Below are positions 1 through 51,883 of a stretch of DNA of 51,883 nucleotides, piece after piece. Every line of letters begins with the position of its first letter. Position 1 is the first letter of the stretch. Made by a program: the position numbers and the translations under genes. Source of the DNA: Clostridiaceae bacterium (lineage in GTDB: Bacteria > Bacillota > Clostridia > Lachnospirales > Lachnospiraceae); the NCBI GenBank assembly GCA_910575585.1, contig CAJTGF010000038.1, forward strand, positions 1 through 51,883, written 5' to 3'. The notes beneath the pieces were generated by a model. It saw nothing but the letters and a program-made list of their open reading frames with translations, was not told the DNA's origin and made no database searches.

Positions 1-16
1 TAAACTCATACACAGA

Positions 17-92
17 ATAACTCTTCTGGTGGTTTGTATCTTTCTTAAGTGTAGGAACTTAAAGATACCACAAATCCATACGGAAGGGTTAT
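17..92. repeat. imperfect palindrome near the window start
   Basis: The left arm starting ATAACTCTTC and the right arm ending GAAGGGTTAT pair imperfectly. The centre holds a tighter hairpin in which GTATCTTT and TTAAGT pair with ACTTAA and AGATAC. No coding sequence is evident in the first 206 bases. It could be a terminator, the end of a small mobile element, or a degenerate MITE; nothing visible decides between these. Confidence 0.35.
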
Positions 93-206
93 TTTTTTAC
101 AAAAAACTTTTTACTCACAAGCAGTTTATCACAAAACAGAAAATGAAAGAGATTCAAAAAAAGAGTAAAGGAAGGGAATAAATTACCTAAGAGCGCGACG
201 AACGAA

Positions 207-345
207 ATGTACTCTCGGAGTCTCTTTGTGCCTGATTTTGTGAGATGATTTTTTGTCAGATGTGCATAAATTTATGAGGCGTACGTGGAACGTACGTTGA
301 TTAAATTTATGTGCATATGACGGAAAATCATCCACAAAGTCAGCC
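207..345. mobile_element. palindromic MITE, copy 1 (right end lost or diverged)
   Basis: This is one of three copies of a foldback element (others at 9933-10157 and 31717-31878). It keeps the left end ATGTACTCTCG and the central hairpin (CGTACG, TGGAA, CGTACG, flanked by GTGCATAAATTTA and TAAATTTATGTGCA), but similarity to the other copies stops soon after CACAAAG near 340. The usual right end CGAGAGTACAT is missing. It lies directly beside the truncated gene at 372-491, so the element or a later deletion probably removed that gene's 3' part. There is no internal ORF, so any mobility would be non-autonomous. Confidence 0.8.
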
Positions 346-371
346 TTTATATATCTGTGAACTTCACGGAT

Positions 372-491
372 TCAGGCAAAAGACAGTCCTCCCTGTTTCT
401 CCAAAAAGCTTTTTACCTCAAACATCAGCTTCTCAAACTCTGTTACCTTCTCCGGCTTAATCTGATAGATGCATACTTCCGCAAATGGCAT
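372..491 (-). pseudogene. N-terminal fragment of an antibiotic-biosynthesis-monooxygenase-like protein
   Basis: The reading frame starts at 491 behind a GAGGCGG ribosome site and begins MPFAEVCIYQIKPEKV, which looks like the first beta strand and helix of a small ferredoxin-like (ABM/EthD-type) domain. It stops after 39 residues, well short of the roughly 100 residues such a domain needs, and the sequence beyond becomes MITE copy 1. An in-frame upstream ATG would add about 20 residues, but their composition is less convincing. I infer a gene truncated at its 3' end. The family assignment rests on a short stretch only. Confidence 0.5.
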
Positions 492-587
492 AACCGCCTC
501 TCTTTTGTTTTACACCATTTTACCACCGGGAATATGACATAAGCCTGTTCCATTGCTCTGATTTTGTTTTGCGGCATCCCCGTATTC

Positions 588-968
588 CTATCGCTTTCCC
601 GCCGAGAACTCTGCCGCCTTTTCCACCCATCCCATCAGCTCCCCGTCGATCTCCTCCTGGCTTGAGATCATCACGTGATGGGTCCATCGGTTTGGATATG
701 CCTCCACAGCCCCGTCAATGCGCGGAGAATCCACACGGCTGCTTAAACCAAACGTTATTGTCAGATACACCTTTGGCCGCTCCTTTGCCTTTCTCACAGG
801 AAGCAGAGAGGCAAAGGCAAAATTACGCTTGTTTGAAAATGAGATCTGCGTTTTCTGCACTTTCACGGTCACATCCCGAATCTCCGACAGGACCTTCTGT
901 TCAAATGCCTCATAAAGCGGCAGAGCCTCTGGGTTTTTGTTAAAAAATAGAATCGTATCCTGGGTCAT
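588..968 (-). CDS. DUF5655-type small protein
   Basis: A 126-residue cytoplasmic protein without signal peptide or membrane segment. The ATG at 968 follows AAGGAGGGATAGC, an excellent ribosome site. The central part (FSNKRNFAFASLLPVR) and the ending with a W..HHVMISSQEEID stretch resemble the DUF5655 family, a small domain of unknown function often found alone or attached to nuclease-like proteins. Length fits a stand-alone domain. It lies downstream, on the same strand, of the penicillin-binding-protein gene with a gap of roughly 120 bases, so co-transcription is possible but not shown. No reaction is assigned. Confidence 0.65.
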   Translation of the reverse strand: MTQDTILFFNKNPEALPLYEAFEQKVLSEIRDVTVKVQKTQISFSNKRNFAFASLLPVRKAKERPKVYLTITFGLSSRVDSPRIDGAVEAYPNRWTHHVMISSQEEIDGELMGWVEKAAEFSAGKR

Positions 969-1086
969 GCTATCCCTCCTTGGCGGTTTTCGTTTCTGCT
1001 GTTCTTATAAGAGAAAGTATAGCACAGCAGCGGATAGTAATAAATGATAAAAACCTCGGTTTTCCTGCATTTTCCCTTTGTCACCA

Positions 1087-4000
1087 CTAGGGAATGGGGA
1101 TCGAAATATCCGGAATGGGAATACTCTCCTGACTACTCCCATTCTCCGTCCCCGAATCCCACCAAAGCTGACTCTCCTGAGAGGGCCTTGTCTCCTGCCC
1201 TGCGCCTTCCACCTGGCCGTTTCCGCCTCCTTGACCGCCGTTGCCACTTCCCTGGTTGCCGCTTCCGCCTCCCTGATTTCCGTTGCCACTTCCGCTTCCC
1301 TGATTTCCGTTGCCGCTACCGCTTCCACCTCCCTGGCTACCGCTTCCGCCTCCCTGACTTCCGTTGCCACTTCCGCTTCCCTGGTTTCCGTTTCCGCCTC
1401 CCTGACTTCCGTTGCCACTTCCGCTTCCCTGGTTTCCGTTTCCGCCTCCCTGATTTCCGTTGCCGCCTCCTTGGCTCCCATTTCCATCTCCCTGGCTTCC
1501 ACTTCCGCCTCCTGCCCCTCCGTTCCCCTGATCTCCATTTCCGCCTTCCGGCGGCCTGCTCTCCTGGCTGCCGCTTTCTCCCTGGGACGGCTTATTCCAC
1601 GCGCCATCCCCCCACCATGGATACGCTCCCTGCCATGGCCGGCTGCCCCAGCCCGGTCCTTCCTCCCGCTGGTTGCCATCCTCCATCCGGTCCTCCCAGG
1701 ACTCCCACAGAGCCTCATCATCCCAGGACGGGTCCACCGACGCTTCGTCCGGGTGAAGCGGGCAAACCTCCGGAACTACATGAAGGGAATCCTCCGTCTG
1801 TGCCGCTCCCTCAGGCAAAATCATAAACACCCGCTCCTCCGTTTCCGGACAAAATTCCGTGGCACTTCCCTGTGATTCCAGGCACACAAACGCCTTCCCG
1901 TGAACATCACAAACCGAAACCGGCGCGGTACCCGGCGCAAAATACTCGCTGTACACCGCGCTGCCCCTTGGGTCCAAATCGCAAACTCCAACAACGGCGC
2001 GCTTTCCCGACTTTCTGCATATCTGGTACTTTTTCACGCCCTCCGGAATCCCAAACCCCGTATCGCTAAGCCCTTCATGAACCCTGTCCATGATCCTTTT
2101 CCAAATATCCTTGTGGTAAGACGTACCGCCGGTCACCGGCTGGTTTCCGTCATTGCCGCTCCAGATCCCAGCCGTATAATAAGGCGTATATCCCACAAAC
2201 CACAGATCCTTGTTGTCCGTGGTGGTCCCGCTTTTCCCCGCTGCCGCCATGCCCTCAAGCGCTGCCCGCCTCCCCGTAGGATTGATAGGCGTATCCGCAA
2301 ATTTATTCCGTCCCACCAAAACATCCCTCATGGCGTCCGTCAGCAGAAACGCAGTCTCCGGTTTCAGCGCCTGCCGGCTTTCCCTTCCGCTTTCCAGCAG
2401 CACATTGCCGTCATGGTCCAGCACCTTCGTAAAAAACACCGGTCTGGTGTACGTTCCCCCTGCCCCGATGGCGCCAAATGCCGCCGTTAATTCCAGGTTA
2501 GTGACCCCGTCGGTGATGCCCCCCAGAGCCGTGGACGCATTATAATCCTTTTCCGACAAGGTGGAGATCCCCATATTCCCGGCATACCACACCCCAAGCT
2601 GGGGCGATACTGTCTCCATCATGCACCGCACCGCCACAATATTCATGGAATAGGCAATGGCCTCCCGAATATTACAGTATCCGTAATACCGGCCGTACCA
2701 GTTACGAAACTGCTTCTTCCCCACCTGGTAGGGCTCATCATAGTAAACCGTGGCTAAAGTGGCATTTACCCCGTCAATGGCAGGGGCGAATGCGGTCAGC
2801 ACCTTGAAAACAGACCCTGGCTGGCGCAGAGAATCCGTCGCCCGGTTAAAGGTGCGGCTGGCCGTCTTCTCTCCCCGCCCTCCGTTTATAGCCAGCACTT
2901 CCCCGGTAAATTGATCCATGAGCACAAAAGACGCCTGCGGCTGCGGCACCGCCAAAAGACGCTCCCCCAGCACCTGATCCGATTCCCCTATTACAGATGC
3001 CTTAAACAGCTCCACATCCTCCCGAAGGCTTTCCTCATTGGCATACAGCCCGTCAAATTCCTCCGAAATCCTTGTTTTGTGAAACAGCTCCACGTCCTCC
3101 TGGGAGTAATTGGACACCGTTCCGTCCCCATGCTCCACCGTCAGCCTGTAATCCCCGGACACATGGGACTCTTTATAATTTTCCGGGTTGTTGATCTCCT
3201 GATCCACGATCTGCTGCAGTCCCAGATCCTGGGTGGTATAGATGGAAAGCCCTCCGGAATAGATCATCTTCTTTGCCAGGTCCCCGGAATACCCCAGCTG
3301 CCGGGTCATGGCGTCCGTCACCTGACTGATGACCTCATCCGTAAAATACGTGTACGGCGTCGTCTGAGCCTTTGTCTCCACATCAATGTCCTGGATCCGG
3401 GAATACACATCGTCTGCCAGGGCCTGGGCTTTCTGGTCCCCGGTTATCATGCCCTGCTGCTCCATTTTATCCAGGATCCGCTTCCTGCGCTCTGCGTTGG
3501 CCTCGGCTCCTGTCAGAGGATTCAGCCGGGACGGATTCTGAGTGATGCCCGCCAGGACCGTACACTCCGACAGAGTCAGATCCCCCAGTTCCTTATTAAA
3601 ATACCGCCTGGCCGCCACCTTCACCCCCAGCGTATTGGAACCCAGATTGATGGTGTTCAGGTAATCAGTGAGAATGGTTTCCTTGTCCGATATCTTAGTC
3701 AGCTCCACAGCCAGGTACTGTTCCTGCAGTTTTCTTTCCAGTTTCTCGCGAAAAGTCTTCTCCATCCCCCCATTAAAAACGGAATTTTTGATCAGCTGCT
3801 GAGTAATGGTGCTGCCTCCCCCGGCCGAGGAATCCCCGGTAACTACTCCCTTTACCGCCCGCAGGATCGACCTTACATCAATGCCGTTATTTTCCCAGAA
3901 CCGCTCGTCCTCTATGGCAATAAACGCGTTTACCAGGTCCTTAGGGATCTCCTCATAGGATGCCTCCTCCCGGTTGGCTCCCTCCATCACCAGTTTTTCC

Positions 4001-4209
4001 ACAGGATTCCCGTCCCTGTCATAAATGGTGGTGGCAAACCCCTGTGGCCGAAAACTCAGCACATGGATGTCCGGAGCGCCGGCAATGACTCTTTTCACCC
4101 ACGCAAAGACCAAAACAGCCATAACCATTGCGCATATCAATACGATCAGCAATAAGATCCCTGCTGCCTTTAAGACTCCTTTTGCCAGTTTCTTTCCGTC
4201 TGCCTTCAT
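1087..4209 (-). CDS. class A penicillin-binding protein (glycosyltransferase/transpeptidase) with a long Gly-rich tail
   Basis: A bifunctional peptidoglycan synthase of 1040 residues, anchored by one N-terminal membrane segment (about 15-38). The GT51 domain polymerises lipid II: EDERFW lies at about 100-105 and GGSTITQQLIKN at about 131-142. The transpeptidase domain carries the catalytic SxxK (SVFK within RQPGSVFK), the SMN triad and KSGTT in place of KTGTT. After about residue 790 comes an acidic linker, then some 130 residues of Gly, Asn, Gln and Ser in short repeats, ending in a Ser/Pro-rich tail with IPIPDISIPIP. Class A enzymes are usually 700-900 residues, so the tail is the extra part; it lies outside the membrane and may thread through the wall, which is inference. 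It is preceded by a 330-base region without intact genes. Confidence 0.95.
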   Translation of the reverse strand: MKADGKKLAKGVLKAAGILLLIVLICAMVMAVLVFAWVKRVIAGAPDIHVLSFRPQGFATTIYDRDGNPVEKLVMEGANREEASYEEIPKDLVNAFIAIEDERFWENNGIDVRSILRAVKGVVTGDSSAGGGSTITQQLIKNSVFNGGMEKTFREKLERKLQEQYLAVELTKISDKETILTDYLNTINLGSNTLGVKVAARRYFNKELGDLTLSECTVLAGITQNPSRLNPLTGAEANAERRKRILDKMEQQGMITGDQKAQALADDVYSRIQDIDVETKAQTTPYTYFTDEVISQVTDAMTRQLGYSGDLAKKMIYSGGLSIYTTQDLGLQQIVDQEINNPENYKESHVSGDYRLTVEHGDGTVSNYSQEDVELFHKTRISEEFDGLYANEESLREDVELFKASVIGESDQVLGERLLAVPQPQASFVLMDQFTGEVLAINGGRGEKTASRTFNRATDSLRQPGSVFKVLTAFAPAIDGVNATLATVYYDEPYQVGKKQFRNWYGRYYGYCNIREAIAYSMNIVAVRCMMETVSPQLGVWYAGNMGISTLSEKDYNASTALGGITDGVTNLELTAAFGAIGAGGTYTRPVFFTKVLDHDGNVLLESGRESRQALKPETAFLLTDAMRDVLVGRNKFADTPINPTGRRAALEGMAAAGKSGTTTDNKDLWFVGYTPYYTAGIWSGNDGNQPVTGGTSYHKDIWKRIMDRVHEGLSDTGFGIPEGVKKYQICRKSGKRAVVGVCDLDPRGSAVYSEYFAPGTAPVSVCDVHGKAFVCLESQGSATEFCPETEERVFMILPEGAAQTEDSLHVVPEVCPLHPDEASVDPSWDDEALWESWEDRMEDGNQREEGPGWGSRPWQGAYPWWGDGAWNKPSQGESGSQESRPPEGGNGDQGNGGAGGGSGSQGDGNGSQGGGNGNQGGGNGNQGSGSGNGSQGGGNGNQGSGSGNGSQGGGSGSQGGGSGSGNGNQGSGSGNGNQGGGSGNQGSGNGGQGGGNGQVEGAGQETRPSQESQLWWDSGTENGSSQESIPIPDISIPIP
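1346..1441. repeat. two perfect 48-bp tandem repeats in the PBP tail
   Basis: The 48-bp unit beginning CCGCCTCCCTGACTTCCG occurs twice back to back (1346-1393 and 1394-1441). Each unit encodes 16 residues of the Gly/Asn/Ser/Gln tail. Degenerate versions of the same unit extend on both sides from about 1215 to 1545. The arrangement should expand and contract by slippage without breaking the frame. Confidence 0.85.
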
Positions 4210-4544
4210 ATTGAATCCCCCGTCTTCTTGCCCTGCTGCTCCCGCACCAGTTTTTGCGGCATCTTCTTAACTGTATAGTCTGCCCTTTATTTCTAAAATC
4301 ATCCTTAGAAACCGACTGATATATCAGATGTTTATGGAAAATTTTTTGATTTGTGTTACAATAATCTGGCAGCTTTTTATTTTGTATTTTGTCACGTAAC
4401 ACACCATGGAAGCGAATAGAAACCCAATGCCGATGCAGTTATTGCGTTAAACGATGCGTTTTTGTGTATTAGAGATTTTTTTAATACTTATGAAAGACCA
4501 AGCTGCATTCTGTTGCAAGAATTATAAATTCAGATTTATCAAGT
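4210..4544. other. region with a degraded reading frame, no intact gene
   Basis: On the plus strand a frame from about 4412 to 4527 reads like real protein (ADAVIALNDAFLCIRDFF, ending LLQEL and a stop). In a second frame the residues just upstream of 4545 also look coding (LHSVARIINSDLSS). A frameshift near 4500 probably separates the two, so the ORF that follows may be the 3' part of one older gene. A promoter-like TACAAT lies near 4360. Nothing else is recognised. Confidence 0.35.
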
Positions 4545-4838
4545 TTGGAGGAAAACGAATATGAAAATGGGTGGCGTCTTAAACAGGCGGTAACGCCTTT
4601 TAATGAAAAAATGGGTGTTTATGGCACAGAAGGTTATCAGATTATAGTTCAGCATTTGGCTAAGAAAGAGGAGGATGGAACTATCAGCGGCATATGGGGT
4701 GCTATGTCTGATTTCTCGCACTCATTCAATCCGTGGGAGGACTTCAGCAAAGGACTTTATCTTGCCGGGATAGAATGCCGGGAGGACGCAGAAGCCCCCA
4801 ACGGTTGGACAAAATGGATTATTCCTGGCTATGAATGA
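4545..4838 (+). CDS. hypothetical protein, probably 5'-truncated
   Basis: A 97-residue frame opened by TTG. The upstream sequence continues in frame for about 16 more codons before a stop, and those codons look coding, so the annotated start is a convenience and the true N-terminus may have been lost by frameshift. The residues are acidic and rich in Trp and Gly (GIWGAMSDFSHSFNPWEDF, PNGWTKWII). No family is recognised. It overlaps the next gene by eight bases, which suggests translational coupling. The pair could be a small cytoplasmic effector/immunity-type set, but nothing in the sequence shows that. Confidence 0.45.
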   Translation: MEENEYENGWRLKQAVTPFNEKMGVYGTEGYQIIVQHLAKKEEDGTISGIWGAMSDFSHSFNPWEDFSKGLYLAGIECREDAEAPNGWTKWIIPGYE

Positions 4839-4992
4839 ATATATTTATATAGAATGTGAAAATGATTCTGCCTTTTCAGAGGCAATAAAATATTTGGAAG
4901 ATAATGCGATTCCATTAGTAGGAGCAGTCCACGATTTTACTTGTCCACAGACAGGGAAGAATTATATGTTTTTTCCAATTAGAAAGTTATAG
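4831..4992 (+). CDS. small hypothetical protein (53 aa)
   Basis: A 53-residue frame beginning MNEYIYIECENDSAF and ending FFPIRKL. The ATG overlaps the end of the previous gene, the usual sign of coupled translation. It contains a CPQTGKNYMFFP ending that looks folded rather than random. No signal peptide or membrane segment is present. The family is not recognised. The stop lies ten bases before the start of the SRAP gene, so all three may share a transcript. Confidence 0.5.
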   Translation: MNEYIYIECENDSAFSEAIKYLEDNAIPLVGAVHDFTCPQTGKNYMFFPIRKL

Positions 4993-5002
4993 GGAGAGGC
5001 TT

Positions 5003-5608
5003 ATGTGCGGCAGATATTATGTAGATGACGAGACAGCAAGAGAAATTGAAAAACTGATCCAGCAGGTGGATCAGAAGTTACGGCAGGATTCCATGGCTGC
5101 TGTTAAAAAGATTAGCCAAAAGGATATCTGTCCCACCCAGATGGCTCCCGTTCTGGCAGGAAGGGGCAGTTCCCTTTATTGCGGATGGCAGAGATGGGGA
5201 TTTCCCGGTTTTCAGGGAAAACAGGTAATTTTTAACGCCAGGTGTGAATCCGCCATGGAAAAGCCTTTATTTCGTGACAGTATCCGCCATGGCCGTATGG
5301 TAATCCCGGCAGCATGGTTTTATGAGTGGAACCAGAGGAAAGAAAAGAACATTTTTTACAGAAAGGATACCCCGATTCTTTTTATGGCAGGATGCTGCAG
5401 AGAATATGAGGACGGAGTACATTTTGTGATTCTTACCACCGGAGCCAACGCCTCCATGAAGCCTGTCCATGACCGGATGCCGCTGATCCTGGAAGCTAAA
5501 GAGATCGCTCCCTGGATTCTGGATGATGGAAAAGCAAAGGACATTCTTTATAAAACACCATGCCTTCTGGAGCGTCGATGGGACTATGAACAGCTGAGCT
5601 TATTTTAG
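5003..5608 (+). CDS. SOS-response-associated peptidase family (SRAP/YedK/HMCES-like) protein
   Basis: Members of this family shield abasic sites in single-stranded DNA by forming a thiazolidine crosslink through Cys2. Here the protein starts MCGRYY, so Cys2 is present after Met removal. NAR is at 78-80, the conserved Glu at about 108 (AWFYEWN), and HDRMP at 156-160, all matching the active-site set. Length (201 residues) is typical. The ribosome site AGGGAGAGG sits a short distance upstream of ATG. It stands just upstream of the DNA polymerase IV gene and its LexA-like boxes, a sensible DNA-damage pairing. No gene symbol is given because several are used for the family. Confidence 0.93.
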   Translation: MCGRYYVDDETAREIEKLIQQVDQKLRQDSMAAVKKISQKDICPTQMAPVLAGRGSSLYCGWQRWGFPGFQGKQVIFNARCESAMEKPLFRDSIRHGRMVIPAAWFYEWNQRKEKNIFYRKDTPILFMAGCCREYEDGVHFVILTTGANASMKPVHDRMPLILEAKEIAPWILDDGKAKDILYKTPCLLERRWDYEQLSLF

Positions 5609-5701
5609 CCACTGGTGAAAATTCGGCGTTCGACCGAAGAGTATGGCATCATTTACCAGTAGTAATAAGAACGTATATTTGCTAATATATAGATACGGGA
5701 G
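5609..5701. promoter_or_regulatory. hairpin and candidate LexA box 1 upstream of the Y-family polymerase gene
   Basis: An outer pair ACTGGTGAAA / TTTACCAGT encloses a perfect TTCGG / CCGAA stem (about 5610-5665) and may end the upstream transcript. Downstream, GAACGTATATTT (5669-5680) matches the Firmicute SOS box core GAAC-N4-GTTY in all but one base. It lies about 35 bases before the start codon, where a repressor would block transcription. The box is a pattern match, not proof of LexA binding. Confidence 0.45.
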
Positions 5702-5702
5702 G

Positions 5703-5716
5703 TGAACATACGTTTG
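5703..5716 (+). promoter_or_regulatory. candidate LexA box 2 overlapping the start codon
   Basis: TGAACATACGTTTG agrees with CGAACRNRYGTTYC at 12 of 14 positions, including the invariant GAAC and GTT halves. It spans the interval between the GGAGGTG ribosome site and the TTG start codon. Together with the box at 5669 it would place the polymerase gene under SOS control, as is usual for Y-family polymerases. Confidence 0.55.
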
Positions 5717-6976
5717 AATAAGATTATTTTCCATATTGATGTAAATTCAGCCTTCCTCTCCTGGGAGGCTGTTTATCGTCTGACCCATAAAGGAGGGAAA
5801 CTGGACTTACGGACGATTCCCTCTGCTGTAGGCGGGGATGCAGCCCTGCGCCACGGAATCATTCTGGCGAAGTCCATTTCCGCAAAAAGATATGGGGTGA
5901 AAACGGGTGAGGCCATCTGGGAGGCTAAGAGGAAATGTCCGGGGCTGGTGCTGGTGCCTCCGAATTACGGTCTGTATGAGCGGTGTTCCGCAGCATTTAT
6001 GAAGATTCTTAAAGATTATTCGGATGCGGTGGAGCAGTACAGTATTGATGAGGCTTTTGTGGATATGAGCGCCAGCTGTCACTTGTTTGGGACACCGGAG
6101 GAGACAGCGGCGCGGATAAAGGAACGGATTTATGAAACATTGGGATTTACGGTGAATGTGGGGATTTCAGACAATAAGCTTCTGGCGAAGATGGCTTCTG
6201 ACTTTCAAAAACCGGATCGGGTCCATACGCTGTACCCGGAGGAGATAAAGGAAAAAATGTGGCCTCTTCCCGTGTCGGATTTGTTTTTTGTGGGGAGAGC
6301 AACGGCCAAAAGGCTGTTTTCCGTGGGAATACGGACCATAGGGGAACTGGCGGCAGCGGATCCCCAGTGGATTAGGAGAATGTTAAAGAAACATGGGGAA
6401 GTGATCTGGGGATTTGCCAATGGGATAGATTTTTCTCCGGTTTTCATGGAGCCAGAGGCCAATAAGGGATACGGGAACAGCACCACCACCCCTTATGATG
6501 TGACGGATACCGAAACAGCGGACAAGGTGCTGCTGGCTCTCAGCGAAACGGTTGCCGCCCGCCTGCGCACGGATCAGGTCAGGGCAGAGGTGGTCTCTGT
6601 GGGAATTCGGTACTGGGATTTTTCTTATGTTTCTCATCAGAAAACCTTGTACAATGCCACGGATCTGACTTCGGAAATCTATCAGGCAGCCTGCGGATTA
6701 TTCCGGGAATCGTGGAACGGGGAGCCCGTTCGACACCTGGGCGTGCATACATCCGGAATAAAAGCCGGGGCAGCATACAGGCAAAGCAGCCTTTTTGACC
6801 AAGCTGACTGCGAAAAGATTTCCAGGCTGGATGGGACCATAGATGACATAAGAAATCGATTTGGCATGGATGCGGTAAAGCGCGCCGTATTTTTAGGCGG
6901 GGCCATTGACCACATGAGCGGAGGCATTTCCAGAGAGAAGAGAACCGTTGACTATGATAAAGCAGAGATTCAATAA
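5714..6976 (+). CDS. dinB: DNA polymerase IV (Y family)
   Basis: A translesion polymerase of 420 residues. The catalytic acidic residues are visible as HID at 7-9 and the YSIDEAFVD block at about 109-117, followed by the thumb's helix-hairpin-helix region (FFVGRATAKRLFSVGIRTIGEL) and a little-finger domain. I chose the TTG at 5714 because GGAGGTG lies eight bases before it; the GTG at 5702 would sit on the ribosome site itself. Candidate LexA boxes cover the promoter and start. The C-terminal part beyond about residue 355 lacks an obvious PCNA/beta-clamp peptide that I can name. The gene is followed 11 bases later by a small conserved-looking gene in the same direction. Confidence 0.93.
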   Translation: MNKIIFHIDVNSAFLSWEAVYRLTHKGGKLDLRTIPSAVGGDAALRHGIILAKSISAKRYGVKTGEAIWEAKRKCPGLVLVPPNYGLYERCSAAFMKILKDYSDAVEQYSIDEAFVDMSASCHLFGTPEETAARIKERIYETLGFTVNVGISDNKLLAKMASDFQKPDRVHTLYPEEIKEKMWPLPVSDLFFVGRATAKRLFSVGIRTIGELAAADPQWIRRMLKKHGEVIWGFANGIDFSPVFMEPEANKGYGNSTTTPYDVTDTETADKVLLALSETVAARLRTDQVRAEVVSVGIRYWDFSYVSHQKTLYNATDLTSEIYQAACGLFRESWNGEPVRHLGVHTSGIKAGAAYRQSSLFDQADCEKISRLDGTIDDIRNRFGMDAVKRAVFLGGAIDHMSGGISREKRTVDYDKAEIQ

Positions 6977-6987
6977 GGAGGGCGGGT

Positions 6988-7302
6988 ATGGCATTTGGAA
7001 TCGGTATTCCTTCCCGGCAGCCGGATGGCGGAAGAGGCATCCGGGGGACGCAAAAGAAAGTGGCATGTGAGTGTTGGTTCACCAGTACCGGCAGGATGAT
7101 GCCTTTGATGCTGAAACTTGAAGATGAAGACGGTCAGATTCGGACCATACGGGAGATAAGGGTTCACTCTCAGGAGCAAAAGATGTATGCCGGGGTTCCC
7201 TCTATTGAATATGACTGTACGCTGTTTGCCTGGAACCGGGAAATAAGGGCAAGGCTTATTTATTATCAGACGGAAAGCCGGTGGGTGTTAAATATCCTGT
7301 GA
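6988..7302 (+). CDS. hypothetical protein downstream of dinB
   Basis: A 104-residue protein starting MAFGIGIPSRQPDGGRG, with the ribosome site AAGGAGGGCGG before its ATG and only 11 bases after the polymerase stop, so the two are very probably one transcript. It has no membrane segment. The middle is beta-rich (LMLKLEDEDGQIRTIREIRV) and the end (LIYYQTESRWVLNIL) reads like the final strand of a small barrel. The family is not recognised. Position suggests a role linked to the damage-inducible polymerase, which is inference from context only. Confidence 0.7.
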   Translation: MAFGIGIPSRQPDGGRGIRGTQKKVACECWFTSTGRMMPLMLKLEDEDGQIRTIREIRVHSQEQKMYAGVPSIEYDCTLFAWNREIRARLIYYQTESRWVLNIL

Positions 7303-7344
7303 CCGCAACGGCAGCAGCACTTGAATCGCCGATGGCATTGATGT

Positions 7345-7593
7345 TTATTCCTCCCCCCAAGACCGATTCTGATAACCCATGCCTCTTTTGCCCTCAGCAT
7401 CTTCGTTCCGGACCATATGCTTTTGGCGTTCATTTCTTCCTGCGCTGAACACAACAATCGTACCTTTCCATTCGGTCTCCCTATGTCCGCATACATTGTA
7501 GGCATATACGGGAGGCCACTCCATGCTGCCGCATTTGGGGGCAGCTGCGGCCAAGTGTCTTCCCCTGAGATTATCATAATAAGTCTTTACGAT
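7345..7593 (-). pseudogene. C-terminal remnant of an unrecognised protein
   Basis: On the minus strand a frame without start reads IVKTYYDNLRGRHLAAAAPK and continues through YNVCGHRETEW to a TAA at 7345. Composition looks like genuine protein, but a stop codon bounds it upstream and there is no ribosome site. It sits among debris between the plus-strand polymerase operon and the first ABC operon. I do not recognise the family. Together with the next entry it suggests that a gene cluster here was eroded by deletion. Confidence 0.35.
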
Positions 7594-7660
7594 TTATTCT
7601 AATGGGCCTTTTATTCAATCTTCCGGAAAAAGCCGAATATTTATGTTTCCATATTATGGT

Positions 7661-7790
7661 CTTCCTTCCGGAAAGAGCAACTGCCAGCATTATAATATGC
7701 GGATTCCACCAAATATACGATGTAGTCGTCCCTTTCCTCGTCCTTAGCATATGTAAAATTTCCATAGGGATCCGTACTAAACTGTGTTGA
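7661..7790 (-). pseudogene. fragment of a lipoprotein gene paralogous to the one at 44356-45519
   Basis: Positions 7661-7781 match 45021-45141 with seven differences in 121 bases, roughly 94% identity. The translated piece reads GNFTYAKDEERDDYIVYL followed by VESAYYNAGSC, as in the intact lipoprotein. No start, stop or flanking part of the gene survives in usable form. Just beyond it, 7790-7870 encodes a hydrophobic stretch (PLIPAGVLIYLMLFSVLCF) typical of a membrane segment, in a frame not used by the neighbouring gene. This region is therefore debris of an ABC/lipoprotein locus like the second one in this window. Confidence 0.75.
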
Positions 7791-7883
7791 AGTGCTTGTT
7801 AGCATCCTCTCCGTCAGCAGTCAACACCCGTTTAAAGCACAGGACGGAGAATAGCATCAAATAAATCAACACCCCCGCAGGAA

Positions 7884-9911
7884 TCAATGGCTTTTTGGTA
7901 AAGCGATTTCCTCACCACTTTCTTTTGATAACACATAAATATTTCCTGTGTCACAGGTAACAGACATTGCAGGTATATGACTGATCAATTCCTTGTTATT
8001 CCCGTCCTTGCCGCAGGAATACAAGTCTCCGCCGTCCGTCCTGGAAACATAATAGATTGACTGCTCATCCATGCAGAAATCATATGCAACTATATTTTCA
8101 TAAGTGTAAGTTTCATTACTGGAAACGTCATATCTTGTTAAAATCCCCTGTTTATTTATGTAAAAGATGCTTTCCCCATCAAATGAAATATTTCCGTTTG
8201 CAGGAATGTCGAGCCTTATAGTTTTTCTGGTATACCGGTTTACTTTTGTTATGCCATCATTGCCAATGAAAAACAGGTTGTCGTCATTCAGGAAAAAAGC
8301 GTGGTGAAAATCCAGGAACTTCCATTTATCCCCTGTTTCATAGTCAATGCCCAAAAGAGACCGCCCGGAATTAGTCATCTGCTCAAAGATTGTTTTTTCC
8401 TCAAAGGTATTCAGATTCAATTCTACAACCGACACTTTCGTTATATTGCTGTTATAGTTTCCCACCCGGTTGACATAGCTTTCCATAACTGATGTGGAGT
8501 AATACAGATATGGCGGACACACATAAAACGCGCGTATTTCTTCTTCATCAGAAAATACCCCAAACATAGGGGAACGCGCGAAAGGATACGTTTCCCCCGT
8601 GGAAGCATTTTTGAGCGAATAATCAAAATCCCCTGCATCCCGTATGATTTCATAACCCATACAATCATACCCAAAGGGCTCGCTGTAGCCTGCCGATGAA
8701 TTATAGACAACGCTTCCCGTTTTTCCACGGCCTGAACATCCCGTCACTGCCAATGCCAGGCCAAACATGACAGCGAAAGCCGCCCCACGCTTCTTTTGCC
8801 CTGATTTCATCACCCATCTGTTAGAATTGCGCCGTAAAATCCAGGCAACAGCCAACGTACACAAAAGTACGGATACAAAGAGCAAGGTCAATAGCGTAAC
8901 CGTGCCAACCTCCGCAAAAATAATTTTCTCATCACCCGTCAGGGCATCGCTCATAACAATATCCCCTGCAAAAAAATCTGTTCCAAGCAGAAACGGCAGC
9001 GGCAGCGGCAGACGGTAAATGCTGGTTTTTGATAAGCCTATATAGGGAATAATCACGGACACCGCACCTGTAAGCAGGGTGACCGCATATTTTTTTGCTA
9101 AAACGGAAACTAACATCAGGAGTATCGTAAGAAACACACCGCCAAACATCCGAAGCAGCCCTATAGATACATATCCCTCCAGCAGCGACATACCCTTGCT
9201 GCTGCCTGCAAAGTAACGAATGCTCTGAATCGGATAATCCCCATCCAGCAGTCCGTATTTGAACCTGTAAAATCCGTATTCAATAAGCGAAACGCAAAGC
9301 GACAGGAAAAGAACAACCGTGGTAATAATGAGCAGCTTATACAGAGCGCTTTTTCGCCCCTCCCTTGCAGTCAGGATCAGGGTGTCCATTTGGCAGCTGT
9401 ACTCAGAACAGAAAACAGGCGTAACAATCAGCAAAATGCCAAGGAAGAGAATGAAATGAAGCGTACCTTTGCCAAGAAGCCCCATCCATCCGTTTGTCTG
9501 GAGAAAACAGCGGTTCCCCGTATTTTCGCAGATATAGAGATACTGCTGATAGATAACCTCAAATCCATTTTGACGCTCCAGAACCTTCTCCATTTCCCGG
9601 CTCTCTTTTTTGTATTCACTTTCACTGATCTTCCCGTCATAGTAGTTCTCCAAAAGGCTGTTCTGCCTTTCCTTCGCTTTCGCAATCCTCTCCGCCTCCT
9701 GCTCCAGATAAAGGGAAGATTCCTCGGTGCAGTATCCGTTTACCTTTTCCAGATACCATTCATATTCATTTTTATACTGCTCCATCGCTATGTCTACAGG
9801 GTTGTCGGATAAGGCAAGCCAGACCGTGCCAAGGAACAGGACAAGTGCAATATAGAACAGCCCCCTTTGCCAGAGCATAATCTTTTTTACTTCGTACATA
9901 AATCCAGACAT
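7884..9911 (-). CDS. ABC transporter permease fused to an extracellular beta-propeller-like lipoprotein domain
   Basis: 675 residues from the ATG at 9911, which follows AAAGGAGGATAAA. Residues 1 to about 400 form an ABC-2-type permease: one membrane segment near the N-terminus, a long charged loop, then about five more. After the last of these, a basic stretch (RRNSNRWVMKSGQKKRG) leads into a seventh hydrophobic segment ending LALAVTGC, which looks exactly like a lipoprotein signal and lipobox but is internal. The remaining 250 residues carry repeated short strand motifs (NLFFIGNDGITKVN, SIFYINKQGILTRYD, SIYYVSRTDGGDLYSC) like DUF5050 or TolB-type propellers. Topology is consistent: the permease ends in the cytoplasm and the extra segment exports the propeller. 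It is the last gene of the operon. A loss of a stop between two older genes is the alternative. Confidence 0.8.
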   Translation of the reverse strand: MSGFMYEVKKIMLWQRGLFYIALVLFLGTVWLALSDNPVDIAMEQYKNEYEWYLEKVNGYCTEESSLYLEQEAERIAKAKERQNSLLENYYDGKISESEYKKESREMEKVLERQNGFEVIYQQYLYICENTGNRCFLQTNGWMGLLGKGTLHFILFLGILLIVTPVFCSEYSCQMDTLILTAREGRKSALYKLLIITTVVLFLSLCVSLIEYGFYRFKYGLLDGDYPIQSIRYFAGSSKGMSLLEGYVSIGLLRMFGGVFLTILLMLVSVLAKKYAVTLLTGAVSVIIPYIGLSKTSIYRLPLPLPFLLGTDFFAGDIVMSDALTGDEKIIFAEVGTVTLLTLLFVSVLLCTLAVAWILRRNSNRWVMKSGQKKRGAAFAVMFGLALAVTGCSGRGKTGSVVYNSSAGYSEPFGYDCMGYEIIRDAGDFDYSLKNASTGETYPFARSPMFGVFSDEEEIRAFYVCPPYLYYSTSVMESYVNRVGNYNSNITKVSVVELNLNTFEEKTIFEQMTNSGRSLLGIDYETGDKWKFLDFHHAFFLNDDNLFFIGNDGITKVNRYTRKTIRLDIPANGNISFDGESIFYINKQGILTRYDVSSNETYTYENIVAYDFCMDEQSIYYVSRTDGGDLYSCGKDGNNKELISHIPAMSVTCDTGNIYVLSKESGEEIALPKSH

Positions 9912-9932
9912 TTTATCCTCCTTTCCCGGCAA

Positions 9933-10157
9933 ATGTACTCTCGAAGTCTCTTTGTGCCTGATTTTGTGAGATGATTTTTTGTCAGATGTGCATACCCAAG
10001 GACATACCGTAATACATGCTCCTGCGGAGCGGCGGCACTCTGCGCCACAAGATATCAATTTATGAGGCGTACGTGGAACGTACGTTGATTAAATTTATGT
10101 GCATATGACGGAAAATCATCCGCAAAGACAGGTACAAGAGAGATTCCGAGAGTACAT
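9933..10157. mobile_element. palindromic MITE, copy 2, with a 62-bp insert and 4-bp target duplication
   Basis: Perfect 11-bp terminal inverted repeats (ATGTACTCTCG at 9933-9943, CGAGAGTACAT at 10147-10157) are flanked on both sides by GCAA, a 4-bp target duplication. The left arm is interrupted at about 9995-10056 by 62 bases absent from the other copies; that insert has its own small hairpin (GCTCC, TGC, GGAGC). The element lies between the two permease genes. It supplies the last dozen codons of the upstream permease (10116-11357) and ends just before the ribosome site of the downstream one. Confidence 0.9.
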
Positions 10158-11357
10158 GCAATAAGAGTTCCTTTTAGAAAGCATCATCATTGCCGTTATG
10201 GAAACCGTCCCTACGGTTATGGCAAAAATAATTGCTGCCTGGAAACTCTGTACCGGATATCCCGCAAAACCAATAAACTCGGTCTTGCTGAATAGCGTGC
10301 GGTTAGCAAGCAGCGAATACGGGTTTATGATTTTGAGCCAGGTATTACTGAAACAGCTCTGTGACGCGCCTGTAATAATGAAACACAGGGCTGCCCCGAA
10401 ATCAGCGACAAACGGAACAAGGGCATTACGCCCAAACATGGAAATCAATAGAAACACCATGCTCATCGTCCATACGCCCACTGCCCTTATCACTGCGGAC
10501 AGAATCGCATATTGCCATAAATTACAGTTTACCGCAGCCGTGCTGAAATTGCTGACAGCATACAGCGGAAGATCCCCTCCTTCTGCCGTTCCGAAGAAAT
10601 ACGCAAAACCAATATAGTCCACAACAGAAAACCATATGGCCACACAAATTACAAACAAAGAAGCCGCAGCAATTTTAGCAAATGTGGTCTTTTTACCACC
10701 GCCCGGATTTGTCAGCAACAGCATATCCATCTGTGTTTCCTTTTCGCAGACAAAGGTACTGACACCCCCGTACAGACAAAGAAATAAAACCAATATGCCC
10801 GAAAAATCATAGTTCAGATAATAGTTATACATTTCCACATAGGCAAAGGCTTTTATGCTCCTCCCGGAATAAAGGTTATAGATCACACTGTTTTTACGTA
10901 CTTCTACAGTCTGCCCCCGTTCTTTGTAAACAGCGACATTTTCCTTTGCCCTCTCTGCCACTTGAAGCGCATAAGTCCGATAATGATAGAAATATTCCAT
11001 AGGCTCCACATAGTATTTTTCCAGGATATTCCGGTCACTGTATATATTCCCCGTCATCATATCCGGATTGTCTTTGGCTGTGCTTGCTGTCATATCAGCC
11101 GTAGCCTCTGCTAACGGCTGATATATGGAAAGAAGATGATTGATTTTTTCAGCAGTGATCTCTCCTCTGTAATCCTCATAAAGCTGCCAATACACGCTGT
11201 TCCAACTGCGGCTGTCATTTCCGTCCGCCAGGTAGGAATACGAGTGGAATTCGCTGTTTATTTTGAACAGGTTTATTGCACTGAACAATATGAGTACAAC
11301 AAGTATTGACCGCTTGCAGAATAATTTGTAAAATTCATATTTGATTAAGCGTGTCAT
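10116..11357 (-). CDS. ABC-2-type transporter permease with a MITE-derived C-terminus
   Basis: 413 residues. A membrane segment at about 17-33 precedes a large extracellular loop of some 150 residues, then about five further segments (for example SGILVLFLCLYGGVSTF and AALCFIITGAS), the layout of bacteriocin-immunity or sodium-export type permeases. It is encoded between the ATPase and the permease/propeller fusion and is presumably their partner. The final residues (MYSRNLSCTCLCG) are encoded inside MITE copy 2. Removing the element and one target duplication leaves an open frame that would run past the next gene's start, so the native tail has been replaced. The last membrane segment is intact, so function may survive. 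Confidence 0.85.
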   Translation of the reverse strand: MTRLIKYEFYKLFCKRSILVVLILFSAINLFKINSEFHSYSYLADGNDSRSWNSVYWQLYEDYRGEITAEKINHLLSIYQPLAEATADMTASTAKDNPDMMTGNIYSDRNILEKYYVEPMEYFYHYRTYALQVAERAKENVAVYKERGQTVEVRKNSVIYNLYSGRSIKAFAYVEMYNYYLNYDFSGILVLFLCLYGGVSTFVCEKETQMDMLLLTNPGGGKKTTFAKIAAASLFVICVAIWFSVVDYIGFAYFFGTAEGGDLPLYAVSNFSTAAVNCNLWQYAILSAVIRAVGVWTMSMVFLLISMFGRNALVPFVADFGAALCFIITGASQSCFSNTWLKIINPYSLLANRTLFSKTEFIGFAGYPVQSFQAAIIFAITVGTVSITAMMMLSKRNSYCMYSRNLSCTCLCG

Positions 11358-11373
11358 ATTATCGCTCCCTTAA

Positions 11374-11456
11374 CTCATTGCCCACGAGGGTCTTGCGACT
11401 CTCGCGGCGTTCGCCAAATGGACATGCAAGCATGTACGCTTGGCTCATTGCCCGCG
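11374..11456. repeat. 70-bp insertion bounded by 13-bp direct repeats at the ATPase/permease junction
   Basis: CTCATTGCCC-purine-CG occurs at 11374-11386 and again at 11444-11456. The second copy contains the ATPase stop codon; the first reproduces the same codons just upstream of the permease ribosome site. Between them are two small hairpins: CGAGGGTC / GACTCTCG with loop TTGC, and the perfect ACATGC-AA-GCATGT. It looks like a short inserted element with target duplication, or a local duplication carrying hairpins. Lying within the operon, it could act as an RNA processing or attenuation site. Confidence 0.6.
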
Positions 11457-12311
11457 GAAGTAATACAGAAATACATCTTCCAGGTTAGGGGAAACCTTTA
11501 CCGCGTCTGAAGCAGGCAGCATATCGCTTACGATTCTTACTAAAAAGCGTTCCCCCTGCTGTCTCATATTGCTGACGTAATATTGGCTGCCAAGTCTGGC
11601 AGCGTCTTCCCCGTTTACCGTCACCTCCCACACTTTCCCATAGATATTCTGTTCTAATGTGTCGGTAGTTCCCTGGGTTATTAAGGAGCCTTCCTTTAAG
11701 ATCATAATCTCCTTTGCGATACACTCCACATCGGAAACGATATGGGTGGCCAGCAAAACGGTCCGCCCCTGTGCGAATTTTGAGATCAGGTTGCGGAAGC
11801 GGATACGTTCACTGGGATCAAGCCCTGCTGTCGGCTCATCCAAAATAAGAATTTCAGGATCGCCCAGCATCGCCTGGACAATGCCGACCCTCTGCCGCAT
11901 GCCGCCGGAAAGAGCGCCAATCTTTTTCTCTTTCGCATCTGAAAGATTGACAATGCCCAGAAGCTCCAAAGCCCGTTTTTTCCCCTGTTCGTCAGAGATC
12001 CCTTTCAGCGCGCACATATACAGCAGAAAATCCATCACAGTAAAATCCTGGTAGAAAATAGGATATTGCGGCATATATCCGATTTTTGACAGGAAGTCCT
12101 TACCCAATGTTCCCGCATCCTGCCCGTCAATCAAAACCGTTCCGCCATCGCTTCCCAAAATACCCACAAAGATATTGATCAGTGTCGTCTTTCCCGCGCC
12201 GTTAGCGCCCAAAATCCCATAGACGCCCTCCGTAAGATCCGTGGTAAAATCCTTCAGGGCGTACTTGCCCTTATACTGCTTTGAAACATTTCGCAATGAT
12301 ATTTTCATCAA
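11445..12311 (-). CDS. ABC transporter ATP-binding protein
   Basis: 288 residues. Walker A is GANGAGKTT at about 35-43, the signature is LSGGMRQRVGIVQAML, Walker B is ILILDEPTAGLDP, and the switch His is in LLATHIVSD. This subgroup (with LSKIGYMPQYPIFYQDFTV between A and signature) pairs with ABC-2 permeases in lantibiotic-immunity and sodium-export type systems. It starts three bases after the stop of the lipoprotein gene at 12315-13571 and ends upstream of the two permeases, so a multi-gene operon is clear. It acts on the cytoplasmic face of the membrane. The substrate is unknown. Confidence 0.95.
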   Translation of the reverse strand: MMKISLRNVSKQYKGKYALKDFTTDLTEGVYGILGANGAGKTTLINIFVGILGSDGGTVLIDGQDAGTLGKDFLSKIGYMPQYPIFYQDFTVMDFLLYMCALKGISDEQGKKRALELLGIVNLSDAKEKKIGALSGGMRQRVGIVQAMLGDPEILILDEPTAGLDPSERIRFRNLISKFAQGRTVLLATHIVSDVECIAKEIMILKEGSLITQGTTDTLEQNIYGKVWEVTVNGEDAARLGSQYYVSNMRQQGERFLVRIVSDMLPASDAVKVSPNLEDVFLYYFRGQ

Positions 12312-12314
12312 GAA

Positions 12315-13571
12315 TTACCCCACAAAGTCAAAGGTTGTTATCAGGGTGCTTACCTCGTCAATCCCCCGCCCAAGCACAACGATACAGGTGCCGGATTCAT
12401 CCAAAATCAAAATCTGCGGAACACGCAGGAAATAGGTACTGTTGCTGTCCTGAACGGTTTCCGTATGGATACGTTTTCCCGATGCCGTATCATAAATGCT
12501 GATTGTAACACTGCTTTTCTCCAAAACAGCAGTAGCCACATATTTTCCCTGCCCGGAACAGTAAACACCGTCTTTTCCCTCACTGCGGCTTGAGAACGAC
12601 ATCGTTTTTTCTGTATTGGATATGGTATCCAGCATCAGCAGGGTTCCATTATTTTTGTCAAAGCTCTGGGGCATAATAAGCAGGTTTCCGCCCTTTTGCA
12701 CCTCTTCCGTATCTACCTTGTAATCCCCCTTTTTGGTAATCGTGAGATTTGCGCTGTCAGTGGATACTGTACCATAAGCACTGATCCCATCACCGCCAAT
12801 GGAGGTATCTGTAGCCATTCCTACATAGACTAAAGTGCTGTTCCCCGTAAAGGTAAGGCTGTCCATGGTTGCAATCTGCATATTACCTGCCGTGCCTTCT
12901 TCGGAATAGTTCAGAATGGTACGAACCTTCCGGGAAGAAATATCATAAAGGTAAAGCCCCTGAAGTCCGCTGAAAGCGACTTGTTTTCCGTCCTGTGAAA
13001 TAGCGATCCCTGTGATCTGCACAATAAAATCGTCACTTAATAATCCGCTAAAGGAAATGGTATCCTGAACAGCAAAGTCCCTATTCAGTATGTATCCATT
13101 GATACCGCCGCTTTCTGATGTAGCAAATGAACCGTTTCCGCCGGCCTTTCCCTGTCCCACAACAAAGTAGCCGTCTGTAAAGGTCTGTACACATAAATCT
13201 CCCATAGAAATATCCGCGCTTGCGATCGTTTCGCCTTTTCCCGTATCGTAAAGATAAAGCTGATCCGCCGCAACGATAATCCGGCTTCCACCGGCATAAT
13301 AGCAGCCGCTGACCTTTCCTGAAAAAGCGGAATCCTTGAACCTGCTGACCGCCATAATATTTTTATCTGTGCCGTTATACTGCAGATCAATTACGTTCAT
13401 TTCGCTGCTTTCATTTCCGGTATTTCCCGATGAATCATCTTCTACGGATTGCGGTTCCATGTTTATGACTCCATTTTCAGAGCTGTTCCCATTCTCTTGT
13501 CTATCCCCGCAGGCCGACAGAGGAAGCGCCAAAGCAAGCATAAGTATCATACACATCCATTTTGTTTTCAT
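12315..13571 (-). CDS. lipoprotein with a WD40/TolB-like beta-propeller
   Basis: 418 residues. The N-terminus is a lipoprotein signal with lipobox LSAC (MKTKWMCMILMLALALPLSAC). A Ser/Asn/Glu-rich linker follows, then repeated four-strand units with characteristic phrases (LYLYDTGKGETIASADI, GLYLYDISSRKVRTIL, VTISIYDTASGKRIHT) spaced as in a propeller. It would be anchored on the outer face of the membrane. It sits two bases after the preceding lipoprotein gene and three before the ATPase gene. Presence of a propeller here and in the terminal permease fusion suggests both help recognise an extracellular ligand, an inference from position. Confidence 0.85.
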   Translation of the reverse strand: MKTKWMCMILMLALALPLSACGDRQENGNSSENGVINMEPQSVEDDSSGNTGNESSEMNVIDLQYNGTDKNIMAVSRFKDSAFSGKVSGCYYAGGSRIIVAADQLYLYDTGKGETIASADISMGDLCVQTFTDGYFVVGQGKAGGNGSFATSESGGINGYILNRDFAVQDTISFSGLLSDDFIVQITGIAISQDGKQVAFSGLQGLYLYDISSRKVRTILNYSEEGTAGNMQIATMDSLTFTGNSTLVYVGMATDTSIGGDGISAYGTVSTDSANLTITKKGDYKVDTEEVQKGGNLLIMPQSFDKNNGTLLMLDTISNTEKTMSFSSRSEGKDGVYCSGQGKYVATAVLEKSSVTISIYDTASGKRIHTETVQDSNSTYFLRVPQILILDESGTCIVVLGRGIDEVSTLITTFDFVG

Positions 13572-13573
13572 TT

Positions 13574-14785
13574 TTAGTCCTCCTTGTATAATAAAATTGA
13601 ACCGGTTTTACTTGTAACTGAATTTCCGTCCGCCGCAACGGCTGTCGCATAAAAAGTATTGAAGCCATCCAGCTTAGCGGTATCTATGGTTGCTTCAATG
13701 ATCCACACATTTCCTTTGCTTAATGTGACATCACAGGAAACCGCTCCATCAAAAGATATGGGCTTATGGTTTAAGAAAAATGATATGCCATATCTTGCGC
13801 CTGGCGTTCCACAAAGGGTGTAGCGCACGGTAAGCGTATCTTTCCCCGTAAGGTTGATATTGTCATACACTACCTGGCCGTCATAAACAAGCGTCCAATA
13901 GACACTGTCATCCAGGGTATCCATCGTAACGCCATTCCAGCCTGCTTTCACAAGCTCATTCTCAATAAAAGAGGAAGTGACTTTTTTCTCTGCAATGCTG
14001 ACATCACGAAAAGCAGTTATACTTTCTCCATAAATACTGTCACTTTTTGGAGCATCCTCATTAAAATGCAGTTTCAGCACCCTTTCAAAACTTTGGTGAT
14101 ACCAGCCATAGCTTGATGTTTCTTTCATATCAGGCTGAAAATCGGGCCTGGTGACGCTCACAATTGTCATATCCAGGGTATCGCCTTTTTTCCCTGTGTC
14201 CGGTGTGAACACAAAGGAAAATTTCTCTTCGTGCTTTTCTGATGTCCGGAAGCAGTGGAGATACTCATATTCCGCCCCCGTGTCGTTACTTTGAAAGTCC
14301 GCCGCCGAAGGCGGCATGTATTCAGGTATGCCAAACGCGCCCGCCAGACTTTCATGGGCGGTGGCGCATTCGCTGCCGGGCGCATGCAGGTTCACCTTGT
14401 AGGCTTGCGGCTTTCCGTCCAAAAAAAGCAGGAAGCCAATGCTGTCCAATTTCCCCTCTGATGAAAACTGATAGTCCAGGACAAATTCTCCGCCATTATA
14501 CTCATAAGGCAAAACACTCTGATCATCCGCTCTGGCGGGACTGGCTTCCCCATGGCTTAGAAACCCTAAATCTCCGTCCTCCTGCACCCCGGCGAATGGG
14601 TCTTCTTCTACATTTTGCGGCGGGGCATTCTCGTCCGCAATGTTATACTCTTCGGGGCCCCCTGAATTCATGCCCTTACGGGCGGTCGGACAGCTTTCGC
14701 TGTCTGATAAAGTATAATTTCCGCAGGCCGACACAGCAAAGGACAAAACAAAAATCATAGCTAATGATAAGAATCGCTTTCGCAT
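13574..14785 (-). CDS. lipoprotein of unknown function in the ABC operon
   Basis: 403 residues from the ATG at 14785, chosen because AGGAGGA lies six bases upstream; longer frames lack such a site. The signal MRKRFLSLAMIFVLSF ends in the lipobox VSAC. The central region is polar and beta-rich. Near the C-terminus there is an Ig-like look: alternating strands such as VWIIEATIDTAKLDGFNTF and a final VTSKTGSILLYKED. It is encoded directly after the sensor kinase and before the second lipoprotein. Likely an envelope-anchored partner of the transporter. No named family is recognised. Confidence 0.75.
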   Translation of the reverse strand: MRKRFLSLAMIFVLSFAVSACGNYTLSDSESCPTARKGMNSGGPEEYNIADENAPPQNVEEDPFAGVQEDGDLGFLSHGEASPARADDQSVLPYEYNGGEFVLDYQFSSEGKLDSIGFLLFLDGKPQAYKVNLHAPGSECATAHESLAGAFGIPEYMPPSAADFQSNDTGAEYEYLHCFRTSEKHEEKFSFVFTPDTGKKGDTLDMTIVSVTRPDFQPDMKETSSYGWYHQSFERVLKLHFNEDAPKSDSIYGESITAFRDVSIAEKKVTSSFIENELVKAGWNGVTMDTLDDSVYWTLVYDGQVVYDNINLTGKDTLTVRYTLCGTPGARYGISFFLNHKPISFDGAVSCDVTLSKGNVWIIEATIDTAKLDGFNTFYATAVAADGNSVTSKTGSILLYKED

Positions 14786-14833
14786 CGTCCATCCTCCTAC
14801 TTTTTTTAATTCGACTTTCATTAAATAAAAATA

Positions 14834-16114
14834 TTACCCTATTTTTCGGACTGCAAGTTTAATTGTTACACAAGCTCCGCTGGGAGCAATATTTGAAAGT
14901 TCTAAACTTCCGCCGTGTTTCTGGCTAAGGACACGGCTTGTAGCCAATCCCAGGCCCATATGCTCTCCCGTTTTATCCTCAGAATAAAGAAAGGTGTTCT
15001 TTTTACGGAGTATTGCCCTTGAAAAACCTTTGCCATCGTCTGATATGGTTATCATAAGCATACCATCGGTAAGGGAGTACCCAAAATTCACCTTGCTTTT
15101 GGCATATCGAATGGCATTAGAAAAGATATTCTCGACAATACGGTAAAAGATCTGCTCGTCTAATTTTACCTGACATTCGGATATGGCGGAATGGTATGCA
15201 ATCTCCAGGCTGTGTTGTTTGGCAAAAAACGAAAGACTTTCCGTAGCTCTTCTTAAAAAGTCCGGTAACTGGATTACGGAATACTTTGTTTCCGTTTCTT
15301 CAATCGCATTCAGGTCACGGATATAATCTGTATAATGTTCAAGCCGTTTTGCCGTTACCGCAAGGTTAGACAGTGTATGCCGCAATTCTTCGTCATTCAG
15401 ATTTCCATCTGCCAGGCATTGCTGCATATATTCCACATATCCCTCAACAATCGCAATGGGATTTCTAAGGTCATGTGCCACTGATGCCTGCAGGATTCCG
15501 CGCTGCTCAATCATGTTCCATAGCTGACGGTTGTTATCATAGAGCGCCTGCCGCATTTCTTCAAAAGCGGTGCAGAGCCTTCCTAATTCATCATTCCTGT
15601 TATAATCAACCGTAAAATCAAGGTCTTGCTCCCGGATATGTTTTGTTGCATCGGCAAGAACCTGAATGGGCGGTGACAGTTCTTTCCTGTAAAACCACCA
15701 TGCGCACAGCATAATACCTGTAATGGAATAGACAAAAGGAAACAGCACCATAGAAATGGCTGCCACTCTGTATACGAACTTTTGCTTTGGGCGAAGCGCC
15801 ACGAAGCCGGACTCGATTTTCTCTATTATGAATTCCGTATTCTCCAGAGCTATATCCACTCCGGTAGGAACGATCATCCCCACCTGGGCAGGTTCGTCAA
15901 GGATAACCCTCTGCCCTCCCTCTAATACCCTCCCGTCCGCTGTGACCGTCCGGGTATTCAGCCAGACTTCCTGAGAATCGGGAAGTATCACTTTCTGTAT
16001 ACGATAGCATCCATAAATCGTCAGGACAGATGCCGCAAAAACAAGAAACATTGCTGCAGCTACCGCACAAATAAAAGCTCTTTTCATTGATCCGGGTTTC
16101 CTCATTTTTTCCAT
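14834..16114 (-). CDS. two-component sensor histidine kinase
   Basis: 426 residues. Membrane segments lie at about 13-36 and 117-142 and enclose an extracellular sensing loop of about 80 residues. A HAMP-like stretch follows (SPPIQVLADATKHI), then the dimerisation domain with phospho-acceptor His214 in SVAHDLRNP, and the ATPase domain with the N box NIFSNAIRYAK and G boxes DDGKGF and GLGLATSR. The start at 16114 has GGGGGAT upstream; the ATG at 16105 forms an ATGA overlap with the regulator stop and is a fair alternative. It is co-transcribed with the regulator and the ABC genes, so it probably senses a stress that the transporter relieves. Confidence 0.92.
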   Translation of the reverse strand: MEKMRKPGSMKRAFICAVAAAMFLVFAASVLTIYGCYRIQKVILPDSQEVWLNTRTVTADGRVLEGGQRVILDEPAQVGMIVPTGVDIALENTEFIIEKIESGFVALRPKQKFVYRVAAISMVLFPFVYSITGIMLCAWWFYRKELSPPIQVLADATKHIREQDLDFTVDYNRNDELGRLCTAFEEMRQALYDNNRQLWNMIEQRGILQASVAHDLRNPIAIVEGYVEYMQQCLADGNLNDEELRHTLSNLAVTAKRLEHYTDYIRDLNAIEETETKYSVIQLPDFLRRATESLSFFAKQHSLEIAYHSAISECQVKLDEQIFYRIVENIFSNAIRYAKSKVNFGYSLTDGMLMITISDDGKGFSRAILRKKNTFLYSEDKTGEHMGLGLATSRVLSQKHGGSLELSNIAPSGACVTIKLAVRKIG

Positions 16115-16776
16115 CTGTAACCCATCCCCCAGACTGTTTCGATGTATTCCCTGCCCGTAGCTTCCTTCAGTTTATTCCTGATCTTTCGGATATGCTCTTT
16201 TATGACTCCGCTATCTCCTTCGGCATTCATCCCCCACACGGCTTCATAGATCCGCTCCCTGTCGAATATCTGACCCACGTTGCGCATAAGAAACTCCACA
16301 ATGTCAAACTCACGGTTTGACAGGTTCAGCGGCTTTTCCCCATAAAAACAAGTACGTTCCGCAAGATTTACGATCAAGCCCTGGGAAGAAACGATTTTAG
16401 GCGCAGCCTTGCTTCGTTCATCTCTTCGCAGGTGAGCCGCCACTCTTGCAGTCAACTCTTTCAGGCTGAACGGCTTGGTTATGTAATCATCACCGCCAGC
16501 CTGCAAGCCGTTTATTTTGTCCTGTTCCGTAATCCGGGCTGTCAGAAACAAGATGGGACAGACGACATTCTGGCGGATCATTTTGCATAACTCCACTCCG
16601 TCTATTTCCGGCATATTGATGTCAAGCAGAATCAAATCCGGATAGACATTCAGCATGGATATTGTCTCCTCCGCATTTTCCGCTACAAAAGCCTCATATC
16701 CACACTTCTGTAAGTGACTTGACAATAACTCTGTCAGCATTTTTTCATCATCAACAATGAGTATTTTGTATGCCAT
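16102..16776 (-). CDS. OmpR/PhoB-family response regulator
   Basis: 224 residues from the ATG at 16776, preceded by GAGAGGAGG; an upstream GTG or ATG would add ten unlikely residues. The receiver domain has the acidic pair VDDEK at 9-12, phospho-acceptor Asp52 (LLDINMPEID), Thr/Ala in LTAR and Lys in TKPFS. The C-terminal winged helix is intact (NREFDIVEFLMRNVGQIFDRE, then GYRWKK). The stop overlaps the kinase start. It is first in the operon of kinase, lipoproteins, ATPase and permeases and probably controls it. Confidence 0.95.
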   Translation of the reverse strand: MAYKILIVDDEKMLTELLSSHLQKCGYEAFVAENAEETISMLNVYPDLILLDINMPEIDGVELCKMIRQNVVCPILFLTARITEQDKINGLQAGGDDYITKPFSLKELTARVAAHLRRDERSKAAPKIVSSQGLIVNLAERTCFYGEKPLNLSNREFDIVEFLMRNVGQIFDRERIYEAVWGMNAEGDSGVIKEHIRKIRNKLKEATGREYIETVWGMGYRWKK

Positions 16777-16840
16777 AATAACCTCCTCTCTCAGAATATA
16801 ATACAATCAAAAAGTCAAAAAGTGGTCAATTTCCTGCTTT

Positions 16841-17231
16841 TCAGAGCGTTCTCAACCACTTTTTTATGACAGTGCTTGAATTTGTTGCGCCTGATATTGC
16901 GTCTACATCTATTTTCTGTTCATCAACTATACTGTCAGTGATAACTTCTGCGGTCTTTTCCACGTTCATGCCTGCGCTCCAAAATGTTAATATTTGTGAT
17001 TTCTCCATTTTGCACGGCAGCTTCCACTTTGGCATATATAAAATCCACGTCATATTCACCAACATAAACTCCGTCAGGAATATCAGAAATATTTATATCT
17101 TCAAAGATGGTTTCCCTTACTGCCTGTCTATAGTCCGCAACACTTTTAAGGTAGAGGATTCCCAAAACAAAACCGACAAGCAAAAGGGACATGATAACAA
17201 GTAATACTGTTTTCTTTTTCGATATTCTCAC
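16841..17231 (-). pseudogene. FMN-binding-domain protein, frameshifted
   Basis: From a GTG at 17231 with GGAGAG upstream, the frame encodes a membrane segment (KKTVLLVIMSLLLVGFVLG) and then DGVYVGEYDVDFIYAKVEA, the first half of an FMN_bind domain as found in RnfG/NqrC-like proteins. After HERGK it runs to a stop. The rest is in another frame: TAEVITDSIVDEQKIDVDAI followed by SGATNSSTVIKKW. Removing one G near 16965 would restore HERGKTAEVI. The SGATN motif normally carries the Thr that binds FMN covalently. The defect may be a real mutation or a sequencing error. It lies upstream of the response-regulator gene. Confidence 0.85.
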
Positions 17232-17403
17232 TTCATCACTCTCCACTATCCGCAATAGAACAATACAACATATGAAAACCATATTCTAAAAACCGGACTT
17301 TTGATAATCCCATTGCTTTTTTAATATATTCTTCTTTATTTTCTGCAAGCTGAATCAACCCGGACAACATACCCCAGAAAACAAATCAACAGGGAAAGAT
17401 ACA

Positions 17404-17520
17404 TTAATCCTCATAGCTGCAAATATCCTGCTCTGTGTGGTTTGTGTATTCCACCTGCACCCGCCATGACGGATTTCCCTTCGGTTCCTTTGTGGGCTGT
17501 ACTTCCAATCCATTCTTCAA
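17404..17520 (-). pseudogene. possible C-terminal remnant downstream of recQ
   Basis: A minus-strand frame reads LEVQPTKEPKGNPSWRVQV and ends DICSYED. The composition looks like protein, but upstream the frame runs straight into the recQ terminator hairpin, so no start exists. I do not recognise it. The 17283-17403 interval contains nothing that I can identify. Confidence 0.25.
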
Positions 17521-17551
17521 ATCACTCACACAGCCTTTTATCAGGTATTCC

Positions 17552-17596
17552 ACACATAAAAAGAGAGATAGCCAACATTTTACTGTTGGATATCTC
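17552..17596 (-). terminator. rho-independent terminator of recQ
   Basis: GAGATAGCCAACA and TGTTGGATATCTC pair with one mismatch around the loop TTTTAC. On the minus strand the stem is followed by a T-rich tract (TCTCTTTTTATG). It begins nine bases after the recQ stop. Confidence 0.8.
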
Positions 17597-17604
17597 ATTA
17601 TTGC

Positions 17605-19455
17605 TTATTTATTGCTTCCAAATTTTTCTATACAGCTTAAAAACCTGTCACCATATTTCTCAAACTTAAATTCTCCTACACCTGATACCTTCAACATTTC
17701 CTGCTTAGTCGTTGGTTTCACCATACACATATGCGTCAATGTCTTATCGGAAAACACAATGTAAGGAGGTACCTTTTCTTCTCTTGCTATCTCTGTCCTA
17801 AGCCCCCTTAATCTTTCAAATAAACTTTCTTCATTCTCTGTGAACTGTTCTTTGCCTAAGATACCTGCCTTATTTTTCTTACTCTTAGTTCTCACTTCTT
17901 TTGTTTCTCTATCAGATTCTTTTGCTAATTTCATTAATATCTGTTTATTATCTATTTCTTTTGCTTTTACTCCTAACTTAACCACAGCATAATCATCACT
18001 GGTAACAAACAAATATTCTTCTAACTGTAAATAATTTAAAACTTGTCTAATTCTATAGGTAGGAACTTTGCTCAATACAGAATAATAAGGATTTTCATTC
18101 ATTCTATAGCTTTTTATCTTAGCTGTATTGGCTCCATGTACGGTATCGATAATTACTGTTGTTCCATACCTCTGCCTGCTGCTCTCTACACAACTAATCA
18201 ATGCCCTGGCAATCTCCGTCACATCCACCTGCTCAAACTGTGTCATGCAATTAGAGCAATTTCCGCAATAATTGCTTCCATACTCTCCAAAATACTTTAA
18301 TATGTAGTCCCTTAAACACTCATTAGTAAAGCAATAGAATGTCATTTTTTTCAAGCGTTCCTTATCACGCTCTTTTACCATTGCCCTTGTTACTGCATCT
18401 AATTCTATATTATCCTGGTTATTATCAATAAACAACTGATTGGTGATTACATCTCTGCTGCTGTAATATAAAATACACTCTGCTGGCTCTCCATCTCTCC
18501 CAGCCCTGCCTGCTTCTTGGTAATAGGATTCTATATTCTTGGGCATACCATAATGTAAAACGAATCTGACATTACTTTTATCTATCCCCATGCCAAATGC
18601 TGATGTACTTACAATTATAGGTATCCTGTCATAAATAAAATCATCTTGATTTCTTCTTCTTTCTTCATCGCTTAGTCCAGCGTGATATCTTGTTGCCAAA
18701 AACCCGTCTTTCAGTAAACGCTCACATACTTCTTCTACTTGCTTTCTTGTTAAACAGTAAATAATACCACTATCACTATTATGCGCTTCCAGGTAATTTC
18801 TAATTGCGCTATATCTGTCTTTTACTGTCATAACACCAAAATACAGATTATTTCTATCAAATCCTGTAGTAATCACCATAGGACTTTGCAACTCTAAGAT
18901 ATCTATAATATCATCTCTAACTTCTTTAGTCGCTGTAGCTGTAAATGCACTGACAATAGGACGCTTTGGCAGTCTCTGAATAAACTCAACTATCTTTAAA
19001 TAGCTTGGTCTGAAATCCTGCCCCCATTGAGATACACAATGAGCCTCATCTACTGCTACCATCACAATATTACTATTCAGAGCAAAATCCAAAAACTCAT
19101 CTGTCACTAATCTTTCTGGCGCTACATAAATAATAGGATAACGTCCTTGTTTGGCAAAACCAAGAGCCTTATAATATTGATTTACTGTTAATGAACTATT
19201 CAAAAATGCAGCGTGTATTCCAGCTTGATTTAAACTCCCTACTTGATCTTTCATTAAGGAAATCAATGGAGAAATCACCAAGGTAATCCCATCCATTAGC
19301 AAAGCTGGTATCTGGTAACATAAAGATTTACCAGCCCCAGTTGGCATGATACCTAATGCATCCTTTCCCTCCAAAATATTATCAATCAATGTTTCTTGGG
19401 CATTTCTAAATGTATCATACCCAAAATATTTCCTTAAAATCTCATACTTATCCAC
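17605..19455 (-). CDS. recQ: ATP-dependent DNA helicase RecQ
   Basis: 616 residues; a 3'-5' helicase of superfamily 2. Walker A is PTGAGKS at about 38-44, the DEAH box is at about 136-139 followed by the aromatic-rich loop SQWGQDFRPSY, and motif VI is QEAGRAGRDG. The RecQ-Ct zinc site shows as CFTNEC and CGNCSNC, then a winged helix, and the final 75 residues form an HRDC domain (VPPYIVFSDKTL, VSGVGEFKFEKYG). The start is GTG at 19455 behind AAAGG. The gene is markedly richer in AT than its neighbours, so it may have a different history from the flanking core genes. A terminator follows directly. Confidence 0.96.
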   Translation of the reverse strand: MDKYEILRKYFGYDTFRNAQETLIDNILEGKDALGIMPTGAGKSLCYQIPALLMDGITLVISPLISLMKDQVGSLNQAGIHAAFLNSSLTVNQYYKALGFAKQGRYPIIYVAPERLVTDEFLDFALNSNIVMVAVDEAHCVSQWGQDFRPSYLKIVEFIQRLPKRPIVSAFTATATKEVRDDIIDILELQSPMVITTGFDRNNLYFGVMTVKDRYSAIRNYLEAHNSDSGIIYCLTRKQVEEVCERLLKDGFLATRYHAGLSDEERRRNQDDFIYDRIPIIVSTSAFGMGIDKSNVRFVLHYGMPKNIESYYQEAGRAGRDGEPAECILYYSSRDVITNQLFIDNNQDNIELDAVTRAMVKERDKERLKKMTFYCFTNECLRDYILKYFGEYGSNYCGNCSNCMTQFEQVDVTEIARALISCVESSRQRYGTTVIIDTVHGANTAKIKSYRMNENPYYSVLSKVPTYRIRQVLNYLQLEEYLFVTSDDYAVVKLGVKAKEIDNKQILMKLAKESDRETKEVRTKSKKNKAGILGKEQFTENEESLFERLRGLRTEIAREEKVPPYIVFSDKTLTHMCMVKPTTKQEMLKVSGVGEFKFEKYGDRFLSCIEKFGSNK

Positions 19456-19654
19456 TTTTACCTTTTTATCCTTTTTTATTATACATTATAGCCAGTTTAT
19501 CAATCTTGATAATACGAGTATTCGTCATTTTTATAGTAGTCTTTGCTATAGCCCATGCTGAAAGTATTGGTAGCCACCATGACCTGGCATCGGTCATAGA
19601 TAAAATCGTACTAGAGCGTGTCTAAAACGGCTTTCCTGTTACCTTCCTGAATAC

Positions 19655-20470
19655 TCATTCTCCCGCCTGCTCTCCCATTGCCTTTAACCGCTCCCGAAGC
19701 AGGATAAGACTGACGCCGGCCGGGTTCAGGATATAACCTTTGGCATCCTTGATCAGCGACGGCAAAAGCCCCTTAAAGGGTACGGTCACGATGCGGAATT
19801 TGGACCCGCTGTTTTTATTGAATTTCTGGAACTCCCACATATCGGAAAACAGCGGCTGGTAGATCTCCCCGTCCCCGTTTTTCACATAGGGGATCTGGAT
19901 GTTCTGACTGTGCTTTTGGGGATCAAACTCCCCCTCCACCTTGCTGGTGTCAATGGCCATGATATACTGGGAACGCACCAAGTTGGCCATCATCTCCTGC
20001 TCCATCTCCTGCAGACGTTTTCTCCTTGCCGGGTCCTCCGGATCCTGGTTAGGCCGCCGCAGTTCCTGGAGAAAATAGACCATGGTAAGCTGCAGGGTGG
20101 CATTCCTGCCGGGAAATCCGCCTTTTGCGCCCTCCGGCTCCTTCAAAGCCACGATCTGATCCAAAGGCAGATAGGCGAATCCTGCTCCGTTGTGAAAAGC
20201 CACCCGGTTTGCCCCCATCAGGTGGAAACTGGTGTAGACCATCAGCATCTGTTCCTTGTCCACCCTTACCGTAGTCAGGGGAAAGTTCCTCTCCCCGCAC
20301 TCCTTTGCCCAATTCTTCGCCTCTTCCTCATCCGCAAATACGTATACCTGGTCGTCAAATGTCTCCTCGTCACATTCCACAAACGGCATCCTGGTGGTCT
20401 GAGCAAAGGAGACGAACATGGTCTCCAGCCCCTGAAGTCTTTTTATTACAAATCTGTTATCTACTGACAT
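19655..20470 (-). CDS. SseB-family protein
   Basis: 271 residues, no signal or membrane segment. The N-terminal half carries SseB N-terminal-domain features: VYVFADEEEAKNWAKE followed by FPLTTVRV, and a Phe-rich region around FAYLPLDQI. The C-terminal third (SKFRIVTVPFKGLLPSLI, GYILNPAGVSLIL) matches the closing strand/helix of SseB-type domains, where a residual PF...L..ILNP pattern is usual. The role in Firmicutes is unknown. It starts at 20470 after AAGGATAAGGAT. The 150-base interval behind the stop shows no clear terminator. Confidence 0.75.
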   Translation of the reverse strand: MSVDNRFVIKRLQGLETMFVSFAQTTRMPFVECDEETFDDQVYVFADEEEAKNWAKECGERNFPLTTVRVDKEQMLMVYTSFHLMGANRVAFHNGAGFAYLPLDQIVALKEPEGAKGGFPGRNATLQLTMVYFLQELRRPNQDPEDPARRKRLQEMEQEMMANLVRSQYIMAIDTSKVEGEFDPQKHSQNIQIPYVKNGDGEIYQPLFSDMWEFQKFNKNSGSKFRIVTVPFKGLLPSLIKDAKGYILNPAGVSLILLRERLKAMGEQAGE

Positions 20471-20497
20471 ATCCTTATCCTTCCCTTTTACAAAATC

Positions 20498-20512
20498 CGT
20501 TCCTAAGGAACG
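20498..20512. promoter_or_regulatory. 15-bp perfect palindrome upstream of the SseB-like gene
   Basis: CGTTCCTAAGGAACG is a perfect dyad 28 bases before the start codon. On the minus strand a weak promoter TTTACG-N17-TATAGT precedes it. The site could be an operator or simply a short leader hairpin. Confidence 0.4.
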
Positions 20513-20559
20513 CTTTCTAAAACACTTTCCTAACTATAGCACGAAACGCCTCCCGCGTA

Positions 20560-20639
20560 AACAAAAAAACGCTATTTGCCCTGCCTGTTTCCCGCTGCCA
20601 AAAGCGTATGCGCCAAACAGCCAAGGCAAATAACGTTTT
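20560..20639 (-). terminator. long-stem terminator after the choline-binding-repeat gene
   Basis: AAAACGCTATTTGCC (20566-20580) pairs with GGCAAATAACGTTTT (20625-20639) with one mismatch, and an inner CTGTTT / AAACAG pair extends the structure. On the minus strand the stem leads into a run of seven T. It lies three bases behind the stop at 20643. Confidence 0.85.
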
Positions 20640-20642
20640 GTC

Positions 20643-21362
20643 CTATTTCTGGTAGCCCTGGACCCACATGCCGTCGCTGTCCACGTAATACCCGTCCGGC
20701 GTCCAGCAGCTTGCCCACATGGCCCCGTCCTTGCCGCAGAAATAGCTGTGATCTTTCCAGTTCACCCAGCCCGTAGCCATGTAGCCCTGGCTGTCGAAAT
20801 AATACCACTTATTGTCAATGTACTGCCAGTTGTCCGCCGTGTAGCTGCCGTCTTTGTTTTGGTACCACCATCTGCTGCCGTCCTTAACCCACTGGCCGGC
20901 GCTCTCCCCCTGGAAAGAACCGCTCCTTCCCGTGTAATCCCTGAACTTCTTAGCCGTCTCCTCGTCGACGTCCCACTCGTCGGACTCGGCCCAGTCTCCT
21001 TTGTGGTTATTGCTGTACACTGCCCGCACGTGGAAGGTGTAGATCCCTTTCTGGGTGATGAACTCTCCCAGGTTATAATTAATATCGGTGGCATAGAGGG
21101 GGTATTTTGTCAAAAGATTCTTTCCCCGGTATACCTTCACCTCATAGCGGTTGGCGTCCTCCGTGTCCGTCCACTCCGCGTATCCTGTATCTCCGTCCCA
21201 TCCCACATCATAGATGCTCAATTCATAGTCCCTTTCGCTGGGGAAACTCTGGCTGCCGCCCAGATCGCCGGGCGCCGCTGCTGCCGGAAACGCCGTTCCC
21301 ACACAAAGAATACACGCTGCCGCTGCCACGGCCCGCTTCCAACCTTTTCTCAATCCTGTCAT
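20643..21362 (-). CDS. secreted protein with choline-binding/cell-wall-binding repeats
   Basis: 239 residues from the ATG at 21362, which follows AAAGGAGGATGAC. The Sec signal ends near FPAAAAPGD. A middle domain looks like a fibronectin III-type fold (ANRYEVKVYRGKNLLTKYP, GIYTFHVRAVYSNN). From about residue 150 there are four to five Trp/Tyr/Gly repeats (WYYFDSQGYMATGW, WQYIDNKWYYF, GYYVDSDGMWV), the 20-residue units that bind choline or other wall substituents. The protein probably stays non-covalently on the cell surface. It is a single-gene unit with its own terminator. Confidence 0.88.
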   Translation of the reverse strand: MTGLRKGWKRAVAAAACILCVGTAFPAAAAPGDLGGSQSFPSERDYELSIYDVGWDGDTGYAEWTDTEDANRYEVKVYRGKNLLTKYPLYATDINYNLGEFITQKGIYTFHVRAVYSNNHKGDWAESDEWDVDEETAKKFRDYTGRSGSFQGESAGQWVKDGSRWWYQNKDGSYTADNWQYIDNKWYYFDSQGYMATGWVNWKDHSYFCGKDGAMWASCWTPDGYYVDSDGMWVQGYQK

Positions 21363-21494
21363 CCTCCTTTGCCGGATCTTTCTCTGACTATATTCTATCT
21401 TACCATATGCCGCTGGAAAAAGGCTAAACATTTCCGGTTGTTTTTGTGAAATAATTCTTAAATTATTCCCTGATCCACAACCCTTAAGAGCCTT

Positions 21495-22412
21495 TCACTG
21501 TATTCCGTACAGATCATAAGGCGTCTCCTGGTATACGTAAAAATTAAGCCAATTGCTGTAAAGGGTGGTAGCCATATTCCTCCAGCACAGCACAGGCATA
21601 GAAAACGGATCATTGCCCTCAAAATAATTACAGGGGATCTCCGGATCCAGTCCCTTTGCCACGTCTCTGTGATACTCATTGCTCAATGTCATGCGGTCAT
21701 ACTCCGGGTGGCCCTGGATGAAGATCTGGCTGCCGTCTTGCTTCATGATGAGAAACAGCCCGGCTTCCCGGGATTCCGCCAGGATCTGCAGTTCCTTATG
21801 CTTTGCCACATCCGTTTTCCTGACCTCCGTATACCGGGAATGGGGCGCCATGATAAAATCATCCATTCCCCGCACAAGAGGCGCCTTTGCGTCCACGATC
21901 CGATGGCTGTAGATTCCGGAAAGCTTCCGGTCCTTTTTGTATTTGGGGATCCCATAGTGGTAGTACAAACCCGCCTGAGCCCCCCAGCAGATATGAAGCG
22001 TGGATGTGACGTGAGACTTGGTCCACTCCATGATCATGGACAATTCCTCCCAGTAAGTCACCTCCTCAAACTCCATCATCTCCACCGGAGCTCCGGTGAT
22101 GATCATGCCGTCGTATTTCCTTTGGCAGATCTCCGAAAAAGGCACGTAAAACTTATTCAGATGGCTGGAAGACGTATTCTTGGACCTGTGGGTACTCAGC
22201 ATCAAAAAAGAGCAGTCAATCTGCAGCGGCGTGTTGGACAACGCCCGCAAAAGCTGGGTCTCCGTCTCCTCCTTAATGGGCATCAGGTTTAAAATCAGGA
22301 TCTCCAGAGGCCGGATATCCTGACTCATAGCCCGCTCCTCATCCATGACAAAAATATTTTCCGATTCCAGGACCGCCTTGGCAGGCAGCCCTTTCTGAAT
22401 TTTAATCGGCAT
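21495..22412 (-). CDS. metA: homoserine O-acetyltransferase (MetA family)
   Basis: 305 residues. It activates homoserine for methionine synthesis. The catalytic triad residues are visible at the expected numbers: Cys142 in HICWGAQAG, His235 and Glu237 in GHPEYD. Residue 111 is Glu (TGAPVE), the residue known from MetA studies to favour acetyl-CoA over succinyl-CoA, so the acetyl donor is predicted despite the historical succinyltransferase label. The start overlaps the last codons of ligA by 11 bases, so translation is coupled. No SAM riboswitch or T-box is visible ahead of it, consistent with transcription from the upstream ligA unit. Confidence 0.95.
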   Translation of the reverse strand: MPIKIQKGLPAKAVLESENIFVMDEERAMSQDIRPLEILILNLMPIKEETETQLLRALSNTPLQIDCSFLMLSTHRSKNTSSSHLNKFYVPFSEICQRKYDGMIITGAPVEMMEFEEVTYWEELSMIMEWTKSHVTSTLHICWGAQAGLYYHYGIPKYKKDRKLSGIYSHRIVDAKAPLVRGMDDFIMAPHSRYTEVRKTDVAKHKELQILAESREAGLFLIMKQDGSQIFIQGHPEYDRMTLSNEYHRDVAKGLDPEIPCNYFEGNDPFSMPVLCWRNMATTLYSNWLNFYVYQETPYDLYGIQ

Positions 22413-24411
22413 GATACGTTCCCTCCAAAAGCTTTAAGAAATCCTCCTCAGACAAAATGGGGATCCCTAACTCCCTGGCTTTTTTGTTCTTTGAGGATGC
22501 GGATTTTACGTCATTGTTAATGAGATAGGTGGTCTTGCCGGTGACAGTCCCCGCTGCCTTCCCGCCCTTGGATTCAATAAGGGCCTGCAATTCCTTGCGG
22601 TTTTTAAAATGGTTCACCGATCCGGTGATCACAAAGGTCATGCCCGCAAACTCCCCGGTCTCTTCCTCTTCCTCCATCGGTTCCAGCACAAGCTGGGCCA
22701 GAAGCCTGTCTACGGTCTCCTGATTTTTCGGGTCCGCAAAATACCCCTGCCAGGCATCTGCCAGCACCTGTCCGATGCCGTCCACCTCTGTAAGCGTCTC
22801 GCTGTCCGCGCCGCGCATTGCGTCAAAATCGTACTTAAAATAGCGGCACAGCATCCGGGCGTTGGCCAGCCCGATCCCTGCCACCCCCAGACCGTATACC
22901 ACCCGCACAAGGGTAGTGTGCCGTTTCTCTTCAATGGCCTGCATCAGTTTTTCATAAGACCTCTGGCCAAATCCCTCCATTGCCACAATGGCCTCTTTAT
23001 GTTCCGCCAAATGAAAAATGTCCGCAAATTCTTTAATAAATCCCTGGCCGATAAATTTTTCAAGCGTAGCCTCCGACAGCCCGTCAATATTCAAGGCATC
23101 CCGGCTGACCAGCAGCGTAAAGCTCTTTATCATCTTTGCCTGGCACTGGGGATTTGTGCAGAATAAGACCTTCACGTCATTGACCTGGCGGATCTGCGTA
23201 TCCCCTGCGCATACGGGGCAGATCTTGGGGATCTCTTTCACTCCGCTCCTGGTCAGGTTGTCGGCAATCTGGGGAATGATCATGTTGGCCTTGTACACCG
23301 TGATGGCGTCGCCCTCTCCAAGCTCCAGAGACTCCATGATGCTGATATTGTGGACGCTGGCCCGGCTTACGGTGGTCCCCTCCAGCTCCACCGGCTCAAA
23401 CACCGCCACCGGATTAATAAGACCGGTCCTGGAAGGACTCCACTCAATATAGGACAATTTGGTCTCCCGGATCTCATCGGCCCACTTAAAGGCAATGGAA
23501 TTGCGGGGGAATTTGGCGGTCCTTCCCAGTGACTCCCCGTAGGCGATGTCGTCAAACGTCAGCACCAGACCGTCGGAGGGAATGTCATGGTCCTTGATGG
23601 CCCCCGCAAAGTACGCCACCTTCCCGGCCACCGTCTCCCTGGTAACGCGCTGATACTCCACTACGCCGAATCCTAAGGATTCCAGCCACTGAAACTGCCG
23701 CTCTCTGGAATTCGCAAAATCTACCCCGTCCGCCTGCACCAGGGCAAAGGCCATAAAGTTTACATGACGTTTTGCCGTGATCTCGTTGTTCAGCTGCCGC
23801 ACGGACCCGGCGCAAAGGTTTCTTGGATTCTTGTACTTTTCCTGTGTCTCCTCGATCTCCCGGTTCATGGTCTCAAAATCCGAGTACCGGATCACCGCCT
23901 CTCCCCGCAGCACCAGCGTGCCTTCAAACCCGATCTTGAGAGGTATATTTTCAAATACCCTGGCATTGTTGGTGATGACCTCCCCGATCTCGCCGTTTCC
24001 CCTGGTCACGGCTTTGGTCAGTTCCCCTCCCTCATAGGTGAGCACAATGGTCAGCCCGTCCAGCTTCCAGGACAAAATCCCCTCCTGGTCTCCCAGCCAC
24101 TCTTCCAGATCCTCCACTTCTTTAGTCTTGTCCAGGGAAAGCATGGCCGCAGGATGCGCCTCCTTGGGAAGTTCACTAAGGACCTCGTACCCCACCTTCT
24201 GGGTTGGGCTGCCCGACAGCACGATCCCCGTCTCCTGTTCCAGGGCCAGCAGCTGGTCATAGAGCCTGTCGTATTCCAGATTGCTCATGATCTCGCTGCT
24301 TTCCTGATAATAAACCTTCGCCGCCTTTGACAACACGCCAGACAGTTCTTTCATTTTTTTTAATTTATCGGAATTTGTCAAGTTGTCCGTTTTTGCCAAT
24401 TCCTGATCCAT
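22402..24411 (-). CDS. ligA: NAD+-dependent DNA ligase
   Basis: 669 residues; seals nicks in replication and repair. The adenylation domain has the lysine nucleophile at about 116 in WKLDG, followed by RGNGEIGE. The OB fold follows, then a four-Cys zinc finger (CPVCAGD, then CTNPQC), HhH repeats, and a C-terminal BRCT domain (FAGMTFVITGSVNHFKNR). The ATG at 24411 is preferred because GGAG sits six bases upstream; the GTG four codons earlier would overlap that site. It overlaps metA and lies about 40 bases after the pseudouridine synthase gene. The KLDG motif is commonly KxDG, so no defect is indicated. Confidence 0.96.
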   Translation of the reverse strand: MDQELAKTDNLTNSDKLKKMKELSGVLSKAAKVYYQESSEIMSNLEYDRLYDQLLALEQETGIVLSGSPTQKVGYEVLSELPKEAHPAAMLSLDKTKEVEDLEEWLGDQEGILSWKLDGLTIVLTYEGGELTKAVTRGNGEIGEVITNNARVFENIPLKIGFEGTLVLRGEAVIRYSDFETMNREIEETQEKYKNPRNLCAGSVRQLNNEITAKRHVNFMAFALVQADGVDFANSRERQFQWLESLGFGVVEYQRVTRETVAGKVAYFAGAIKDHDIPSDGLVLTFDDIAYGESLGRTAKFPRNSIAFKWADEIRETKLSYIEWSPSRTGLINPVAVFEPVELEGTTVSRASVHNISIMESLELGEGDAITVYKANMIIPQIADNLTRSGVKEIPKICPVCAGDTQIRQVNDVKVLFCTNPQCQAKMIKSFTLLVSRDALNIDGLSEATLEKFIGQGFIKEFADIFHLAEHKEAIVAMEGFGQRSYEKLMQAIEEKRHTTLVRVVYGLGVAGIGLANARMLCRYFKYDFDAMRGADSETLTEVDGIGQVLADAWQGYFADPKNQETVDRLLAQLVLEPMEEEEETGEFAGMTFVITGSVNHFKNRKELQALIESKGGKAAGTVTGKTTYLINNDVKSASSKNKKARELGIPILSEEDFLKLLEGTYHAD

Positions 24412-24453
24412 GTTTGTCTCCACTTCTTTCTTCTATAAATATCCTTATCGCCA

Positions 24454-25206
24454 TCAGCCCCTGCCTGTCTCCAACTGCTCTGTCAATACCTTATATTCCT
24501 GGGCAGTCACCTTGCGAAAGGTCCCTGTCTTTAAATTGCCCAAATGCACATTCATAATACGGATCCGCCGCAGACTCCTGACATCGTACCCCAGCGCCTC
24601 GCACATCCGTCTAATCTGCCGGTTCAGTCCCTGGGTCAGGGTAATGTGAAACTCCTGCCTGCCGGTGATTTGAACTTTACAAGGCTTTGTGGTCACATTC
24701 AAATCCTCAAGCCAGACGCCGGCCTCCATCTTACGCGCAAACTCCTTGGTAACCGGTTTGCCCACCTGGACCACATACTCTTTCTCATGGTTATTGGCCC
24801 CCCGCATGATCCGGTTCACCAGATCCCCCTGATTGGTCAGAAAGATCAGCCCCTCCGAATCTTTGTCCAGACGCCCCACAGGGTATACCCGCTCCGGATA
24901 CCTGACCATCTCCACAATATTCATGGCCCGGTCGTTCTTCGACGTGGTGCAGACCACGCCCTTAGGCTTATTCACCGCCAAAAGGACTGGTTTTGGCCTT
25001 AAATTCCCCGGTTCCTTCTGCCCCTTTTCGATGCCTCCCACCGGTTTTCCGTCGCAGACCACCATCTGGCCCTCATGGATCTTCATTCCCATAAGAGCCG
25101 GCTTTTGATCTACCAGTACCTTTCCCGATTCAATGAGACGGTCCGCCTCCCTGCGGGAGCAGATGCCCATCTCGCTCAAATATTTATTTAAACGGATCTC
25201 TTCCAT
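24454..25206 (-). CDS. 23S rRNA pseudouridine synthase, RluF/RluB type
   Basis: 250 residues. An N-terminal S4 RNA-binding domain (IRLNKYLSEMGICSRREADR) precedes the RsuA-type catalytic domain with the catalytic Asp in GRLDKDSEGL and the conserved GLNRQIRRMCEALGY. The combination resembles RluF, which modifies U2604 of 23S rRNA, although RluB is possible. The ATG at 25206 is used because AAGGAGCGG lies before it; the GTG at 25215 is too close to that site. It stands between queA and ligA in a run of minus-strand housekeeping genes. Confidence 0.93.
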   Translation of the reverse strand: MEEIRLNKYLSEMGICSRREADRLIESGKVLVDQKPALMGMKIHEGQMVVCDGKPVGGIEKGQKEPGNLRPKPVLLAVNKPKGVVCTTSKNDRAMNIVEMVRYPERVYPVGRLDKDSEGLIFLTNQGDLVNRIMRGANNHEKEYVVQVGKPVTKEFARKMEAGVWLEDLNVTTKPCKVQITGRQEFHITLTQGLNRQIRRMCEALGYDVRSLRRIRIMNVHLGNLKTGTFRKVTAQEYKVLTEQLETGRG

Positions 25207-25259
25207 AAAATTCACCGCTCCTTCACGGTTATTGCACTCACTCCCTGCCGTTGGCAGCG

Positions 25260-26285
25260 TCAGCTGATAAACATGGCATCCCCAAAGCTGAAAAAGCGAT
25301 ACCGCTCCTCTATGGCCTCCTTATAGGCATTGAGCACATGCTCTCTGCCTGCCAGGGCCGAGACCAGCATTACCAGGGTAGACTCCGGCAGATGAAAATT
25401 GGTCACCAGTCCGTCCAGCACCTTAAACCGGTAACCCGGATAAATAAAAATGTCCGTCCAGCCGCTTCCCGCCTTCACAGCGCCGTCCTCCCCTGCCGCG
25501 GATTCCAAGGTCCGGCAGCTGGTGGTGCCCACACAGATCACCCGTCCTCCCGCCTTCTTCACGTCATTGATCCGCCTTGCCTCTTCCTCCTCCACCATGT
25601 AGAACTCCGAATGCATATGGTGTTCCAGGACATTTTCCACTTTCACCGGGCGGAAAGTCCCCAGTCCCACATGGAGCGTCACATGGGCAATGATAACCCC
25701 CATCTCCTCAATCTCTCTTAATAATTCATTCGTAAAATGGAGCCCTGCCGTAGGGGCAGCCGCCGAACCGTCGTGTTTCGCGTACACGGTCTGATACCGG
25801 GTTTTATCTTTCAGCTCATGGGTGATGTAAGGCGGCAAAGGCATCTGGCCCAGCCGGTCCAGGATCTGCTCAAAGATGCCTTCATAGGAAAATTGGATAA
25901 GACGGTTGCCCTCTTCCACCACATCGGTCACCGTCCCTTTCAAAAGCCCGTCCCCAAAGGAGATCACCGTCCCCGGCCTGGCTTTCTTTCCCGGCTTTAC
26001 CAGAGTTTCCCACACGTCATTTCCCTTTCTCTTTAGCAGAAGAACCTCAATCCTGGCTCCTGTCTCCTCCCTGACGCCATACAGCCGCGCCGGGATCACC
26101 TTCGTGTCATTGAGTACCAGACAATCCCCCTTTTTTAGGAAACTTTTCAGATCCTTAAAATGCTTGTGCATGGTCTTTCCTGTCTCTTTATCAAGTACCA
26201 GCAGTCTGGAAGCAGATCTGTCCGCTAAAGGGTCCTGGGCGATCAATTCCTGAGGCAGTTCAAAATTAAATTCCGATACGTTCAT
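25260..26285 (-). CDS. queA: S-adenosylmethionine:tRNA ribosyltransferase-isomerase
   Basis: 341 residues, the normal length. It makes epoxyqueuosine on tRNA from SAM and preQ1-tRNA. Typical blocks are present: [20 protein letters not shown] at the N-terminus, [15 protein letters not shown], the [10 protein letters not shown] core and [21 protein letters not shown] near the end. The start at 26285 follows ACGGAGAATAAC; a longer frame lacks a ribosome site. It is followed after about 50 bases by the pseudouridine synthase gene, so RNA modification genes are grouped here. Confidence 0.96.
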
Positions 26286-26378
26286 GTTATTCTCCGTTCT
26301 TACTTTTTCCAGCTTTCTGTAAAATCTTCCCGGTCTCTTTGTGTTCCGGCTCCACACGCTCTAAGGCTCCACCGGACC

Positions 26379-27275
26379 TCACTGTCCGTTAATGACCACT
26401 TCCGATCCGCCGTTCCCTCCATAGATCTTTTGCAAAATCTCATCGGAATCAATGGCCTCCTGCTGCCTGGCCTGGACCTGCGCCATCACTGCCTTTACCT
26501 CCGGTTTTTCTCCCACCTGCCGAATGTATGCGTTAACGCTTTCATCCGTCTCCGAAACCATATAGTACTGCCCGTTTTCATCTTTCTTTACATAGGCCCA
26601 GCTGATGGCCGGAACCAAGGTATCGGTCTCCCGATACCGAAGCTCATAGTAGGGAAAGATCACATAGGAATCCGTCTCCGGCCCCTGGACCGAATAGCAG
26701 GAAATGTTTTCATAGCTTTTAACGCTGGCCTTGACCAGCTCCATCTTTGCCCGCTCCTCTTCTTTTCTCTCCTCCGTCCAGTCCCCGATCCCAAACACCT
26801 GCGCCAGCAGATCCGCGTCGCAGTCAGTCTTTGCCTCACAGTAAAGGCGCACCAGACCGGTCAGCTCCAGCAGCGCGTCCTGCTGGAGGGGCTGGGAAAA
26901 GGGATCCGCCGCCGGTATCGGATCTGCTGATGCCTGATCGTCGTTGGCCATATCTCCGGCATTACCGCTCCCCGGACTGTCTCCGCTTGCGCCGGTACTG
27001 CCGATCTCCTGTTCCCCATAAGTTCCGTTTGGCGAACCTTCCCCTTCTTCATCTGTGTCTGTTACTGCTCCTGCCTCCGCCGTCTCTTCCGTATCTTTTG
27101 TATTTGCCGACTCTGTGGCTGGTAAGTGGGAACCTTCCGTCTCCCCCTGACGGTCCGCGATCATGATCACGATGATCAGCAGGATAACGATCACCGGTAT
27201 GGCTCCAAATTTTAAAAACTTTATCCACTCCCTGCCCCGGCTTCTCTCTCTTGCCGATCTTTTCCGATTTGCCAC
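26379..27275 (-). CDS. single-span membrane protein with an extracellular NTF2-like domain
   Basis: 298 residues. A basic cytoplasmic head (MANRKRSARERSRGREW) precedes one membrane segment at about 27-44 (GAIPVIVILLIIVIMIA). An acidic low-complexity linker of about 90 residues, rich in Glu, Thr, Gly, Ser and Asp, leads to a folded C-terminal domain (about 145-280) whose pattern LVRLYCEAKTDCDADLL, SYVIFPYYELRY and QYYMVSETDESV fits an NTF2/SnoaL-like fold. It is upstream of queA by about 95 bases on the same strand. Function is unknown; an envelope role is likely from topology. Confidence 0.7.
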   Translation of the reverse strand: MANRKRSARERSRGREWIKFLKFGAIPVIVILLIIVIMIADRQGETEGSHLPATESANTKDTEETAEAGAVTDTDEEGEGSPNGTYGEQEIGSTGASGDSPGSGNAGDMANDDQASADPIPAADPFSQPLQQDALLELTGLVRLYCEAKTDCDADLLAQVFGIGDWTEERKEEERAKMELVKASVKSYENISCYSVQGPETDSYVIFPYYELRYRETDTLVPAISWAYVKKDENGQYYMVSETDESVNAYIRQVGEKPEVKAVMAQVQARQQEAIDSDEILQKIYGGNGGSEVVINGQ

Positions 27276-27371
27276 GATCTCTGTACCTCCCGGGAAAACA
27301 AGTCTTGCTTTATTCTAGCAAAAACATGTTTAAAAAGCAACCGCTTCTGCTTTGCGCCAAAGCCGCTGCTT

Positions 27372-27525
27372 CCTAAGAGTTACTGTTCACAGGTCCCCTC
27401 TAAACGTAACCGCATATGCCCATTTAAAATCGCCTGCGGCGATGGGGCATATGCTTGCCCCTGTAACCGTACTGTCCCATGGCTAATCAGCGGAGTGATT
27501 AGCCATGGGACAGCAACTCCTAAGA
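27372..27525. repeat. nested palindrome array upstream of tRNA-Arg
   Basis: Three dyads lie one inside or beside another. Outer arms TAAGAGTTACTGT and ACAGCAACTCCTAAG pair imperfectly across the whole unit. Hairpin A (27412-27454) pairs GCATATGCCCAT with ATGGGGCATATGC and has a perfect TCGCC-TGC-GGCGA at its tip. Hairpin B (27473-27512) is a perfect 17-bp stem beginning TGTCCCATGGCTAATCA with loop GCGGAG. There is no coding sequence. It may be a REP- or MITE-like element; as a terminator it lacks a T tract. Confidence 0.75.
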
Positions 27526-27560
27526 TCATAATAAAAAATATTTAAATTACAAAAATATAC

Positions 27561-27589
27561 TTGCATCTTCCTGAAAAATATAGTATTAT
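27561..27589 (+). promoter_or_regulatory. promoter of tRNA-Arg
   Basis: TTGCAT (27561-27566), 17-base spacer, TATTAT (27584-27589), nine bases before the tRNA. The sequence around it is very AT-rich, as usual for stable RNA promoters in Firmicutes. Confidence 0.65.
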
Positions 27590-27597
27590 ATTGGCAT

Positions 27598-27669
27598 GCG
27601 TCTGTAGCTCAGTGGATAGAGCAATGGCCTCCGGAGCCATGTGCGGAGGTTCGATTCCTCTCAGACGCA
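27598..27669 (+). tRNA. tRNA-Arg (anticodon CCG)
   Basis: A full cloverleaf: acceptor GCGTCTG pairs with CAGACGC and A is the discriminator; D arm GCTC...GAGC; anticodon stem ATGGC / GCCAT with loop CTCCGGA giving anticodon CCG for codon CGG; T arm GGAGG-TTCGATT-CCTCT. CCA is not encoded. The 3' side is followed by seven T within TATTTTTTTCC, which may terminate the transcript. Confidence 0.95.
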
Positions 27670-27686
27670 TTATTTTTTTCCTTTTC

Positions 27687-27833
27687 GGGGCCCCCGGCTT
27701 CTTGGTACATAAACAGCTTTGTCATGTAGTCCATACGCCGTCCGCTTCTCCCGCTCCCCGGTGATACCGCCTCAATGATCCAATCAGGAACGCCTCTGTA
27801 TCCTGGTCGCTCCAGATTGTCTGCGGCTTTTTC
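27687..27833 (-). pseudogene. fragment of a Uma2-family (PD-(D/E)XK) nuclease-like gene
   Basis: The minus strand reads NLERPGYRGVPDWIIEAVSP followed a few residues later by RMDYMTKLFMYQEAGG. This matches the core of Uma2-type proteins, where G.PDWVIEIVSP, then DY..K...Y..AGV are the hallmark blocks. No start, no stop and no flanking domain survive. It lies between the tRNA and the terminator of the next minus-strand gene. Confidence 0.5.
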
Positions 27834-27870
27834 TATAATTCTGTTTCATAACCAAAGCTTTAAAACGCTG

Positions 27871-27903
27871 GGGAGCATCCTGCTAAATAGACAGGATGCT
27901 CCC
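27871..27903 (-). terminator. terminator of the small gene at 27947-28153
   Basis: GGGAGCATCCTG and CAGGATGCTCCC form a perfect 12-bp stem around CTAAATAGA. On the minus strand it is followed by AGCGTTTTAAAG, a moderate T tract, and it lies just behind that gene's stop. Confidence 0.7.
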
Positions 27904-27946
27904 TATATCGCGCAAATATCATATATTCTTTACCGACTGCCATCCT

Positions 27947-28153
27947 TTAATTATTCGAGTCATCATTATTATTAGGATTGGCGGCAATCAATTCATTCAT
28001 TTTTTGTTCTGCTAAGTCCTTATCATTTGTAGCATATATAACTGATACAACACCTACTTTATCATTTTCCGTCCCCTGTATATTTCCACATAATATTAAT
28101 TTTAATGGGGCGTTCCCATTCAAGCCTTGCTTAATATAGTCCTTATATTCCAT
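27947..28153 (-). CDS. small hypothetical protein (68 aa)
   Basis: Starts MEYKDYIKQGLNGNAPLKLI behind a GGAGAG site and ends in a run of Asn and Asp (NPNNNDDSNN). It has an alternating strand pattern (LKLILCGNI, GVVSVIYATN) and a helix with DKDLAEQKMNELIAA, so it looks like a folded small alpha/beta protein without signal peptide. The family is not recognised. It has its own terminator. The 150 bases upstream are AT-rich and contain nothing else that I can identify. Confidence 0.6.
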   Translation of the reverse strand: MEYKDYIKQGLNGNAPLKLILCGNIQGTENDKVGVVSVIYATNDKDLAEQKMNELIAANPNNNDDSNN

Positions 28154-28303
28154 AGTTTGCTCTCCATCAATTCTGATTTGTTATTGTGTTCAGTTTAGCC
28201 CATTTATAGAACATCTACAAGATTCCGTGTATAAAAAAGCAAAAAGAATGTATTTTTAAACAGAAAAACATATCAAATTCTTTTTCAAAAAGTTCTTGAC
28301 ATA

Positions 28304-28984
28304 TTACCAGAATGCTTTCTCCGACAGGCGCATTGCCTCTATCATCTCATAAGCGATGCGGATGCCCGTTTCCTCAAAGACTTCCCTCTCTGCCGCTTCC
28401 TCCAGCGTCTCCCCTGCCTCCACAAAGCCTGACACCAGAACCCATTGCGGGAGGGGACGGTCCCCGTACTTCGTCATCAGAAGCCTGTCCCCGTCCGTGA
28501 CCGCCACCATGACCACCGGGGCGATGGCCGGATAAACGGTGTCCCCGCAGTCCGGGCAGCTAAGCGACCGCCGCCCCCTGTCCTGCGCTCTCACACCTCC
28601 GCACCTTCCGCAGTAGACATTCCTCTCATACCATCCAGCCAGGTGCAGGGCAGTGGCCCCGGCAAAATACGCCCAGCCCGGCAGGATGCCGTCAAGCTCC
28701 CGGAGCGGAAGATACTGCATGCCCTCCCTTTCGGGCAGGACGTCTCCCTGCTGCCGCAACAGGTAGACAGTCACCCCGTCCACGCAGAACAGGAAAACTG
28801 CCAGCCTCCGCACTTCTGCAAAAGGCATACCCAGGTCATGGAATACCGGAATCCTCCGGCTGCCGTCCTCCGATACCCGCAGCAGCACCTCCCCGCCACG
28901 GAAGGAGAAAAAGCAATCCTCCGGCTCCGGTTCCCTGTCACGGAATGCATGGTCCAGGCGGTAGGGGAAAATGTCCTGTATCAT
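28304..28984 (-). pseudogene. NudC-like NAD(H)/RNA-cap pyrophosphatase, truncated at the C-terminus
   Basis: 226 residues. The N-terminal domain, a four-Cys zinc site (CGRCGG and CPDCGD) and a complete Nudix box (GFVEAGETLEEAAEREVFEE, then TGI) identify a NudC-type hydrolase. Family members continue for 30-50 residues with a strand set containing SQPWPFP-like residues; here the frame turns into AYEMIEAMRLSEKAFW and stops. The loss coincides with a change from GC-rich gene to AT-rich spacer at about 28350. Active-site residues remain, but the missing end normally completes the fold and the substrate pocket, so activity is doubtful. It follows the radical SAM gene after 15 bases. Confidence 0.75.
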
Positions 28985-28999
28985 TGCCCCATCCCTCCT

Positions 29000-29884
29000 T
29001 TACAGATGCCGCAGGTTCTCGCGGTATCTCCTGAGTTCCGTTTCGTCCACGGAGCCGATGACCTCATCCAGCCACTTGATCATCCTGTTCCTGTCCTTCG
29101 GCAGATGCCCTTCCACGTTGACGCAGTTGGACGCGCCCATGGTGGCAAAATAGGTATCAATAGCGAGCCCTTCTATCAGCATCCGCAGCTCGTACAGCTT
29201 TTCAATCTCCGTTTCCTCCGCCCAGTTCCCGGCCTGGATCTCCTGGTACAGCTCCGAGGATGGGTAGATGGTCAGCATTGAGGAAACAATGATCTTCGGG
29301 TGGAGCTGGTTGAACACCGCCGCCGTGTTCTTCACCCCTTCCTCCATGTGCCCGGAACCATAGATGCCGGCAAGGTAAAAGAAATTGTAGTCCATGCCCA
29401 CTTCGTCCAGGCGCTGGCACTCCGTAAGGATTTCCTTTACCCCGAAGCCCTTGTGCATGAAGGACAGGGATTCCTCGTCCCCGGCCTCCACGCCAATGGT
29501 GAGGCTGTTGTACCCCATTTCCCGCAGGTCCCTCAACTGCTCCGTGGTCTTCGGCGTGATGTCCGTGATGCGGGCAAAACAACCGATGGACTGCACTTTG
29601 GGGTAGTATTTCTTTACCAGCCCTGCCAGCGTTTTCAGTTTGTCGAAGCTCAATACAAAGGGATTGGCCCCGGTAAAGAACACCCTCTTTGCGTTCCGGT
29701 AATAGCGGCTCATTTCCTTCAGGTCCGCCTCCACCTCTGACAGGGGGGACATCCTGAACTTGAACGGCACGTCCTCATAGAGCGTGCAGAATTTACATTT
29801 GTGGTGGGTGCAGCCTGCCGTCACCTGGATCAGCGCGCTGCACGCCTCATAGGGCGGTCTCCATATCGTTCCTGTGTAATGCAT
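29000..29884 (-). CDS. radical SAM protein
   Basis: 294 residues. The cluster motif is CTHHKCKFC (Cys-X4-Cys-X2-Cys), the variant found in a subgroup of Elp3/MiaB-like radical SAM proteins, followed by the SAM-binding FTGANPF and the TIGVEAGDEESL block. No extra cluster Cys set or known accessory domain is evident at the C-terminus. It lies 19 bases after metK and before the Nudix gene, with high GC like both. Supply of its cosubstrate by the adjacent SAM synthetase is an attractive functional link; the product is unknown. Confidence 0.88.
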   Translation of the reverse strand: MHYTGTIWRPPYEACSALIQVTAGCTHHKCKFCTLYEDVPFKFRMSPLSEVEADLKEMSRYYRNAKRVFFTGANPFVLSFDKLKTLAGLVKKYYPKVQSIGCFARITDITPKTTEQLRDLREMGYNSLTIGVEAGDEESLSFMHKGFGVKEILTECQRLDEVGMDYNFFYLAGIYGSGHMEEGVKNTAAVFNQLHPKIIVSSMLTIYPSSELYQEIQAGNWAEETEIEKLYELRMLIEGLAIDTYFATMGASNCVNVEGHLPKDRNRMIKWLDEVIGSVDETELRRYRENLRHL

Positions 29885-29903
29885 AAGTCATCTCTCCTTC
29901 CGT

Positions 29904-31091
29904 TCATTCACCCATCTTTGCCAGCGCCCCACGGAGCGCCGCTGCCTTGTCCGTCCATTCCCAGGGAAGCTGCAGGTCTTTGCGCCCGAAGTGCCCGTAT
30001 GCCGCCGTGGGGCGGTAGATCGGCTTCTGCAGCCCCAGCCCCCTTATGATGGAGGACGGGCTCAGGTCAAAGTGTTCCTCCACCAGCTCCAGTATCCTGT
30101 CATCGGGAACCGCCCCTGTGCCGAAGGTGTCCACCGATACGGAGACCGGCTTTGCCACGCCGATGGCGTAGGCTATCTGTATCTCGCAGCGGCGGGCCAG
30201 CCCTGCCGCCACAAGGTTCTTTGCCACATATCTGGCGGCATAGGAGGCGCTCCGGTCAACCTTTGTTGGGTCCTTCCCCGAAAATGCGCCGCCCCCGTGC
30301 CTGGCGGCCCCGCCGTAAGTGTCCACCACGATCTTCCTGCCCGTCAGTCCGGTGTCCCCCTGGGGGCCTCCTATCACGAAGCGCCCAGTGGGGTTGACCA
30401 GGTATCTGGTGTCTTCGTCCATCAGGCATTCCGGGATCACCTTGCGGATGACTTTCCCGATGATGTCCTGTTCGATGGTGTCATGCCCGATCTCCGGGAG
30501 GTGCTGGGTGGACACTACCACGGTATCCACCCGTACCGGCCTGCTGTCCTCATATTCCACCGTCACCTGCGCCTTCCCGTCCGGCCCCAGGTACGGGATG
30601 TCCCCGCCTTTCCTTGCCTGGGCAAGCTCCCTTGTGAGGGCATGGGCCAGATAGACCGGCATGGGCATCAGCTCGTCCGTTTCGTCCGTGGCATACCCGA
30701 ATACCATCCCCTGGTCGCCGGCCCCAAGCTCCTGCTTCTTGCTCCCCCGGACCTCCAGCGCCCGGCTGACACCCTGGGCAATGTCCGGTGACTGGCCGTG
30801 GATGGCGGTGATCACTGCGACCGCGTCCGCATCAAACCCGAAACGGTTGTCCCTGTACCCAATTTCACGGATCGTATCGCGGGCAACTGCCTCAATGTCG
30901 ATCCCCTCCAGTCCCCCGGCTGATACCTCCCCCATGATGAAGACTGCCCCTGTCGAGGCGAACACCTCGCAGGCCACCCTTGCATCGGGCTTTTTCCGAA
31001 GGGCCGCATCCAGGATGGCGTCCGCGATCTGGTCGCAGAGCTTGTCCGGGTGTCCTTCCGTTACGGATTCCGAAGTAAATAGTTTTCTCAT
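29904..31091 (-). CDS. metK: S-adenosylmethionine synthetase
   Basis: 395 residues. It makes SAM from methionine and ATP. The signatures are clear: [19 protein letters not shown] near the N-terminus, [16 protein letters not shown] in the middle and [16 protein letters not shown] in the third domain. The gene is strongly GC-rich and lies in a block with a radical SAM gene and a truncated Nudix gene. A GC content so far above the rest of the window suggests transfer, and a second native metK elsewhere in the genome is possible. No SAM riboswitch is visible upstream. Its start overlaps the end of the DUF1934-like pseudogene. Confidence 0.97.
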
Positions 31092-31550
31092 ATGTGGTTC
31101 CTCCTCGTATGATCCGGGGCAGGGCCATCCCCGCCGTCCTCCCTTATATGGACAGACAGGGTGTTTTGCGAGAACAGGCGCCCGCCTTCATACAGCCGGT
31201 ATTCCAGCCGTGCCTCCAGGCCTCTTCCATCTGCCTCCACAGTGCAGCTCTCTGTCTCCGCCAGGAAACCGATGTCTCCAAAGGGCGTGCGGTAAAGGGC
31301 CTCTGTCCTCTCCCCCGGTATGAACCGGAAACTGCCGGGGATGGAGCCGCTTCTGTCAATCCTTATCTCCGTCTGTGACAGGAACAGGAGATTGTCCGTG
31401 GCATTCCCATGTTCATCCACTACCCGGTAGCTGACCTGATATCCCCCTTCCCTGGGGTGAGCAGATTCCGGTCGTCCTTGTCAAGACCGCTTCCGGCCCG
31501 CCCCCTGCATCCAGGATGCCCAGGACAGAAACTTAAACGCCTTTCTTCAT
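31088..31550 (-). pseudogene. DUF1934-like (YwiB-type) gene with a nonsense codon and a frameshift
   Basis: From the ATG at 31550 (GGAGG eight bases before it) the frame reads MKKGV, then a TAA at 31533-31535, then VSVLGILDAGGGPEAVLTRT. Near 31455 the coding frame changes to GGYQVSYRVVDEHGN and continues through YRTPFGDIGFLAETES and [13 protein letters not shown] to the stop overlapping metK. These blocks match the calycin-like DUF1934 proteins. Two lesions make a functional product unlikely, although the second half remains open with a GTG at 31420. It is the promoter-proximal gene of the GC-rich block. Confidence 0.7.
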
Positions 31551-31633
31551 CTCTTTCGCCTCCGTTCAAGCACAGTCTAAAACGGAAAAAGGGATTCCAC
31601 AAGTACTGTCTTTTTATTGACCTGGACGTATTT

Positions 31634-31710
31634 TTGACACTTGGTATCTTTTGAAAAACCGGTATCTAAAAATACACGATCTTGATAACAGGCGCAAAAT
31701 ACGGTATAAT
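31634..31710 (+). promoter_or_regulatory. promoter and candidate operator of the HxlR-family gene
   Basis: TTGATA (31682-31687), 17-base spacer and perfect TATAAT (31705-31710). Just upstream, GGTATC occurs twice (31643 and 31661), 18 bases apart, flanked by T and A tracts, a candidate regulator site. A second TTGACA lies at 31634. The MITE begins six bases after the -10 box, so the native start site lies next to or inside it. Confidence 0.65.
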
Positions 31711-31716
31711 TTCCCC

Positions 31717-31878
31717 ATGTACTCTCGAAGTCTCTTTGTGCCTGATTTTGTGAGATGATTTTTGTCAGATGTGCATAAATTTATGAGGCGTACGTGGAAC
31801 GTACGTTGATTAAATTTATGTGCATATGGCGGAAAATCATCCACAAAGGCAGGTGCAGGAGAGATTCCGAGAGTACAT
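31717..31878. mobile_element. palindromic MITE, copy 3 (complete, 162 bp)
   Basis: Ends are the perfect 11-bp inverted pair ATGTACTCTCG and CGAGAGTACAT. CCCC flanks both sides as a 4-bp target duplication. The arms pair along most of their length and the tip is CGTACG-TGGAA-CGTACG. It lies between the TATAAT of the HxlR promoter and the AAAGGAGG of the HxlR gene, so the whole element must be transcribed as part of the 5' leader and will fold as a strong hairpin. Confidence 0.93.
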
Positions 31879-31902
31879 CCCCATGTAAAGGAGGTCTTTT
31901 CT

Positions 31903-32277
31903 ATGGCTGACAACAAATTTTCCCGCAGCCAGAGCCTGATGGCAAGCTGCGTCCCGATGACCACCTTACAGTCCATCCTCGGAGGGAAATGGAAGATACT
32001 CATTGTGTGGTACATCGCTGTATATAAGGTCCAGAGGTTCGGGGAGCTGCAAAGGAGGATCGGGGACGAGATCACGAAGTCAACGCTGACAAAGCAGCTC
32101 CGGGAACTGGAAAACGATGGCTGGATCAACCGCCAGATTTACCAGGAGATACCGCCCAAGGTGGAATATACTCTTACGGAGCTGGCCGAGAGCTTCGTCC
32201 CCATCCTGGAACAGATGAAGGAATGGAGCGAGGTACACCTGTGCCGTCCCAGGCTTGCGCCGGAGGAGGAAAAGTAG
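31903..32277 (+). CDS. HxlR-family transcriptional regulator
   Basis: 124 residues with a winged-helix fold. The conserved opening CVPMTTLQSILGGKWKILIV, the FGELQRRIG recognition region and the wing PPKVEYTLTELAES are all present. Proteins of this family bind as dimers and often respond to redox or aldehyde stress through a Cys; here Cys16 is in the usual place. The gene is divergent from the metK block and has AAAGGAGG seven bases upstream of its ATG. The MITE in its leader may alter expression. A terminator hairpin follows at 32316. Confidence 0.93.
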   Translation: MADNKFSRSQSLMASCVPMTTLQSILGGKWKILIVWYIAVYKVQRFGELQRRIGDEITKSTLTKQLRELENDGWINRQIYQEIPPKVEYTLTELAESFVPILEQMKEWSEVHLCRPRLAPEEEK

Positions 32278-32315
32278 GGTATCCATGTGTACTGCATAAA
32301 AAACTGCATACGGAA

Positions 32316-32349
32316 AAAGACGGCTTCGCTTGCTCCGGCGGCCGTCTTT
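32316..32349 (+). terminator. terminator of the HxlR-family gene
   Basis: AAAGACGGC and GCCGTCTTT form a perfect 9-bp stem with a 16-base loop; the descending arm ends in TTTCTCC. It lies 38 bases behind the stop. Confidence 0.7.
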
Positions 32350-32366
32350 CTCCATTGGTATAGGAC

Positions 32367-32400
32367 AAGGGAACCAGCCTGTCTCTGCCGGTTCCCTTTT
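32367..32400 (+). terminator. second hairpin terminator
   Basis: AAGGGAACC pairs perfectly with GGTTCCCTT, followed by TT then ATC on the plus strand. It separates the HxlR gene from the remains of the lipoprotein gene on the other strand and may serve both. Confidence 0.6.
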
Positions 32401-32596
32401 ATCGCTTGTATATTATTGGTTTTCTTCGTGTGGTGCTTTTGGGATTCCAGCAATTCAGTTATTTTTTCGCCAAGTTCAGGAGCAGGCATATATATCCCCT
32501 GATATGTCTGCTCAACGTACTCTTTTCCATTCTTCTCATAAAAAAGAACTGTTTTTACCGAGCCATCAGAACAGTTAAAATTTATAGTTATATACT

Positions 32597-34180
32597 CAAA
32601 CTTCGCACATAGATTTTGCCTATGCACCCTGAAAATTCAATACCTGGCTGTTATTCAGTTGTCAAAAGTCTGCTGTTATGCTGCTTGAAGCTGCGCTTTC
32701 AGTAAACCAGGTAATGTATTCATAAATGTATCAACGAGTTCGTCGATTTTATCGTCGGACAGCTCTGTATTGTTGTTAAGTATGGTTCGGAACATTTGAA
32801 GCAGCATTCGAAATGCCTGTATCCATGTGATGTCAGACATTTCATCAGAAAAATAGAGAAAAAGTTCTCCCAGCGAACGGTTATCACTCCCTTCCCTGCT
32901 TTCCAAAGACAGCATCATATATCGTGTAAAAACAACCGCAGTGTGGGCTGTCATTGCGTCATATGATAAGGAGTTACATTCCCGGCTAAGATTCAGATAG
33001 CTTTTGCATACCTTGAAGAAAACTTCGATATCCCAGCGCTTGCCATAAATACGGATGATTTCATTTTCATCCAGCGTTGTATCGGTAGAGATAATGCATA
33101 AATATTCTTTCCTCTTATTCCGGTTATGCACATATACAACTTTAGCCGGAATGACTTTCCCATCCTTTACAACATCCACTAAAACAGAAAGCAGATACCG
33201 GGAACGGCCGCGTCTCTTTTTATTCCGATTATAGATTGTAATCAGGGATATGTCTTCCCCTTTGTATCGGAAGAACATTTTGGGAGTCTTTTTTACCATA
33301 CCAATGACATCATAACCGATGGTCTTTACTGCATGGAGGGTGCTTGGAGAAGAAAACCAGCTGTCAAAAAGGACATACTTTGCTGGAACTGCCGCTTTCT
33401 TAGCAGTTTTTAAAAGCTCAAGCATGGCTTGTGTCCCTTTTTGAATGGAAAGCAGCCTCCGTTTGTACCCGGCAGTCCGCTTATCAACCTTCACAGCTTC
33501 ATTGACCCTGTTCTTTTTGTTTTCAGACGAGAGAAGAATGCTGTTAACGGGAAGAAAAGAACTTCCATCTGACCATCCAAGTGTAAGCATACGAAATCCA
33601 AAACGGTATCTGTGGTTTGCGTGGTCGTAGGCCTTTGCAAGAAGCTCTACTTTTTTAGAACGATTGCGTTCGAACATAGAATCATCAATGATGAGTACAT
33701 TTGCGCGGTCTTCAGAGTCCAAGGGGACGATCGCGTCCCTGATAATCCGAGAAGCCAACAGAGTTGTAAAACGCATCCAGTTAATCTGGAGCATCTTCAT
33801 GAACCGATACACCGTATCCTTAGCAAATCCGGGAGTATTTCGTCCAGTGATCAGGCTCATATACATACTCCTGTTAGAAAAAATCAGCAGAAAAAGATAC
33901 TGAAAAACCTCAATAACGGGAATGCCTTTTTTCTTATAGGCATTAGATGCTTTCAATGCCGAGGAGATATGGAATCTTTTAAAAAATTTTTCGATAGATT
34001 TTGAAATCTGCTTATCATTCTGGTCTGCTTGTGTTATACTTTTATTCATAGCATGAGCCTCCGGTTTTAATTGTTTTTTGCCAACTCAATTATACCAAAC
34101 CAGACGGTTTCATGCTATCTTATTGCCAGTTTTTATTGTATTTTCAAGATGCATAGGCACTTATTCAAGTGCGAAGTTTG
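32597..34180 (-). mobile_element. IS4-family insertion sequence (1584 bp)
   Basis: Terminal inverted repeats start CAAACTTCGCAC at both ends and continue with TGCCTATGCA and TGAAAAT matches. The target AGTTATATACT (11 bp) is repeated at 32586-32596 and 34181-34191, in the 10-13 bp range of this family. One transposase gene fills it. A second copy begins at 51778; the overlapping 106 bases differ at one position, so the copies are recent. Confidence 0.95.
32676..34049 (-). CDS. IS4-family transposase
   Basis: 457 residues. A DDE-type enzyme: the first Asp is in VLIIDDSMFERNRSKKV, the second in YVLFDSWFSSPSTLHAV, and the YREK signature is Y-GK-R-WDI-E-VFFKVC-K, which fixes the family. A basic N-terminal region probably binds the ends. 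The start follows CCGGAGGCTC. The gene is complete, and the near-identical second copy suggests it is or was recently active. Confidence 0.95.
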   Translation of the reverse strand: MNKSITQADQNDKQISKSIEKFFKRFHISSALKASNAYKKKGIPVIEVFQYLFLLIFSNRSMYMSLITGRNTPGFAKDTVYRFMKMLQINWMRFTTLLASRIIRDAIVPLDSEDRANVLIIDDSMFERNRSKKVELLAKAYDHANHRYRFGFRMLTLGWSDGSSFLPVNSILLSSENKKNRVNEAVKVDKRTAGYKRRLLSIQKGTQAMLELLKTAKKAAVPAKYVLFDSWFSSPSTLHAVKTIGYDVIGMVKKTPKMFFRYKGEDISLITIYNRNKKRRGRSRYLLSVLVDVVKDGKVIPAKVVYVHNRNKRKEYLCIISTDTTLDENEIIRIYGKRWDIEVFFKVCKSYLNLSRECNSLSYDAMTAHTAVVFTRYMMLSLESREGSDNRSLGELFLYFSDEMSDITWIQAFRMLLQMFRTILNNNTELSDDKIDELVDTFMNTLPGLLKAQLQAA

Positions 34181-34401
34181 AGTTATATACTCTTTAACAT
34201 TTGGGTCTTCATTTATACTTGGTTGGCTTGTTGATTCCACATCTGTCAAAATAGCCATAAAATCTGCCATCCATTGTTCATCAATAGAAGTAGCAGTTAT
34301 ATCACCGCTTACAACAGAAATAGAAGTCAAATTTCCTAGTTCCGGCAAAACAATAGGGTCTGCTACTTTCTCTGAAGAACAAGCGGAAAGTAAAATATGG
34401 A

Positions 34402-34611
34402 TTGTTTAAGTTTAACAAATGTTATGTTTTGATATGTCACCATCCGGCAATTTTAGGAAATTGGATAAAGAACTTGGCTCCTGACTCTGTGCGGCCGGCA
34501 ATTGACTATTTAAGAGAAGAAGGAGTATTGCCACAAATTGATAGAGCAACGTCAACGAAAGAATATGAGATGTTGGTTTCGATGCAGTCGAATGATAGAT
34601 TGCGAGGATAG
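34402..34611 (+). pseudogene. remnant of an unrecognised protein
   Basis: After about ten unlikely residues the frame reads ILGNWIKNLAPDSVRPAIDY, then LREEGVLPQIDRATSTKEYE, ending NDRLRG. The second part looks like genuine C-terminal protein. There is no ribosome site at the start, and it abuts the cut end of the lipoprotein gene, so a deletion joined two broken genes here. The family is not recognised. Confidence 0.4.
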
Positions 34612-34639
34612 CTAATGAGTATTAAAAGATATTTTAAAA

Positions 34640-34822
34640 TTGCTAAAGGTGAAGCTGAGCATAATGAAGATAAATGAAATAAGTACATCATATGCTACAG
34701 AAAATCTTGCTTCTGGTCGTGTTCTTCAAAAATTAGGGTTTCAATTCATAAAAGAACCTTATGAACGTAACAGAGGAGATATAGTTACCACGGGAAGATA
34801 TTGTAAATACCAAACAAGATAA
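34640..34822 (+). pseudogene. C-terminal fragment of a GNAT-family acetyltransferase
   Basis: The part from about 34676 reads ISTSYATENLASGRVLQKLG followed by FQFIKEPYERNRGD. The N..S..VL.KLGF pattern is the last helix and strand of GNAT enzymes, next to the acetyl-CoA site. The N-terminal two thirds are missing. It is debris left by rearrangement around the insertion element. Confidence 0.6.
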
Positions 34823-34949
34823 AATTTCATTGAACAAAATCGCCGTGCGAAAGGGGACAAAGCCACTTCAGCGTGGTGGCCTGGAGTCTTTTCAACGAGC
34901 CGGGATAATTTCTGGGTATAACGTAGCTGGAACGCAAATAGAACAGAGC

Positions 34950-35098
34950 TTGTTTTCGGCAGGAAGATGTGCTATACTTAGGTCAGCAATCCAATAGATA
35001 AACAGGAATTGGGGGGGATGTACATGAAACATGCTCTAGTCGGAATAACTGTTTCTAACACACATAACTACCACCCGAGGCCGCCAACCATAAAATAA
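34950..35098 (+). other. promoter, strong ribosome site and a 24-codon ORF
   Basis: TTGTTT (34950-34955), 17 bases, TATACT (34973-34978) form a good promoter. About 45 bases on, GGGGGGGATG precedes an ATG at 35024 that encodes MKHALVGITVSNTHNYHPRP plus four residues before a TAA at 35096. This could be the surviving 5' end of a deleted gene, a leader peptide, or a small peptide gene. The rest of 34823-35168 shows no other gene. Confidence 0.35.
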
Positions 35099-35168
35099 TG
35101 TTCTGTTTCATGTTACACATCTCCCAAAAACTGTTTTAATTATTCTCCAATCTATCGGATACCCCTAT

Positions 35169-35624
35169 TTATGCTTTCCTGTCAAAAGACGGCTTATCCT
35201 CCAGATAATCCGGCAGTTCTTCCAGTTCCCCCCCTTTGCCGTTCTTCAAGGAGCGGTACTCATTAAAATAGATTCCGTAAAATTCCCTTTCCTTTTCCCG
35301 TTCAGCCGGAGTCCTCTCGCAAGCCCACCCGTATCCCGAACCGAGATATGTCAATACCTTTGTACCCTGGCAGTAAATGTCCGCGCCATATCCCCCGCTT
35401 GTCAGGATGGGGCAGGTCAGCGTTCCACCCCCTGCCAGCGCAAACTTCTTTTCGGCAAGGCTCTCTGCCCTGCCGTCCACCGCCTCCAGAAAGTCAAGCA
35501 ACGTCAGCTCCCCGCTCCCGTGGCATTTCGGATTGCCGCCCTGCCGCTCAATGACATACTGTGTTTCGTATTTACAGAATTTACTGCACTTAAAGCCGAA
35601 ATTCCCATGAGTACACCTTACAAT
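35169..35624 (-). CDS. Cys-containing hypothetical protein; start codon unclear
   Basis: The open frame from about 35624 reads IVRCTHGNFGFKCSKFCKYE, then ETQYVIERQGGNPKCHG, and further down SGGYGADIYCQGTKVLTYLG, ending PSFDRKA, up to 151 residues. Cys spacing near the N-terminus suggests a small metal site. No ATG, GTG or TTG occurs at the natural start: an ATG lies one base out of frame at 35628, and losing one A would give ATG ATT GTA. An internal TTG at 35501 would leave 110 residues. I suspect a one-base insertion at the start. The family is not recognised. Confidence 0.5.
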   Translation of the reverse strand: MVRCTHGNFGFKCSKFCKYETQYVIERQGGNPKCHGSGELTLLDFLEAVDGRAESLAEKKFALAGGGTLTCPILTSGGYGADIYCQGTKVLTYLGSGYGWACERTPAEREKEREFYGIYFNEYRSLKNGKGGELEELPDYLEDKPSFDRKA

Positions 35625-35772
35625 TCATTTTCCTATCTGTGGTTCCTCTTCCAATCAGAGCCGCTCCCACTCCCCTGATTCCCCAATCCGCCGGAACGCC
35701 GAGGATAAATAAGGTGTAAAGATTATACCTGTATATCCAACCTACGCATAATAAATCCCTCCTACATCAATA

Positions 35773-36345
35773 TCATATTTTCACATCCAGCCCATTACTA
35801 CCTTTAGAATACAAGGCATTTACACTATCCTGAAAAATAGTATCACCTGCAAAAACCTCATCCAGTATTTCATGTGAAATAGGTTGCCCTGCTGTCCAAG
35901 TAGGATCTTTTTCCTTTACAGCCTGTGTTGCCCTTCCGGCAATTTCCAAATGAAGCCGGCTCAAAGTCCACGGTGCAGCACGACGGGTACTTAAATCTAA
36001 CGACTTCACATAGGAATGGATCTTGTCATAATATGCATCTGTCTCAGCAGTATTATCACCGGACATTCCGCCATACTTGTAAAACGCCTTTTTAACATCA
36101 TCATAAACGTGCTGTTTCATTTCATCTGATACATTGACAATCCGCTTCCAATCTGTTTTTCCTGTGATTCCCATGCCTTCAACTCCATAAGAATTTTTGA
36201 AATGTCCGGAACGCAGATCATCAATGGTATTACCACAATAATTTCCTTTCGATGCCCCGGCGAAAGGCATATTCGTATTTGCTTTGCCACCGTTCATCCT
36301 TGATAAAAGCTGCCAGATTCCCTGGCTGTTATTTCCTATACGCAT
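35773..36345 (-). CDS. unknown protein of the LytTR/GHKL locus (190 aa)
   Basis: Starts MRIGNNSQGIWQLLSRMNGG behind AGGAGGAATTTTATC. No signal peptide or membrane segment is present. The middle is helical and polar (WKRIVNVSDEMKQHVYDDVK, AYYDKIHSYVKSLDLSTRRA), and the protein ends with KGSNGLDVKI. It follows a broken gene and the sensor fusion on the same strand with short gaps, so one operon is likely. The short N-terminus with Asn/Ser then Gly resembles the openings of its two neighbours (MAISGV, MDFGVTG), which suggests that these proteins belong to one set. Function and family are unknown to me. Confidence 0.7.
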   Translation of the reverse strand: MRIGNNSQGIWQLLSRMNGGKANTNMPFAGASKGNYCGNTIDDLRSGHFKNSYGVEGMGITGKTDWKRIVNVSDEMKQHVYDDVKKAFYKYGGMSGDNTAETDAYYDKIHSYVKSLDLSTRRAAPWTLSRLHLEIAGRATQAVKEKDPTWTAGQPISHEILDEVFAGDTIFQDSVNALYSKGSNGLDVKI

Positions 36346-36361
36346 GATAAAATTCCTCCTT

Positions 36362-36884
36362 CTATATGGTCAAATCCAACTGTACGCCTTTGCCAGCTTC
36401 CTGCACTTTCACAGGCTGGCTTGTTCCTGCCTTTATCTGTTCCGTCAGTTTTTCCACGGATTCCGCCTTTGCCAGCTTCTTCTCCTTTAAGGCTTCCTCC
36501 TCTTTCTTCTTCGCGCGTTTTCCGCTATCTGCTTCTGTACCTTTTCCTTATAGACCGTGCCGGGGTTCTCCATCGTGTCCTTGCTCCTGCCGACCATCCA
36601 GTAAGACACTTTCCCATTCTTGTCAATAAGGGCGCCTGCACTGAGTATCTCGTCATTGTTCTCCCTTGCGAACTTCTCAATCCGCTCCGAATTGCCGGAC
36701 ATTTCTGCAAAGACTTTCTCATACTTTGCCGCCGCTGCCGGGTCTTTCGCCATCTTCTCTACGATGCCGAGGGGAAACCGCTATGTTGTTATACCCCCTG
36801 CTCCCAAGCATATAGGCATCTTCCTGCATTTGCCCGGTCTGCTGCATAAGTGTTCGTGTAATCCGTTACTCCTGAAATTGCCAT
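36362..36884 (-). pseudogene. broken gene of the LytTR/GHKL locus, DUF6033-like, with several frameshifts
   Basis: The ATG at 36884 follows AAAGGAGGATG and gives MAISGVTDYTNTYAA. The sequence then makes sense in a second frame (QMQEDAYMLGSRGYNNIAVS), next in a third (EKMAKDPAAAAKYEKVFAEM, ALIDKNGKVSYWMVGRSKDT), and finally in another (KEEEALKEKKLAKAESVEKL, ending GKGVQLDLTI). At least three single-base lesions separate these blocks. The blocks resemble DUF6033-type Lachnospiraceae proteins; that name is tentative. The coiled, Lys/Glu-rich tail is typical. It lies between the fusion gene and the 190-residue gene. Confidence 0.65.
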
Positions 36885-36977
36885 AATAATCATCCTCCTT
36901 TAAAAAATCTTACCTGCGGCTCCTCTGTCATTCGGAGCCGCCCATGCCCCTTGCGGTAAGTCCGGGCATGATCTTCC

Positions 36978-39170
36978 TTACCTCAAAATGCCCGCCGCCT
37001 CATATGCGGCAATCGAAACCGCCTTTTTGGTCATGCTGTCCTTATAATATCTCTCGTCTGCTTCCTGCTCCATCAGCCTGCGTTTCAGGGCAGCTTCCTC
37101 CGCCAGCCTTTCATATTCTGCGTGCTTTGCTTCCCTTGCTCTGCGGGCTTCAACAAATTCTGATGATGAAACAGTAAATTTCAGTTCTCCCACCACACAA
37201 GCGTGGTTGATTTCTCCATTTTCATCAAATGTCATCAGAAAACCTTCGTTCTCACCGGGAGTAGAATTAGTTAATAAAAAACTATCCACCCGCTCCATTA
37301 CTTTTTGTGCAAGCTCCGTGTTATTTTTCATTTTTTCTTCCAGTTCCGGCGGTATAACCACAGCAATCTTACCAAGCATTGCATTCATCTTGGCGCGGAC
37401 TGCCGGACTCTGCATATCGGGTTCAGCTCCCGACGGTTTCCAGTTCAGAACAGAATCATCCGCATTATTGCTGAAATACTTATCCCACGGATAATCATTC
37501 CTCCCCCATAGATCTCCGTCAATCTTGGATGTATCCATGACATTGTAATATGCTCCCGGATACTTTGATTTCAGCATTTCCTTAAAACTGACATTCTCTG
37601 TTTTCCCCGCCGCTTTCGTAGCTGCAAGCTCCGCAAAGCTCACGCGACCACTCTTGCCTGCCGCATTCTTCCGATACTGCTCCGCCAGATGGTACCCTCC
37701 CAATTTACCTGTCACTCCGAAATCCATCTTCCTCTCTCCTTCATTTTTCATCATCACAGACAGGATGAACAACCTGCCGTTTACCTTAAAATCTACTGCC
37801 CCCTGGTATTTCTCCGCCGTGCTTTTGATATTGGCAAGCCCTATCCCGTGGGATTTCCTGTCCGCCTTATCCGTTACCGGGAACTCCTCCTTCGCCTTAA
37901 GCACCAGCCGCCCGTCAAAGCTGTTCTCCACTTTCAGGATGAGCAGGTTCCCTTTCTGCAGGGAGCTTATACGGATAAAGGCATCCGCCCCCGGCTCTTT
38001 CGCTTTCAGCTTCCGGCAGGCTTCGATTGCATTATCCACCGCATTCCCCAGGATGACGCCTATGTCATAGCTGTGTATATGAATCCCCTGCGGGAGCAGC
38101 AGCTTATCCGCATCCATCCTTAAGTCGGGCATATCCCGCACCGCCTCATGGTATTTCATGTTGAGCAGGGTATCCACCACCGTGTTCCCCGTCCTGAACC
38201 GCACTTCCAGCTTTTCAAGCCCCCTGTTCAGTTCCGACAGGTACTCCTGCAGTTCCCCACCCCCTTCCCCTGCGGAAAGGCGCTGGATGACGGCAAGGGT
38301 GTTCTTCATGTCATGCTTCATGCCCCGTATGCCGGAATAGATGCGCTCCATCTCCTCCATGTGTTCCTGCAGGCTGCTTATCTGATTTTCGAGGACGATC
38401 CTGCCGCTCTTTTCCCTGTTCCAATAGATCATGTCCTGGAACAGCTTCACCCCGTACAAAATGGAGAGCAGCGACAGGAGCAGGATTGCGGGTATCACAA
38501 TGACGAGGATCGGATACCTGTCATACAGCATTTTGGGGATGCCGTCCTCCAGCGTGATCATGATGATACGCAGGAGCATACAGATCATCATGCCCACCGC
38601 TGACGGGACAAGGATGAACAGCAGCTCCGTCCTGCTGATAACATAATCCTTTTCCCGGAAATCCCCCACGATCTTCCTCAGTGAAAAATACAGCAGCAGG
38701 GCGATCCCGGCATACTGGATAAGCTGCGTCCCGGCCACACCGGCCTTTACCGCCATGCCGAAGGATTTTTCCGATGCGAGCATCCCTTTCCCCGCGCACC
38801 AGTTAATGATGTCAAGCACCCACCTGTCCACCACATTCAGCAGTATGGCCACCGTATATTTGCTGATATCCAACAACACCTGGAACGAGACTACGAGGAA
38901 AACCGTGATGAGGCGCAACGCCTTATAAAAACACAAGGAAAGGGCTGACAAGATACAGAGCGACAATGCCAGCGTCCCCGCCGCCACCCTGTAATCCTCA
39001 TATTCCGGCGGGGAACACCATACCACGGCTGTCCGCAGGGCCGCATATAAGCCCGCCACATACATCCCGTTCCATCTGCCCCTCATCCTTGTTTCCAGAA
39101 AGTTCCCAAAAAAATACTGCAGGCAGTACCCCTGGAACACCGTCAGGGCCGCATATAGCACATACGTCAT
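36978..39170 (-). CDS. GHKL sensor kinase fused in frame to an unknown protein
   Basis: 730 residues. Residues 1-240 hold about six membrane segments, as in AgrC/ComD-like peptide sensors. The helix region has the phospho-acceptor His286 in RGMKHDMKN, and the ATPase domain has LGNAVDNAIEACRKL and GIGLANIKS. At about residue 481 the kinase should end (LFILSVMMKNEG), but no stop is present and the frame continues into MDFGVTGKLGGYHLAEQYRK, 249 further residues of helical, Lys/Glu-rich, cytoplasmic protein. The second part has its own ATG at 37727 and ribosome site, so it may be made both alone and as a fusion. The ATG at 39170 follows the regulator stop by one base; a GTG at 39188 is less likely. 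Whether the fusion is functional is unknown. Confidence 0.8.
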   Translation of the reverse strand: MTYVLYAALTVFQGYCLQYFFGNFLETRMRGRWNGMYVAGLYAALRTAVVWCSPPEYEDYRVAAGTLALSLCILSALSLCFYKALRLITVFLVVSFQVLLDISKYTVAILLNVVDRWVLDIINWCAGKGMLASEKSFGMAVKAGVAGTQLIQYAGIALLLYFSLRKIVGDFREKDYVISRTELLFILVPSAVGMMICMLLRIIMITLEDGIPKMLYDRYPILVIVIPAILLLSLLSILYGVKLFQDMIYWNREKSGRIVLENQISSLQEHMEEMERIYSGIRGMKHDMKNTLAVIQRLSAGEGGGELQEYLSELNRGLEKLEVRFRTGNTVVDTLLNMKYHEAVRDMPDLRMDADKLLLPQGIHIHSYDIGVILGNAVDNAIEACRKLKAKEPGADAFIRISSLQKGNLLILKVENSFDGRLVLKAKEEFPVTDKADRKSHGIGLANIKSTAEKYQGAVDFKVNGRLFILSVMMKNEGERKMDFGVTGKLGGYHLAEQYRKNAAGKSGRVSFAELAATKAAGKTENVSFKEMLKSKYPGAYYNVMDTSKIDGDLWGRNDYPWDKYFSNNADDSVLNWKPSGAEPDMQSPAVRAKMNAMLGKIAVVIPPELEEKMKNNTELAQKVMERVDSFLLTNSTPGENEGFLMTFDENGEINHACVVGELKFTVSSSEFVEARRAREAKHAEYERLAEEAALKRRLMEQEADERYYKDSMTKKAVSIAAYEAAGILR
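37725..37745 (-). promoter_or_regulatory. internal ribosome site and start inside the fusion gene
   Basis: GAAGGAGAGAGGAAG followed by ATG at 37727 lies inside the open frame. It is the kind of site expected for a separate gene directly behind a kinase gene, and so supports the view that the fusion arose by loss of a stop codon. Confidence 0.7.
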
Positions 39171-39171
39171 C

Positions 39172-39882
39172 TTAAACACTGGACACACCCCCGTTCTGCA
39201 GGTGCCACATATAGGCTTTCACAAACTCCCCATACTTCTTTTTCGTCAGATACACCCTGTCGCCGTTCGTAAGGGTAATGCTCTCGCCGTCATATTCCGT
39301 GATGCAGTCCATGTTCACGATATACGCCCGGTGGCAGCGGTAAAAATTCTCCCCCAGCTGCCCCTCCAGTTCATCCATCGCCGCATAGATCTCTATGACC
39401 TGCGCCGCCCCTTTTGTGTGTATCTCCACCTTCTTCGCCCTGCTCTCGATATACAGGATTTCGGACTGGTCAAGGGTAAGGTTCCGTGACTTGATGAACA
39501 GCACACGGCGCTCCTTCTTCTTTGCGGCCTCCCGCACCGCCCTTGCCAGTACCCCCGCAAATTTATTCTCGTCTATAGGCTTTAGCAGGTACTGGAACGC
39601 ATAGAGGTCAAATGCGTCAAACACATAGTCCCTGATGCCCGTAACGAACACCAGCACGGTATCCCCCTGCTTTTCCCGCAGGCTTCTTGCCGCCTCTATG
39701 CCGTTCATGCCCTCCATCTGTATGTCAAGGAAAACGATCTCAAACCGCTTCCCCGATGCGAGCAGTTCCTCGCCCGTGGCATAGGCTTTTATGCGGCTTT
39801 CCGGCTGCTGCTCCTCCACCAGCCCGCATATAAGCTCCCTGATCGCTTTCTCGTCATCCACAACTGCAATATCCAAAATCAA
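39172..39882 (-). CDS. LytTR-family response regulator
   Basis: 236 residues. The receiver has acidic residues VVDDEK, phospho-acceptor Asp53 in FLDIQMEGMNG, Thr/Ser in FVTG and Lys in LLKPID. The C-terminal LytTR DNA-binding domain has the conserved ILYIESRAKKVEIHT and FYRCHRAYIVNMDCI. Such regulators act with GHKL sensors in agr-like peptide signalling. The stop lies one base before the sensor start. Direct repeats upstream (39947 and 39969) are a candidate binding site, so autoregulation is likely. No peptide precursor or AgrB-like protease gene is visible nearby. Confidence 0.94.
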   Translation of the reverse strand: MILDIAVVDDEKAIRELICGLVEEQQPESRIKAYATGEELLASGKRFEIVFLDIQMEGMNGIEAARSLREKQGDTVLVFVTGIRDYVFDAFDLYAFQYLLKPIDENKFAGVLARAVREAAKKKERRVLFIKSRNLTLDQSEILYIESRAKKVEIHTKGAAQVIEIYAAMDELEGQLGENFYRCHRAYIVNMDCITEYDGESITLTNGDRVYLTKKKYGEFVKAYMWHLQNGGVSSV

Positions 39883-39946
39883 TCACCTCAATCTATATAG
39901 GCATTCACTTCTTATATCGGCAGAAATTTCCCGTTTTTTGGGCGGA

Positions 39947-39978
39947 GGGAACGAAACGACCACTTTTCGGGAACGAAA
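39947..39978 (-). promoter_or_regulatory. direct repeats, candidate LytTR operator
   Basis: GGGAACGAAA occurs at 39947-39956 and 39969-39978, a period of 22 bases, which puts both on the same face of the helix. LytTR regulators typically bind two direct 9-10 bp repeats spaced this way upstream of promoters. The site lies about 65-95 bases before the regulator gene's start. The core sequence is not an exact match to the published consensus, so binding is an inference from spacing and position. Confidence 0.5.
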
Positions 39979-40013
39979 GGCATAAATGCAGTGCGGAAAT
40001 TTCCAAAACAGGT

Positions 40014-40334
40014 CTAAAGTTTTTCGCCATTCGTTCGATATCGGGGCGGCACAAACGCAAACCGCCATGTAAGCATATTAACTCTGTTTTCCCCCCGCTT
40101 TCCAATAGGCAGACCGCCCTCTCCGCCCGCTTCCAGGATCAACTCCGCCGTCTGTACGGCCCGGAGCATATCGCTGGTATAGACCGCATTAAAATCAATC
40201 CCCTTTAATTTCTGCCCTATTTCAACCGCCGTCTGCTTTCCTGCTTCGGTGAGCGGTGAATCAGCCCATCCCTGCGCCCGGTCTAAGCTGTTCAAAAGCG
40301 TCTGCCCATGCCTGACTATGTAAAAACGAACCAT
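40014..40334 (-). pseudogene. histidine phosphatase (phosphoglycerate-mutase-like), C-terminally truncated
   Basis: 106 residues from the ATG at 40334, which follows GGAGGTGACAAGC. The catalytic RHG (FYIVRHGQTLLNSLDRAQGW) and LTEAGKQTAVEIGQKL plus TSDMLRAVQTAEL are intact. Family members run on to about 190-230 residues with a second His; here the frame ends in unrelated residues (RGENRVNMLTWRFAF) after LILEAGGEG. The second half of the active site is therefore missing. The break falls close to the LytTR operator region, so a rearrangement brought the two together. Confidence 0.8.
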
Positions 40335-40398
40335 GCTTGTCACCTCCGCTGACAGTATAAGGAATCGTTGTCAAAATAGCAAGCAGTTACTTTTGGGG

Positions 40399-40425
40399 TA
40401 CTACCTATCAAGTTGGGGAGTAGTA
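40399..40425. promoter_or_regulatory. inverted repeat upstream of the phosphatase fragment
   Basis: TACTAC and GTAGTA lie 15 bases apart in a region that also holds a minus-strand promoter-like TTGCTA-N17-TATACT. Such spaced dyads are common HxlR/MarR operator forms. It would regulate the truncated phosphatase gene. Confidence 0.35.
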
Positions 40426-40545
40426 TTCCATCTCCCTGAACGCGCCAGCCATTCCTCCTACAAGGCTCCACTGGCGCTGTATATAGGATTTCAGATTTTC
40501 CGTGCTTTGCCTGTATGCCTCCCGGATTGTTTCCAGAGTATAAAA

Positions 40546-40914
40546 TTATGCTTTCTGCCACAGAAACATACTGTCCTGAAATTCAGTCTTCAGTTTCCCG
40601 GTATCTTTCAGCCACGAAAGGTAAGAACGCACCGTACTTCCCACCAATACATACTGCTCAAAATTCATGGAAAGACCATAGCTTTTGAAAACTCCCTGCA
40701 AAATACGTTCAAAGCACATTGGCTCCCCACAGATGGACAGAATCCTTTCTGCCACCCTATGCACTTTATCTCTGTTGTAACGGACAAGCTGCTTCACATC
40801 AGTAGAGGCATCCGCATGAGCAGGGACAAACATGGCCGCCTCCATCTGCTCCACCTTATCCAGTGTTTCCAGATATGCGCCCACGTCATAGATGAAGGAA
40901 ACCGCATGGTTCCG
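40546..40914 (-). pseudogene. C-terminal part of an MBL-fold metallo-hydrolase
   Basis: The frame begins without a start near 40914 (HAVSFIYDVGAYLETLDKVE) and runs FVPAHADASTDVKQLVRYNR, FEQYVLVGSTVRSYLSWLKD to the end FQDSMFLWQKA. The AHADA block with a metal-binding His and the following winged-helix-like tail are typical of MBL-fold proteins in Clostridia. The N-terminal half with the HxHxDH motif is missing. The break coincides with the start of IS66-type sequence, so insertion of that element removed it. Confidence 0.75.
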
Positions 40915-41751
40915 TATGGCAGCGGATTGCAGGCTTTTGCTTTATCACTCACAAATACCGTCAATGCCGCTATGAACAAAGCATCCATGTTTCTTGCCGG
41001 AATCACCGGCGGTGAATTAATGCCCTGTGAGGGATACATTGCGAAACTCCAGGCCCGTGCCGCAAATGGGCTCCGCCAGTTTCGCCAGGATCTGAAGCTT
41101 GTCCTGATCACAAGAAAGATCGTTTACTGGGACGATACGGTCATCTTCATTCTTGCGCAAAGAGCACGTTTCCGATTTTATGGAGACGAGTCCATTGCCT
41201 ACTATACAGCGCATGCATACAAAGACATGGAAAGCCTTGATGACGACAATGTACTGAATCTCCTGACATCGGATAGCAAAACCATGCACGACCATAACAC
41301 CGTAAACTACAATGACAAGTACAGCTTTGAGAATATCGAGTGTAATCAGCATCTTCAGCGTGACTGCCAGAAGAATACAGATGATACCTGCCATCAATGG
41401 TCTGATGATCTGAAAAAGCATATCAGTGCAGCCATCAAGGATCGCAATGATGCCATAGCCCGGGGTGAGGGTTCTTTCAGCGAAGCCTACATAAAGCGCA
41501 GAAACTATTTCCTATGGGTTGAAGATTTCAGTCTGCCAACTACCAATAATCTCAGTGAACGCGGGCTTCGAGGTGTAAAATCCCACATGAAAATATCAGG
41601 ACAGTTTGAATCAGAGACTGCGGCCGATAATCATGCGCTCAACCGAACATACATCGAAACCTGCCGTCGTAATGGCATCAATGAAATCGATGCGTTGCAA
41701 CGATTATGCGAGGGGAATCCTTATACGGTTGCCGAAATCTTCTCGGCCTAA
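40905..41751 (+). pseudogene. IS66-type transposase, 5'-truncated and degraded
   Basis: The C-terminal IS66 blocks are clear: NNLSERGLRGVKSHMKISGQ, then ADNHALNRTYIETCRRNGIN and NPYTVAEIF at the end. Upstream, from about 40920, PYGSGLQAFALSLTNTVNAA and CEGYIAKLQARAANGL also fit the family. A GTG/ATG and the whole N-terminal half are absent. The plus-strand frame appears open further left, but that part is antisense to the metallo-hydrolase and is not transposase. No IS66 accessory genes or right end are visible. Confidence 0.8.
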
Positions 41752-42077
41752 TCTTCCTAAAAACACATCAGAACATTGAAAGCGGCGTTACAGCTCCGCT
41801 TTATTTGTCGTTCCATCAAACCGACTGTGAATAGTAACAAAACAAGCAACAACTCAGCCAAATTTCACAAATTAAGCAGGGAAGATTTATCTACGCTACT
41901 CGTACGCCGCCAATGAGCTACCTTAGTGACATACTTCCATGTCAAAAACTTTCATATATGTTTTTTTGCATTTGCATCGACATGCGCATAAAAAAGAAAG
42001 GGTATCGCAGCACAGTTTTCACTTCACTACGACACACCTTCCCACATATAAAAAACAATCGCTGTATTCTGCTATTT
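41752..42077. other. non-coding interval with a terminator hairpin
   Basis: AAAGCGG (41779-41785) and CCGCTTT (41796-41802) form a hairpin just behind the IS66 fragment, followed by ATTTG. The rest of the interval shows no gene, no clear inverted end of IS66 and no promoter that I can support. It ends at the stop of the ABC ATPase gene. Confidence 0.5.
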
Positions 42078-42722
42078 TTACCTTACTTGTGTCAGCACTC
42101 CCATATCCATCTCATACACCCTGTCACAGAGCAGGTTGATGTCCTCACGGTTATGACTGATGATAAGAATCAGCTTTCCCTCCTCCTTCAGTCCAAGCAG
42201 GAGCTTTCGTATCTCCTCCACGCCATGATTATCCAGCCCATTCATGGGTTCGTCAAGGATAATCAGACTAGGATTCTCCATGATAGCCTGTGCGATACCC
42301 AGCCGCTGGCGCATACCCAATGAGTATTTCCCTACCCATTTCTTATCATCAGGGTCAAGACCAACCATGGTGATACACTCCCTGATGCGCCCCTTTCCGA
42401 CCACATTTCGGATGGAGGCAAGATATCTCAAATTGCGAAATCCGGATTCTCTGGGCAAAAATCCCGGTGTCTCGATGATGAAGCCGGTATCCTCAATAAA
42501 TTCCACATCGCGCCCGACCTGTTTTTCTCCTACCCATATCTCGCCCTCCGTGACAGGCATAAACCCGCACAGACACTTGATCAGCACCGTCTTTCCTGAA
42601 CCGTTCCTGCCCACAATTCCATAAATCCCCTGCTTAGGTATCTCCAGATTGATATCCTTCAATATCATCTGATCGTCTATTGTCTTAGAGACATTTTTAA
42701 AAAGAATCCTTCTATCATTCAT
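42078..42722 (-). CDS. ABC transporter ATP-binding protein (second ABC operon)
   Basis: 214 residues from the ATG at 42722. Walker A is GRNGSGKTVL, the signature is YSLGMRQRLGIAQAIM, Walker B is LIILDEPMNGLD, and the switch His is in ISHNRED. At this length only the nucleotide-binding domain is present. It overlaps the stop of the upstream permease gene as ATGA, so translation is coupled. With the two permeases and lipoprotein upstream it forms a minus-strand operon. The signature lacks the LSGG form (YSLGMRQ), as is usual in lantibiotic-immunity-type transporters. Substrate unknown. Confidence 0.94.
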   Translation of the reverse strand: MNDRRILFKNVSKTIDDQMILKDINLEIPKQGIYGIVGRNGSGKTVLIKCLCGFMPVTEGEIWVGEKQVGRDVEFIEDTGFIIETPGFLPRESGFRNLRYLASIRNVVGKGRIRECITMVGLDPDDKKWVGKYSLGMRQRLGIAQAIMENPSLIILDEPMNGLDNHGVEEIRKLLLGLKEEGKLILIISHNREDINLLCDRVYEMDMGVLTQVR

Positions 42723-43564
42723 TTTTTCAGTCCCCATTTCTTTACTTTTTTTGTTCCCTGTCCCAAGCATATTACAATAAAAAACGTGATTGTCACCGCA
42801 AAGAACACCACCGCATATTTCAAAGATACGCCATAGGATAAGTTGTTCCCTGACATCACCTTCAATTGTGCCAACGTCACCGGTGAGAAAAGATATGCCT
42901 TGGGTGTCCATGAATTGTAGATCATCACATCCAAAAATACAAAGAATGATGCCACCAATATCCCTGTCATCTTTTTTGTGATATAGTTGAACAAATAGAC
43001 CACCACCCCCATCCAAGAGACACACGCCCACTCAAGCAGGAAGCTGATTGCAGTCGCCTCCATCGGCGAAAATACACCGACAATATAAGCAAACACCGTA
43101 AACGGGACATCATACGGATTCCCTGCGTTTGTCCTTGCCAATGTCCCCCAGATGATTCCCCAATCGCCGCTAAACTTGGTTCGTGAAAGCAGGCTGATAA
43201 CACTCAATACCCATATTAACCCCACAAACAAAAACGAAGATGCCAAAATATACAGTACATTACCCAACTGCCAGGAAAGGCTCCCGGAACGCTGAACGAT
43301 ATAGTAATGAGCCTTCCCCTCAAAGGGTGCTGTGCTAAACAGGAAGACTGCACTCACCATAAAAACCATCTGACAAATGTAATCATTCATCAGATGTGGA
43401 AAAGCCCACGGACTCACTTTTTCACCAACCGCCTGTGCCAGATTAGCCACCGGTTCCAGATAGGAATAGATAAATACAGCAAGAATCATGAACAGGATCA
43501 GCACCCTGACTTGCACCAATTCCTGCTTTAGCTGAAAACAAAAAACTCGAAGGCCCTTACTCAT
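42719..43564 (-). CDS. ABC transporter permease (second ABC operon)
   Basis: 281 residues with about six membrane segments: near 22-38, 70-85, 108-125, 155-180, 195-212 and 255-272. The first loop after segment 1 is extracellular and short. It lacks a conserved family motif that I can name, as usual for ABC-2 permeases. Its start overlaps the previous permease gene, and its stop overlaps the ATPase gene. The two permeases probably form a heterodimer. Confidence 0.85.
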   Translation of the reverse strand: MSKGLRVFCFQLKQELVQVRVLILFMILAVFIYSYLEPVANLAQAVGEKVSPWAFPHLMNDYICQMVFMVSAVFLFSTAPFEGKAHYYIVQRSGSLSWQLGNVLYILASSFLFVGLIWVLSVISLLSRTKFSGDWGIIWGTLARTNAGNPYDVPFTVFAYIVGVFSPMEATAISFLLEWACVSWMGVVVYLFNYITKKMTGILVASFFVFLDVMIYNSWTPKAYLFSPVTLAQLKVMSGNNLSYGVSLKYAVVFFAVTITFFIVICLGQGTKKVKKWGLKK

Positions 43565-44366
43565 TCTCCACCCTCCTTTTCAGCTTCTGGTAAAACAGAA
43601 TACCAAATCCCACAGTCAGTCCCAGCACCACCAACGCAGAACACAAAATGGTGAGCTGATCTGTACCAGCGGAACTTCTACCCTGCAGCCATAAATCCAA
43701 CCGAAGTCTGACAGGAATTTTCAAAACCAAATAAGCCCGACCTATCAAAAAGGATAGAATCAAAGGAGACGCCGCCGTCACATAGATATTCGGGAAATAT
43801 GACGATACCAGCAAAGCTGCCGTTGCCCATAACCCTCCGGTCAAAAACAAAAGGAAGATAACCGCTGTAAAATAGCAGGCAGCGTTACCTTGCAGCAAAA
43901 ATTCATAATAAGGAAAGGCTTCTGTCTCCAGCAATCTGGCTCGATTGAACAGCTGAACAAAAGAATTTGCCAGGAGAATAAAAGTAATCCCGCCTGCCGA
44001 TACCGAAAGAGCTCCCGATAGGAATGTCGTAAGCACCTTGGACATACAGTATTTCTTCTTTCCTGCTTTCATAAGCAGCACCCTCAGCATATTCGTATTG
44101 TATTCCTCGCAAAAACTTACCGCATAGGGAAGCGCCGCCAGCATCGGAACCACATAGATACCATAAAAGCCTCCAAATATAAAAGAATTACACCAATAAT
44201 AGTATACATCCATAGTCTCAGGAGATGTCCACATAAATGGTATCTGGTTCCAGGTATCCAGACAGATGCACAACACCACGCCGACCGGTACAAGGAGAAA
44301 TCTCACCGTCAGACTCCTCTTAAATTCAGCACCAAACAGACGGGGCAATGCCCTTTTATTCTCCAT
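43557..44366 (-). CDS. ABC transporter permease (second ABC operon)
   Basis: 269 residues from the ATG at 44366; a GTG at 44381 would add five residues but has no better ribosome site. Six hydrophobic segments are visible, for instance FLLVPVGVVLCICLDTW and IYVVPMLAALPYAVSF, with a cytoplasmic loop CEEYNTNMLRVLLMKAGKKK that resembles the coupling region of ABC-2 permeases. It ends LKRRVENE and overlaps the next permease by eight bases. Its start overlaps the end of the lipoprotein gene. Confidence 0.85.
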   Translation of the reverse strand: MENKRALPRLFGAEFKRSLTVRFLLVPVGVVLCICLDTWNQIPFMWTSPETMDVYYYWCNSFIFGGFYGIYVVPMLAALPYAVSFCEEYNTNMLRVLLMKAGKKKYCMSKVLTTFLSGALSVSAGGITFILLANSFVQLFNRARLLETEAFPYYEFLLQGNAACYFTAVIFLLFLTGGLWATAALLVSSYFPNIYVTAASPLILSFLIGRAYLVLKIPVRLRLDLWLQGRSSAGTDQLTILCSALVVLGLTVGFGILFYQKLKRRVENE

Positions 44367-45519
44367 AGGATAGATTACCACCCGTTATCGCATTGATCCG
44401 CTCCGCACTGCTGTTTCCCGAAGGCGAATCTATCTGCACACACCAATAAGGCACCAGCTTATACTGTTCCTTCTCTTCCCAGTCCGGTACAACGACATAT
44501 TCCAGCCATATCCGGGAGATTGTAACCTGCGAGCTCAATATGGTATTCACATAAATTTCCTTTACCGCTTCCAGTGCTGCCTCCGCTGAGATAATCGTCT
44601 GCGTCTCTGCTTCCGGGCTGGCGTCAAAAATTCCACCCCTGCTGGCTATATAGCGAATCCCATCCTTATCAAGCAACATAGTGATTCGGGTTTCAGCCGT
44701 CCAAAAGGTTTCCACTGCCATGGATATGCCCGGCTCATTGATGCCGCTGTAGATTGGCAGACCATCCTTTCTAAGTTCATACTCCATATAATATATCTCA
44801 TCTGCGTCTGACCAGTCATCGACTGTAGTTTCTTTCCTTGTCTGTGCATCTTCCTGATATTTCTGAGTCTGCCTATACTTCTCCTCCAACTCTGTTAGTA
44901 TTTCCTTATTCAGAGAATAAGCAACAAGAACCTCCGAATACTGTCCGGTCAGCTCCTTAATTTTTTCTTTCCCCATCTGAACGGCTTTTTCTGCGTCCAG
45001 AAAGGATAAATCCTGTATTTCTTCCTTCTGGAAAGAACAACTGCCAGCATTATAATATGCGGATTCCACCAAATATACGATGTGGTCGTCCCTTTCCTCA
45101 TCCTTCGCATATGTAAAATTACCATAGGGATTCGTACTAAAGTATCCACCCTCTTTTGTTTTTGCAGAATATGCACCAACCCATTCTGGGTGAGCCGTTA
45201 CAACGGCTTCCGCCCCTCCGAAAAAAACATCTAAATCTTCTCTCGGAAACGCTTGCTTTGTCAGCGCATACACGCTATATACCTGGTCTTTTGGCAAAAC
45301 TACCTCCGCATCAATTACCAACTTATCGGACAACTTCTCACTGATATGATTTGTTCCAGATTCCACCCCTCCTACACTCCCCTGCATCGCCTCTGTGCTG
45401 CTTCCTGCCGGTGTACTCTCCGAAGGTCCCGCTGCTGTACCAGAGCAGCCAGTCAGCAGAATACCGGTAGACATAAGCACGGACAACGCAAACATCTTTT
45501 TTGAAACGCTCTTTTTCAT
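44356..45519 (-). CDS. lipoprotein of the second ABC operon
   Basis: 387 residues from the ATG at 45519 (GAGGAGATATT upstream). The signal MKKSVSKKMFALSVLMSTGI leads to lipobox LTGC. A Ser/Thr-rich linker follows, then a large domain of alternating strands and helices (YSVYALTKQAFPREDLDVFF, SDKLVIDAEVVLPK), and a C-terminal part with PYWCVQIDSPSGN. It is anchored outside, encoded first in the operon of two permeases and an ATPase. A 121-bp piece recurs as debris at 7661-7781. No named family is certain. Confidence 0.85.
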   Translation of the reverse strand: MKKSVSKKMFALSVLMSTGILLTGCSGTAAGPSESTPAGSSTEAMQGSVGGVESGTNHISEKLSDKLVIDAEVVLPKDQVYSVYALTKQAFPREDLDVFFGGAEAVVTAHPEWVGAYSAKTKEGGYFSTNPYGNFTYAKDEERDDHIVYLVESAYYNAGSCSFQKEEIQDLSFLDAEKAVQMGKEKIKELTGQYSEVLVAYSLNKEILTELEEKYRQTQKYQEDAQTRKETTVDDWSDADEIYYMEYELRKDGLPIYSGINEPGISMAVETFWTAETRITMLLDKDGIRYIASRGGIFDASPEAETQTIISAEAALEAVKEIYVNTILSSQVTISRIWLEYVVVPDWEEKEQYKLVPYWCVQIDSPSGNSSAERINAITGGNLSYGE

Positions 45520-45642
45520 AATATCTCCTCTTTCCATCAAATTGGTAGTGTCAAAATCAATACCCCAAATCGCCTCATCCTCTGTACAATAAAAGATTCA
45601 GCTTCTCGATACCTTTACCCCATACCTCTTAATGACCAGTTA

Positions 45643-45707
45643 TTATGCTTCACAAATCTCTGTCACTCCTATTAATTTCAGACTTGACAAGGATTTGTGA
45701 AACATAA
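45643..45707. promoter_or_regulatory. long inverted repeat with a 19-bp-spaced promoter
   Basis: TTATGCTTCACAAATC (45643-45658) and GATTTGTGAAACATAA (45692-45707) pair at 15 of 16 positions around a 33-base centre. On the plus strand TTGACA (45684-45689) and TATAAT are 19 bases apart, as in promoters activated by DNA-twisting MerR-type regulators. The dyad lies about 125 bases upstream of the lipoprotein gene on the other strand. No plus-strand gene follows that I trust. It could be an operator for the ABC operon. Confidence 0.45.
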
Positions 45708-45777
45708 ATATAATGGTCTCTAAGAGACAGAAAAAAGACGATTTTTTTCATAAATCGTTTGACACTACCATAAAATT

Positions 45778-45826
45778 CCGTGAAAGATATCACCAAATAA
45801 ACGCTACTCGGCAATATCTTTCACGG
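45778..45826 (-). terminator. hairpin between the secreted-protein gene and the ABC operon
   Basis: CCGTGAAAGATAT and ATATCTTTCACGG form a perfect 13-bp stem around 23 bases. A T-rich tail follows on the plus strand (ATGTTTTTATAC) and an AATTTTAT tail on the minus strand, so it can act both ways. It lies 23 bases behind the stop at 45849. Confidence 0.75.
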
Positions 45827-45848
45827 ATGTTTTTATACTATCTGTTTT

Positions 45849-46268
45849 TTATGGTGCAAATCTACCTGAAATATTCAGATATGCACTACTGGTACTATTA
45901 CTGTCCTTTTTCGCAACCATATGCATAACGTCATCTTTGTAAACAGTACTGCTATATCCAATAGGATATGCAGAAACATAATTAGAAAATGTGTCGTATG
46001 TATCTACTGTGTCATTGTAATTTCTGTGCATTTTACAGCCGAAAATGTTGGTCGAAGACATATTGTTCGTCTTGCCTGTTCTTGAATTTACTCTATCCAG
46101 TGAGATCTACCATTTCTGAGCATTGTCCGACTTTTCATAACTTCCGGTCTGCTGATTGTTCAAATTCTTAAACTCAAAGTCAAAGTCATGATTGGCAGCA
46201 AAAGCCGTCATGGAGAACATCATAGCACATGCACATATCATTCCTAACATTTTTTTAATTTGCTTCAT
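45849..46268 (-). pseudogene. DUF2712-like secreted protein gene interrupted by an amber codon
   Basis: The ATG at 46268 follows GGAGGG. A signal peptide (MKQIKKMLGMICACAMMFSM, then TAFA) leads into NHDFDFEFKNLNN and SDNAQKW, where a TAG interrupts (46107-46109). The frame continues without a shift: ISLDRVNSRTGKTNNM, FGCKMHRNYNDTVDTY and SSAYLNISGRFAP before the real stop. The whole would be 139 residues, right for DUF2712 proteins, which are small secreted proteins often beside ABC/lipoprotein operons. The codon may have been TAT or TAC. Readthrough is possible but no evidence is seen. Confidence 0.75.
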
Positions 46269-46772
46269 AAAATTTTCCCTCCATTTGATCATCAATACTT
46301 TTTCTGTTCTATGAAATCAATGACAATTCCCATTATCTGTATTTCTGTCATAATTTCAACCCTTTTTGCGCGAAACGACATTTTTCACCTTTGTTTGGTC
46401 ATTTTACTCCATTTTTTATCAGCTTTTCAAATATGCAAGGTATTTGCAATACTGCCGATAACATAATGCCAATTGCTGTACAGAGCGAATATATATGCAA
46501 GTTACACCAAAAGAATACTGCATCTATATAATTGATTCGCAATAGCTGTAACAAAAACGAAGATTTTCCAAAAAACTGCATAGAAATAAAGCCAGACTGC
46601 AACTGGTCAGGGAAAGCAACTGGCCGTAGGGTCTACTCTGCTTTTGCTATAAGTACCGGATAGTCTTTATGGTACAGTTCAAGAAGAACGCCCATGATCT
46701 TCCTGCTTCATTAAAGATATTGAATAAAAAAGGGAACAAACCCCGAAATAGGGTCTATTCCCAAACATCAAA
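46269..46772. other. interval without an intact gene
   Basis: Only short remnants occur: a hydrophobic minus-strand frame at 46399-46602 (LSAVLQIPCIFEKLIKN, no start) and a frame ending at 46633 that reads KIMGVLLELYHKDYPVLIAK. They look like C-terminal ends of lost genes. No RNA gene or promoter is recognised apart from the ribosome site of the secreted-protein gene. Confidence 0.4.
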
Positions 46773-46799
46773 CAAGGGAAAGCATTTTGCTTTCCCTTG
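46773..46799 (-). terminator. hairpin downstream of the recombinase region
   Basis: CAAGGGAAAGC and GCTTTCCCTTG form a perfect 11-bp stem with a short loop. On the minus strand a T-rich stretch follows (TTTGATGTTTGGG). It may end transcripts from the remnant and the recombinase gene. Confidence 0.6.
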
Positions 46800-46805
46800 C
46801 AGAAC

Positions 46806-46990
46806 TTATATATAGACTTTTACCACAATATCCTTAAATCTGTTAGCCTTCGTGTACTCTGGACGTTCAGGCATAAATGCTCTTACATCCTCTCTCGACA
46901 CCGTTAAGGTACAGAAGTAAATATATGGTTGTCTAATTCCTCTAGTTGTTAATAGCCGCCTGCGTAGCAGTGGTACGCGGGTGCGTCATT
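46806..46990 (-). pseudogene. C-terminal remnant downstream of the recombinase
   Basis: The frame without a start reads RGIRQPYIYFCTLTVSREDV, then FMPERPEYTKANRFKDIVVK and ends VYI. It looks like real protein. It lies about 110 bases behind the large serine recombinase gene in the same direction. The family is not recognised. It is probably what remains of a cargo gene of the recombinase's element. Confidence 0.4.
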
Positions 46991-47101
46991 CAACAAATTT
47001 TTACAATTTATAGTTTATAAAAAAATAAAGCTTAATGTAGCTACTTCTAACTTCCAATTTTGCACCACTATGGCAAAAACAGAAGAACTTCTCATTATAC
47101 C

Positions 47102-48985
47102 CTATAAGTCAGCATAAATCCGTATGGTAACTGGCTCTTGGAAATGTACTCGCTTTACCTTTCGCCTTACTTTATTAGCATACTCCTTCGCCTGGTCATA
47201 GTCAATAGTAAACTCAGCAATAAGTGAAGAATTTGAGTTGTCCAGAAATCTCTTAGCCGGATGAACAAAAGGATTAAACTCGTCATCAGGTATAACTGGC
47301 CTATTGACTTCAATATCTGGATTAACCCTTATGTTATACTCAAATACGCCATTTGCACAAGCTTTAATACTGTTAACATAAGTTTCTATCAAAATATCTG
47401 GAACCTTAACACTCTTCATTCCTACCTTGGGAAACTCCAATGCTTTGTCAACAAAACTCTTTACCGAAGCAATGGTCTTCTGTTTCTGTTCATCATTAAA
47501 CTGCATAGCCTCTAAATTCTTCTTTAGGACAGCCTTCTTTGCCAACTCAGTATCATTATTACCTTTCCTGGCTTTGTATACCTCCTTGTCAATAATACCT
47601 TCTTCCAAAAGATTAAGCAGGTTTTCATTTCTAGCGTTTAATTGCTCAATCTCCTTATCCAATTTCATAATATCCCCGACAGAATATCCGGAGTCTGTAA
47701 TACCTACAAAAGACCTCTCAATAATACTCATCAACTTTACCTTTACAAAAGGAATATTACACTCCAGATAATTAAATACTTTCCAGGTAAACAAATCCAA
47801 CTTCCAATCTCGTATACCAACAACAGAACAATTATCGTTTAAAATATGACTTCTCTCCAATCTAATGCTCTGACTCCCATCTTCAATAACTTGATAGCAA
47901 TAATAAGTAGCTGTATTATTTTTTGTTTCTACATCCTTTCTGAGTCTTCTGCCACAGCCACAACGAGTCTTACGACAATAGATATCCTTATTTTCAACCT
48001 TTCCATTTATCCCATTCTTATTGCCTGGTTTAAAATCATGATTTACCCTGCTGTCAATTGATCTCTGAACCGCATACCACAAATCTGGCTCAATAATTTT
48101 AGGATATTCCATTTTTTTACTAATACGCTGTTCTTTAGGAACTTTGACCCGCTCATGAGTAAGTGGATCTTCTGTCACACTTTGAAAATGTTCCAACTCG
48201 CCCATATAAGTACGCCTTCGCAGGATACGCTCAATGGTAGACTCATACCATTTTTCACTCCCACACGAAGTCTTATAACCTTTATCTTCAAGATAATGTC
48301 GTATCTTTTTCATTCCTATGCCCTTTAATGCCATTTCATATATCTCACGTACAATTTGAGCCTGCTCCTCATTAATTACGTATGTTGTATCCGCTGACTT
48401 ATCGCCTTTTACAAGGTTATATCCCAAAATATTACCATTTCCCATTAGAACGCCATTTTCTCTAGCAATAGCTTGGCCTGAGAAAACGCGTTCTGAAATT
48501 TTTCTGGATTCCTGTTCTGCATATTGTGCCATTATCGTTAGCTTAAAATAATCCTCTTCATTACGACTCCATATACCATCATTCACGAAATATACCTCAA
48601 CATCATATTCTAACAGCTTATCCACAAGGTTTAATGTTAGTTTTGCATTTCTCATAAATCTGCATACTTCACGAACAATAATAAGATCATATACCCCACT
48701 TTTAGCTTTATTAATCATCTCAGAAAACTGTGGTCTATTTTCAAATAAAGTACCCGATATCCCCTCGTCCACAAATAAATCTTTATCAGTATTAAATATC
48801 CAATCCTTATGGTCTTGTGCAAGTTCTATCGCCCACTGTTTCTGATTACTAAGAGCATTTATCTGCATCTCATGTTGGGTACTAACACGGACATAAATTG
48901 CAACTCGCTTCTTTCCAATTTTTACCTTCCGTTTAGAAGATACATTTCTCGCATCATGTTTATTCAGATACTGTGGATTTATCAT
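47102..48985 (-). CDS. large serine recombinase
   Basis: 627 residues from the ATG at 48985 (GAAGGGAGATTCC upstream); an earlier start adds 16 residues without a better site. The resolvase domain has the nucleophile Ser35 in YVRVSTQHEM and the helix with MAQYAEQESRKISERV. A recombinase domain follows (GYNLVKGDKSADTTYVINEE, RRRTYMGELEHFQ), then a zinc-ribbon (CRKTRCGCGRRLRK), and a coiled-coil insertion near 450-490. The protein is AT-rich and Lys/Asn-rich. Such enzymes integrate phages and mobilise ICE-like elements; no attachment sites can be assigned within the window. It overlaps a small upstream gene. Confidence 0.93.
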   Translation of the reverse strand: MINPQYLNKHDARNVSSKRKVKIGKKRVAIYVRVSTQHEMQINALSNQKQWAIELAQDHKDWIFNTDKDLFVDEGISGTLFENRPQFSEMINKAKSGVYDLIIVREVCRFMRNAKLTLNLVDKLLEYDVEVYFVNDGIWSRNEEDYFKLTIMAQYAEQESRKISERVFSGQAIARENGVLMGNGNILGYNLVKGDKSADTTYVINEEQAQIVREIYEMALKGIGMKKIRHYLEDKGYKTSCGSEKWYESTIERILRRRTYMGELEHFQSVTEDPLTHERVKVPKEQRISKKMEYPKIIEPDLWYAVQRSIDSRVNHDFKPGNKNGINGKVENKDIYCRKTRCGCGRRLRKDVETKNNTATYYCYQVIEDGSQSIRLERSHILNDNCSVVGIRDWKLDLFTWKVFNYLECNIPFVKVKLMSIIERSFVGITDSGYSVGDIMKLDKEIEQLNARNENLLNLLEEGIIDKEVYKARKGNNDTELAKKAVLKKNLEAMQFNDEQKQKTIASVKSFVDKALEFPKVGMKSVKVPDILIETYVNSIKACANGVFEYNIRVNPDIEVNRPVIPDDEFNPFVHPAKRFLDNSNSSLIAEFTIDYDQAKEYANKVRRKVKRVHFQEPVTIRIYADL

Positions 48986-49133
48986 ATGGAATCTCCCTTC
49001 TTGCATTTTGATATGTAGCAAAATTAATAACATTATTTTTCAATAAGCTTTCTAACAAACTTGATAATAATAACTCTGGTCTTAAAACTTGCTGTTCTTG
49101 CACATCTTGAATGAAACCATCTTCTGCTCTCAT
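48960..49133 (-). CDS. small protein upstream of the recombinase (57 aa), SHOCT-like
   Basis: The ATG at 49133 has GGAGG eight bases upstream. It reads MRAEDGFIQDVQEQQVLRPE followed by LLLSSLLESLLKNNVINFAT and ends DKSTVSE. The pattern of a short helix, then L..L...GxIxxxEY-like residues (LLKNNVINFATYQNARREI) resembles SHOCT modules. The end overlaps the recombinase start by 26 bases, implying coupled expression. It may be a partner such as a directionality factor; this is position-based inference. Confidence 0.6.
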   Translation of the reverse strand: MRAEDGFIQDVQEQQVLRPELLLSSLLESLLKNNVINFATYQNARREIPYDKSTVSE

Positions 49134-49454
49134 CACAGTACCTCCAAAAATTTGATACTGTGAATTTCCAAGCTGAATCATAAGCTTAATGAAGAAAATA
49201 TATCTCCAATAAGGCTGAATCAATCGTTTTTCCACTCTGTTTCAACAGCTATTGCCACTCTCTTGCTTTTGTGTCCGTGATGTTAACTCTTGTTACAAAC
49301 TAAGTCAAGTCAATTATTAAGCAGATTTACCAGACTCCTATCTTTTGCAAAGAAGTTAGAAAAACATATATAATTAAGGAAACCACTCACTAAAGTGCAT
49401 AACCACTATTTCTTTCACAGTACCCCACTTTGTCACTACCGGATAGGTGTCTTT

Positions 49455-50027
49455 TTAGTTTTCCCCAGCCTCATACCCCCTGACCCTGCGGTAAAACGTG
49501 GACGGCTTCAGCCCCAACTCCTGCATTGCCTCCACTCCCTTACACTTTCCAGACTTCCACCTGGCATAAACTTCCACAAACTTTCCCTCATTCACTTCTA
49601 TGGGCTTACGCCCTTTGTATTTCCCATTCTGTCTGGCAATCTCGATCCCCTCTCGCTGGCGGTCAAGGAGATATTCACGCTCTAACTGCGCCATTGCCCC
49701 AAATACCGTCAGCATGAATTTTCCCGCCGGGGTCTTTGTGTCAATGGATTCCTTCCTGGAAATAAACGCTACCCCTTTTTCCTCCAGCCGTTCCACGATC
49801 TCCAGCAAATCCCTGGTATTCCTGGCAATGCGGGAGATGGATTCCACCACGACCTCATCCCCCTCCCGCACGAACTGGAGCATAGCTTCAAGCTGCTCCC
49901 TCCCGCACTGTGTCTTAGCCGTGATTTTTTCCATAAAAATTTTTTCTACCCCAAGTTCCTCCATCATCACTTCCTGACGGGCTGTGTTCTGTTCCTCCGT
50001 GGATACCCTGATATAGCCAACCTTCAT
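49455..50027 (-). CDS. Tn3-type resolvase/invertase (small serine recombinase)
   Basis: 190 residues. The catalytic Ser9 is in YIRVSTEEQN. The Arg pair is in ESISRIARNTRDLLEI, and the E helix contains GKFMLTVFGAMAQLEREYLL. The C-terminal helix-turn-helix is ARWKSGKCKGVEAMQELGLK, then STFYRRVR. Length and order match site-specific resolvases. The ATG follows GGAAAGGAG. No res site with three subsites was identified. It lies between the large recombinase region and a degenerate relative at 50347, on the same strand. Confidence 0.94.
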   Translation of the reverse strand: MKVGYIRVSTEEQNTARQEVMMEELGVEKIFMEKITAKTQCGREQLEAMLQFVREGDEVVVESISRIARNTRDLLEIVERLEEKGVAFISRKESIDTKTPAGKFMLTVFGAMAQLEREYLLDRQREGIEIARQNGKYKGRKPIEVNEGKFVEVYARWKSGKCKGVEAMQELGLKPSTFYRRVRGYEAGEN

Positions 50028-50181
50028 CTGTACTCCTTTCCGGCAAAGCCCACGCCCTGCCCTAAGCCATTTACCGCCACACCCAGGTTAGGGGCAGATG
50101 GCACTGTGCCAATAGACCCTGGTTTTTCCTTGGCATATGCCAGAAAGCCGAAACCCACCCCAGCGGCACACAAACCAGCAG

Positions 50182-50220
50182 AAAAAAACCGTGCCAGTGG
50201 GGGATACCCCAGTGACACGG
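50182..50220 (-). terminator. terminator between the resolvase-like gene and the resolvase gene
   Basis: CCGTGCCAGTGGGG (50189-50202) pairs with CCCCAGTGACACGG (50207-50220) at 12 of 14 positions; on the minus strand the stem leads into GGTTTTTTTCTG. It ends the transcript of the gene at 50347-50817. The GC-rich interval 50028-50346 contains no gene that I trust. Confidence 0.75.
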
Positions 50221-50346
50221 AACGTGGCCACCCGTGCGGCCTTGTGTGCGCCCGAAAGCACAGCGCCCGCCCAAGTATACCCTGGCAGCGGCAAAACGCC
50301 AGTCCGGGGCAGTGTGGACGCTGTGGGGGCTTTCAGAAAGCGGGAA

Positions 50347-50817
50347 TCAGTTCCCCTTCTTCTTGATCCCGTTATTCTCAAACACCAGCACGATATTTGC
50401 CATAAACTCCCAGCGGATTTTGTTGGACAGCATTGTCTTGGACTTCAGATCCAGCCTGCTGGACTGCACCCATTTGATAAACTCCTCTTCACGTGTGGCG
50501 AAATCCCGCAGCGTCTCCCTGGTTGGGAGCGGCATGGGCTTTATTGCGGAAAAGCTGAGGTAACGCTCATTCCCTGACTGGAATTCAATCCCATTGCCTG
50601 CCAGGTACTGCAGCTTACAAAACAAGTCATATGCGCCGCAGGCAAAGGACTTCACGCTGGGGACACAAAGACTGTCCCCGGCAGACATCCTGCTGACCAC
50701 GTCACTCATCCGCCCTACCCCCACGATATTCTGTTCTGGAACCCCCATCTTCCTTACTACGTGAACCTCCCCGTCATGATAGACAATGCCAAACTTCGCA
50801 TTCCTGCCTTTCGCCAT
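50347..50817 (-). CDS. resolvase-like protein lacking catalytic residues
   Basis: 156 residues behind GGAGGATGG. The stretch MSAGDSLCVPSVKSFACGAY followed by DLFCKLQYLAGNGIEFQS aligns by pattern with REGDEVVVESISRIARNTRD, LLEIVERLEEKGVAFIS of the neighbouring resolvase. The N-terminal VRVST with the nucleophile is absent (the protein starts AKGRNAKFGIVYHDGEVHVV), and both catalytic Arg positions in SxxR..R are replaced. I infer an inactive member of the serine recombinase fold. It may bind DNA or modulate the active enzyme next to it. This is a comparison by eye. Confidence 0.6.
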   Translation of the reverse strand: MAKGRNAKFGIVYHDGEVHVVRKMGVPEQNIVGVGRMSDVVSRMSAGDSLCVPSVKSFACGAYDLFCKLQYLAGNGIEFQSGNERYLSFSAIKPMPLPTRETLRDFATREEEFIKWVQSSRLDLKSKTMLSNKIRWEFMANIVLVFENNGIKKKGN

Positions 50818-51777
50818 ATGTCCATCCTCCTTTCTGAATTTTTTTATCCTCCAATATAAAAAAATCTTGGCGGGAGAAAACTAAGATACCCCCGAAAGAT
50901 GCGTCTTAAAACGTCAGTCTGCCATCGCTGCCTTTTCGCCAGCCGCCGTCTAAAACTGCGGAAAAATACCCCCAGGAATACCAGGAATAAACATCCGCAG
51001 CCCCCTGGTTGTTTCTGCCAGCCGCCGCTCCAGGCGCATAAACAGCCGCTTTTCGGTGCCCGTTTCCATTTAAGTTTAAAAATGCCCGCCCAAAATAAAC
51101 ATAGGCTTAAACATCCCCCACGCTTTAACCGACTGAAGTAAACAAAACTCCCGCCAGGAAAGCGGCGCATACCCCAGGCATAAAACAAGTCTGACCACGG
51201 AAACTGTCACATCCGAAGCCTCTGCCTTCTTCCATCAAGAAAACCTGGGCATCCTTTCCCCGCAAAAAAGAAGCACACTCCCTATAGAAAAGAATCCATG
51301 CGGGAAGGCAGATGAACTTCCATTTTAGGTGCTGCCTTAACAAAAAACCGTGGAAATCCAGGGGTAAAGCGCAGATTGGGCACGGGTACTCGAAAGATTC
51401 CGGCAGGAAATCCCAAGGTATCCACAGATGAAAAAAGCGTCAAAAATCTCCATGCTCCAAAATACCCCTGGAATCTCCATACCCCTTCTAACTGATAGGG
51501 TGTCTGGGACACCAGATACCCCATAAAAACCCAAAACCCTGGAACCATGATAAAAGTATCCGCAGGAAGCAGAAGTTATGGATACACTTTCACATAAATG
51601 GAAACCGTCCAGGAGAAATGGAAGCAGCATGGCAGGAATCAAATCAGAAAAGCACGTTTCTGTACACATCCGAATGAATCCAAACAAAAAAGACTACCCC
51701 ACTTCGATTCAGTAAGGATGAAAACAAAAAAGAACATATCCCTTCAATTCAGCAGGAATGGAAACAAATAAAGAACT
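50818..51777. other. 960-base interval without a convincing gene; degenerate 40-bp repeats at its end
   Basis: Both strands have short open frames, but none has a ribosome site or protein-like composition. From about 51664 to 51777 three degenerate units of about 40 bases recur, each ending near AACAAAAAAGA or AACAAATAAAGA (for example ATTCAG-N-AGGATGAAAACAAAA and ATTCAGCAGGAATGGAAAC). They could be iteron-like sites of a lost element or simple decay. The interval runs up to the second IS4-family copy. Confidence 0.4.
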
Positions 51778-51883
51778 CAAACTTCGCACATAGATTTTGC
51801 CTATGCACCCTGAAAATTCAATACCTGGCTGTTATTCAGTTGTCGAAAGTCTGCTGTTATGCTGCTTGAAGCTGCGCTTTCAG
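51778..51883 (-). mobile_element. IS4-family insertion sequence, second copy, cut by the window end
   Basis: The 106 bases from CAAACTTCGCAC to the window end match 32597-32702 with a single difference (GTCAAAAG versus GTCGAAAG). They include the left terminal repeat and the last nine codons of the transposase. Orientation is the same as the complete copy. The rest lies outside. Recombination between the two copies would delete or invert the roughly 17.6 kb between them depending on orientation; here they are direct, so deletion is expected. Confidence 0.93.

What the first reader, a model, noticed from the sequence alone, without database searches (positions are those of the whole stretch)
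35773..39978. LytTR/GHKL signalling locus with a sensor fused to the first of three unknown proteins
A LytTR regulator, a GHKL sensor and at least three genes of unrecognised families lie in one minus-strand run. The unknown proteins share short openings (MDFGVTG, MAISGV, MRIGNN), lack signals and membrane segments, and are helical and charged. The locus lacks any AgrB or peptide precursor, so its ligand is unclear. The sensor runs in frame into the first unknown protein and the second is broken, so the system is either decaying or recently altered. It is the best candidate here for an undescribed module.
Basis: partly seen in the sequence, partly recalled or inferred. Interest (0 to 1): 0.75.

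Follow-up and report, generated by a model that had tools for sequence, protein, structure and literature searches.

The report
Decayed flagella-linked sensor and effector module
The stretch is a broken duplicate of a widespread, undescribed gene module of motile gut bacteria, in which a surface sensor and a flagellum-type gene switch appear to control a set of small proteins that may be sent out through the flagellum.

Summary
The three unknowns are DUF6033-like (protein 1, below Pfam's cut-off), DUF6033 (protein 2) and DUF3879 (protein 3). The same genome holds a copy of the run without these breaks, so the window copy is a decaying duplicate; the sensor-protein 1 fusion was seen only here.

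In relatives, DUF6033/DUF3879 genes lie behind LytTR/GHKL genes (54 of 77 loci) or, in other loci, behind BlaI/BlaR1 (9 of 38). Three lines tie the module to flagella. DUF6033 occurs almost only in genomes with the flagellar export gate FlhA (80 of 82 against 42 of 168). The regulator genes carry sigma-28-type -10 boxes (28 of 50 clusters; shuffles average 0.4). Arrays include FlxA-like and FliD_C proteins. 26 of 31 LytTR promoters also carry a direct repeat at an offset of 21 or 22 bp, the known LytTR autoactivation layout.

Best reading: a dual-input (sigma-28 plus surface sensor) operon making small proteins with type-III-like N-termini, probably exported through the flagellum. Regulon membership is well supported by sequence; export is inferred and untested; the proteins' action is unknown.

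The parts
39947..39978 (-). LytTR-type operator: perfect 10-bp direct repeat separated by 12 bp
   Evidence: in this genome the site occurs exactly only here and before the paralogous module on contig C56.
39914..39921 (-). sigma-28-type -10 box (GCCGATAT), ending 37 nt before the regulator start; an A-rich -35-like stretch lies 14 nt upstream
   Evidence: the same CCGATA(A/T) box precedes flgM and a flagellin gene in this genome.
39172..39876 (-). LytTR response regulator (receiver + LytTR domains), TTG start
   Evidence: start set by comparison with the C56 paralogue.
37734..39179 (-). GHKL membrane histidine kinase; its frame continues into the next gene in this copy
   Evidence: residues 1-482 of the fused ORF match the home-built kinase profile.
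36978..37727 (-). Array protein 1 (DUF6033-like, 249 aa), in frame with the sensor
   Evidence: AlphaFold model of the first 242 residues with a low-confidence N-terminus.
36362..36884 (-). Array protein 2, DUF6033, broken (about 100 nt shorter than the 624-nt paralogue; longest open piece 36487-36753)
35773..36345 (-). Array protein 3, divergent DUF3879, 190 aa, open
   Evidence: AlphaFold model: confident helical domain about 65-183, low confidence 1-38.
35723..35749 (-). Remnant of a second DUF3879-type gene (start and RLDIQV tail only)
   Evidence: relative L115 has a second DUF3879 gene at this place ending LDIQV.
35169..35608 (-). Fourth array member, broken (opens MGISALSAVNS, ends KPSFDRKA; by eye a relative of the 223-aa L067:10251-10922)
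   Evidence: no Pfam family for its open piece or for the relative.

Best explanation
The locus is a decaying duplicate of a self-contained module of the flagellar regulon in motile Lachnospiraceae. Proposed working: (1) the operon is transcribed from a sigma-28-type promoter, so only when flagellar late genes are on; (2) a GHKL membrane kinase senses an unknown outside cue and its LytTR partner binds the direct repeat just upstream of the promoter and activates its own operon, or, in the alternative version, BlaR1 relieves BlaI repression; (3) the operon makes an array of small soluble proteins (DUF6033, DUF3879 and others) with disordered, acid-poor N-termini that are exported through the flagellar type III apparatus and act outside the cell. 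Steps 1 and 2 rest on cis-elements and gene order. Step 3 is inferred from co-occurrence with FlhA, FlxA/FliD_C array members and N-terminal composition. What the proteins do outside is not known. In the window copy the regulator, promoter and one DUF3879 gene look intact; the sensor-protein 1 junction and the other array genes are damaged.
For: DUF6033 and FlhA: 80 of 82 DUF6033+ genomes have FlhA against 42 of 168 others, p 3e-31; DUF3879 20 of 21. FliA and FlhA genes adjacent in this genome. CCGATA(A/T) in the -90..-18 region of 28 of 50 regulator clusters, shuffles mean 0.37, max 4 in 1000 rounds; strong DUF6033 matches: 21 of 28 against 5 of 33 neighbouring genes, p 2.6e-6. 10-mer direct repeats (8 or more of 10) in 26 of 31 LytTR promoters (15 at offset 22, 11 at offset 21), 16 of 20 when similar promoters are dropped, 0 of 4 BlaI promoters; shuffles mean 0.67, max 4, and 0.44, max 5; these promoters were first picked for holding CGATA. 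The layout matches published LytTR autoactivation (PMC6193735, passages). Operator exact only at the two module promoters of the genome. Array members FlxA-like (2.9e-15) and FliD_C (3e-8, 1.6e-8). N-terminal 25 residues: 51-54% N/S/T/G/Q/Y against 32% background and 48% in FlgM; acidic residues 5% against 15% in the rest of the same proteins. Cys 0.0-0.8% against 1.5%. Paralogue without these breaks on C56. One BlaR1 carries a DUF3879 domain beyond its last membrane-like segment, where BlaR1 sensors are outside the cell (topology recalled).
Against: No secretion data; type III signals cannot be proven from sequence. A profile of FlgM N-termini scores DUF3879 above background (17 of 49 beyond the 99th percentile; DUF6033 8 of 102; the GIGYP family 1 of 29, not different from background), but position-shuffled profiles reach the same means, so it is inconclusive. 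42 of 122 FlhA+ genomes lack DUF6033. G216 has DUF6033 without an FlhA match, G249 has DUF6033 with only fragment matches to FlhA, and G247 has DUF3879 without FlhA. 22 of 50 regulator clusters lack the full -10 box, and 5 of 31 LytTR promoters lack the repeat. 12 of 38 and 23 of 77 loci show no regulator (some are cut by contig ends). The FlhA association is not tree-corrected beyond near one genome per genus. Many DUF6033/DUF3879 proteins keep one or more Cys (85 of 102 and 33 of 49). No fold match.
Confidence: 0.6

Rival explanations
1. The proteins belong to the flagellar regulon but stay inside the cell or on the motor, as motility or chemotaxis modulators, chaperones or assembly factors; the sensor tunes them.
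For: Promoter, FlhA co-occurrence and regulator linkage say nothing direct about export; FlxA itself is a sigma-28-dependent protein of unknown role (recalled).
Against: Acid-poor, polar, low-confidence (probably disordered) N-termini shared across families, low Cys, FliD_C-like members, and one DUF3879 domain in the outside position of a BlaR1.
Confidence: 0.25
2. An Agr-like quorum-sensing locus whose peptide ligand was overlooked; the unknown proteins are its regulated output, and the flagellar link is secondary.
For: GHKL plus LytTR is the Agr/Com type of pair; the regulator has a sub-threshold match to AgrA (42.8 bits, cut-off 400).
Against: No AgrB among the proteins scanned and no room in the C56 paralogue; the same protein families occur behind BlaI/BlaR1 instead; operator exact only at module promoters.
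Confidence: 0.07
3. A mobile or defence cassette: the proteins are toxin, immunity or anti-phage components carried by IS elements.
For: IS66 and DDE transposase genes flank the window copy; copies vary and decay.
Against: No PADLOC match for seven and no PHROG match for five module proteins at E <= 0.01; conserved promoter logic and FlhA co-occurrence.
Confidence: 0.05
4. The sensor-protein fusion is a functional innovation, a kinase with an attached effector.
For: One open 736-aa frame in the window.
Against: The only kinase fusion in the loci scanned; elsewhere the two genes often overlap (13 times by 23 nt) in different frames; neighbouring array genes are broken; near relative L115 is broken here in another way.
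Confidence: 0.03

Closest known systems
Campylobacter jejuni Fed and Cia proteins (non-flagellar proteins exported through the flagellum)
   Same: Proposed here: non-structural proteins tied to flagellar expression and sent out by the flagellar type III apparatus through an N-terminal signal (PMC2764114 abstract and passages; PMC8306008 passages; the sigma-28 control of the Fed proteins is recalled).
   Different: Here the genes form arrays of DUF6033/DUF3879 and other families behind a dedicated sensor-regulator pair; export is untested. I did not compare the sequences with Fed or Cia proteins.
LytTR regulatory systems and LytTR two-component operons with positive autoregulation
   Same: LytTR regulator, direct repeats about 11-12 bp apart just upstream of the -35 region, self-activation (PMC6193735 passages).
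   Different: The regulator has a receiver domain and a GHKL kinase rather than a membrane inhibitor; the promoter is of sigma-28 type and the output is the linked array.
BlaI/BlaR1 (M56) sensor-repressor pairs
   Same: The alternative regulator of the same array families; Pfam Peptidase_M56 5.4e-40 for L061. The other BlaI/BlaR1 labels rest on home-built profiles.
   Different: Linked to DUF6033/DUF3879 and a sigma-28-type promoter; one carries a DUF3879 domain at its C-terminus.
FlxA and FliD families
   Same: Single array members match them.
   Different: The other array proteins scanned match neither, and the modules lie apart from the two flagellar stretches read in this genome.

Membership tests
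DUF6033 (PF19498) | Score above Pfam's cut-off of 25 bits | tested here: met
   Open piece of protein 2: 53.2 bits. Protein 1 only 15.2 bits, so not filed as a member by that test.
DUF3879 (PF12995) | Score above Pfam's cut-off of 27 bits | tested here: met
   Protein 3: 46.3 bits.
LytTR/GHKL two-component pair | Receiver + LytTR regulator and GHKL ATPase kinase | tested here: met
   LDIQMEGMNG and KHDMKN stretches visible (their role as phospho-sites is recalled).
LytTR autoregulated operon | Direct repeats 11-13 bp apart just upstream of the -35 region | tested here: met
   Perfect in the window; 26 of 31 promoters; published layout.
LytTR regulatory system (LRS) | LytTR regulator paired with a membrane inhibitor protein | tested here: not met
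   The regulator has a receiver domain and the partner is a GHKL kinase.
Agr quorum-sensing locus | AgrB protease and peptide precursor | tested here: not met
   No AgrB among the Pfam-scanned proteins, no room in the C56 paralogue.
Flagellar (sigma-28) regulon | sigma-28-type promoter | tested here: met
   By sequence only; Lachnospiraceae consensus from PMC3720852 (passages).
Flagellar (sigma-28) regulon | Transcription lost without FliA | not testable with these tools
   Needs an experiment.
Flagellar type III substrates | Disordered, polar, acid-poor N-terminus resembling FlgM | tested here: inconclusive
   Composition fits; FlgM profile test not position-specific.
Flagellar type III substrates | FlhA-dependent secretion | not testable with these tools
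   Only co-occurrence with FlhA could be tested.
ESX/T7SS substrates | Genome encodes EssB/YukC | tested here: not met
   None in G000; over the cut-off in 12 of 250 genomes, 6 of which are among the 82 with DUF6033.

The most novel reading that the evidence does not exclude
Motile gut Lachnospiraceae carry a so far undescribed class of sensor-gated, flagellum-exported effector arrays: swappable surface sensors (GHKL/LytTR or BlaR1/BlaI) license, on a sigma-28 promoter, the release of a diversified set of proteins with common N- and C-terminal sorting signals, so that the flagellum serves as a regulated secretion device in commensals.
Probability: 0.4. Interest if true: 0.88.

Novelty: new variant of a known kind. 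Interest (0 to 1): 0.72.

Why it matters
Two unnamed Pfam families, found here in 82 and 21 of 250 sampled genomes (249 genera) of one bacterial family, get a testable place: the flagellar regulon, in many loci under a dedicated surface sensor. Relatives sit in named mouse-gut and other genomes (Schaedlerella arabinosiphila, Eubacterium plexicaudatum ASF492, Lachnospiraceae bacterium A4; their mouse-gut origin is recalled). If the proteins are exported, the flagellum of common gut commensals would be a sensor-controlled secretion route and not only a motor and a source of flagellin.

Tried and rejected
Rejected: the fusion as a functional design; Agr-type quorum sensing (no AgrB among scanned proteins, no room); defence or phage origin; T7SS export (EssB absent from G000). 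Led nowhere: fold comparison of protein 3 and protein 1 with the PDB (no match at E <= 1e-3); PDB sequence search (the RecA lines have low E-values for the whole chain but no single stretch passes; I take them for linker repeats, a guess); FlgM-profile test (inconclusive; that script ended with an import error after printing its results). A first promoter scan (15 of 59 against 8 of 265) used crude operon calls, and a second (score >= 10 in 28 of 73 against 10 of 88) a loose score whose controls included array members; searches are the cleaner tests. Literature: no paper holds DUF3879, DUF6033 or DUF4885 and none holds 'FlxA-like' with 'flagell'; five hold LytTR, flagell and Lachnospiraceae together, listing seen only; other searches. 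Seen of papers: passages of PMC3720852, PMC8306008, PMC2764114 (with abstract), PMC6193735; outline and abstract of PMC12109265, not used. Only openly licensed PMC papers were searched.

Full report
What is there. Pfam gives a LytTR response regulator, a GHKL kinase, DUF6033 for the open piece of protein 2 (53.2 bits, cut-off 25) and DUF3879 for protein 3 (46.3 bits, cut-off 27); protein 1 is DUF6033-like below the cut-off. NCBIfam has no match for the array proteins. Two further damaged members follow downstream, at 35723-35749 and 35169-35608.

A paralogue in the same genome explains the damage. G000 contig C56 carries the run without these breaks: regulator, kinase, a 259-aa relative of protein 1, a 207-aa DUF6033, and two DUF3879 proteins. 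There the kinase gene overlaps the next gene by 23 nt in another frame. In the window the two frames coincide, which makes the fusion. In the loci scanned (96 ORFs with a kinase label) no other kinase is fused to these proteins; one BlaR1 has a DUF3879 domain. In 35 of 63 loci the kinase gene overlaps the next array gene. The close relative L115 is also damaged at this place, in another way. The window copy is flanked by transposase genes. So the window is a decaying duplicate whose promoter still looks intact.

The module recurs. PF19498 was found in 82 of 250 genomes of the family and PF12995 in 21 of 250 (the match list was capped). I took 40 neighbourhoods from those tables by hand: 27 contigs with DUF3879 matches (all those outside G000 but one, G227) and 13 with tandem or weak DUF6033 matches. 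In 38 of the 40 an array protein was called; of these 38, 19 have LytTR/GHKL genes within 4.5 kb upstream on the same strand, 9 have BlaI/BlaR1, 26 have either and 12 neither. The 28 genomes checked hold 1 to 30 LytTR genes each, so this is far above chance by rough reckoning; I did not compute that figure. A scan of named genomes with the protein 3 subgroup gave 79 loci (80 kept of 113). DUF3879 was called in 77 of them; 54 of these 77 have the LytTR/GHKL genes in the same chain, 23 have none, none has BlaI/BlaR1, and in 14 of the 77 the first labelled gene begins within 300 nt of the contig end. A common order is regulator, kinase, DUF6033 (one or two), DUF3879, then a family opening M-S-I-N-G-I-G. 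These counts use my own ORF caller and home-built profiles, and the 79 loci were selected by likeness to protein 3.

The flagellar link. FlhA was found in 123 of 250 genomes. Counting G249, which has only fragment matches, as negative, 80 of 82 DUF6033-positive genomes have FlhA against 42 of 168 others (p 3e-31); for DUF3879 it is 20 of 21. The exceptions are G216, G249 and G247. G000 has FlhA next to FliA within a flagellar cluster (read by eye). EssB, tested as a rival export route, is over the cut-off in 12 of 250, 6 of them DUF6033-positive, and absent from G000. Array members include an FlxA-like protein and two FliD_C proteins.

The promoter. Passages of PMC3720852 give the sigma-28 consensus used for Butyrivibrio, Roseburia and Eubacterium: TAAA and (M)CGATA(a/t). 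Among 78 module regulators in 50 clusters, 28 clusters carry CCGATA(A/T) in the -90 to -18 region and 35 carry CGATA; 1000 shuffles give means of 0.37 (max 4) and 3.5 (max 10). In the 30 best loci, where by eye most DUF6033 genes stand without a regulator in the 1.5 kb held on each side, 21 of the 28 DUF6033 genes my filter caught have the two-part site against 5 of 33 other genes (p 2.6e-6; shuffles mean 1.8, max 6). The filter let at least one DUF6033 gene (L034) and two array-type genes fall among the controls, which works against the result. In G000 the same box precedes flgM and a flagellin gene.

The operator. Anchoring LytTR promoters on CGATA showed a direct repeat just upstream. At 8 or more of 10 identities, 26 of 31 promoters have it (15 at offset 22, 11 at offset 21, none at both), 16 of 20 after dropping similar promoters, and 0 of 4 BlaI promoters; shuffles average 0.67 (max 4) and 0.44 (max 5). 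L023, L067, L072, L075 and L161 lack it by this measure. In the window it is a perfect 10-bp repeat with 12 bp between. Published LytTR autoactivation sites have the same layout (PMC6193735, passages). In the 6.1-Mb genome the exact site occurs only at the window and C56 promoters; eight further sites have 3 mismatches, and the reversed-pattern control gives as many sites overall, 10 and 10. The third LytTR module of this genome, on C44, is not found by this pattern. The element of the BlaI promoter on contig C1 is likewise unique at up to 3 mismatches. This argues for regulators dedicated to their own operons.

The proteins. No membrane-like segment showed in the hydropathy values printed (up to 40 proteins per family). 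Their first 25 residues are rich in N/S/T/G/Q/Y (51-54%, background 32%, FlgM 48%) and poor in acidic residues (5% against 15% in the rest). Cys is 0.69% in DUF6033 and 0.52% in DUF3879 against 1.47% in the background, but only 17 of 102 and 16 of 49 lack Cys altogether. A C-terminal motif of the form (F/L)D(I/V/L)x(A/I) is present in 38 of 102 DUF6033, 34 of 49 DUF3879 and 3 of 4 proteins of the group around the FlxA-like one, against 3 of 431 background proteins, but in none of the other three families (0 of 29, 8 and 6). Another tail (..ASLM) is shared between DUF6033 and DUF3879 members. Models of protein 3 and protein 1 have mean pLDDT 73, with low-confidence N-termini and a confident core, and no PDB match at E <= 1e-3. 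A FlgM N-terminal profile raises DUF3879 scores but not in a position-specific way, so the likeness of MRIGNN to FlgM's MRI opening stays a hint.

Interpretation. Shown by sequence: a conserved module, its two regulator versions, its sigma-28-type and LytTR cis-elements, its near restriction to genomes with flagellar export genes. Inferred: activation logic (both inputs needed), export through the flagellum, action outside the cell. One BlaR1 protein has a DUF3879 domain beyond its last predicted membrane segment, which hints that the domain works outside; this is a single case. I put regulon membership at about 0.85 and export at about 0.55.

Limits. No expression or secretion data. Co-occurrence is over 249 genera but not tree-corrected. 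Family assignments of array members other than those scanned with Pfam rest on home-built profiles. The literature held is only the openly licensed part.

Noticed in passing
L061:7063-9288: A BlaR1 (M56) protein of 741 aa with a DUF3879 domain (138.7 bits) after its last membrane-like segment, in a module with FliD_C and DUF3879 genes: sensor and output share a domain.
   Followed up: partly
L085:2905-3858, L093:9179-10336, L158, L174, L157, L156, L168, L076: Further C-terminal tails..ASLM is shared by DUF6033 and DUF3879 proteins..INMLM occurs in DUF3879 proteins, as if C-terminal tags were exchanged between families.
   Followed up: no
window 36888-36980 (-): Strong RNA hairpins between array genes 1 and 2 (-30 kcal/mol, z -3.4), possibly setting relative expression.
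   Followed up: partly
window 40014-40884 and L020:544-2854; L072:1831-3282: By eye, XRE, metallo-beta-lactamase-fold and histidine-phosphatase genes lie upstream of the C56 module, and relatives of the first two also in G239; in the window only truncated pieces are left.
   Followed up: no
window 32676-34049 and 40333-41751: DDE and IS66 transposase genes bracket the module; a serine recombinase lies at 47102-49033.
   Followed up: no
L087:8378-9187, L092:10690-11367, L025, L079-L082: BlaI-linked promoters share AT-rich, partly palindromic elements (by eye) overlapping a TTAA..CCGATA promoter, perhaps BlaI operators.
   Followed up: partly
L099 (NZ_RHJS01000001.1): In Schaedlerella arabinosiphila one module copy lies on a separate 164-kb contig, perhaps a plasmid.
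   Followed up: no
window 44356-45540: Protein with a weak match to DUF6034 and YycI (below cut-offs).
   Followed up: no
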